Part shown: positions 1-41,020 of the stretch, one piece after another
Position numbering within the stretch: the stretch's first letter is position 1
Layout of the letters: each line of letters opens with the position of its first letter
NCBI GenBank assembly: GCA_947303755.1
Contig: CAMYZF010000003.1
Location: 1-41,020 of the forward strand
Origin: an uncultured Erysipelotrichaceae bacterium
GTDB taxonomy: Bacteria; Bacillota_I; Bacilli_A; RFN20; CAG-826
Direction of reading: 5' to 3'
DNA: 41,020 nucleotides
Made by a program: the position numbers and the translations under genes
Notes under the pieces: generated by a model
What the model saw: only the letters and a program-made list of their open reading frames with translations
The model's database searches: none
What the model was told of the DNA's origin: nothing

Positions 1-58
1 ATGAGCCTTTATTTTTGTCTAGAAATGTTGCACTTGAACGGTAAATTCACCTCTACTC

Positions 59-86
59 AAAAAAAGAGGACTAGGTCCTCTTTTAT
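59..86 (-). terminator. Intrinsic terminator downstream of rplT
   Basis: Minus strand AAGAGGACCTAGTCCTCTTTTTTT: self-complementary stem plus T run just after the rplT stop. Confidence 0.8.
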
Positions 87-436
87 TTTGCTTTCTTTGC
101 AACTGCCACTAAATCAGAGAATGCTTTTGGATCGTTGATTGCGAGTTCAGCAAGCATCTTACGATTAACTTTGACATTTGCTTTGTTAAGTCCATAAATG
201 AATCTGGAGTAGGAAATGTCGTTTGCTCTACAAGCGGCATTGATACGTTTGATCCATAATTTACGGAAATCGCTTTTGAGTTGTTTACGATCAATATAGG
301 AATATCTTAATGAACGTAAGACTTGTTCTTTAGCGGTTTTGAAGAGAAGGTGTTTACTACCGAAGTAGCCTTTGGCTCTCTTTAAGATTTTTTTGCGTCT
401 TGCGTGTGTAACAACGCTGTTTTTAACTCTAGCCAT
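83..436 (-). CDS. rplT: 50S ribosomal protein L20
   Basis: [29 protein letters not shown]...; SD AGGAGG; follows rpmI. Confidence 0.98.
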
Positions 437-447
437 CGTTTAACCTC

Positions 448-639
448 CTATTGAATAAGGGTCTTCACTCTCTTGTAGTCACTATTGTGAACAAGTGAAG
501 CCTTTCTTAAATGTCTTTTTTGTTTTGTGGTCTTGCGTGGAGCAAGGTGTGATGTATAAGCACTATGTCTTTTGAGTTTACCAGAACCGGTAACTTTGAC
601 ACGTTTAGCAAGTGCTCTTTTGGTTTTCATTTTTGGCAT
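448..639 (-). CDS. rpmI: 50S ribosomal protein L35
   Basis: [24 protein letters not shown]...; between infC and rplT. Confidence 0.97.
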
Positions 640-651
640 GCTAATTTCCTC

Positions 652-1206
652 CTACTTTCTTTTTGCTGCTAAAACGGCATTAAGCCACTTTCCTTCCATG
701 AATGGAGCTTTTTCAACAGTGGCAATATCTTCTAAGGATTGGATAAATTTATTCATAACTTCCTCACCAACTTCGACGTGAGATAATTGACGACCACGAT
801 AGCGAACTCCAACTTTAACTTTGTTACCCTCTTCTAAGAATCGTCTAGCGGCTCTTGCTTTGGTATCAACATCATGTTGACCAATTTGAGGAGTTAATTG
901 AATTTCTTTGATTTCAATCGTGTGTTGTTTTTTCTTGTTCTCTTTAGCTTTCTTTTGTTGTTCGAAACGATATTTTCCATAGTTCATAATTTTACAAACT
1001 GGTGGATTGGCGTTTGGAGCGACACAAACTAAATCTAAATCAGATTGAACAGCAATGTCATAAGCGGCTTTGCTGGACATCTTGCCTAATTGTTCTCCGT
1101 TAGCCCCGATAAGAAGCACTTCTGGGAAACGAACTCTCTCATTAATGAGATCTTGGTTGGTTTTGTTAGGACGTTGTGGTCCTTGTTTAATTGGATAGTT
1201 CTTGAT
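652..1206 (-). CDS. infC: Translation initiation factor IF-3, probable ATC start at 1206 (the ORF-track GTG start at 1269 lies in the leader terminator)
   Basis: INERVRFPEVLLIGANGEQLG... IF-3 sequence; SD AAGGAGG at 1216-1222 lies 9 nt before in-frame ATC. Confidence 0.95.
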   Translation of the reverse strand: MKNYPIKQGPQRPNKTNQDLINERVRFPEVLLIGANGEQLGKMSSKAAYDIAVQSDLDLVCVAPNANPPVCKIMNYGKYRFEQQKKAKENKKKQHTIEIKEIQLTPQIGQHDVDTKARAARRFLEEGNKVKVGVRYRGRQLSHVEVGEEVMNKFIQSLEDIATVEKAPFMEGKWLNAVLAAKRK

Positions 1207-1375
1207 AAATGTTATCCTCCTTAGTAACAAAAACGGGCACGAAGTGCGCCCGTTTAGAAATAACTTCACTAGTTATCGTAGCATGTACCAATCGATTCAT
1301 CGATCTGGTGAGAAGCAAGGGCGCTCTTCTTTCTACGTTTTGCGAGAATAATTAAACTACACACGCTCACATATG
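1207..1375 (-). promoter_or_regulatory. infC operon promoter and L20-leader-like attenuator
   Basis: Minus strand TTGACA with a TAATTA-type -10, then a ~140-nt leader; AGCGCCC (around 1319-1325) can pair with GGGCGC of the terminator 5' arm (1246-1251). Confidence 0.7.
1229..1255 (-). terminator. Leader attenuator terminator of infC-rpmI-rplT
   Basis: Minus strand AACGGGCGCACTTCGTGCCCGTTTTTG hairpin plus T run, upstream of the infC SD. Confidence 0.85.
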
Positions 1376-1411
1376 TCAATAAAAGAAAATAAATATTTTC
1401 ACTAAGTTATA

Positions 1412-1439
1412 AAAAAGGCCTCACTTGGAGACCTTACAA
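1412..1439 (-). terminator. Intrinsic terminator after thrS
   Basis: Minus strand AAGGTCTCCAAGTGAGGCCTTTTTT hairpin. Confidence 0.8.
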
Positions 1440-1442
1440 AGT

Positions 1443-3170
1443 TTATTTGCTCACTTCTGGAAGAGCACGAGATTTAATCTCTTTAACAAGTTTATCAATG
1501 AACTGTTTGGTTGGAACATTGATTTGTTCTTGGCTTCCATAATGGCGGTACGTAACTGTTCCGGAATTCTTTTCGTTATCTCCAATAACTAAAGTATATG
1601 GGACTTTCTTAATTTGAGCGTTTCTCATGCGGTAACCAAGTTTCTCGCTGGCATTGACTAAGACCGCTCTAATTCCGGCGTCTTTGAGCTCCTTAACGAG
1701 CTTTTCAGAGTATTCTAATTGGAATTCATTATTGACTGGAAGAACATGAACTTGTTCTGGAGCCATCCAAAGTGGGAAAGCACCAGCAAAGTGTTCGGTG
1801 ATAACGCCAACAAATCTTTCGATTGATCCAAAGCAAGCGCGGTGAATCATAACTGGGCGAACTTTTTCACCTTTATCATCGATATATGTAACATCGAATC
1901 TTTCTGGTAAGTTCATATCGAGTTGAATAGTGCCGCACTGCCAAATTCGATTCATTGAATCGCGGACTTTAAAGTCGAGTTTTGGACCATAGAATGCACC
2001 ATCACCTGGATTGATCTTAAATTCTTTGCCAGTTTTGCGACAAACTTCTTCTAAGATTCTTTCGGATTCATTCCAAATCTTGATGTCTCCGATATAGCCT
2101 TCTTCTGGTCTAGTGGATAATTCAATCTTGTAATTTAGACCAAACATTGAATAAATTTCATCAAATAGTTTGATGATGGAAGTAATTTCTTCACCGATTT
2201 GGTCTGGTCTAACGAATGTGTGTGCATCATCTTGAGTGAAGGAGCGAACACGGAATAAGCCGTTGAGTGCGCCACTAGCTTCATGACGATGGACATGACC
2301 AAGTTCGGCATAGCGAAGTGGAAGTTCGCGGTACGAATGTAAATCATTCTTATAGCAAAGAATTGCACCTGGGCAGTTCATTGGCTTAATAGCGAATTCA
2401 TCTTCATCAACCATAGTGATATACATGTTGTCTTTGTAGTGATCCCAGTGACCAGAGGTTAACCATAATTCTTTGGATAACATAATTGGGGTATCTACGA
2501 GCATGTAATTATATCTAGCGTGAACTTCTTTCCACATATTTTCAATTTGGGTTCTAACAATCATGCCGTTTGGAAGCCAGAATGGAAGTCCTGGACCGTA
2601 ATCTGAAAGCATGAATAAACCTAATTGTTTACCTAAAATGCGGTGGTCTCTTTTCTTTCTTTCTTCAAGAATGCGGAGATGTTCTTCAAGACCTTCTTTG
2701 GTTTCAAAAGAAGTACCGTAGATTCTAACGAGTTGTTTGTTCTTAGAATCTCCTCTCCAATACGCACCCGCTATGGAAAGAAGTTTAAAGTTTTTAATTA
2801 GGCCAGTTCTTTCAACGTGTGGACCGGCACAGAGGTCGAACCATTTGCCTTGTTTATAAATTGTGATTGTGCCTTCAATACCTTTAATTAATTCAACTTT
2901 GTATTCGTTATCTTTGAATAATTCTAAGGCTTTTTCTTTAGAAACTTCTTCTCTAACGATTGGTTCGTTTCTAGAAGCGATACGATGCATTTCCTTTTCA
3001 ATCTTTGGAAGATCAGCTTCGGTGATGGGAGTTGGGAAATCGATGTCGTAGTAAAAACCTTCTTCAATTGAAGGACCATAACCGAATTTCGCACCTGGAT
3101 AAAGGTTAGAAATTGCTTCTGCCATAAGATGGCTTGTTGAGTGATTTAATGTGTGGAAATCTAGAGCCAT
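1443..3170 (-). CDS. thrS: Threonine--tRNA ligase lacking the N-terminal TGS domain
   Basis: Protein begins near the HSTSHLMAEAI editing-domain motif; class II motifs and anticodon-binding domain present; SD GGAGGT; T-box upstream. Confidence 0.97.
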   Translation of the reverse strand: MALDFHTLNHSTSHLMAEAISNLYPGAKFGYGPSIEEGFYYDIDFPTPITEADLPKIEKEMHRIASRNEPIVREEVSKEKALELFKDNEYKVELIKGIEGTITIYKQGKWFDLCAGPHVERTGLIKNFKLLSIAGAYWRGDSKNKQLVRIYGTSFETKEGLEEHLRILEERKKRDHRILGKQLGLFMLSDYGPGLPFWLPNGMIVRTQIENMWKEVHARYNYMLVDTPIMLSKELWLTSGHWDHYKDNMYITMVDEDEFAIKPMNCPGAILCYKNDLHSYRELPLRYAELGHVHRHEASGALNGLFRVRSFTQDDAHTFVRPDQIGEEITSIIKLFDEIYSMFGLNYKIELSTRPEEGYIGDIKIWNESERILEEVCRKTGKEFKINPGDGAFYGPKLDFKVRDSMNRIWQCGTIQLDMNLPERFDVTYIDDKGEKVRPVMIHRACFGSIERFVGVITEHFAGAFPLWMAPEQVHVLPVNNEFQLEYSEKLVKELKDAGIRAVLVNASEKLGYRMRNAQIKKVPYTLVIGDNEKNSGTVTYRHYGSQEQINVPTKQFIDKLVKEIKSRALPEVSK

Positions 3171-3189
3171 ATTTTACCTCCTAAAATAA

Positions 3190-3412
3190 ATAAAAACGTC
3201 CCACATAAGGACGCTACTAACGCGGTACCACCTTAATTTATAGTACAAGTACTATACTCTCTATCCTTTTAACGCAAGGTTACGTCTAAATTGGTTTTTA
3301 GAAGCTCAGAAGTGGTATCGAGGATGATCTCTTAGGAATTTTTCAGCTACCATTCCCTCTCTAAAAGAGACCTTTTCTTCGACGTGTCTTCGTCGACGCT
3401 AAAATTAGTATA
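3190..3412 (-). promoter_or_regulatory. T-box riboswitch (Thr, specifier ACC) for thrS
   Basis: Minus strand AAGGTGGTACCGCG T-box core; specifier ACC at 3314-3316 in GATACCACTTCTGAGC; terminator GCGTCC-loop-GGACGTTTTT; promoter TTGATT-16-TATACT (3429-3434/3407-3412). Confidence 0.93.
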
Positions 3413-3439
3413 ATCTATTAGTTTGATAAATCAAATAAT

Positions 3440-4276
3440 TTATTTATTCTTCTGTTGAAATGCGTACACAGCAGAGCCGATTAAGCCAGCTTGTTCATTG
3501 AAATGACATTCCTCGATTCTTACATCTGGGAAAGACGCTTTTAAATCATCAAAGAACCATTTCTTCGCTTTCATAAAGCCACCTGTCACGACGAAGATAT
3601 CTGGACAATATGAATCGTTCATTAGTTTGAAGTAGGATTTAATGATATATTTCCATTCGTTTAATAAGTTGATGGCGTCTTTATCGCCTGCTTCAACTTT
3701 CTCAAATAATTCTTTTCCAGATTTGATTGGAGAGTTGTTTAGCTTTGCTAATTTAGCGATATTGTGACCGCCAGCGATTTCAAATTCTTGATATCCATCT
3801 TTGTATTTAAACAAAGTGTGACCGACTTCAGTTAAGTAATCTTGAATCTCTTCGTTTACACATAATGAGCCACCTAAACCAGTGGAAATAGTGACGAAGA
3901 AAACGCGTTCAAATTCCTTGCCTCTTCCTAAGGCTGCTTCAGCGATGCAGGCCATTTGAGCGTCATTACGTAAATATGAATCTAGATTATATTTTTCTTT
4001 AATTATTTTACCGAATTCGATATCGGAAATTCCAACGTTTGGAAGGATGATAATTTTACCTGTTTTTGGATCGACAACTCCAGGCACTCCTGCTCCCATA
4101 GCGATAACATTATCAAGTGGAAATTCATCAACGATTGATAAAGCTTGTTTTAAAAATGCTTCTTTATCATTAACTGGAGTCGGCTTAATGACACATTTTT
4201 CAATCTCAAAATTCTCGTTAACTAGAGCGAGCCTCATGTTTGTGCCACCGATATCAAATGCGAGAACTTTATTCAT
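3440..4276 (-). CDS. ROK-family sugar kinase (glucokinase-like)
   Basis: MNKVLAFDIGGTNMRLALV N-terminus and ROK fold motifs; the canonical Zn-binding CxCGxxGCxE is absent. Confidence 0.85.
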   Translation of the reverse strand: MNKVLAFDIGGTNMRLALVNENFEIEKCVIKPTPVNDKEAFLKQALSIVDEFPLDNVIAMGAGVPGVVDPKTGKIIILPNVGISDIEFGKIIKEKYNLDSYLRNDAQMACIAEAALGRGKEFERVFFVTISTGLGGSLCVNEEIQDYLTEVGHTLFKYKDGYQEFEIAGGHNIAKLAKLNNSPIKSGKELFEKVEAGDKDAINLLNEWKYIIKSYFKLMNDSYCPDIFVVTGGFMKAKKWFFDDLKASFPDVRIEECHFNEQAGLIGSAVYAFQQKNK

Positions 4277-4288
4277 AAACAGTAAATT

Positions 4289-4429
4289 TGTGGAAAGCTT
4301 GTGGATAACTACAATTATTATCAAAAAAACTACGATAAAATGCTACACAATTTATTAAAAATTGAATGGGAGTAATCCACAAAATCACCAAAAGGCTCGA
4401 TTTCATCGAATTTTTCTGTTTTACTCACA
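4289..4429. promoter_or_regulatory. Cluster of DnaA-box-like 9-mers upstream of dnaB-dnaI
   Basis: TGTGGATAA (4300-4308, exact complement of TTATCCACA), TGTGGAAAG (4289-4297), TAATCCACA (4373-4381), TTACTCACA (4421-4429). Confidence 0.5.
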
Positions 4430-4458
4430 TAGTGAGAGTGATAAACTAGTGAGCAATT

Positions 4459-5748
4459 ATGGGATACATGATGCAGTCGGATTTTTATGAGATAAGGTTA
4501 GCCTCAATCGTCTCTAACGTCGATAAGGATGTTTTGGTCGAACTTTATCAACCAATCATTGGAGCAAATGCAACGATTCTTTATCTCACCCTTTTAAAAC
4601 AAAAAAGGAATGAAGATGATGAAATCACCTATGCCGCACAAGATTTACTCAATTTAATGCAACTTGATCCTAACGCTGTTTTAAGCGCTAGACATTTCTT
4701 AGAGGCGGTTGGTTTGATGCGTTCATATATGAAACAATCCGATTCAGGACGTTATTTCATCTATGTTTTATACGCTCCAAAATCTCCAAAAGATTTCTTT
4801 GATGATGTTTTATTTAAAGGTTTACTCATTCAATCTATCGGTGAAAAGCAAGCTAAACGTTTAGCCTTCAACTATAAAGTTAATCTTGTTGTGGAAGAAG
4901 AGTTTAAAGAGATAAGTGCATCATTCGTTGACGTGTACCATCCAGATTATGATGATCCTTCCTTTAGGAAGAGTTTTGGAAATGACATTCTTGGCCGCGA
5001 TCCTGGTCGAGTTCAAATTAAATTCAACGAGGACTTATTCTTCAAATATGTTGAGGAAAATTCTCAGATAAGAACTAGTGCATTCACAAAAAAGGACTTA
5101 AAAGAAATTACTCGATTAGCCACTCTATTCGGTTTAGATGAAAGACAAATGGCAATCATCGTAATTGATGAATATAATCCAAACGATCTTCCACATCTTA
5201 ACTTCGACCGCGTTAAATACCGCGCTGAAGAAGAAATTAAATTCAAATTAGTGGAATCTAAGCCTAGAAACACTAGAAGTGATATTAAAGGCGATACCGT
5301 TCTTCAACAAAAGATTAAAAGAATGGAGGAAATTGCGCCTTCAAAATATCTCTCCTTGTTATTAAATAACACCCCACCTTCAATGACTGACTTAAATACG
5401 TTAAATAAGTTATCGGTGGGATACAAGTTAGGAAATGGATTAATTAACGTCATCGTCGATTATGTAATGGAGAAAAATAACAACATTCTCACGTACACAT
5501 TCTGCGATAAGGTTGCTTCGATTCTTGTTTCAAAGAATGTTGAAACAGTCCTTGATGCGATGAACGAACTTAATAAGCTATCCAAATCTGAGAAGGAAAA
5601 GAAAACTTCTAAACCAAGATCAACTTTCGTTGATAAGGAAGAACCTGTTAAAGAGGTAAAGGTCGAAGAAAAGAAAGAAATTATCTCAGATGAAGAAATG
5701 GACGAATTATTCGCATCGTTAAAAACTAAGAAAAAAGGAGGCAAATAA
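4459..5748 (+). CDS. dnaB: Replication initiation and membrane attachment protein DnaB (Firmicutes type)
   Basis: DnaB-like sequence; directly followed by dnaI. Confidence 0.85.
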   Translation: MGYMMQSDFYEIRLASIVSNVDKDVLVELYQPIIGANATILYLTLLKQKRNEDDEITYAAQDLLNLMQLDPNAVLSARHFLEAVGLMRSYMKQSDSGRYFIYVLYAPKSPKDFFDDVLFKGLLIQSIGEKQAKRLAFNYKVNLVVEEEFKEISASFVDVYHPDYDDPSFRKSFGNDILGRDPGRVQIKFNEDLFFKYVEENSQIRTSAFTKKDLKEITRLATLFGLDERQMAIIVIDEYNPNDLPHLNFDRVKYRAEEEIKFKLVESKPRNTRSDIKGDTVLQQKIKRMEEIAPSKYLSLLLNNTPPSMTDLNTLNKLSVGYKLGNGLINVIVDYVMEKNNNILTYTFCDKVASILVSKNVETVLDAMNELNKLSKSEKEKKTSKPRSTFVDKEEPVKEVKVEEKKEIISDEEMDELFASLKTKKKGGK

Positions 5749-5750
5749 AA

Positions 5751-6674
5751 ATGACTCTTCAAGAAGTAAATGACTTTTCAATTAAAGACATTGTTAATGA
5801 AGAAGTGGACATGAAGTCCTATATCAACAAGCTCGTCAAAGAACTTCGTGATGATATCGAAGTTTATGAAAGACTTAAGAGCTTTAATTTAACAATGGGC
5901 GAAGTCAAAGAAAATATCGGCAAATTAACCGATTATCGTGAAGATTACAATTATTGTAAAGCCTGTCCAGGAATCGCGAAATGCGCTAAAAAGACCCCAC
6001 ACATTTCAATGTATGTTGTAAAAGAAGGTAATTTTATCGCGGTGAAGTATGAACCATGCCATAAAATCATGGAGCAAATTAAGATCGATTCTAGATACTT
6101 GCTAGCAGACTTCCCTGATGAATGGAAATCTGTTTCATTCTCCACGGTTGATAGAAGTATCAATCGTAGACCAGCCATTAAGAAAATCGTCGAAATCATC
6201 AAAGATGATTCTTCTAGTTGGGTATTCATTAAGGGTAATCACAAAGTTGGCAAATCCTTCTTCTTAGTAGCTGCCGCAAATGAATTTATCGCTCAAACAA
6301 ATCAACAAGTTGCAGTTATCAATGCCCGTAAACGTTTTAAAGAATTATCTGATTTAAGTATTTCTAATCCAACTGAGTTCTCTAAGAACGTTGTTGCCTT
6401 ATCTAATGTTGGTTTATTAGTTATTGATGATTTTGGCGATGAATACAAAAACGAATACATTCGTGATCAAATCTTAATGCCAATTCTTCTAGAAAGAGAA
6501 CATCAAAATAAAACCACTTTCTTCTCTTCCAACTATTCTATTAAAGAAATTCAACAACTTTATAGTGTTGGAAAAAACGGTGGTGAAATTAGGGCTAAAC
6601 AACTCGCCAATGTTTTAGAAGAGATGTGCGGCAAAGAATTTGATTTTACCGGAGCGTCTATCTACAAAAAGTAG
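5751..6674 (+). CDS. dnaI: Primosomal helicase loader DnaI
   Basis: N-terminal CxxC...C zinc motif, Walker A GNHKVGKS, Walker B LLVIDDFG; adjacent to dnaB. Confidence 0.93.
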   Translation: MTLQEVNDFSIKDIVNEEVDMKSYINKLVKELRDDIEVYERLKSFNLTMGEVKENIGKLTDYREDYNYCKACPGIAKCAKKTPHISMYVVKEGNFIAVKYEPCHKIMEQIKIDSRYLLADFPDEWKSVSFSTVDRSINRRPAIKKIVEIIKDDSSSWVFIKGNHKVGKSFFLVAAANEFIAQTNQQVAVINARKRFKELSDLSISNPTEFSKNVVALSNVGLLVIDDFGDEYKNEYIRDQILMPILLEREHQNKTTFFSSNYSIKEIQQLYSVGKNGGEIRAKQLANVLEEMCGKEFDFTGASIYKK

Positions 6675-8031
6675 ATTTAATATTTTCCTCTAAAGAAGCA
6701 ACTCCATCGTTATTAACGATCACATGGGTTGCTTTTTTCTTGTTCTCTAGATCGTAATCCTTATTAATAAGTAATGTTTCGTTATAGTTTTTATCACGTT
6801 TTTCTAAACGTTTCTTTCTATTTTCTAAAGAAGAATCGACATAAATTATTTTGTCAGCGAAATCATCTAAGTGAGATTCAAATAGAAGTGGAACTTCCAT
6901 CGCTACTTTCGTTTTTGCTTTTTTAATTCTATTTATAATGACATCACTAACAAGGGGGTGAACATATTTTTCTAAACGTCTCTTTTTATTAGGGTTATTT
7001 AAAAGATACTTTCTTAAATAATCTCTATCGATATCTCCGTTTTTGATAACTAATTCAGGAACAATCTTTCTAATGCCGTCTTGAATTTTTTTATCTTTAT
7101 ATAGTTCGTGAGTGATTACATCGGCATCTAAACATTCATATCCAAGTTTTTCAAAAACATTTAAAACAGCGGATTTGCCTGATCCAATTGGGCCAGTAAT
7201 TGCGATAACTTCTTGGATGGTAGGATTTCTTTGACATTTTGGGCAATATGTTGTGCCGCGACCGCCCACAAAAATCTTGCGTAGATGATGGCCACATCTT
7301 ACACAGGTTCCATCTTTCTTTCCATAGACTTTAAGAGAGACCTGGAAATTACCAGAAACACCTTCTTTTGGATGATAGGATTTAATGGTGCTTCCACCTT
7401 GTTCAATAGCCTTTGTTAAGATTTCTCTTGAGGCTTCAAGGATATGGCTACAATCACAAAGATTTACGGTTTTTGCAGGGGTTTCTGGATGAATTCGACA
7501 TTCAAAAAGCACCTCATCTACATAGATATTCCCTAGTCCTGACATGATGCTTTGGTCCAATAAAGCAGTCTTAATGGGAATAGATTTATTCTTAAAGTGA
7601 TCGAGTAAATATTTAGGATCCTTTAACTTAAATGGATCAGGACCAACTTTTGAAAGTGGTTCTTCTTCCATATATTTGTCCTCTGAACTTACTTTTAAAA
7701 TACCGAATTTACGGACGTCGTTATAGACAAGTGATGTTTTATCGCTAAAAGTTAATGACGCGATATCATGTTTTTGATATTTTTCATCTTTATTTCTTAA
7801 GAAATATTTACCTTCCATTCTTAGATGTGAGATAAGAATCTTTTTATTTGAGAAATGGAAGATGATGAATTTGCCGATTTGTTCAAAGCTTTCGATTTTG
7901 CAATTAATTAAATCATTTAGATTTCCTTCGACATTTTTCGCTCTTAAAACATCTACACTAGTGACAGTTTTTCCAAGTGTGAACTCTTTTAGCGTTTCAA
8001 TAACGGTATGTACTTCTGGAAATTCAGGCAT
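6658..8031 (-). CDS. MutM (Fpg) - CoaE (dephospho-CoA kinase) fusion protein
   Basis: MPEFPEVHTVIETL and zinc finger CVRCG...CPKC, continuing in frame into VIAITGPIGSGKSAV P-loop kinase. Confidence 0.93.
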   Translation of the reverse strand: MPEFPEVHTVIETLKEFTLGKTVTSVDVLRAKNVEGNLNDLINCKIESFEQIGKFIIFHFSNKKILISHLRMEGKYFLRNKDEKYQKHDIASLTFSDKTSLVYNDVRKFGILKVSSEDKYMEEEPLSKVGPDPFKLKDPKYLLDHFKNKSIPIKTALLDQSIMSGLGNIYVDEVLFECRIHPETPAKTVNLCDCSHILEASREILTKAIEQGGSTIKSYHPKEGVSGNFQVSLKVYGKKDGTCVRCGHHLRKIFVGGRGTTYCPKCQRNPTIQEVIAITGPIGSGKSAVLNVFEKLGYECLDADVITHELYKDKKIQDGIRKIVPELVIKNGDIDRDYLRKYLLNNPNKKRRLEKYVHPLVSDVIINRIKKAKTKVAMEVPLLFESHLDDFADKIIYVDSSLENRKKRLEKRDKNYNETLLINKDYDLENKKKATHVIVNNDGVASLEENIKSTFCR

Positions 8032-8033
8032 AA

Positions 8034-10628
8034 CTATTTTGCATCATACCAAGTATGACCAAATCCTCCATCAACTTCTAATTTAGTATCGAGTTCCATA
8101 GCGTGTTCCATAATATCCTTAATCAAAGGATAGACAATTTCTTTTTCTTCGCTTGGAACTTTAAACAACAACTCATCGTGAATTTGTAAGATTAATTTTG
8201 TTTTTAGTTTCTTTTCTTTTAGAGCATTATCAACTTTTATCATAGCGATCTTGATTAAGTCAGCGGCCGTTCCTTGAATAGGGGCGTTCATGGCCGCTCT
8301 TCTAGCGAATTCTCTAACTTGATAATTCGAGTCGTGAACCTCTCTGAGATAACGTCTTCTTCCTAATAGAGTTGTGACGTAGCCGTCTTTTACAACATTA
8401 GTGGTAATCTTTTGGAAATATTTAGCGATTTCTGGGTAGGCATCATAAAATGATGAAATGATCGATTTCGCATCTTTTACAGAGACACCAATTTGTTCAG
8501 AAAGACCCCAATCAGAGATACCATAAATAATTCCAAAGTTAACAGCTTTCGCTCTTCTTCTTAAATCTGGTGTTGGATTTTCAACATGGAAAACGTTAGC
8601 AGCGGTGGCCGCGTGAATATCTTCTCCAGAGGCAAATACATCTTGAAGCTTTTTACAATTAGACAAGCTAGCAAGAATTCTTAATTCAATTTGCGAATAG
8701 TCTAATGAAAGAATCGAATAATTATCATCTTTGTAATAGAAAGCTTTACGAATTAGTTTTCCCTCTTCGTCTCTAACGGAAATATTTTGTAAGTTTGGTT
8801 CACTTGAAGAAAGTCTTCCAGTTTGCGTTAAGGCTTGATTAAAGATCGCGTGAATCTTTCCATCTCCATAAATATGAGATGATAAACCAGTAACGTAGGT
8901 TGAAAGAAGTTTTGAATATTTTCTATATAATAGAATTTCGGAAACAATTGGATGTTTATTTACTAAAAGTTTTAAAGCGTCAACGGATGTGGTGGTTTTC
9001 TTTCCATCGGATAAACCTAATTTGTTATATAAGATTTCACCGACTTGTTTTGGAGAATCAATATTAAACTCTTCTCCTGCTAAAGAATATATTCTTTCTT
9101 TAATTTGATTAAGCTGAACTTTGAAGTTTTCACCCATTTTTTCTAAGACTTCAACATCTAACGGAAAACCTTCAATTTCCATATCTGCTAAAACACTTGC
9201 GAGAGGGATTTCAACTTCTTGATAAAGTTTTAAGCATTCCAAAGCATCTAAGTCTGAAAGTGCTTTGTTAGCGAACTTATAAGAATAGTAAGCAATCTTA
9301 CACGCTCTTTCAGGATTCGAATTATCAAATAGTGAAAGCGAATCATCTTTCTTAGAAGCGATATTTGCGCCAAAGAAATGCATAACTGAATCAACATTAT
9401 TAACTAGGGTAGAATCGAGAAGATAGGCCGCTAATAAGGCGTCAAAATATAAACCGCTAATTTCGATGCTTTTATGATGCAAGGCAACTTTGATTGCCTT
9501 ATAGTCGTAGCAATATTTTTTTATGCTAGAATCTTTCAAAATTTCCAGCAATTCCTGGTTATCTTTGAATTTTTCTTCGCGAATATAGAATAGTTGGTTG
9601 TTAATTTTTAATCCCATTCCATAGACGACAGCGTCATTATAATTACCTGGTTCAATATCTAAAGCAATCGCAATTTCAGTTGGTTTATTTTTAATCTCGA
9701 GTTTGCTAACTTCGTCAAATTCAATTTCTATATCTTCACTATCTTTTTTAAGAGTAGTTGGAAGTCTATTTATAAATTGTTTTAATTCGTATTTATTGCA
9801 GAAAGCGTTGATCTTATTGAAATCATATCCTTCATAAACAAGATCTTGAGAGGTGAATGGCAAATCAACGTTGGTCAAGATTTTCGCCATTTCATAGCAG
9901 TGTCTTCCTAATTCAGCATTTTCGACGATTGATTCACCAACTTTTGATTTCATAGTTTTGGCGGCTTCAACAATCGCTTCAAATGATCCGTATTCTTGAA
10001 TCAGTTTAACTGCGGTTTTATCACCAACGCCAGGAATTCCTTGGAGGTTATCACTAGCGTCGCCTCTTAAACCTTTGTAATCAATAATTTGAAGTGGTTG
10101 AAAACCATATAATTCTGGCATTGTTTTTTCATTCATAACTACAATGTTAGACATGCCGGTTTTTAAAATATGAATTGAGATATTTTTCTCAATTAATTGC
10201 AAGAAATCACGGTCTGATGTATAGACGATAACTTCGAAATTATCTTTAGCGAGCATCTTTGATGCTGTGCCGCATATATCATCTGCTTCAAAGCCTTCTT
10301 TCTCAAATGTAAAGATATCTAAAGAATGAAGTAATTCTCTAACGATTGGCATTTGAATTTTTAATTCTTCAGGCGCTGGTTTACGATTTGCTTTGTAAGT
10401 CTCATCTTCTTTATGTCTAAATGTTGCTTTTCCTGTATCGAAGCCAACGAATAAAGCGTCACCTTCTTTTAGGCTATGGAGTACTTTGTTAAGCATATTT
10501 GAAAATGCAAAAACAGCATTGGTAGGAGTGCCGTCTTTGGTTCTCATGATTTCGTTTCCACCATATGCGGTGGCGTAATATGCTCTAAAGAGCAAAGAGT
10601 TACCATCAATAATATATGCTTTATTCAT
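8034..10628 (-). CDS. polA: DNA polymerase I
   Basis: N-terminal 5'-3' exonuclease (IDGNSLLFRAYYA) and polymerase motifs (LSLDYSQIELRILA, QIHDEL). Confidence 0.98.
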   Translation of the reverse strand: MNKAYIIDGNSLLFRAYYATAYGGNEIMRTKDGTPTNAVFAFSNMLNKVLHSLKEGDALFVGFDTGKATFRHKEDETYKANRKPAPEELKIQMPIVRELLHSLDIFTFEKEGFEADDICGTASKMLAKDNFEVIVYTSDRDFLQLIEKNISIHILKTGMSNIVVMNEKTMPELYGFQPLQIIDYKGLRGDASDNLQGIPGVGDKTAVKLIQEYGSFEAIVEAAKTMKSKVGESIVENAELGRHCYEMAKILTNVDLPFTSQDLVYEGYDFNKINAFCNKYELKQFINRLPTTLKKDSEDIEIEFDEVSKLEIKNKPTEIAIALDIEPGNYNDAVVYGMGLKINNQLFYIREEKFKDNQELLEILKDSSIKKYCYDYKAIKVALHHKSIEISGLYFDALLAAYLLDSTLVNNVDSVMHFFGANIASKKDDSLSLFDNSNPERACKIAYYSYKFANKALSDLDALECLKLYQEVEIPLASVLADMEIEGFPLDVEVLEKMGENFKVQLNQIKERIYSLAGEEFNIDSPKQVGEILYNKLGLSDGKKTTTSVDALKLLVNKHPIVSEILLYRKYSKLLSTYVTGLSSHIYGDGKIHAIFNQALTQTGRLSSSEPNLQNISVRDEEGKLIRKAFYYKDDNYSILSLDYSQIELRILASLSNCKKLQDVFASGEDIHAATAANVFHVENPTPDLRRRAKAVNFGIIYGISDWGLSEQIGVSVKDAKSIISSFYDAYPEIAKYFQKITTNVVKDGYVTTLLGRRRYLREVHDSNYQVREFARRAAMNAPIQGTAADLIKIAMIKVDNALKEKKLKTKLILQIHDELLFKVPSEEKEIVYPLIKDIMEHAMELDTKLEVDGGFGHTWYDAK

Positions 10629-13600
10629 TTACTAACTCCTTTATATCTTTAACAAGGGTAACGCTAAATTCACCTTTTCTATTTTTGTAGCCATCAATAA
10701 CCACAATGTGATTTTTCTTAAGGGCTTTAGCGGATTTCAAATATGTTTCAGGGAATAAAACTAATTCGATTTCACTAGTTTCATCATAAACGCTTATAAA
10801 GGCCATCGCCTGATTCTTTTTGGTAACAGTCTTACGAATGTTTTTAATGATTGCGAATACTTTAACATCACCCGTTGAATCATCAATTTCTTCAATCTTT
10901 ATAGCTTTACTATCTTTGATTTCTTTTTTGTATTTCTCTAGTGGAGAACCAGAGACCATTAAACCTAATGCTTGGAACTCTTTATCGAGGTTTTCAATTA
11001 AATCATCATTAACGCGTTTAAATTCTGGTTTTGGATATAGGTTTGGATCAAAGGCTAATAAGCCCTGATCATCTAAGGCAAAAGAAGCAAATATCAATGC
11101 GCTTGAAACATTTAATCTAAGCGATGCTCTTGATGATTCTAAAGAATCAAAGCCACCAGCATCAATGATATTCATTAAAGTAACGTTAGACAATTTGTGT
11201 TGTCCCATACGAATGACAAAATCAAACAAGTCATCGAATTTCTTTTTGTTTCTTTCTTCAATAATTTGTGAAGCGATTGTGGAGGAAACACCCTTGATAG
11301 AAGTAAGTGGGAATAATATTTCGTTATTTCTGATTTTAAAGTAGGTATCCGATTCATTTATATCTGGGCAAACAATCTTAATTTTTGCCTTTTTCATTTC
11401 CGCGATTGTGTTGTTGAATTCGTTAGTTGATGCATTCGAAAGAATAGAAGCATAGAACTCAAGAGGATAATGCGCTTTTAAATATGCCATTCTCGCAGAG
11501 AATATCGCATAAACAAAAGCATGTGAACGGTTGAAACCATAGTTAGCAAATTTATAGATAAGTTGATAAACTTCTTCGGCTTCTTTTGGATTAATTCCTT
11601 GCTTGATCGAGCCATCAATAAAGCTTTTCTTTAAGGAAACCATCTTTGAGGAATCTTTCTTTGATACCGCTCTTCTAAAGATATCTGCTTGGGCTAATGA
11701 GAAACCAGCCATCTTTGATGCGATTTGCATAATCTGCTCTTGATAGACGATTTGTCCATAGGTTGGCGCTAAGATTTCTTCTAAGATTTTGGAGACATAT
11801 TGAATCTTTGCACCAGTATTTTTGTATTTCGCGTATTCTTTGATTTGATCCATTGGACCAGGTCTAAATAATGCAAGAATAGCAACAACATCTTCAAAGT
11901 TTTTAATTTTGACAGTTTTAATCGCATTTCTCATGCCAGCCGATTCAAGTTGGAATATACCCATCGTTTTTGCGCTGGCGATAATCTTAATTGCATCTTC
12001 ATCATCATAAGGAATATCTTCTTGTTTGAGGTTGATTCCTTTTGCTTTTAACAGAGTTAAACAATCTTCAACAATTGTGAGGTTTCGTAACGCTAAAATG
12101 TCCATCTTTAAGAAGCCTTGTTCTTCAAGATAGTCTTTTTCAAATTGTTCAACATAGCCTCCATCAAAAGCAGGTGAAAGTGGTATCGCTGTTTCAAGTG
12201 AATCAGCATTTAAGACAATACCTACAGCGTGCAAACTTGCTTGTCTTGGTAAGCCTTCGATTTTTGAAGCAAGTGAAACGATTTCTAAATAATATTTATC
12301 ATCGTTTACTAACGATCTAAAGTTAGCGTTCGTTTTGTATATTTCACGTAGTGAAAGTTTGTCTTCTCTATCCTCTTTGATTAAACGAGTGAACAATTCG
12401 ATATCGCGCTTTTCATAGCCAAAGATTTTGCCAACATCATTTAAGGCTTGTTTAGCGCCAATCTTTTGAATAGCCATAATACGAGCGACTCTTTCGCTTC
12501 CATATTTTTCACGGATATAAGAAACGACATCTTCTCGTTTAACATCGGAGAAGTCGACGTCGATATCTGGCATTGTTTGACGATGTTCGTTTAAGAAACG
12601 TTCAAATAACAAGTTGTGTTCAATTGGATCTGGTACAGTGATTCCCAAGGAATAGGAAACTAACGAACCTGCTGCAGAGCCTCGACCTGGACCGACAGAT
12701 ATATCATTCTTTTTCGCATAGTTAACATAGTCATGAACGATTAAGAAATAATCACTGTAACCCATTTTCTTAATTATATTAAGTTCGTAATCCAATCTAT
12801 CGAGATATTCTTGTGATGTTTTGTTTAGTTTATTTAAGCCATCTAACGCTAGCTTTCTAAGATAATCATCACTAGATAAACCTAAATCATTTTGATATTG
12901 GATTAACTTACCGCGATTCGATAAGAATTCGAATTTAACATAGTTAGCAATCTTATTAGCAAGTTCAATTTCTTCTTTTGTGTATAGTTTTTGAATAGTT
13001 TCTTCGCTTAGAAGGTATTCATTACCAGAACATTTCTTTTCGGTTAAAACTTCTTTGGATTCAACGGCTTCCATCATCTTTAAGATAATGGCATCATCTT
13101 TATTCGCATATTTAACCATTGGGAACGCTACACATTTGTAGTGGTGATTGTCGGCGAATTCGCGCATAAAGTTGACATAGTCAATTTCGCCATTAACTTC
13201 CATACCAAAGAAGAAATATTTAATTCCATTAGTTAGTTTAACCATTTTCTTTGCCAAAGAATCAGGTTCAGAAATATAAACTTTCTTTAAAGCGTCGTTT
13301 TGAATTGGAAGAATAACAACTAATCCATCATTATGTTCTTTTAAAACGCTGAGTTTGAGATTGTTTCTTGAATATTCGTAATTTAGTTTAAGAAGATTTC
13401 GATAGCCTGCTTCATTTAAGACGATGAAAGTGAATAACAAATTATCAAAATAAAAATCTTCGCCGACAATTGGCTTGATGTTTGTTTTTTGACAAGCGTG
13501 AACAAAAGATGGTACACCACTTAATGTTTGATAGTCAGTTATAGCGGTCGCAGTGCAACCAAGTTTCTTTGCACGTTCAACATACTGGTCAACTTTTAAA

Positions 13601-13653
13601 CCAGATTTCTCAAATGAGTAGCCTGAATAAACGTGTAAAAACGGGAATGACAT
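10621..13653 (-). CDS. dnaE: DNA polymerase III alpha subunit (DnaE type)
   Basis: PHP-like N-terminus, VGPGRGSAAGSLV, PDIDVDF, C-terminal OB-fold. Confidence 0.97.
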   Translation of the reverse strand: MSFPFLHVYSGYSFEKSGLKVDQYVERAKKLGCTATAITDYQTLSGVPSFVHACQKTNIKPIVGEDFYFDNLLFTFIVLNEAGYRNLLKLNYEYSRNNLKLSVLKEHNDGLVVILPIQNDALKKVYISEPDSLAKKMVKLTNGIKYFFFGMEVNGEIDYVNFMREFADNHHYKCVAFPMVKYANKDDAIILKMMEAVESKEVLTEKKCSGNEYLLSEETIQKLYTKEEIELANKIANYVKFEFLSNRGKLIQYQNDLGLSSDDYLRKLALDGLNKLNKTSQEYLDRLDYELNIIKKMGYSDYFLIVHDYVNYAKKNDISVGPGRGSAAGSLVSYSLGITVPDPIEHNLLFERFLNEHRQTMPDIDVDFSDVKREDVVSYIREKYGSERVARIMAIQKIGAKQALNDVGKIFGYEKRDIELFTRLIKEDREDKLSLREIYKTNANFRSLVNDDKYYLEIVSLASKIEGLPRQASLHAVGIVLNADSLETAIPLSPAFDGGYVEQFEKDYLEEQGFLKMDILALRNLTIVEDCLTLLKAKGINLKQEDIPYDDEDAIKIIASAKTMGIFQLESAGMRNAIKTVKIKNFEDVVAILALFRPGPMDQIKEYAKYKNTGAKIQYVSKILEEILAPTYGQIVYQEQIMQIASKMAGFSLAQADIFRRAVSKKDSSKMVSLKKSFIDGSIKQGINPKEAEEVYQLIYKFANYGFNRSHAFVYAIFSARMAYLKAHYPLEFYASILSNASTNEFNNTIAEMKKAKIKIVCPDINESDTYFKIRNNEILFPLTSIKGVSSTIASQIIEERNKKKFDDLFDFVIRMGQHKLSNVTLMNIIDAGGFDSLESSRASLRLNVSSALIFASFALDDQGLLAFDPNLYPKPEFKRVNDDLIENLDKEFQALGLMVSGSPLEKYKKEIKDSKAIKIEEIDDSTGDVKVFAIIKNIRKTVTKKNQAMAFISVYDETSEIELVLFPETYLKSAKALKKNHIVVIDGYKNRKGEFSVTLVKDIKELVNE

Positions 13654-13659
13654 ACTGAT

Positions 13660-13688
13660 ATTTTATCAATTTTAGCTATTTCTATAAA
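13660..13688 (-). promoter_or_regulatory. Promoter of dnaE, leaderless geometry
   Basis: Minus strand TTTATA-17-TAAAAT, 6 nt, ATG; no SD. Confidence 0.55.
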
Positions 13689-13720
13689 GAAAAAAGGTAT
13701 CAAATTTTGAAACCTTTTTT
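13689..13720 (-). terminator. Intrinsic terminator after ackA-DHH transcript
   Basis: AAAAAAGGTATCAAATTTTGAAACCTTTTTT inverted repeat with T run. Confidence 0.75.
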
Positions 13721-13815
13721 AATATTGAAATATCTTTGATTTTCGAGCGTTAATTTTTGGTTTGTATTAAACTTGTCTAAATTAGCAACTTATCCAGGAT
13801 TTGCCGGAGATATTG

Positions 13816-14799
13816 CTATTTAAACATCGCATCTAAATCATCCAATAAGCTCTTTAATTCGTCGAGGTTTTTAAGCTTCAAACCACTGGCTTGAGCATGA
13901 CCTCCTCCATTATATTTTTCGGCGATATGAGAGATATCGATTCCACCTGATCTTAGCGAAACCCTCCAGTTACCTTTCTTAACGTCTTCAGTAACACTTA
14001 ACCAAGCGTTGATGCCGTCAAGATGAGCGAATAAGTTAACATTATCCTTTCCTCTAATAGCTGGAAGATTGAATCTTTTGAGGGTTGCATCATCCAAAAT
14101 GTAATAAGCGACGCCATGTGGAGTGATTTGATAATGTCTAAGAATATAACCAGTAACTTCGAGGTCTTCTAGTTTTTGGTTATACATATCAGCGTAGATT
14201 TCAGTTATGTTGATACCGCATTCTAGTAATTTTTGAGCAATATAGAAGGTGTGAGTTGTGGTGGAACCGTATAAGAAACGGCCAGAATCGCCAACTATTG
14301 CTTTGTATAGATTTGTTGCGCATTCTTTACCTACTTTGTATTTCTTTGGGAAAGAGAAGAACATATTAGCGATCAACTCACCCGCCGCGGCCATCGATTC
14401 ATCAACTATAGATAAATCTCCGAATGGTTCAACTTCTGGATGGTGATCAATTTTGATTAAGAAATCGGCTTTATCGGCTCTTTCATCACAAATTCTATCT
14501 AAATTAGATAGGTCAAGAACAATTCCAAGGAATGGATGATTAAACCATTCGTCAGGAATTTCTTCCATTTTGACGAAGCATTGTCCAGTTAGTGTGACAT
14601 GATTATCGCCGACATAAACAACACTTTTGTTTGGAAAATTATCTTTGATGAAATGGACAAAACCCATTTGGGAGCCTAACGCATCATAGTCAGGATGATC
14701 GTGTCTAAAAATGGCGATGCGGTCATATTCTTTGATTTTTGCTAGAACTTCACCGTATTTATGTTCGTAGGTTTGATTTCTTTCTTCTAATATATTCAT
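13816..14799 (-). CDS. DHH/DHHA1 phosphoesterase (NrnA-like oligoribonuclease)
   Basis: RHDHPDYDALGSQ, IDHHPE, NGGGHAQASG; start ATG at 14799 just after the ackA stop. Confidence 0.9.
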   Translation of the reverse strand: MNILEERNQTYEHKYGEVLAKIKEYDRIAIFRHDHPDYDALGSQMGFVHFIKDNFPNKSVVYVGDNHVTLTGQCFVKMEEIPDEWFNHPFLGIVLDLSNLDRICDERADKADFLIKIDHHPEVEPFGDLSIVDESMAAAGELIANMFFSFPKKYKVGKECATNLYKAIVGDSGRFLYGSTTTHTFYIAQKLLECGINITEIYADMYNQKLEDLEVTGYILRHYQITPHGVAYYILDDATLKRFNLPAIRGKDNVNLFAHLDGINAWLSVTEDVKKGNWRVSLRSGGIDISHIAEKYNGGGHAQASGLKLKNLDELKSLLDDLDAMFK

Positions 14800-14800
14800 T

Positions 14801-15997
14801 TTATTTTTTAAGGTAATAAGCGTAAGTGTCGCGAGCAATCATTACTTCTTCATCAGTTGGAATTACGACAACTTTGATCTTGGAATCAGGTGTTGATAAC
14901 ACAACTTCTTCTCCGCGTTTTGAGGCATTGAGTTTCTTATCGATTTTGATGCCTAACGCTGGAGCGATTTCATCACAAACTTGCTCTCTGGTGAGGGTGG
15001 AATTTTCACCGATTCCAGCGGAAAAAATGATTAAATCTGCGCCGCCTAAACGGACAAAATATTGACCGATAAAATCAGCGATACGTCTAATAAATAGGCG
15101 ATTAGCAAGAATTGCTCTCTTGTTTCCTTCAGAACATGCTTTTAAAACATCTCTGGAGTCATTAGAGATTCCGGAGACACCGAGGAAGCCTGATTGTTTG
15201 TTAAAAATTTGATACATTTCTTCGACTGATTTTCCAGTACATTTGCAGAGGTAATTCATGACCGATGGATCTAAGTCACCAGTTCTTGTTCCCATCATGA
15301 TACCACCGAGTGGAGTTAAACCCATTGAGGTAGCGATACATTTTCCATCTTTAACAGCGGTGATGGAAGCGCCAGAACCGATATGGCAAACAATCATTCT
15401 TGGATGTTCGATGCCTTTAACGTATTTAAGACCAACTTGTGATAAGTATTTGTGAGATGTGCCATGCGCACCATATCTTCTACAATCATATTTTTCAGAA
15501 TATTCATATGGAATTGGGAAGAGATAGTCTTCTTCAGACATTGTCTGATGGAAGGCTGTATCAAAGACAGCAACATTAACTGAATCTGGAAGAATCTTCT
15601 TGAACGCTCTAAAGCCAACTAAGTGAGCTTTGTTGTGAAGCGGTGCAAGTGGAATCAAAGATTCAATCTTATCTTCTGTGTCTTTATTAAATAATTCAGA
15701 CTTAGAGAAATACTTACCACCTTGAACGATGCGGTGACCACAGGCAACAATTTCATCCATTGATTTGACTATGCCTTTATCAATGAGAGCTTTCACTAAT
15801 AATTCGACCGCTGCAGCGTGATCTAATATTGGAAGGACTGTTTTTTCTTCTTGTCCATTCCATTTGATACCAAATATTGCGTCTTCATGACCAATACGTT
15901 CTGCGTTTCCAGAACAAAGAACCTTTTCTTCTGGCATTTCATAAAGCTTGAATTTTAAGCTTGATGAACCAGCGTTAACTGCCATTACTTTTGCCAT
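14801..15997 (-). CDS. ackA: Acetate kinase
   Basis: VNAGSSSLKFKLYEMP, HGTSHKYLSQ, GARTGDLDP-type motif; SD AGAGG. Confidence 0.98.
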   Translation of the reverse strand: MAKVMAVNAGSSSLKFKLYEMPEEKVLCSGNAERIGHEDAIFGIKWNGQEEKTVLPILDHAAAVELLVKALIDKGIVKSMDEIVACGHRIVQGGKYFSKSELFNKDTEDKIESLIPLAPLHNKAHLVGFRAFKKILPDSVNVAVFDTAFHQTMSEEDYLFPIPYEYSEKYDCRRYGAHGTSHKYLSQVGLKYVKGIEHPRMIVCHIGSGASITAVKDGKCIATSMGLTPLGGIMMGTRTGDLDPSVMNYLCKCTGKSVEEMYQIFNKQSGFLGVSGISNDSRDVLKACSEGNKRAILANRLFIRRIADFIGQYFVRLGGADLIIFSAGIGENSTLTREQVCDEIAPALGIKIDKKLNASKRGEEVVLSTPDSKIKVVVIPTDEEVMIARDTYAYYLKK

Positions 15998-16020
15998 ATT
16001 AAAACCTCTTTTCGTTAAGA

Positions 16021-16049
16021 ATTATAGTAAAACACATCGATATTTTCAA
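16021..16049 (-). promoter_or_regulatory. Promoter of ackA
   Basis: Minus strand TTGAAA-17-TATAAT. Confidence 0.85.
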
Positions 16050-16069
16050 TATAATTGAATAACTAATTA

Positions 16070-16083
16070 GTAAACCGGTTTCA
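16070..16083. promoter_or_regulatory. LacI/CcpA-type palindromic operator in the ackA/glgB divergent region
   Basis: GTAAACCGGTTTCA with perfect 10-bp palindrome AAACCGGTTT. Confidence 0.55.
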
Positions 16084-16121
16084 TACACATAAGTGCGCTT
16101 ACGTATAAAAATTGTGTTAAA

Positions 16122-17978
16122 ATGTTTGCACTTATGGCATTCGGATTATTATATGACTACCTAATGGGTCAGTGTATTGACGCTTACACATATTTTGGAG
16201 CGCACAAAGAAGAGCGCGACGGCGTCAAAGGTTTCGTTTTTAGGCTATATGCTCCATGCGCTAGTGATGTTTCGGTCATCGGCGATTGGAACAATTGGGA
16301 CGTTACCAAAGATAAGATGATTAAAGTTGATGATTCTGGAACGTGGGAACTTTTCATTCCTAACTTAGTGGATTATCAATCTTATAAATTCCATTTTAAA
16401 AACAAACACGGCAAATACGTGGACAAAGCTGATCCATTCGCTTTCTATAGCGAATATCGTCCTGCGACTGCCTCCAGATTATTTGATTACACCAATTTCG
16501 CTTGGCATGATTCTAGCTTCATGAAAGCCAGAACCAGATGTTTTGATAAACCAATGTCAATTTATGAAATGCATCTTGGTTCTTGGAAAGGTCAAGTTGA
16601 TGGACGTAATCTTTCTTATGAAGAAATCGCGGATTACTTAATTCCTTATGTTAAGGGATTAGGCTATACACACGTTGAGCTTATGCCGATTGTTCAACAC
16701 CCATTTGATGGTAGCTGGGGTTATCAAGCCACAGGTTTCTACTCGGTAGATTCTCGTTATGGTAATCCAAAACAATTAATGTCATTTGTGGACCGAATGC
16801 ATCAAGCGGATATCGGAGTTATTTTTGACTTCGCGCCTGTGCATTTTGCGAATGATGAATTCGCTTTAATTGATTTTGATGGTGATTGTTTATTCGAATC
16901 CAAAGATCCAAGTAGAAGATATTCTCCTTGGGGAAGTTCGTATTTTGATTTAGGTAAAGATCCTGTTCGTTCTTTCCTAATGTCTGCGATGAATTATTAC
17001 GCGACAATGTTTCACATTGATGGCTTAAGAATTGATGCGGTCAGCAACATGCTTTTCTATGATGGAAATAAGGCAAAAGGTGTCAATGAAGGCGCTGTTG
17101 AATTCTTAAAAAGAACCAATGGTTTACTTCACGACCGTCATTGTTCCTTAATGATGATTGCGGAAGATAGCAGCGATTTCTATGGTGTCACCAAGCCAAC
17201 TGGTTATGGTGGTGTTGGTTTTGACTATAAATGGGATCTCGGTTGGATGAATGATACTTTGAAGTATTATGGAGTTGATCCAATTTACAAAAAATACGAC
17301 CACAACAAGTTAACTTTCTCCATGGCTTATTTCTTCAATGAAAACTTTATGCTTCCTTTCTCTCACGACGAAGTCGTTCATGGAAAGGGCACACTTATAA
17401 ATAAGATGTGGGGAAGTTATGAAAATAAGTTCGCTTTACTTAGAAACTTATATACCTATCAAATGGGACATCCAGGAAAGAAATTGTCTTTCATGGGCAA
17501 CGAACTTGCTTCATTTGATGAATGGAATGAAACCAAATCACTTCCATGGGTTTTAAAAACCTTCCCATCACACGATTCTATCTCCAGATTAGTTCGTGAT
17601 TTGAATCTTATCTATAGATATGAAAAGTGTTTATATACGAATGAATATAATCCTGCCAATTTTAATTGGTTGATGGTGGATAATAAGAATGATTCCATCT
17701 TTGCGTTTGAAAGATTCGACGGCAATTCTCGTTTGGTTTTCGTTTTCAATATGACTCCAAACTTCTATGATTGCTATGAAATTGGTGTTACTCAACCTGG
17801 TACATACGAAGAAATCTTTAACTCTGACAAAGATGTTTATGGAGGCTGGAATCAATATAACGGCCTTCCATGCCAAACTGATGATTTTGGTCCAGAAAAT
17901 CGTCCATATAAAATTAGAATTAAAATCGCCTCCTTTGGAGCGATGATCTTTAAATATAAAGGAAAGGGAAAGAAGTAA
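16122..17978 (+). CDS. glgB: 1,4-alpha-glucan branching enzyme; true start may be ATG 16134 or 16164
   Basis: YFGAHKEERDGVKGFVFRLYAP, GH13 motifs GLRIDAVSNM, FSHDEVVHGKGTL. Confidence 0.95.
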   Translation: MFALMAFGLLYDYLMGQCIDAYTYFGAHKEERDGVKGFVFRLYAPCASDVSVIGDWNNWDVTKDKMIKVDDSGTWELFIPNLVDYQSYKFHFKNKHGKYVDKADPFAFYSEYRPATASRLFDYTNFAWHDSSFMKARTRCFDKPMSIYEMHLGSWKGQVDGRNLSYEEIADYLIPYVKGLGYTHVELMPIVQHPFDGSWGYQATGFYSVDSRYGNPKQLMSFVDRMHQADIGVIFDFAPVHFANDEFALIDFDGDCLFESKDPSRRYSPWGSSYFDLGKDPVRSFLMSAMNYYATMFHIDGLRIDAVSNMLFYDGNKAKGVNEGAVEFLKRTNGLLHDRHCSLMMIAEDSSDFYGVTKPTGYGGVGFDYKWDLGWMNDTLKYYGVDPIYKKYDHNKLTFSMAYFFNENFMLPFSHDEVVHGKGTLINKMWGSYENKFALLRNLYTYQMGHPGKKLSFMGNELASFDEWNETKSLPWVLKTFPSHDSISRLVRDLNLIYRYEKCLYTNEYNPANFNWLMVDNKNDSIFAFERFDGNSRLVFVFNMTPNFYDCYEIGVTQPGTYEEIFNSDKDVYGGWNQYNGLPCQTDDFGPENRPYKIRIKIASFGAMIFKYKGKGKK

Positions 17979-17981
17979 CTT

Positions 17982-20393
17982 ATGTTTTCCTCGAAAAAAG
18001 AATTTATCAAAGAATATCAGCTTCGCTTAGCAGAAAGATATGGTAATTCTGTTAGCGACGCTCACCCAACCGAACTTTATGATATTTTAGGCGAAATGGT
18101 TAGAGACTACGCTGGTAAATACTGGCGAGATACTCGTGACGTCGTCTTAAAAAAAGGAAAGAAACAATTAGTGTATTTTTCGATGGAGTTCTTAATTGGT
18201 CGTTTACTTACCAATAACTTACAAAATTTAGGCATCTATGATGTTGCTAAAGAAGGTCTAGAAGAATTAGGCATCGATATCAATATGCTCGAAGAGCAAG
18301 AAAGCGATGCTGGTCTTGGGAATGGTGGTTTAGGTCGACTTGCTGCCTGTTTCTTAGATTCAATCTCTTCCTTAGGCTATCCAGTCTTAGGAAATACTAT
18401 CCGTTACGAATACGGATTCTTCCGTCAATTAATTCAAAAAGGTCGTCAATTCGAAGTCCCAGATCAATGGTTAACCAATGGTTTTGTCTTTGAGACAAGA
18501 AAATCAAAACATGCGGTTGAAATTGAATTCGGCGGATCTTCTGAATCCTATATCAAAGAAGATGGTAGTTTCGGCTTAAGAACTGTTGGCGCCACTCACG
18601 TTAAGGCTGTTCCATACGATGTTTCTATCGTTGGTTATAACAACGGAGTTTGTAATACCTTAAGACTTTGGAGCGCTGAACCAAGTGAAGAAAACCTTCC
18701 AAAAGGTGTTCCATTCGAAGAATATCTCAATACTTTGAAAGAATTATCACATGGTCTTTATCCAGATGATTCCACTCAAAAAGGTCGTATTCTTAGACTT
18801 AGACAGCAATATTTCCTTGTTAGCAGTGGTCTTCAATCCATTTTAAGACAACATTATCGTCAATATAATACATTGCTTAACTTACACGAATACTATGTAT
18901 TTCAACTCAACGATACTCACCCAATCTTAGCGATTCCTGAATTAATGAGATTAATGATGGACGTATACGGCTATGGCTGGAATGAATCTTGGGAAGTAGT
19001 CACTAAAGCAATTGCTTATACAAACCACACCATTATGGCGGAAGCACTTGAAAAGTGGCCAATCGAATATGTCCAACAAGTTTGCCCACGTTGCTACATG
19101 ATCATTGAAGAAATCAACCGTAGATTCAATCAATTCCTAGATTCGAAAGGTGTTTCTCAAGGAACTAGATACGCGACTCAAATCATCAAAGATGGTTTGA
19201 TTCATATGACAAACCTCGCTATTTATGCTTCATTCTCCATCAATGGCGTTGCGAAATTACACACCGAGATTTTGAAGAAAGAAACCTTCAAAGACTTCTA
19301 TGAATTATTCCCAGAGAAGTTCAATAACAAGACAAATGGTGTCACTCAACGTAGATGGTTAATGTATTGCAACCCACGTTTAACTAAGTTAATCGATGAA
19401 CGAATTGGTAAAGCGTGGAAGACCGATATGGAAGATGAGATTATTAAACTCAAACCATATGCGACCGACAAAAAGACTAAAGATTTGTTCTTAGATATTA
19501 AGCACGAAAATAAAGTCAAATTGGCTAAATACATCAAAGAAAAGATGAATATCGATGTCGATGTTAATTCTATTTTTGATGTGCAAGTTAAAAGGCTTCA
19601 CGCTTACAAGCGTCAATTAATGAACGTGTTCCATATTATATATTTATATAATAGACTCAAATATGATCCAAACTTTAAGATCTATCCAAGAACCTTTATC
19701 TTTGGTGCAAAAGCTGCGCCAAGCTATGTCTACGCGAAAAAGATTATTCAATTAATCATCTCGGTTGCAGATATCGTTAATAACGATCCAGAAGTTAGCA
19801 AATACATGAAAGTTATCTTCATGGAAAACTATGGTGTCTCTTTGGCAGAGAAAATTATTCCTGCTGCCGATGTTAGTGAACAAATTTCAACAGCTTCAAA
19901 AGAAGCTAGTGGAACATCCAACATGAAGTTCATGATGAACGGTGCGATTACCTTAGGTACCTTAGATGGCGCTAACGTTGAAATTAAAGATTTCGTTGGT
20001 GATGAAAACTGTGTCATCTTCGGTTTAACTTCTGAAGAAGTCTTAAATTACTATGCAAATGGTGGATATTCGGCTTGGGAAGAATATCATAATAACCCGA
20101 TTGCTCATGAGATTATGGATTCACTTCGTAATGGACCATGGGTTACTAAGCCAGATAAATTCAATCTCATCTTTGATGAAATTATGAATAACAACGACTG
20201 CTATTTCATTCTCAAAGATTTACCAGAATACATTAAAGCTCAGCAAAAGATTGAGAAATTATATCTTGATCGCGATAAATGGGCCGAAATGTGCTTAATC
20301 AATATCGCTGGTAGTGGATTCTTCTCCTCTGACCGCACAATCAAAGACTATGTCAAAGACATTTGGCATTTACAAAAAGTCAACGAAAAATGA
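17982..20393 (+). CDS. glgP: Glycogen/maltodextrin phosphorylase
   Basis: VYFSMEFLIGRLL, LGNGGLGRLAACFLDS, PLP-site EASGTSNMKFMMNG. Confidence 0.98.
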   Translation: MFSSKKEFIKEYQLRLAERYGNSVSDAHPTELYDILGEMVRDYAGKYWRDTRDVVLKKGKKQLVYFSMEFLIGRLLTNNLQNLGIYDVAKEGLEELGIDINMLEEQESDAGLGNGGLGRLAACFLDSISSLGYPVLGNTIRYEYGFFRQLIQKGRQFEVPDQWLTNGFVFETRKSKHAVEIEFGGSSESYIKEDGSFGLRTVGATHVKAVPYDVSIVGYNNGVCNTLRLWSAEPSEENLPKGVPFEEYLNTLKELSHGLYPDDSTQKGRILRLRQQYFLVSSGLQSILRQHYRQYNTLLNLHEYYVFQLNDTHPILAIPELMRLMMDVYGYGWNESWEVVTKAIAYTNHTIMAEALEKWPIEYVQQVCPRCYMIIEEINRRFNQFLDSKGVSQGTRYATQIIKDGLIHMTNLAIYASFSINGVAKLHTEILKKETFKDFYELFPEKFNNKTNGVTQRRWLMYCNPRLTKLIDERIGKAWKTDMEDEIIKLKPYATDKKTKDLFLDIKHENKVKLAKYIKEKMNIDVDVNSIFDVQVKRLHAYKRQLMNVFHIIYLYNRLKYDPNFKIYPRTFIFGAKAAPSYVYAKKIIQLIISVADIVNNDPEVSKYMKVIFMENYGVSLAEKIIPAADVSEQISTASKEASGTSNMKFMMNGAITLGTLDGANVEIKDFVGDENCVIFGLTSEEVLNYYANGGYSAWEEYHNNPIAHEIMDSLRNGPWVTKPDKFNLIFDEIMNNNDCYFILKDLPEYIKAQQKIEKLYLDRDKWAEMCLINIAGSGFFSSDRTIKDYVKDIWHLQKVNEK

Positions 20394-20878
20394 TTAACTT
20401 AAAAGAATTATATTCTTTGCAAGCTAGTTTAGATGCAGAGATTGCGCAAAATCATCATGTTTCATACGAGACAACTTTTGAAAGACGCTTACTTGCTTTA
20501 ATCGTTGAGATTGGTGAACTCGCTAATGAAACAAGATGTTTTAAATATTGGTCTAGCAAAGGTCCATCTCCAAAAGAAGTTGTGATGGACGAATTTGCCG
20601 ATGGCATTCATTTCCTTCTTTCTTTAGGAATTCCACTTAAAACTACTAAGTTTGATTATGAGATTAAAAAAAGTGATTTAGATTTAACTCGACAAATTCA
20701 TGAAGTTTATAAAGCTGCGACCACATTATTAGATCATTATGATTTAGAGCATTATATCGATGCGTTCCAAAAATATCTCAACTTATCCGCATCAATCGGT
20801 ATGAGTGAAGACGAAATAATCTCTTCATACAAAGCCAAGTTAAAAGTTAATCATATTAGGCAAGAAACTAACTATTAA
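20390..20878 (+). CDS. Dimeric (MazG-like) dUTPase
   Basis: MINLKELYSLQASLD..., EIGELANETRCFKYW, DEFADGIHFLLSLG; ATGA overlap with glgP stop. Confidence 0.85.
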   Translation: MINLKELYSLQASLDAEIAQNHHVSYETTFERRLLALIVEIGELANETRCFKYWSSKGPSPKEVVMDEFADGIHFLLSLGIPLKTTKFDYEIKKSDLDLTRQIHEVYKAATTLLDHYDLEHYIDAFQKYLNLSASIGMSEDEIISSYKAKLKVNHIRQETNY

Positions 20879-20900
20879 AAAAGAGGCAAAGCCTCTTTTC
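20877..20900. terminator. Bidirectional terminator between dUTPase and DUF523
   Basis: AAAAGAGGCAAAGCCTCTTTTC. Confidence 0.85.
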
Positions 20901-20902
20901 TT

Positions 20903-21334
20903 TTACAATAATTTATCTATTTCGTTTTCGGAATATACTTCAATTCCGTGTTCTTTTAGCATTCTAGCGGTGACGCCCATTCCTGAAATCAATAAATCAG
21001 CGAAGTATCCGTCATAGATTTGGTGGGTTCCACAAGATGGAGATTTTTCTTTTAAAACCGCTTTTTTGATTCCAAGATACTTACACAAAGCTAAGGCTTT
21101 ATTAGCCCCTTTTTCAAATTCACGAGTAACATTTTTGCCTTCTTTATTAAACACTTGCGAACCCCTAATTTCATTAGGAATTCGAGGAGTATGTAATCCG
21201 CCTTCTACTTCGGGGCAAAAAAGCACCAATTCATATTTCTCTTTGAGCTTTTCGATATCTGGCCGATAGTTACTTTGACCTTTGTAATTTGTCTTTTCAC
21301 CAGCTAGACAAGCACTAATCAGGATTTTTTGCAT
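20903..21334 (-). CDS. DUF523 family protein
   Basis: MQKILISACLAGEKTNYKG...CPEVEGGL..PR.P.EI, KSPSCG. Confidence 0.9.
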   Translation of the reverse strand: MQKILISACLAGEKTNYKGQSNYRPDIEKLKEKYELVLFCPEVEGGLHTPRIPNEIRGSQVFNKEGKNVTREFEKGANKALALCKYLGIKKAVLKEKSPSCGTHQIYDGYFADLLISGMGVTARMLKEHGIEVYSENEIDKLL

Positions 21335-21340
21335 ATAATC

Positions 21341-21368
21341 ATTCTATCAAATAAGTAATATTTCACAA
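21341..21368 (-). promoter_or_regulatory. Promoter of the DUF523 gene, leaderless geometry
   Basis: Minus strand TTGTGA-16-TAGAAT, 6 nt, ATG; no SD. Confidence 0.55.
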
Positions 21369-21391
21369 TGAAATATAGTAAAATCATATAC

Positions 21392-22012
21392 ATGGATCAA
21401 AAACGATTTGAATTTGTTAAAAACGGAATAACTTATCCTGTTTTTGTTACATATAAAAGACAGAAAAATGTTTACTTTAGATTTAAAGATGGGAATTTTT
21501 ATATTTCCGCTCCTTATCGAACATCTAATAAATTTATTGCTTCTGGTATCGATAAATTCTTTAAAAGATTAGTGAATAAACCACGCAAAGAAATTGAACA
21601 TTTTTCCTTCGAAAATAATTATGTTTATCTTCTTGGGAATAAAGTAGGAATAGATTCCATAGATGTTAAAGATAATGGCGAATTGCAGGAATATTTAAAA
21701 AATATTGCTCTCAAAGTGTTGACCGAAGAAGTTAGAAAATTCGAAGCAATAATGGGAATAGATAAACCGTATAAAATTAGAGTTAAGAACACTTGTAGAC
21801 AATATGGATCTAATTCAAGAAAAACCCATACATTATCTTTTCAAATATCTTTGATACACTATTCGTTGGAGATAATTGATTCGGTAGTGGTACACGAGTT
21901 ATCTCACGAATTCGAAAGAAACCACCAAAAGGAGTTCTATGAGATTGTTTATAGATACTGTCCAAACTACAAGGAACTCCACAAAAAATTAAGAAAGGGA
22001 ATTCATCAATGA
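21392..22012 (+). CDS. YgjP/SprT-like zinc metallopeptidase (DUF45 type)
   Basis: VVHELSHEFERNHQKEFYEIVYRYCPNY metal-binding motif; start trimmed to ATG 21392. Confidence 0.8.
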   Translation: MDQKRFEFVKNGITYPVFVTYKRQKNVYFRFKDGNFYISAPYRTSNKFIASGIDKFFKRLVNKPRKEIEHFSFENNYVYLLGNKVGIDSIDVKDNGELQEYLKNIALKVLTEEVRKFEAIMGIDKPYKIRVKNTCRQYGSNSRKTHTLSFQISLIHYSLEIIDSVVVHELSHEFERNHQKEFYEIVYRYCPNYKELHKKLRKGIHQ

Positions 22013-22731
22013 TTAAAGAAATTAAATCTCGTCAAAACGAATTGATTAAAGAAGTTACAAAACTGAATTCTTCTAGTTATCGTAAAAAAGCTGGAATATT
22101 TAAAGTTGAAGGTTTTCATATGCTTGAAATGGCTTTTAAAGCAAAGGTCGTTACCAAAGTTTTTTCTTTGGAAAAATTAGAAGAAATTGATGAAAAAATC
22201 CCTCAATACATTGTCAGCAAAGAAGTGATGGAAAAAATTACAGAAACCAAATCACCTCAAGGTGTGGTGGCAGTTTGTAATTTACTTCCTAACAAGACAC
22301 CAATGAATAATAAAGTATTGTATCTAGATGGAGTTAGCGATCCGGGAAACCTTGGAACGATTTTAAGAACCGCTCTGGCTTTTGGTTTTAAAGATGTTGT
22401 TTTATCCAAAGAATGCTGTTCTATTTACAACGACAAAGTTTTGCAAGCATCTCAAGGCTCCATATTTAGTTTAAATATATCTAACGAATTTGATTTAGTG
22501 GAATTAAAGAAAAAAGGCTACAAGATTTTAGCAACCGAAATTAAAGGATCAATTGACTTAGAAAGCGTTAAAAAACCAGAAAAATTCGTTTTAGTTTTAG
22601 GTAATGAAGCGCACGGCGTTAGTGAAGATGTTTTAAAAATTGCCGATCAAAGAATACGAATTGATATTTCGGATATCGAATCGCTCAATGTTGCTATCGC
22701 TGGAGCGATTAGCATGTATCATCTCAAATAA
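22009..22731 (+). CDS. TrmH/SpoU-family RNA 2'-O-methyltransferase
   Basis: LDGVSDPGNLGTILRTALAFG, VLGNEAHGVS, SLNVAIAGAISMY. Confidence 0.93.
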   Translation: MIKEIKSRQNELIKEVTKLNSSSYRKKAGIFKVEGFHMLEMAFKAKVVTKVFSLEKLEEIDEKIPQYIVSKEVMEKITETKSPQGVVAVCNLLPNKTPMNNKVLYLDGVSDPGNLGTILRTALAFGFKDVVLSKECCSIYNDKVLQASQGSIFSLNISNEFDLVELKKKGYKILATEIKGSIDLESVKKPEKFVLVLGNEAHGVSEDVLKIADQRIRIDISDIESLNVAIAGAISMYHLK

Positions 22732-22809
22732 TAAATAAATTTATTAAGATAAGCAAAATCCCATTGTTTATATGGATAAATTTATATTTATCTTAACAAA
22801 CAAATACGA

Positions 22810-23035
22810 TATAATATTACTGCGTTGACGAGAAGTAGTAACTCCAGACACATCTATAAATAGGGAATGTGGAATAGTGGAACCCACAAGTTATAAATGG
22901 GAGCGAATTCACCTCTGAGCATGTTGATGAACAACCGTTAGTCGCGTTAAGACTTAGAGCAACTACAAAAATGTTGAAGAAGGATGGCACCACGGGGAAA
23001 CTCGTTCCTAGTGTGTCATTTTATTTTATAAAAAA
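22810..23035 (+). promoter_or_regulatory. T-box riboswitch (Phe, specifier TTC) for pheST
   Basis: TATAAT at 22810; specifier TTC 22908-22910 in GAATTCACCTCTGAGC; T-box GGATGGCACCACGGGGAAACTCGTTCC. Confidence 0.92.
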
Positions 23036-23046
23036 GGAGAAAATGT

Positions 23047-24087
23047 ATGGCAGAAGAATTCTCAAAAGTCAAAGAAGTTGAAGCTAAAGTTCTTGATGAA
23101 ATGTCAAAAGTTAATGATGAAGCCTCTTTAAAAGAGTTCCAAGAACAACATCTTTCAAAAAAGTCTGAATTATCACAGTTGATGTCAGAAATTAGAAATG
23201 TTGCGAATGAACAAAAGGCTAAATTTGGTCAAGCGGTCAACGAAGCTAGAAACAAAGTCATGGAAGCTTTCCAAAAGAAATCACAAGAAATCAATGATGC
23301 GATTATTGCCAAAAAGTTAGCGAGAGAAACCATTGATATTACTCTTCCTGGCTATAACTACAAAATGGGTGGAATCAATCCATTCTATTTAGTCCAAGAT
23401 GAAATTATTGATACATTTGTATCAATGGGCTATGAAGTTAAAGAAGGGCCAGATGTTGAATCTGATTACTATAACTTCGAAAGAATGAATATTCCTGCAA
23501 ATCATCCTGCTAGAGAAATGCAAGATTCTTTCTATATCAATCCAACCACTTTGCTTCGCACACATACTTCTCCAGAACAAGCTAGAGCGATGGATGAAAA
23601 AGAAGGTAAACCATTAATGATGATTTGCCCGGGCAAATGCTTTAGAAGAGATGATGATGATGTCACTCACTCCCATCAATTTGGACAAGTTGAAGGCTTA
23701 GTCGTCGGTAAAGGTATTACCTTAGCAAACTTAAAGGGAACCTTAGAATTATTCATCCGTAAAATGTTTGGTGAAAAACGTCAAGTTCGTTTCCGTGGAT
23801 CGTATTTCCCGTTTACCGAACCTTCGGTTGAAGTCGACGTCACTTGCATGAACTGCGGTGGTAAAGGCTGCTCAACCTGTAAGGGCACTGGCTACATCGA
23901 AATCTTAGGCGCTGGTATGGTTCATCCAAACGTCTTAAAGATGTCTGGCTATGATCCAGAAGTTTATAGTGGATTTGCTTTCGGCGTTGGCGTAGAACGT
24001 GTTGCAATGCTTAGATACGGCATCGATGATATCCGTAAGATATATCAAGGTGATGTTCGATTTATCGAACAATTCACTAGAAAATAA
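23047..24087 (+). CDS. pheS: Phenylalanine--tRNA ligase alpha subunit
   Basis: HTSPEQARAM, GKCFRRDDDDVTHSHQFGQVEGL, GFAFGVGVERVAML; SD AAGGAG. Confidence 0.98.
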   Translation: MAEEFSKVKEVEAKVLDEMSKVNDEASLKEFQEQHLSKKSELSQLMSEIRNVANEQKAKFGQAVNEARNKVMEAFQKKSQEINDAIIAKKLARETIDITLPGYNYKMGGINPFYLVQDEIIDTFVSMGYEVKEGPDVESDYYNFERMNIPANHPAREMQDSFYINPTTLLRTHTSPEQARAMDEKEGKPLMMICPGKCFRRDDDDVTHSHQFGQVEGLVVGKGITLANLKGTLELFIRKMFGEKRQVRFRGSYFPFTEPSVEVDVTCMNCGGKGCSTCKGTGYIEILGAGMVHPNVLKMSGYDPEVYSGFAFGVGVERVAMLRYGIDDIRKIYQGDVRFIEQFTRK

Positions 24088-24101
24088 GGAGGCAAACGAT
24101 C

Positions 24102-26495
24102 ATGAAAGTTTCACTTAATTTATTAAAGAAATTCGTTGATTTAGAAGGTTTAACTCCTGAAGAAATTGCGAAGAGATTAACCTTCGCTGGCGTAGAAGTT
24201 GAATCGATTGAAAAGATTGCTTCCGCTTCCAAAGTAGTAGTGGGTGAAGTCATCCACTGCGAGAATATGGAAAATAGTGACCACCTCCATGTTACTAAAG
24301 TAAACTGTGGTCCTAAATATGGAACACTCGATATCGTTTGTGGTGCTCCTAATTGCCGCAAAGGTCTAAAAGTCATCGTTGCTTTAGATGGCTGCGTCCT
24401 TCCAGGCGGCACAATTAAAAAAGGCCAAATTAGAGGCCATGAATCAAATGGTATGCTTTGCTCTTTGTTAGAGCTTGGTGTTGATTCCAAGTATTTAAGC
24501 GAAGAACAAACAAAAGGTATTGAAGAGCTTCCAGCTTCATTTGAAGTTGGTTCTGAAAATGTTTTAGAACTTTTAGGTTTAGATGATACCGTTTTAGATC
24601 TTAAACTTTTAGCGAACCGTTCTGACTTATATTCAGTCTTGAATATTGCGAAAGAAATTAAAACTTTATTCGGAAAAGAAGTTAATTTACCAAAGGCAAG
24701 TGTCAAAGAAACCTTCAAAGCAAACTTCAAAGTCGGCTCCGAAACTGAGAAATGTCCACAATTCTCCGCAAGAGTGGTGAAGGGCATTGTCACAAAGGAA
24801 TCACCAAGTTGGTTAAAAGAAGCTTTACGTTCCTCTGGTATTAGATCCATCAACAATATCGTTGATATTGGTAACTACATCATGCTTGTGACCGGTCAAC
24901 CACTTCACATGTATGACTTAGACAAGCTTGAAAAACAAGAACTTATTGTTCGTGATGATATTGAAGGCGATTTTGTCGCATTAGACGAAAAGACCTACAA
25001 ACTTCAAAAAGGCGATATTTGTATTACAAGTAATGGCAAAGTCATGTGTCTTGGTGGCGTCATGGGCTCTTTAGCCTGCGCAGTCGATGAAAAGACAAAA
25101 AACGTTGTTATTGAAGCCGCCAATTTCGATTACGCTTCTATTAGAAGAACCTCAATTAGACTCAATCTTAGCAGTGATTCTTCACAAAGATTTGTTAAAG
25201 GCATTAATCCAAATCAATATGACTATGTCATGGATTTAACTGCTGATCTTTTACTTTCATTAGCGGACGCCAAAGAAGTCGCAGAAGTTGATACTTATCT
25301 TAAAGAAAAGTATGTGCCAACCAAGATTAAATCTTCCGTTAAATACATCAATGGTAGATTAGGCACGTCCTTCTCAAAAGAAGAAGTATTAGGAGCTTTA
25401 AAAGCTGCTCATATTGAAGTGAAAGATAGCGGTGATGAATTAGAAGCTATTATTCCTGATCATCGTATTGATATCACTGGCGAAGCTGATTTAAGTGAAG
25501 AAGTGATTCGTATTTTAGGATTTGAACATATCGAGTCCAAATTACCAGTCACAGAATTATTTGTTGGCAAACTCGAACCAAATCTTGAAAAGAAACGTTC
25601 GGTTCGTTCTTATCTACGTGGAATTGGTCTTGACGAAGTCCTTTGCTATTCGTTAGTTGACAAAGATGAAATCGATGAATTTAGAATTCTAAACAAGGAT
25701 GAGGCCTACAAAGTTCTCAATCCATTAACCGATGAGCATCAATATGTTCGCACGAACTTGCTTCCATCATTGATGAACACTCTTATTTATAATAAGAATC
25801 ACTCAAACGATAATGTCGCAATCTTCGAAGTTAGTGATATTTATTCTCTTCCAGAACATAAATCAATCCATTTGGGCATCGCTTTAGTGGGTAATGATTT
25901 AAGAAGATATGCCTTAAAAGGTGAACCATATTCTTATTATCACCTAAAAGGTGTTATCGATTCTTTATTAGCCTTATTTGGTATCGATGAAAAACGTGCT
26001 GTTATTTCTCGACTCGAAGAGAAAGAATTCCATCCTGGAAAATCAGCATTACTTAAAATAGATGGTAAACCGGCAGCAGTGTTTGGCGAACTCCATCCAA
26101 ATACTTTAAAGAAGTATCATCTTGAGAAAGAAAATGTTTGTGTTCTCGAGTTCGATTTAAGCGTTCTTTTCGAGACCAAAACTTCTCTTAAAAAGATGTC
26201 CGAAATCTCCCGCTATCAAAGCGTAAAACGCGACTTTGCTTTCATCTTTGAAGACAAAGTTACTTCTAAAGAAGTAGTTCAAGAAGTATATCGTGTTAAT
26301 CGTGAACTCATTAAAGACGTTGAAGTGTTCGATGTTTATAAAGGTGAACACGTTAAAGAAGGTCATTATTCTATGGCGTTCTCCATCTATTTAAATAGCA
26401 ACGAAAAAACACTCGTTGATAAAGATATTTCCGCAGTTGAAGAAGCGGTTATTAAGGCTATCGAACTCAAGTTTGGAGCAGAACTTCGTAAATGA
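24102..26495 (+). CDS. pheT: Phenylalanine--tRNA ligase beta subunit
   Basis: Full-length with tRNA-binding domain (NCGPKYGTLDIVCGAPNCRKGLKV) and FDX-ACB domain; SD AAGGAGG. Confidence 0.98.
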   Translation: MKVSLNLLKKFVDLEGLTPEEIAKRLTFAGVEVESIEKIASASKVVVGEVIHCENMENSDHLHVTKVNCGPKYGTLDIVCGAPNCRKGLKVIVALDGCVLPGGTIKKGQIRGHESNGMLCSLLELGVDSKYLSEEQTKGIEELPASFEVGSENVLELLGLDDTVLDLKLLANRSDLYSVLNIAKEIKTLFGKEVNLPKASVKETFKANFKVGSETEKCPQFSARVVKGIVTKESPSWLKEALRSSGIRSINNIVDIGNYIMLVTGQPLHMYDLDKLEKQELIVRDDIEGDFVALDEKTYKLQKGDICITSNGKVMCLGGVMGSLACAVDEKTKNVVIEAANFDYASIRRTSIRLNLSSDSSQRFVKGINPNQYDYVMDLTADLLLSLADAKEVAEVDTYLKEKYVPTKIKSSVKYINGRLGTSFSKEEVLGALKAAHIEVKDSGDELEAIIPDHRIDITGEADLSEEVIRILGFEHIESKLPVTELFVGKLEPNLEKKRSVRSYLRGIGLDEVLCYSLVDKDEIDEFRILNKDEAYKVLNPLTDEHQYVRTNLLPSLMNTLIYNKNHSNDNVAIFEVSDIYSLPEHKSIHLGIALVGNDLRRYALKGEPYSYYHLKGVIDSLLALFGIDEKRAVISRLEEKEFHPGKSALLKIDGKPAAVFGELHPNTLKKYHLEKENVCVLEFDLSVLFETKTSLKKMSEISRYQSVKRDFAFIFEDKVTSKEVVQEVYRVNRELIKDVEVFDVYKGEHVKEGHYSMAFSIYLNSNEKTLVDKDISAVEEAVIKAIELKFGAELRK

Positions 26496-26992
26496 TAAAA
26501 ATTGACGTTTCAAAATTACCATATTCCAAAGAAGTTATTCTTAAAGAAAACGTGGTTTTTGACGTCGAAAAATTTCCTTGCCATCTTCCCCTAATTGAAG
26601 TTAAAAAAGCGGAAGTAGAAGCAAGAGTAAACCGCTACGAAGATTTCATTTATGTTAACTTAATAGTTAAAGCAGACGTAATCTTACAGTGTTCTTATTC
26701 CTTAAAACCTTTCGAATCAAATGTTAAAGGAGACGAAGAAATGCATTTCGCTTCTTATGTTGAAGAAGGTGATGATGATTTGATTGTTTACAAAGGCAAT
26801 TCAATCGAGCTTGATAAATATATTTTTGATCTAATTTCTGCATCTGTTCCTCTTTCTCCAAAAGCACCTGGAGCCAAGCTTCCTAGTAGTGGCAAAGATT
26901 ACCGCGTCATTAGCATCGATGAATTTGCTAAGGAAAAAGAAGAAAAAAGCGATCCAAGATTTGATGCTCTAAAAGACTTGCATTTAGATTAA
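26492..26992 (+). CDS. DUF177/YceD family protein
   Basis: YceD-like size and sequence (LQCSYSLKPFE...); overlaps pheT stop. Confidence 0.75.
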   Translation: MIKIDVSKLPYSKEVILKENVVFDVEKFPCHLPLIEVKKAEVEARVNRYEDFIYVNLIVKADVILQCSYSLKPFESNVKGDEEMHFASYVEEGDDDLIVYKGNSIELDKYIFDLISASVPLSPKAPGAKLPSSGKDYRVISIDEFAKEKEEKSDPRFDALKDLHLD

Positions 26993-27004
26993 GTTTTACA
27001 AAGT

Positions 27005-27032
27005 AAACGTCGCCTCTAGCGGCGTTTTTCTT
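27005..27032 (+). terminator. Intrinsic terminator after pheST-yceD
   Basis: AACGTCGCCTCTAGCGGCGTTTTTC. Confidence 0.85.
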
Positions 27033-27063
27033 TTGCTTAGCATTAATTTTTTAAAATTACCTA

Positions 27064-27118
27064 TTTACAACAATTAGGGGATTTCACTATAATTGAAATA
27101 TAAAGTGGGAGAAAGTGG
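27064..27118 (+). promoter_or_regulatory. mraZ promoter with tandem MraZ boxes
   Basis: TTTACA-18-TATAAT (27064-27069/27088-27093), then AAAGTGG at 27102-27108 and 27112-27118 with 10-nt period. Confidence 0.85.
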
Positions 27119-27123
27119 TAAAA

Positions 27124-27552
27124 ATGTTTTTCGGGTCGTTTGAACATACTTTAGACGAAAAGAACCGCCTTTTAATTCCTTCTCGTTTACGAGGCGAACT
27201 TGGTTCAAAAGTTTTTATCATGAAAGGATATGAGGGATCTTTATCTCTTTATCCAGAGAATCAATTTTCTAAATACATCGAAAAACTCGAACATTTACCA
27301 TACGAATCTAAACTCTCACGTGATATTGAAAGAATTTCGCTTAGTAGCGTTTTTGAGATCGATGTTGACAAAGTCAATCGTATCCAAATCCCAACCGCTT
27401 TGATCAATAAATACAGCATCTCCAAAGAAGTTGTGGTAGTTGGTGTTATCAATCACATTGAAATCTGGTCAAAAGCTAAATGGGAAGAATATCTCAAAAC
27501 TAATGAAAAAGAATTTGAAGCGAAATCGGAAGAATTACTTAAAAATGTCTAA
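27124..27552 (+). CDS. mraZ: Transcriptional regulator MraZ
   Basis: MFFGSFEHTLDEKNRLLIPSRLR; start trimmed from GTG 27115, which is inside an MraZ box. Confidence 0.96.
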   Translation: MFFGSFEHTLDEKNRLLIPSRLRGELGSKVFIMKGYEGSLSLYPENQFSKYIEKLEHLPYESKLSRDIERISLSSVFEIDVDKVNRIQIPTALINKYSISKEVVVVGVINHIEIWSKAKWEEYLKTNEKEFEAKSEELLKNV

Positions 27553-28480
27553 ACACGTTTCTGTTTTACTTAACGAATCCATCGATTTGCTAAATATCAA
27601 GGCAGATGGTGTTTATGTTGATTTAACACTTGGTCGTGGTGGACATTCTAAAGAAATCTTACGACGCATTCCATGTGGAAGGCTTTATGCCTTTGATAAA
27701 GACGAAGACGCAATTAAGGAATCGATTGAAAATCTCCGCAACTTCGAAAATAAAACCGTAATCCGTGAAGATTTCCGTAATTTCAAAGAAAGTCTAATCT
27801 CCTTAGGAGTAGACAAAGTCGATGGAATCTTAATGGATTTAGGAGTGTCTTCACCTCAATTCGATGAATCTAATCGAGGATTCTCTTATAAAGAGGAAGC
27901 TCGTCTAGATATGAGAATGGATAAAAGACAATCTTTAGATGCTCATCAGGTTGTTAACACTTATTCACTGAAACAATTAACTGACATTTTCCGTAATTAT
28001 GGAGAAGAAAAATTCGCTTATCCAATCGCTAAACGAATTGTCAAAGAACGCGAAACCCATCCCATTGAGACTACAACTCAATTAGTGGATATTGTTAAAG
28101 CTAGTAAACCTCTAAAAGAATTAGCGAAGAAAGGCCATCCTGCTAAGCAGGTCTTCCAAGCAATTCGTATTGAAGTTAACGACGAATTAGGAGCGTTAGA
28201 AATCGCTTTAAAAGATGCGCTTAAAATGTTAAAAGAAGGTGGTCGATTAGTGGTTATCACCTTCCATTCTTTAGAAGATAGAATCGTTAAAAATATCTTC
28301 AACAATGTGGCAAAAATTGAAGGAAATAGACACTTTGTCTTCGCTCTTCCAAAAGCGGAAGAAGAGCCAAAGTATAGATTAGTTAATAACAAAGTTATTA
28401 CTGCAAGCGAAATTGAACTTGAAAACAATCCTAGAAGTAAGTCCGCAAAACTTAGAGCAATAGAAAGGAGCAGATTATGA
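27545..28480 (+). CDS. rsmH: 16S rRNA (cytosine1402-N4)-methyltransferase
   Basis: MSKHVSVLLNESIDLL, VDLTLGRGGHS, FHSLEDRIVK; start trimmed to ATG 27545. Confidence 0.97.
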   Translation: MSKHVSVLLNESIDLLNIKADGVYVDLTLGRGGHSKEILRRIPCGRLYAFDKDEDAIKESIENLRNFENKTVIREDFRNFKESLISLGVDKVDGILMDLGVSSPQFDESNRGFSYKEEARLDMRMDKRQSLDAHQVVNTYSLKQLTDIFRNYGEEKFAYPIAKRIVKERETHPIETTTQLVDIVKASKPLKELAKKGHPAKQVFQAIRIEVNDELGALEIALKDALKMLKEGGRLVVITFHSLEDRIVKNIFNNVAKIEGNRHFVFALPKAEEEPKYRLVNNKVITASEIELENNPRSKSAKLRAIERSRL

Positions 28481-28638
28481 AAGACAAATTGACAAAGCAT
28501 CATTTGCCCAAGTCATATTTTCTTCGTAAAAAAATCATTATCATCTCGATGATTATTTTAGGTTTGACTGCTTCTATAGCTTTACCAGTTGGAATTACGA
28601 TGTATTACCATAACAACATTGCGCAAACTCAAAGATAG
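28477..28638 (+). CDS. 53-aa single-TM membrane microprotein in the FtsL position
   Basis: ATGA overlap with rsmH, AAAGGAG SD upstream; MKDKLTKHHLPKSYFLRKKIIIISMIILGLTASIALPVGITMYYHNNIAQTQR*; below the ORF-track size cutoff. Confidence 0.75.
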   Translation: MKDKLTKHHLPKSYFLRKKIIIISMIILGLTASIALPVGITMYYHNNIAQTQR

Positions 28639-28666
28639 CGCAACTTTGTTGAGAAAAATAAAAAGA

Positions 28667-28695
28667 TTGGAATATTACTAAGCGATATATATAAT
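28667..28695 (+). promoter_or_regulatory. Internal promoter for ftsA-ftsZ
   Basis: TTGGAA-17-TATAAT; predicted TSS ~11 nt before the ATG. Confidence 0.7.
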
Positions 28696-28712
28696 ATATT
28701 CGGACTAAATAT

Positions 28713-29924
28713 ATGGAAAAACGTATTGCTGTTATCGAAATCACTAACCTCGAAGTACGCTTAATTATTGGCGATGTCGTTAACGACAAACCAGTAATTT
28801 TATATCAAACATCTCGTCCAATTACTGGACTTATTTCACGTAGTGAAATTATGGATCCAGAAACACTTATTAAAATCATTTCTTCATTAACGAATATCGA
28901 AGACTCTGCTATTAAGATGAGGTTCCATATTACTGATGCAACTGTCATTCTTCCTGCTAGTGGTCTTTCCGTTTTCCAAGGTGATAAAACGACAAATGTT
29001 GTTTCTTCAACTTCGATTATTGAAAAGATCGATATTCAAAACGTTATTTCGTTAGTCAATAAAGATCCTATTCCTGGTGGAAATAAAATTGTTGATATTG
29101 TTCCAGACTTTTTCTTAACCGATACCGGCAGATATAAAGAACCTCCAGTTGGCCAAAAATCAAATTCTTTATCGTTGCGTGCTAAGGTGTACACCTTACC
29201 AGAACGTATCGTGAAGGATTATAAAGACGCTATCGAATTAGCGGGAATTAGACCAAAGAGACTTTTTGTTGCTCCATACGGAATTATTGAACTTGCTAAA
29301 AACACCAACGATATTCCAAAAGATTATTTCTTAGTGGATATGGGTGGCGAAGTTAGTACGATTTCTTTGGTTGGCAATCAATCATTATTTGCTTCTTCTT
29401 GCTTCACACTTGGTGGAGAAGATCTCATCAAGTTTGTCGCTCAAGAAATGCATATTTCATATGATGAAGCTCACGAATTAATCGAATTATACGGAATTAA
29501 CGAAAGAGAATTAGCGTTTAAACCAACAATTGCTAAAGCAATGGTTAATGATGTTGAGGTGAAATACACTCCTGATGATTTAAATCGTTATATTCTCGAT
29601 TTCTTTACAGAATATTATTTCAAACAATTCGATGTCACAATGAAACAAATTACCGAATCCATCAAAGGCAGTAATATTTCAACATTACCAATTGTCTTTA
29701 CTGGTGGTTTCTCATCTTTACATGGTTTTGATAGATTGGCTAAAGAAAAATTTATCAATAATCAATCAATTCATTATTTGGTACCAGACGCTATTGGAGC
29801 AAGACATCCGTCTTTCTCAGCATTAGTTGGGGCACTTCTTGCTTCTAGCAAATATAAAGGATCTCTTTCTGATCAAAAAGCTCGTGTGGCAACGGTGGAA
29901 AGAGAAGAAACAAAACAAGAATAG
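28713..29924 (+). CDS. ftsA: FtsA-like cell division protein (divergent)
   Basis: Actin-like fold motifs (VDMGGEVSTISLV, FTGGFSSLHG), position directly before ftsZ. Confidence 0.85.
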   Translation: MEKRIAVIEITNLEVRLIIGDVVNDKPVILYQTSRPITGLISRSEIMDPETLIKIISSLTNIEDSAIKMRFHITDATVILPASGLSVFQGDKTTNVVSSTSIIEKIDIQNVISLVNKDPIPGGNKIVDIVPDFFLTDTGRYKEPPVGQKSNSLSLRAKVYTLPERIVKDYKDAIELAGIRPKRLFVAPYGIIELAKNTNDIPKDYFLVDMGGEVSTISLVGNQSLFASSCFTLGGEDLIKFVAQEMHISYDEAHELIELYGINERELAFKPTIAKAMVNDVEVKYTPDDLNRYILDFFTEYYFKQFDVTMKQITESIKGSNISTLPIVFTGGFSSLHGFDRLAKEKFINNQSIHYLVPDAIGARHPSFSALVGALLASSKYKGSLSDQKARVATVEREETKQE

Positions 29925-29941
29925 TTTTGGAGGTTAAGGTT

Positions 29942-31051
29942 ATGTATGAAGAAAATTTAGACAATTACGAAGCAGTAGCTCGTATCGTTGTTATCGGGGT
30001 TGGAGGCGCAGGAAATAACGCTGTCAATAGAATGATTGATGAAAATCTTTCATCAGTTGAATTTTATGTTGCAAACACTGATCGTCAAACCTTATCTCGT
30101 TCCAAAGCTAGAAATCGTCTTGTTTTAGGTGAAGAAATTACTAATGGTTTAGGTTCTGGTGGTGAACCAGATGTTGGACGCGCAGCTGCAGAAGCTAGCG
30201 TAGAACAAATTCGCGATATCGTTAGAGGTGCAAATCTTGTCTTTATCGCAGCAGGTATGGGTGGGGGCACTGGCACAGGTGCTGCACCAGTAGTTGCTCA
30301 AGTTGCGAAGGAAGAAGGTGCTTTAACTGTCGCTATCGTTACTAGACCATTTACCTTCGAAGGTAAGAAAAGAATTGCTAATTCCGTTGAGGGTTTAAAT
30401 AATCTTAAGAGCGCAGTTGACGCCATCATTATCGTTTCAAACGATAAATTACTTATGGCGAACGGCTCACAACCAATCAACGAAGCTTTTGCAGAATCGG
30501 ATCGCGTTTTAGCTCAATCAGTTAGAACAGTAACAGATCTTATTCTTCGTCCAGCTTTTATCAATCTTGATTTTGCCGATGTTAAGAATACTCTTAAAGA
30601 ATCCGGCATCTCCTTGATTGGTTTCGGTATGGGCTCTGGTCCAAACCGCGCTTTAGAAGCTGCTCAAAATGCAATTTCATCTCCGCTTCTTGAAGCGTCA
30701 ATTAACGGTGCACGTCGCGCAATCTGCGCAGTTACATGTGGCCGTGAAGTTTCACTATATGAAGCTCAAGAAACTGTTAACCGCATCATTGAAGCAGCTG
30801 GACAAAATGTCGATATCAAATTTGGGGTCTCAATCAATGACGAATTAACTGATCAAATTCTTGTTTCAGTTATCGCTTCTGATTTCACTGAAGATTTTGA
30901 TTTCACACATATTCCAACATATGATACAAATCCAGTTAAACCTATAGTTTCTCCGGAATTTGCTGATAAAGGTGAAGAATCACCTAATGAGGAAGAAGAG
31001 AGTCAAGACTCCTTTATTCCTTCCTTCTTAGCTAATGAGAATTTAGACTAA
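29942..31051 (+). CDS. ftsZ: Cell division protein FtsZ
   Basis: GVGGAGNNAVNRM, GMGGGTGTGAAPVVA, C-terminal FIPSFLANENLD; SD GGAGG, start trimmed from TTG 29927. Confidence 0.99.
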   Translation: MYEENLDNYEAVARIVVIGVGGAGNNAVNRMIDENLSSVEFYVANTDRQTLSRSKARNRLVLGEEITNGLGSGGEPDVGRAAAEASVEQIRDIVRGANLVFIAAGMGGGTGTGAAPVVAQVAKEEGALTVAIVTRPFTFEGKKRIANSVEGLNNLKSAVDAIIIVSNDKLLMANGSQPINEAFAESDRVLAQSVRTVTDLILRPAFINLDFADVKNTLKESGISLIGFGMGSGPNRALEAAQNAISSPLLEASINGARRAICAVTCGREVSLYEAQETVNRIIEAAGQNVDIKFGVSINDELTDQILVSVIASDFTEDFDFTHIPTYDTNPVKPIVSPEFADKGEESPNEEEESQDSFIPSFLANENLD

Positions 31052-31074
31052 GACAAATTTCATTAATAGACACG

Positions 31075-31275
31075 GTAATTAGATAAATAATCTAGTAGCG
31101 AGTTAACGATGGTGGAAGGTTAACGATTATCCTAATTATTATCACTATTAATTAAGCGAACTGAAAGTAAGTAAGTGAGCCGTAAATCTGCGTTAAAGAT
31201 GTCAAGCGCTATAACTATGTTATAGAATTAAGGTGGTACCGCGCTAATAGCGTCCTTAAATCGGGCGCTTTTTAT
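31075..31275 (+). promoter_or_regulatory. T-box riboswitch (Ile, specifier ATC) for ileS
   Basis: AAGGTGGTACCGCG at 31230-31243; specifier ATC 31141-31143; terminator AGCGTCC-loop-GGGCGCTTTTT. Confidence 0.93.
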
Positions 31276-31295
31276 ATGAAAAAGAGGTAGAAAAA

Positions 31296-34019
31296 ATGGA
31301 ACTTAAAAACACACTCTTAATGCCAAAAACAAACTTCGAGATGAGAGGCAATCTTAATCAAAAAGAACCTGTTTTGGTCAAAAAATGGCAAGATGAAAAA
31401 CTCTATGAAGAATTATTAAAGAAGCATAAGGATGATAAACCTTTTGCTTTCCATGATGGTCCACCATACGCGAATGGTGATATTCACTGCGGCCATATGC
31501 TTAATAGAATCCTTAAGGATTTCATCGTTAGAACAAAAACGATGGAAGGTTATTATGTTCCATTTATTTTTGGTTTTGATACGCACGGTCTACCTATTGA
31601 AAATCAAGTTATTAAAGGCGGAGTGAATAGAAAAACCACTCCTACTAGTGAATTTAGACAAAAATGTCGTGAATATGCCTTAAAGCAGGTCGCTCATCAA
31701 AAAGAACAAATCGTTCGTCTTGGTGTGCTAGGTGATTATGATAATGCATATCTCACATTACAAAAAGACTTCGAAGCTAATCAAATTTCTGTCTTTGCGA
31801 AGATGGCTCTTCGAGGACTAATCTACAAAGGTTTAAAACCAGTTTATTGGTCTTGGTCAAGTGAATCTGCTTTAGCAGAAGCGGAAATCGAATATAAAGA
31901 TGTTAAATCTTATGCGATTTATGTCGCTTTTGATATTATCGACGGAAAAGGCGTTGTTCCTAATGGCTCAAAAGCCGTTATTTGGACAACAACTCCATGG
32001 ACACTACCTGCTAACTTAGCGATCTCGGTTCACCCAAGATTTGTCTATGGCTTATATCACACTGAAAAAGGTGATTTAATTCTTCTTGAAGAATTCGCTA
32101 ATCATTTAAAAGAAGAACTTGGCTTAGAAACATTTGAACTTGTTAAGAAATTCAAGGGCCAAGAATTAGAATTTGTAAAAGCTAAACATCCATTCTATGA
32201 TCGTGAATCTCTTTTGATTGTTGGCGAGCACGTCACAAACGAATCTGGTACTGGTTTGGTTCATACCGCTCCAGGACATGGTGTTGATGACTTTAATGTT
32301 TGCTATAAATACGATATCAAACCATATTGTCCAGTTGACGCTAATGGCAGAATGAGCGAAGAATGCGGCGAAAAACTTGCTGGTTTATTCTATGAAGATG
32401 CCAACAAAGTCGTTTTGGACATTATTAGAGAGAATGGTTCACTTCTTAAATGCGATGAAATCGTTCACTCCTATCCACACGATTGGAGAACTGGTAAACC
32501 TCTTATCTTTAGAGCGACACCACAATGGTTTTGTTCAATTGGTAAAATCAAAGATGAACTTCTAAAAGAAGTTGATAAAGTTAAATGGGTTCCAGCCTGG
32601 GGTAAAGATCGTATGAGCAATATGATCAAAGACCGCACCGACTGGTGTATTTCCCGTCAACGTATTTGGGGCGTTCCAATTCCAATAATTTATAACGAAG
32701 ATGGCTCTCCAATTATTGAAAAAGAAGTATTTGATCATATCGTGAAAGTATTCAGAGAATATGGTTCAGATATTTGGTATGAAAAAGACGCGAAATTCTT
32801 CCTTCCAGAAGGATATAAGAACGCCGCTTCTCCAAATGGAGAATTTACAAAAGAAAAAGATATTATGGATGTCTGGTTTGATTCGGGTTCCTCATTCGAT
32901 GAAGTTTTAATTAACCGTCAACATATGTTCCCAAGTGAACTATATCTAGAAGGTAGCGATCAATACCGTGGTTGGTTTAATTCCTCCTTAACTGTTTCAA
33001 CAGCAATTCATGATCAAGCTCCATACAAGATGATTGTTTCTCATGGTTGGGTTTTAGATGAAAAAGGTGAACAGATGCATAAATCCAAAGGAAACGGAGT
33101 TGATCCACTTAAGATGTGCAATATCTTTGGTGCAGATATCCTTAGACTTTGGGTCGCCACAGTTAACTATCAACAAGATGTAAGAATTTCTGAAAACTTG
33201 CTAAAGCAAGTTGCAGAGCAATATCGTAAGATTCGTAACACCTTCAAATTCCTTTTAGGTAACCTTTCAAATGGCGAAACTTCTAAGTTTGATCCTAGTA
33301 AGGATAAAGTAAGTGAATTTGAAGCGGTGGATAAATTCATCTTAGCGACATTAGAAGATGTAAAGAACGCAGTTATTGCTTCCTTCGATAAATACGACTT
33401 CATGGTTGGTCTTAGCCGTATCATGACATTCATGTCGACTGATTTATCAAGTTTTTATCTTGATATCGCTAAAGATGTCTTATATTGCAACTCCAAAGAT
33501 TCTTTAAGAAGAAAACAAATGCAAACGGTTATTTATGAAGTAGCATCAACTCTTCTTAGATTACTCACCCCAATTCTTCCTTTCACTATGGAAGAAGTTC
33601 ATGTCAATATGCCTGACTATAATGGAAAATCCGCTCAATTATTAGATTATCCAAAAGTCTCACATGAATTTGGCGAAGATGTCTTAAAAGACTATGAAGC
33701 ATTTAAAGCGCTCCGTGATGAAGTAAATAAAGAAATCGAAAATGTCCGTTCTCAAGGCATCATTGGTTCCTCGCAAGAAGCCTTAGTAGTTTTAGAAAAT
33801 TCTTCCTTAATTAAAAAGCTAGGATTTGACAAAAATATTGAGGAATTAACGAGACTTTTGATTGTTTCGAAAGTTGAATTATCTGATAAAAAGGGTGTTG
33901 AAGTTCATCGAATTGACGCTCAAAAATGTCCAAGATGCTGGAACTATGTCGATAAGCTATATAAGGTTGACGAAGAGACAAGCGTTTGTAAACGTTGTCA
34001 TGAAGTCTTAACTAAATAA
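31296..34019 (+). CDS. ileS: Isoleucine--tRNA ligase
   Basis: HDGPPYANGDIHCGHMLN, HKSKGNGVDP, C-terminal zinc motif CPRCWNY...CKRC. Confidence 0.98.
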   Translation: MELKNTLLMPKTNFEMRGNLNQKEPVLVKKWQDEKLYEELLKKHKDDKPFAFHDGPPYANGDIHCGHMLNRILKDFIVRTKTMEGYYVPFIFGFDTHGLPIENQVIKGGVNRKTTPTSEFRQKCREYALKQVAHQKEQIVRLGVLGDYDNAYLTLQKDFEANQISVFAKMALRGLIYKGLKPVYWSWSSESALAEAEIEYKDVKSYAIYVAFDIIDGKGVVPNGSKAVIWTTTPWTLPANLAISVHPRFVYGLYHTEKGDLILLEEFANHLKEELGLETFELVKKFKGQELEFVKAKHPFYDRESLLIVGEHVTNESGTGLVHTAPGHGVDDFNVCYKYDIKPYCPVDANGRMSEECGEKLAGLFYEDANKVVLDIIRENGSLLKCDEIVHSYPHDWRTGKPLIFRATPQWFCSIGKIKDELLKEVDKVKWVPAWGKDRMSNMIKDRTDWCISRQRIWGVPIPIIYNEDGSPIIEKEVFDHIVKVFREYGSDIWYEKDAKFFLPEGYKNAASPNGEFTKEKDIMDVWFDSGSSFDEVLINRQHMFPSELYLEGSDQYRGWFNSSLTVSTAIHDQAPYKMIVSHGWVLDEKGEQMHKSKGNGVDPLKMCNIFGADILRLWVATVNYQQDVRISENLLKQVAEQYRKIRNTFKFLLGNLSNGETSKFDPSKDKVSEFEAVDKFILATLEDVKNAVIASFDKYDFMVGLSRIMTFMSTDLSSFYLDIAKDVLYCNSKDSLRRKQMQTVIYEVASTLLRLLTPILPFTMEEVHVNMPDYNGKSAQLLDYPKVSHEFGEDVLKDYEAFKALRDEVNKEIENVRSQGIIGSSQEALVVLENSSLIKKLGFDKNIEELTRLLIVSKVELSDKKGVEVHRIDAQKCPRCWNYVDKLYKVDEETSVCKRCHEVLTK

Positions 34020-34029
34020 GGAGAACTAT

Positions 34030-34665
34030 ATGAAAGATTTTTGTAAGAAATGGTTCTCTAAAGAAGGAGCCTTAAAAATTGTTAAATCCTTTGTCTGGGT
34101 TGCTCTTTTAGTAATCCTTGTTGATACAGTTACCAAATGGGTTGTACAAACAAATTTGGTCAATGAAGGTAATTCAATAACCTTAATCAAAGACTTCTTA
34201 AGGATTACTTTGGTTCATAATCCAGGTGCTTCCTTTGGAATGGGTAGCAGTGGTCAGCTAGGTTGGAGAATATTCTGGATTATTGTTTCAGTTGTTTTAA
34301 CTGGCGCGATTACTTTTGTTTATATTAAATATTTCAAGAAGTTTTCTACTATTCAAAAAATAGCTTTAACTCTAATGATTGGCGGAGCTTTTTCAAATCT
34401 TATTGATAGAGCTTTTTACTGGGAAGCTACCGTTGGTTTTGATGCAGTTATTGACTGGATTGATTTCCAATTTGGTAGTATCGATTTCGCTATCTTTAAC
34501 CTTGCTGATGCTGCTTTAGTTATCGGAGTGTTCATTCTAATTATCATCGAACTTATCGACATCATTAAAGAAGTTAGAGCGAAAGATAAACGTGGCGAAT
34601 ATAACATCGCTCCAAACGCGGAAAAAGACGAAGATAAAAAGGAAAATGAAGAATCTAAAAATTAG
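34030..34665 (+). CDS. lspA: Lipoprotein signal peptidase II
   Basis: VHNPGASFGMG, GGAFSNLIDRAF, FNLADAALVIG catalytic motifs. Confidence 0.96.
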   Translation: MKDFCKKWFSKEGALKIVKSFVWVALLVILVDTVTKWVVQTNLVNEGNSITLIKDFLRITLVHNPGASFGMGSSGQLGWRIFWIIVSVVLTGAITFVYIKYFKKFSTIQKIALTLMIGGAFSNLIDRAFYWEATVGFDAVIDWIDFQFGSIDFAIFNLADAALVIGVFILIIIELIDIIKEVRAKDKRGEYNIAPNAEKDEDKKENEESKN

Positions 34666-35548
34666 TTCTAAATATGCTGGTTTAAGGCTTGATAAAGTCC
34701 TGGCAATATTATTAGAATCTACTTCTAGAAGTAAGATACAGGAATATATTGATAATGGTTTTATCCTTGTTAATTCTAAGCAAGAAAAAGCCTCTTTTAA
34801 ACTTAAAGAAGGCAACGAGATTTCTATCGCTGATTTTCCTAATGAGGAATATAAACTAGACGCTGAGAATATTTCTTTAGATGTAGTTTATGAAGACGAT
34901 GATGTGATGGTTATCAATAAACCAAAAGGTCTTGTCGTTCATCCTGGCGCTGGAAACTTAAATCACACATTAGCAAATGCCTTAAAGTATCATAGTGATT
35001 CTTTGTCTAAATTAGGAGGAGAATTCCGTCCTGGTATAGTTCATAGGATCGATAAGGATACTGGTGGGCTTTTAATTGTTGCTAAAAATGATGAAGCTCA
35101 CGCCTTTTTGTCTAAACAATTATCTGATCACACCTTAGGCAGAAGCTACTACGCTTTGGTGTTAGGCACAATTAGCGAAAATGAAGGTAAGATAATCGCT
35201 CCAATTGGAAGAGATAAACAATATCGCCAAAAAATGGCGGTTGATCTAAGAAATGGAAAATATGCTGAAACTTATTTCAAAGTCATTGAAAGATTTGCAA
35301 ATGCTACTTTGGTAGAATGTGAATTAAAAACAGGAAGAACCCATCAAATAAGAGTCCATATGACTTATATTAATCATCCTATTATCGGGGATGAAGTATA
35401 TGGAAAAGGAAACAGAAAAATCTACGATGATGGGCAGTTACTCTTCGCTCATAAGATTCACTTTATCCATCCTAAAACAAAAAAGGAAATGGAGTTTTCT
35501 GTTCCACTTCCTAAATACTTTTTAGATGTTTTGGAATCACTTCGTTAA
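34646..35548 (+). CDS. rluD: RluD-family 23S rRNA pseudouridine synthase
   Basis: S4 domain, NKPKGLVVHPGAGN, GIVHRIDKDTGGLLIVAKN; overlaps lspA end. Confidence 0.95.
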   Translation: MKNLKISSKYAGLRLDKVLAILLESTSRSKIQEYIDNGFILVNSKQEKASFKLKEGNEISIADFPNEEYKLDAENISLDVVYEDDDVMVINKPKGLVVHPGAGNLNHTLANALKYHSDSLSKLGGEFRPGIVHRIDKDTGGLLIVAKNDEAHAFLSKQLSDHTLGRSYYALVLGTISENEGKIIAPIGRDKQYRQKMAVDLRNGKYAETYFKVIERFANATLVECELKTGRTHQIRVHMTYINHPIIGDEVYGKGNRKIYDDGQLLFAHKIHFIHPKTKKEMEFSVPLPKYFLDVLESLR

Positions 35549-36448
35549 ATTTTTATAATTTATAAAATTTGATTTACAAACTTTATCTAATTCGGTTAAA
35601 CCGAATTTTTTTACAAAATCCGCTGCAAATTTATCAACTTTAGATGATGAGCCAAATGGGAATTCAACTTTGTATTTTTTCTCAAGTTTTTCCATCTTTT
35701 GAAGGAAGGAATATCTAGCGATGATACTTCCGACCGCTACACAAGGGAAATACGACTCGCCTTTTGTTTTGAAAGTAATATCTTTGACAGTCTCTTTGGT
35801 TCCGAAAAGATATTCGAAATATTTTTCTTTCGCTACAAATTCATCGATAAAGAAGTTTTTAATTTTTGGGAATTTCTTTTTCAAATTGATGAGAACTTGA
35901 TTATGAAGTTTAACCTTCATCTCATTCATATTCATCTTTTGAAGCACTAATTCGTTATATTTAACGTTATCTAGTGAAACTTGAGAATATGGAATAGTTT
36001 TAATTAGTTCTTTAGCGATCCTTTTGATTTCTTCATCATTTAAGCGTTTCGAATCATCCACACCAAGTTTTTTAAGATAATCAATTTTATCTTTGGAGAC
36101 GTATGCAGCGCAGACGCAGATAGGACCGAAGAAATCACCAGTACCGACTTCGTCGGAACCGATTTGATCCTCTAAACAAACCCATCTTGCTTTGGTGATT
36201 TTTTCTTTTGGTGTTTTAACCTCAGCGTTAGGATCAAATTTTTGAGCCTCTTCTAAGGCGTTATCTCCTATAAATAAGACTTTGTATTCATCCGCTTTTT
36301 TGGATGCGTAAATAGTGACGACCAAGTCTGGTCGCTTTGCAAAGAAAACGATGTATTCACCCTTGTTGTCCTTTTGATAAGAACTATAGGCTTCAACAAC
36401 TTTCTTTTTGCTTGTTTCGTCTAAGACGATGCTGACTCTATTAGCCAT
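35537..36448 (-). CDS. rnhC: Ribonuclease HIII
   Basis: QIGSDEVGTGDFFGPICVCAAYV, DDSKRLNDEEI. Confidence 0.96.
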   Translation of the reverse strand: MANRVSIVLDETSKKKVVEAYSSYQKDNKGEYIVFFAKRPDLVVTIYASKKADEYKVLFIGDNALEEAQKFDPNAEVKTPKEKITKARWVCLEDQIGSDEVGTGDFFGPICVCAAYVSKDKIDYLKKLGVDDSKRLNDEEIKRIAKELIKTIPYSQVSLDNVKYNELVLQKMNMNEMKVKLHNQVLINLKKKFPKIKNFFIDEFVAKEKYFEYLFGTKETVKDITFKTKGESYFPCVAVGSIIARYSFLQKMEKLEKKYKVEFPFGSSSKVDKFAADFVKKFGLTELDKVCKSNFINYKNLTK

Positions 36449-36454
36449 GTTTCA

Positions 36455-36483
36455 ATTTTACCATAATGAACGATTTATGTTCA
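36455..36483 (-). promoter_or_regulatory. Promoter of rnhC, leaderless geometry
   Basis: Minus strand TGAACA-17-TAAAAT with TGG (TGn) extended -10; 6 nt to ATG, no SD. Confidence 0.6.
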
Positions 36484-36599
36484 CCCTTTCTTATATACTT
36501 ATTACGCTTCAATAAAGAAAAATTTTTGAGAATAGGCTAAAAAAATTAAATTTTCTAAATTATGGTGAGTATATTTCATAACAAAGATATATCTTTTCG

Positions 36600-36608
36600 T
36601 GTTAATAT
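36600..36608 (+). promoter_or_regulatory. Extended -10 of mutS2, leaderless geometry
   Basis: TGT-TAATAT, 6 nt, ATG; no SD. Confidence 0.5.
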
Positions 36609-36614
36609 TTCTAT

Positions 36615-38918
36615 ATGCTCGATATTTATGGAACATTAGAAATCTCAAGAGTCTTAGAGGAAGTCGCCTCTTTTTCAAGAAGCGAACTCGCTAAAGAAAA
36701 GATTCTAAATCTCAAGATGCTTCCGAAAGAAGAAATCAAACCTGAGTTAGATATATTAGATGAAATGATGTCTTATCTTCTTCGTTTTGGAGATATCGCT
36801 TTAACATCTTCTTTTAACTTAAAAGAATATATTGATAGTGTCCTTAAAGATGGAGTGTTAACTGCTTTTGAATTAGATAAGATCGCTAATGATATTGATT
36901 CTGCTAACAAAATATTTAAACAATTCTCAAAAATAGATAAAACAAAATATAGTAATTTAGCCAATTTGGCAAACTCATTATACGATCTAACTCCGCTTGC
37001 TCAAAAGATTCATTCAATTGTTCTTCCAAACTTAAATATTTCTGATGATGCTTCTTCCTCTCTTAGATCGATTAGACAATCAATCATTAAAAAAGAACAC
37101 GAAGTTCGTGCTCTTGGAGGTGAACTAATTCAAAAATATCATTCTTATCTAAGCGAGTCTTCAATATCAATTAGGGATGGACATTTTGTTCTTCCGGTTA
37201 AGACCTCCTATAAGAATAAAATCGATGGTATAATTCATGACTTTTCTAGCTCTGGTCAGACCACATTTATTGAACCTGCAATTTTGGTGAATTTATCTAA
37301 TCAAATCTACGCTTTAAAAGCTGATGAACAAGAAGAAATTTATCGCTTACTAAAAGAACTTTCTAAGCATGTAAAAGAACACGCTAGTGAAATATTAGAA
37401 AATAATAAAATCCTCGCAAAATTCGATTTTATTGCTGCAAAAGCTCATTATGCTAACAAATATAAATCTGCAGTTGCGGAGTTAGTTGATGAACGAGTTA
37501 TTGATATTAAAAAAGCTCGTCATCCTTTGCTTGATCAAAACAGCGTTGTTGCGAATGATTTTTATTTCGATTTAGAGAAAAGAATCATCATTATTTCTGG
37601 CCCAAATGCTGGTGGAAAAACTGTTGCATTAAAGACGCTTGGAATTTTAGTGATGATGAACCAAATGGGATTAGCGATTCCTACGATTTTAAAAGCAAGA
37701 TTAGCCTATTTCCCAAAGGTTTATGCTGATATAGGTGATAATCAATCGTTAAGCGATAATCTTTCAACATTCGCCGCTCACGTATCCAATTTATCTACTA
37801 TTACGCATTTCGTCTCTGAAAATGATTTAGTGTTATTGGATGAACTTGGAACCGGGACTTCTCCTAACGAAGGATCCTCTTTAGCGTTAGCGATCTGTGA
37901 TTTCTTAACTAAGAAACAATGCTTTGCATTAATCTCATCTCACTACGAGACAATGAAGGAATATCCTTATCGAAACAAAGTTGCTCAAAACGCGATGATG
38001 GTGTTCGATGAAAAAAATTTAGAGCCAACTTATGTTTTAAAGATTGGCTATCCTGGTCGAAGCTATGGTCTAGAAATGGCAAAACGTTATCATCTTGATA
38101 ATAAAGTTGTTGAAGATTCGAAGAAATATTTACAAAAGACTTCTAATCGTGGAGTGAACGATGTTTTAGATAAACTCAATACAGTTTTAAGAGAAAATGA
38201 GCGTCTTGAAAAAAACTTAAAAGAAAGAACGCGTCAACTTGAAATAAAAGAGAAAGATTTGAAATATCAAACTAAGCTTCTCAAAGAGAAGAAAGAATCT
38301 TTATTAGAAGACGTTGAAGAAATTCGCGAACAATTAGTGAAAGATGCGAAGAAAGAAATCGATAAGATTATTAATTCCAAGAATCCAAATAAAAATGTTC
38401 CTGAATTATTAAAGGCTAAAAAAGATTTAGATAAACTCTTTGAAGAAGAAGCGGTGGAACAAAGCGAAGACATCAAAGTTGGCGATTATGTTTTGATTTC
38501 TTCATTAGGCATTAGTGGCAAAGTTGTTTCCATAAATAAAAACAAAGTTGAGATTTTATCTCAAGATGGAATTAAATATAAAACATCTTTAGACAAACTT
38601 GAATTATCAGAAGCTCCTAAAGGTATAAAACCAGTAAGAAGTAATGTCGATGAAATGGTTCGCTACAAAGCGGATGTGAAAACTGAAATCAATGTTATAG
38701 GTCAACATGTCGATGAAGCTTTGGATAGTGTCTCTAAATATCTTGATGACGCCAGAATAAGAAACTATAAAGAGGTTAGAATTATCCATGGAATGGGTAG
38801 TGGAGCACTTCGAAGTGCAATCCATAATTATTTAAAGGGATGCAAGTTTGTTGAATCATATCAACTTGGAGGACAATTTGATGGCTCTTCTGGAGCGACA
38901 ATTGTGAAACTTAAATGA
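36615..38918 (+). CDS. mutS2: MutS2 (Smr-domain MutS paralogue)
   Basis: SGPNAGGKTVALKTLG Walker A, LDELGTGTSPNEG, C-terminal Smr HGMGSGALR. Confidence 0.97.
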   Translation: MLDIYGTLEISRVLEEVASFSRSELAKEKILNLKMLPKEEIKPELDILDEMMSYLLRFGDIALTSSFNLKEYIDSVLKDGVLTAFELDKIANDIDSANKIFKQFSKIDKTKYSNLANLANSLYDLTPLAQKIHSIVLPNLNISDDASSSLRSIRQSIIKKEHEVRALGGELIQKYHSYLSESSISIRDGHFVLPVKTSYKNKIDGIIHDFSSSGQTTFIEPAILVNLSNQIYALKADEQEEIYRLLKELSKHVKEHASEILENNKILAKFDFIAAKAHYANKYKSAVAELVDERVIDIKKARHPLLDQNSVVANDFYFDLEKRIIIISGPNAGGKTVALKTLGILVMMNQMGLAIPTILKARLAYFPKVYADIGDNQSLSDNLSTFAAHVSNLSTITHFVSENDLVLLDELGTGTSPNEGSSLALAICDFLTKKQCFALISSHYETMKEYPYRNKVAQNAMMVFDEKNLEPTYVLKIGYPGRSYGLEMAKRYHLDNKVVEDSKKYLQKTSNRGVNDVLDKLNTVLRENERLEKNLKERTRQLEIKEKDLKYQTKLLKEKKESLLEDVEEIREQLVKDAKKEIDKIINSKNPNKNVPELLKAKKDLDKLFEEEAVEQSEDIKVGDYVLISSLGISGKVVSINKNKVEILSQDGIKYKTSLDKLELSEAPKGIKPVRSNVDEMVRYKADVKTEINVIGQHVDEALDSVSKYLDDARIRNYKEVRIIHGMGSGALRSAIHNYLKGCKFVESYQLGGQFDGSSGATIVKLK

Positions 38919-40675
38919 CCGAGAAAGTTAAGATAGCGATCCCTTTAATTCCAAAGCGTCCTGGCTGCTACTTAATGAAGGATAAAGATGATAAAGTCAT
39001 TTATGTTGGCAAAGCCAAAAACCTTTATAATCGTGTCAGTCAATATTTTTTGCGTCCTCAAGTTGGCAAAGTTCAAGCGATGGTTTCTCATGTTGATCAC
39101 TTTGAAACAATCATCACCAAAACAGATAAAGAAGCATTTATCTTAGAGCATAACCTGATTCACGAGTATTATCCTCGTTACAATATTTTGCTCAAGGATG
39201 GAAAACACTATCCTTATATCGCCTTAAAAAAGAAAAATGACCCCTATCTTAAGATTGCTAGAAATGATAAGGATCGTAATTACTATTACTTCGGTCCGTT
39301 TCCAACAAGTTCATATGCTTACAAAGTAATCGATTTGTTAAATAAGATTTTCCCAACCAGAAAATGTCGAAACATTCCTAACACCCCATGTCTTTACTAT
39401 CACATGGGTATGTGTTTAGGTCCATGCATCAATAGAATTGATGAGAAGACCAATGATGAATTGTTTGAAAACATCAAAACATTCTTAGAAGGTCGTAATG
39501 ACAAAGTAATTAAAGAGCTTAAAGACAAAATGCTTGAAGCTAGTGAAAAACAAGAATACGAAAAAGCTCAAGATATTAAAGTGACGTTGGATGCGATTGA
39601 GCATGTTTTAGATAAACAAGGTGTTGAGAATAAAGATCATGTTTCTCGTGATGTCTTTGGATTTACATCAAGAGATGGATATTTAAGTATTGCAATTTTA
39701 ACGTATCGAAGAGGAATTTTGCTTGGAAAAGAAGCTTATATTGTTGAAGAATTTGGTGATATAAATGAACAGGTTTCTACCCTTATTTTCCAATACTATG
39801 AAACTCACTCAAAACCTAGCGAAATCCTTTTAAATTCCGAATATATTGCCAAAGAAATCGCTGAAATTTTAGATGTAAAAATTAACTTCGTCAGTAAAGG
39901 TAATTTGATGGAACTTGTCGAGATGGCATCTCTTAACGCGAGACAGTCTCTTGACTCACACTTTATGTCCGCTAGATTAAGCGATGATAACAACGCACTT
40001 TTAGAAGAACTTGGAAGAAGAATTAATATTGACACTCCATATCGAATCGAACTATTTGATAACTCTCATATTCAAGGTGATTCACCTGTTGGAGCAATGG
40101 TCGTGTTTGTAAATGGGGAGCCTCTTAAAAAGATGTATCGTAAGTTCAATATTGAAGGCAAAGAAAAGCGCGATGACTACGCTTCGATGAAAGAAGTGAT
40201 GAGAAGAAGATATTCCCGCTTAAAAGAAAATAATGAATCAATGCCTGATCTAATTCTCACCGATGGTGGTCTAGGTCAAGTTCACGCTGGAGTGGAAGTT
40301 ATTGATGAATTAGAACTTTCAATACCAGTTTATGGATTATTCAAAAACGATAAACATCAAACCAAAGGTTTAATTGATAAAGATGGTAACGTTATATCTT
40401 TAGATGATAATAAACCATTGTTTTTCTTACTTGTAAGAATGCAAGACGAAGTTCATAGATTTGCAATTTCTTTCCATCATCAAAAGAGAAATAAAAATCT
40501 TACTAAATCAATTCTTGATGATATCGAAGGATTAGGCGCGAAACGTCAACAAATCATCAGAGATCATTATCTTGATATCGATGAACTTAGACGTGCAACG
40601 GTGGAAGAACTTTCACAATATGTTCCTGAAGAAGTGGCTGTTCGTATTCATCAAAAGGTCAATAGTTCCAAATAA
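38915..40675 (+). CDS. uvrC: Excinuclease ABC subunit C
   Basis: PKRPGCYLMKDKDDKVIYVGKAKNLYNRVSQYF, UVR motif, HhH C-terminus; ATGA overlap with mutS2. Confidence 0.98.
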   Translation: MTEKVKIAIPLIPKRPGCYLMKDKDDKVIYVGKAKNLYNRVSQYFLRPQVGKVQAMVSHVDHFETIITKTDKEAFILEHNLIHEYYPRYNILLKDGKHYPYIALKKKNDPYLKIARNDKDRNYYYFGPFPTSSYAYKVIDLLNKIFPTRKCRNIPNTPCLYYHMGMCLGPCINRIDEKTNDELFENIKTFLEGRNDKVIKELKDKMLEASEKQEYEKAQDIKVTLDAIEHVLDKQGVENKDHVSRDVFGFTSRDGYLSIAILTYRRGILLGKEAYIVEEFGDINEQVSTLIFQYYETHSKPSEILLNSEYIAKEIAEILDVKINFVSKGNLMELVEMASLNARQSLDSHFMSARLSDDNNALLEELGRRINIDTPYRIELFDNSHIQGDSPVGAMVVFVNGEPLKKMYRKFNIEGKEKRDDYASMKEVMRRRYSRLKENNESMPDLILTDGGLGQVHAGVEVIDELELSIPVYGLFKNDKHQTKGLIDKDGNVISLDDNKPLFFLLVRMQDEVHRFAISFHHQKRNKNLTKSILDDIEGLGAKRQQIIRDHYLDIDELRRATVEELSQYVPEEVAVRIHQKVNSSK

Positions 40676-40687
40676 GTTAATTTGCAA

Positions 40688-40716
40688 TTGAAAATAAATA
40701 GTTAATAACTTATATT
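40688..40716 (+). promoter_or_regulatory. Promoter of tRNA-Arg
   Basis: TTGAAA-17-TATATT, 9 nt before the mature tRNA 5' end. Confidence 0.75.
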
Positions 40717-40725
40717 ATTACTGCT

Positions 40726-40802
<77 letters not shown>

Positions 40803-40813
40803 TTGATTTAATT

Positions 40814-40840
40814 CCCTATTGAAAGATAGGGTTTTATTTT
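40814..40840 (+). terminator. Terminator after tRNA-Arg
   Basis: CCCTATTGAAAGATAGGGTTTTATTTT. Confidence 0.8.
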
Positions 40841-40854
40841 GCACTATTTTGATG

Positions 40855-40950
40855 GTTGGGGTATGGAGAATATACCCTCCGCTTAGTCGGAATGGAGACC
40901 TTAAGCCCATTCGCTTAGTGGTGGCGCACCTTAAAACGCTTTTTTCATTT
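40855..40950. other. Structured, repeat-containing noncoding region of unknown function
   Basis: GGGTAT-GGAGAAT-ATACCC and TCCG-CTTAGT-CGGA hairpins; CGCTTAGT at 40880 and 40912; ACCTTAA at 40898 and 40928; T run at the end. Confidence 0.4.
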
Positions 40951-41020
40951 ATAGACAATACTTTAATAGTAAAAATCCCCTTAATACACTCGCTTCAACG
41001 ACAAATGTCGGTCAAGATGT

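Follow-up and report, generated by a model that had tools for sequence, protein, structure and literature searches.

A 53-residue membrane protein encoded in the ftsL position of an apparently wall-less bacterium is almost certainly an FtsL remnant and may serve to dock FtsA and FtsZ

The small protein encoded directly after rsmH in the division gene cluster of the 41,020-nucleotide stretch of DNA analysed here (the window) almost certainly descends from ftsL, as judged from its position and from the homologous proteins of related genomes. Taken jointly, the observations are best explained if this protein, hereafter the stub, is the ftsL product of a lineage without peptidoglycan that was retained to dock FtsA and FtsZ at the membrane, a reading to which we assign a probability of roughly 0.5. 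The genes of the window follow each other in the order mraZ, rsmH, 53-aa ORF, ftsA, ftsZ and then ileS, and the relevant features are the following:

27124..27552, plus strand: mraZ (Pfam PF02381)
27545..28480, plus strand: rsmH, 16S rRNA methyltransferase, MraW (Pfam PF01795, 388 bits)
28464..28470, plus strand: Shine-Dalgarno sequence AAAGGAG, 6 nt 5' of the ATG of the stub gene
28477..28638, plus strand: probable ftsL-remnant ORF, 53 aa, with a predicted cytoplasmic tail (residues 1-19), transmembrane (TM) segment (about 20-43) and outer tail (44-53)
28667..28695, plus strand: promoter-like site TTGGAA-17-TATAAT in the gap between the stub gene and ftsA, 18 nt before the ftsA ATG (consensus scan only)
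28713..29924, plus strand: ftsA, 403 aa (PF14450 and SHS2)
29942..31051, plus strand: ftsZ (PF00091, PF12327)

The full sequence of the stub is MKDKLTKHHLPKSYFLRKKIIIISMIILGLTASIALPVGITMYYHNNIAQTQR. Its ATG overlaps the TGA of rsmH by 4 nt (ATGA), an arrangement that was found again in most members of the genus. Residues 1-19 include seven K/R and a single acidic residue (D), the 19-residue maximum of hydropathy is 2.54 for the segment starting at residue 20, and the outer tail comprises about 10 residues after the TM segment; hydropathy and positive-inside charge thus predict a bitopic protein with N-in/C-out orientation. The preliminary description of a one-TM ORF in the FtsL slot, with a start overlapping the rsmH stop, an AAAGGAG motif, a lysine-rich N-terminus, one hydrophobic segment and a short tail, was therefore confirmed in all these features.

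The start of ftsA has no Shine-Dalgarno sequence upstream, and the AT-rich element 5' of this gene was found again in members of the genus. Together with the TATAAT-type site about 18 nt upstream, this suggests that ftsA and ftsZ may be expressed from a leaderless or short-leader transcript separate from mraZ-rsmH-stub. The C-terminal peptide of the window FtsZ ends in ...DSFIPSFLANENLD.

Loci containing rsmH were obtained for 54 genomes out of 59, the genome of the window being among them. In 47 of these loci, rsmH is followed first by an ORF for a small one-TM protein, which is missing from this place in G005, G011, G013, G019, G024, G030 and G042. Its length ranges from 46 to 56 aa in the window's own genus and is mostly 55-98 aa in the other wall-less members of the family. 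The motif MKDKLxK and a proline at the TM end are common to all but a few copies, K4 and L5 are invariant, and conservation peaks at residues 1-7 (mean majority 0.87) and is lowest in the outer tail (0.20). A profile built from 37 copies matched 233 of the 279 genomes of the order, and rsmH adjoined the stub gene in each of the 30 best matches examined. When a class-wide sample of 395 genomes was searched, only two genomes outside the order gave matches, which were partial (E about 1e-5 to 1e-4) and lacked the MKDKL tail. According to these searches, the stub form is confined to the window's order and is lineage-specific in that sense. In genus g50, the ORF in the place of the stub has 78 aa in G258, and the longer ORF seen at this place in G263 and G265 was rejected as a GC-rich overlapping frame.

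Compared with the two nearest species, the stub has dN/dS ratios of 0.066 and 0.118, which are comparable to those of rsmH and ftsA but approximate, as these pairs are close to saturation at synonymous sites; the closer within-genus pairs L006/L010 and L005/L007 gave 0.065 and 0.077. The contrast between synonymous and nonsynonymous changes relative to the nearest species is significant (Fisher p = 3e-11), and constraint is strongest in the first 18 residues. Neither of the two refuting outcomes named in the preliminary description was thus observed: the ORF recurs between rsmH and ftsA/ftsZ in relatives, some sisters of the same genus having lost it, and the ratios are not near 1. The shortness of the stub, its shrinking tail and the loss of the gene in two clades could indicate a decaying pseudogene or a neutral leftover, but this is very improbable in view of the low dN/dS, the frame kept open behind a strong ribosome-binding site across the genus, and the invariant K4 and L5. 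A functionless chance ORF, as might be suspected from a length below the usual 60-aa ORF cutoff and from the lack of database matches, is refuted by order-wide conservation in one position combined with the low dN/dS, and by this comparative evidence 28477-28638 is a real, selected gene.

Searches of Pfam and NCBIfam returned no family that claims the stub and no FtsL/DivIC match. A match to the malarial ETRAMP family (E 1e-6 to 3e-5, below curated cutoffs) and the other matches to TM families in these databases were attributed to the composition of a lone TM segment.

The origin of the stub was traced through the walled relatives. The walled genome G028 (L202) belongs to the window's own family and contains the cluster yceD-mraZ-rsmH-slot protein-pbpB-murE-mraY-murD-ftsW-murG-murB-divIB-ftsA-ftsZ-...-sepF, in which murE, mraY, murG and murB are names that we presume from reading the ORFs. 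Its slot protein of 86 aa, MKDKLTKNTDTRFD..., is encoded exactly between rsmH and pbpB (class B PBP), opens with the same MKDKLTK as the window stub and has a coiled-coil-like outer segment. The slot proteins of walled members of other families have 72-79 aa and the same anatomy. Throughout the family and the order, the slot proteins of walled genomes combine a stub-like N-terminus, TM position and TM-end proline with FtsL-like outer segments, so that by these characters the genomes form a continuous series from the walled slot proteins to the stub.

Profile comparisons agree with this series. The stub profile aligned to that of the walled slot proteins with a score of 51.7 (E 5e-10), which was reached by none of 100 shuffled controls (≤28.8), in which columns were permuted within the tail, TM and outer segments separately. 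The walled slot proteins aligned in turn to canonical FtsL from Erysipelotrichaceae, Lactococcus and Streptococcus with a score of 38.2 (E 8e-7; controls ≤31.9, 0/100 reaching it). The direct comparison between the stub and canonical FtsL gave 28.7, a value reached by 4 of the 100 shuffled controls and therefore not significant. The stub profile also picks up directly the slot proteins of two walled genomes, G043 and G053, and the DivIC-family model PF04977 weakly matches the slot protein of G047.

Position and the chain of intermediates, not direct resemblance to canonical FtsL, are thus the grounds for descent from ftsL, which we consider very likely. Replacement of ftsL in the slot by a small lineage-specific membrane protein of division, not derived from ftsL, would account for the missing Pfam/NCBIfam match to FtsL/DivIC and for the non-significant direct profile comparison. 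Such a replacement is nevertheless improbable, because walled slot proteins of the same family and order share the N-terminus, the TM position, the TM-end proline and the FtsL-like outer segments, and because the genomes form a continuous series. Of the two readings offered in the preliminary description, the FtsL remnant without its coiled coil is thus the one that held, and the unrelated lineage-specific peptide did not, except that the stub form is restricted to the order.

In walled bacteria, the coiled coil of FtsL pairs with FtsB and activates FtsWI. Like the stub, FtsL is encoded directly after rsmH, as is the G028 orthologue between rsmH and the class B PBP gene, and is an N-in bitopic protein with a short basic cytoplasmic tail, features that are predicted for the stub, whose N-terminal region and TM segment are homologous to the slot proteins of walled relatives. 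Unlike the stub, with its outer tail of only about 10 residues, FtsL has an extracytoplasmic coiled coil of about 40 or more residues; its partners FtsB, FtsQ, FtsW and FtsI are absent here, and the stub has neither a family-model match nor significant direct similarity to canonical FtsL. Since coiled coil, partners and family-model match are all missing, the protein should not be named FtsL without qualification, and the best label is FtsL remnant (ftsL descendant) with a presumed role in division.

The window comes from a gut bacterium that is apparently without a cell wall, having lost it. Of the 35 genomes of the family, 34 gave neither FtsW nor a class B transpeptidase, G028 being the exception, and SepF was not found in the same 34 genomes. 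No wall-less member gave more than a single weak match resembling a Mur ligase, compared to four matches in G028; no FtsQ POTRA domain was found in them, and FtsB/DivIC gave sub-threshold matches only, none of them convincing. FtsZ is present in the genomes of the family, except for a few incomplete assemblies. The window genome (1.01 Mb), from which pbpB is gone, is 84% complete, so its absences alone would carry little weight, yet they are concordant across relatives that are up to 99% complete.

Two other families of the order contain wall-less members, f2 (G035 and G047) and genus g14 of f3 (G036 and G048), in which neither FtsW nor a transpeptidase was found and which retain both DivIB, including a POTRA domain, and a longer protein in the FtsL slot. 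Because these genomes keep both proteins without FtsW or transpeptidase, we conclude from their gene content that FtsL and DivIB persisted beyond the loss of wall synthesis in at least two lineages. The window stub seems to represent this process at a more advanced stage. SepF is also kept by the wall-less G035 (L200) and G047 (L015). Whether walled or not, members of family f3 encode a further small hydrophobic protein of 64-77 aa after the FtsL-slot gene; its positions in three loci, L201 being that of G036, are the following:

L201, 12496-12729, minus-strand coordinates: second small hydrophobic protein
L203, 2345-2575, minus-strand coordinates: second small hydrophobic protein
L044, 3178-3372: second small hydrophobic protein

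By the SHS2 model, family f5 seemed to lack FtsA, but this was an artefact of divergence, ftsA adjoining ftsZ in that family.

The AlphaFold model of the window FtsA (mean pLDDT 89; residues 383-403 below 50) indicates a genuine FtsA, predicted to have the actin fold with the SHS2/1C domain, and the PDB structures that match it best are those of S. aureus FtsA. The usual membrane anchor of FtsA is a C-terminal amphipathic helix, and this helix and SepF are the known membrane tethers of the Z-ring (PMC11987601). No such helix was seen at the C-terminus of the window FtsA, the last 21 residues of which are disordered and hydrophilic. Nearly all FtsA tails that were read in the order, including those of walled members, are likewise devoid of an obvious amphipathic helix, so that loss of the helix did not follow formation of the stub. 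In the walled members, SepF is available as another tether, whereas the wall-less family lacks it. In G008, which belongs to the same genus and also keeps the stub, the C-terminal end of FtsA (L041, 3202-4470) is KKKKSGLKGLFGGK, which could form a short membrane patch of basic and hydrophobic residues.

The MKDKLxK cytoplasmic tail is the most conserved part of the stub although FtsW, the class B PBPs, the Mur pathway, FtsQ and SepF are gone. In E. coli, the tail of FtsL recruits FtsW and is thus a docking element (PMC7733951, PMC8998562); with FtsW gone, the tail would need to have kept or gained another partner. According to the mechanism that we propose, the lineage would have lost peptidoglycan while the ftsL gene stayed in its dcw position, and the extracytoplasmic coiled coil would then have been lost, the cytoplasmic tail and TM helix being kept under purifying selection. 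The remnant would still serve division on the cytoplasmic side. The MKDKLxK tail would bind FtsA, the product of the adjacent gene, possibly via the SHS2/1C domain, and the TM helix would tether the helix-less FtsA, and through it the FtsZ ring, to the membrane, supplying the attachment that is no longer given by the FtsA helix or SepF. By analogy with known docking systems, a stripped FtsL could in this way have become a minimal TM anchor for helix-less FtsA/FtsZ after loss of SepF and of the helix, a Z-ring tether of undescribed kind. We regard this last proposal as tentative and rather doubtful because two clades lost the stub yet keep a helix-less FtsA.

These clades are a monophyletic group inside the genus, consisting of G005, G011, G013 and G019 (L028, L027, L039 and L021, respectively), and a second pair, G024 and G030. 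The FtsA C-terminus was read in G005, G011, G013, G019 and G030 and is helix-less, and no SepF was detected in these five genomes. The stub therefore cannot be the sole anchor everywhere. Nor was the expected covariation seen, in which loss of the stub would coincide with a membrane helix in FtsA, as FtsA of the stub-less clades is equally helix-less. In G019, rsmH and ftsA are separated by a gene that resembles those of asparagine synthetases.

The FtsL remnant might instead be selected for a membrane or division function other than anchoring FtsA. It could, for instance, recruit a further membrane protein that acts late in division, adjust the polymerisation of FtsA, or form a bridge to a lipid/teichoic-acid system. 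The evidence for descent from ftsL applies equally to this explanation, which is further favoured by the clades that do without the stub despite a helix-less FtsA and by the other wall-less families of the order, whose longer FtsL and DivIB, kept without FtsW or PBPs, imply some wall-independent role of FtsL, which need not be anchoring. However, conservation peaks at the extreme cytoplasmic N-terminus, in a gene beside ftsA-ftsZ, and no further membrane partner is apparent in the operon. We consider another function a serious alternative, at less than even odds.

Precedents for docking of FtsA by the stub tail can be found in other systems. PilN is a one-TM protein with a large outer domain, and its short N-terminal cytoplasmic peptide docks PilM. 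As proposed for the stub and FtsA, an N-terminal peptide thereby docks a protein of the FtsA fold which itself lacks a membrane helix; unlike the stub, PilN has the large outer domain, and the analogy claims no sequence relation. The structural neighbours of the window FtsA include PilM-PilN1-12 (PDB 2ych, 5eou) and FtsA-FtsN1-29 (PDB 7q6i). The cytoplasmic tail of FtsN binds FtsA (PMC7733951), residues 1-29 doing so in the latter structure, and FtsN, like the stub, is bitopic with a short basic tail. In contrast to the stub, FtsN is a protein of walled proteobacteria and cannot trigger wall synthesis without its outer domain, and homology is not claimed. SepF and the FtsA amphipathic helix have the same role as that proposed for the stub but are absent or unrecognisable here, where the stub has a TM helix instead.

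FtsL and its partners are regarded as regulators of septal wall synthesis. They have been described as conserved among peptidoglycan-containing bacteria (PMC7733951), and in the literature searched for FtsL in wall-less Mollicutes we found no report of such a remnant. A selected FtsL remnant without wall synthases indicates a function of tail and TM helix that survives loss of the wall, and suggests that FtsL has a second job for which no wall is needed. Since the order spans walled members and two kinds of wall-less members, those with the stub and those with DivIB and a longer FtsL, a role of FtsL beyond activation of FtsWI can be tested by comparison. The stub also bears on how the Z-ring is attached to the membrane in wall-less cells.

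Three further elements were noticed in the window. A 457-aa ORF on the minus strand (6658-8031) fuses formamidopyrimidine-DNA glycosylase (MutM/Fpg) to dephospho-CoA kinase (CoaE), which are normally encoded by separate genes. A T-box-like stretch below the Rfam threshold precedes ileS (about 31060-31290), and a T-box leader lies 5' of the threonyl-tRNA synthetase gene (3204-3405, minus strand).
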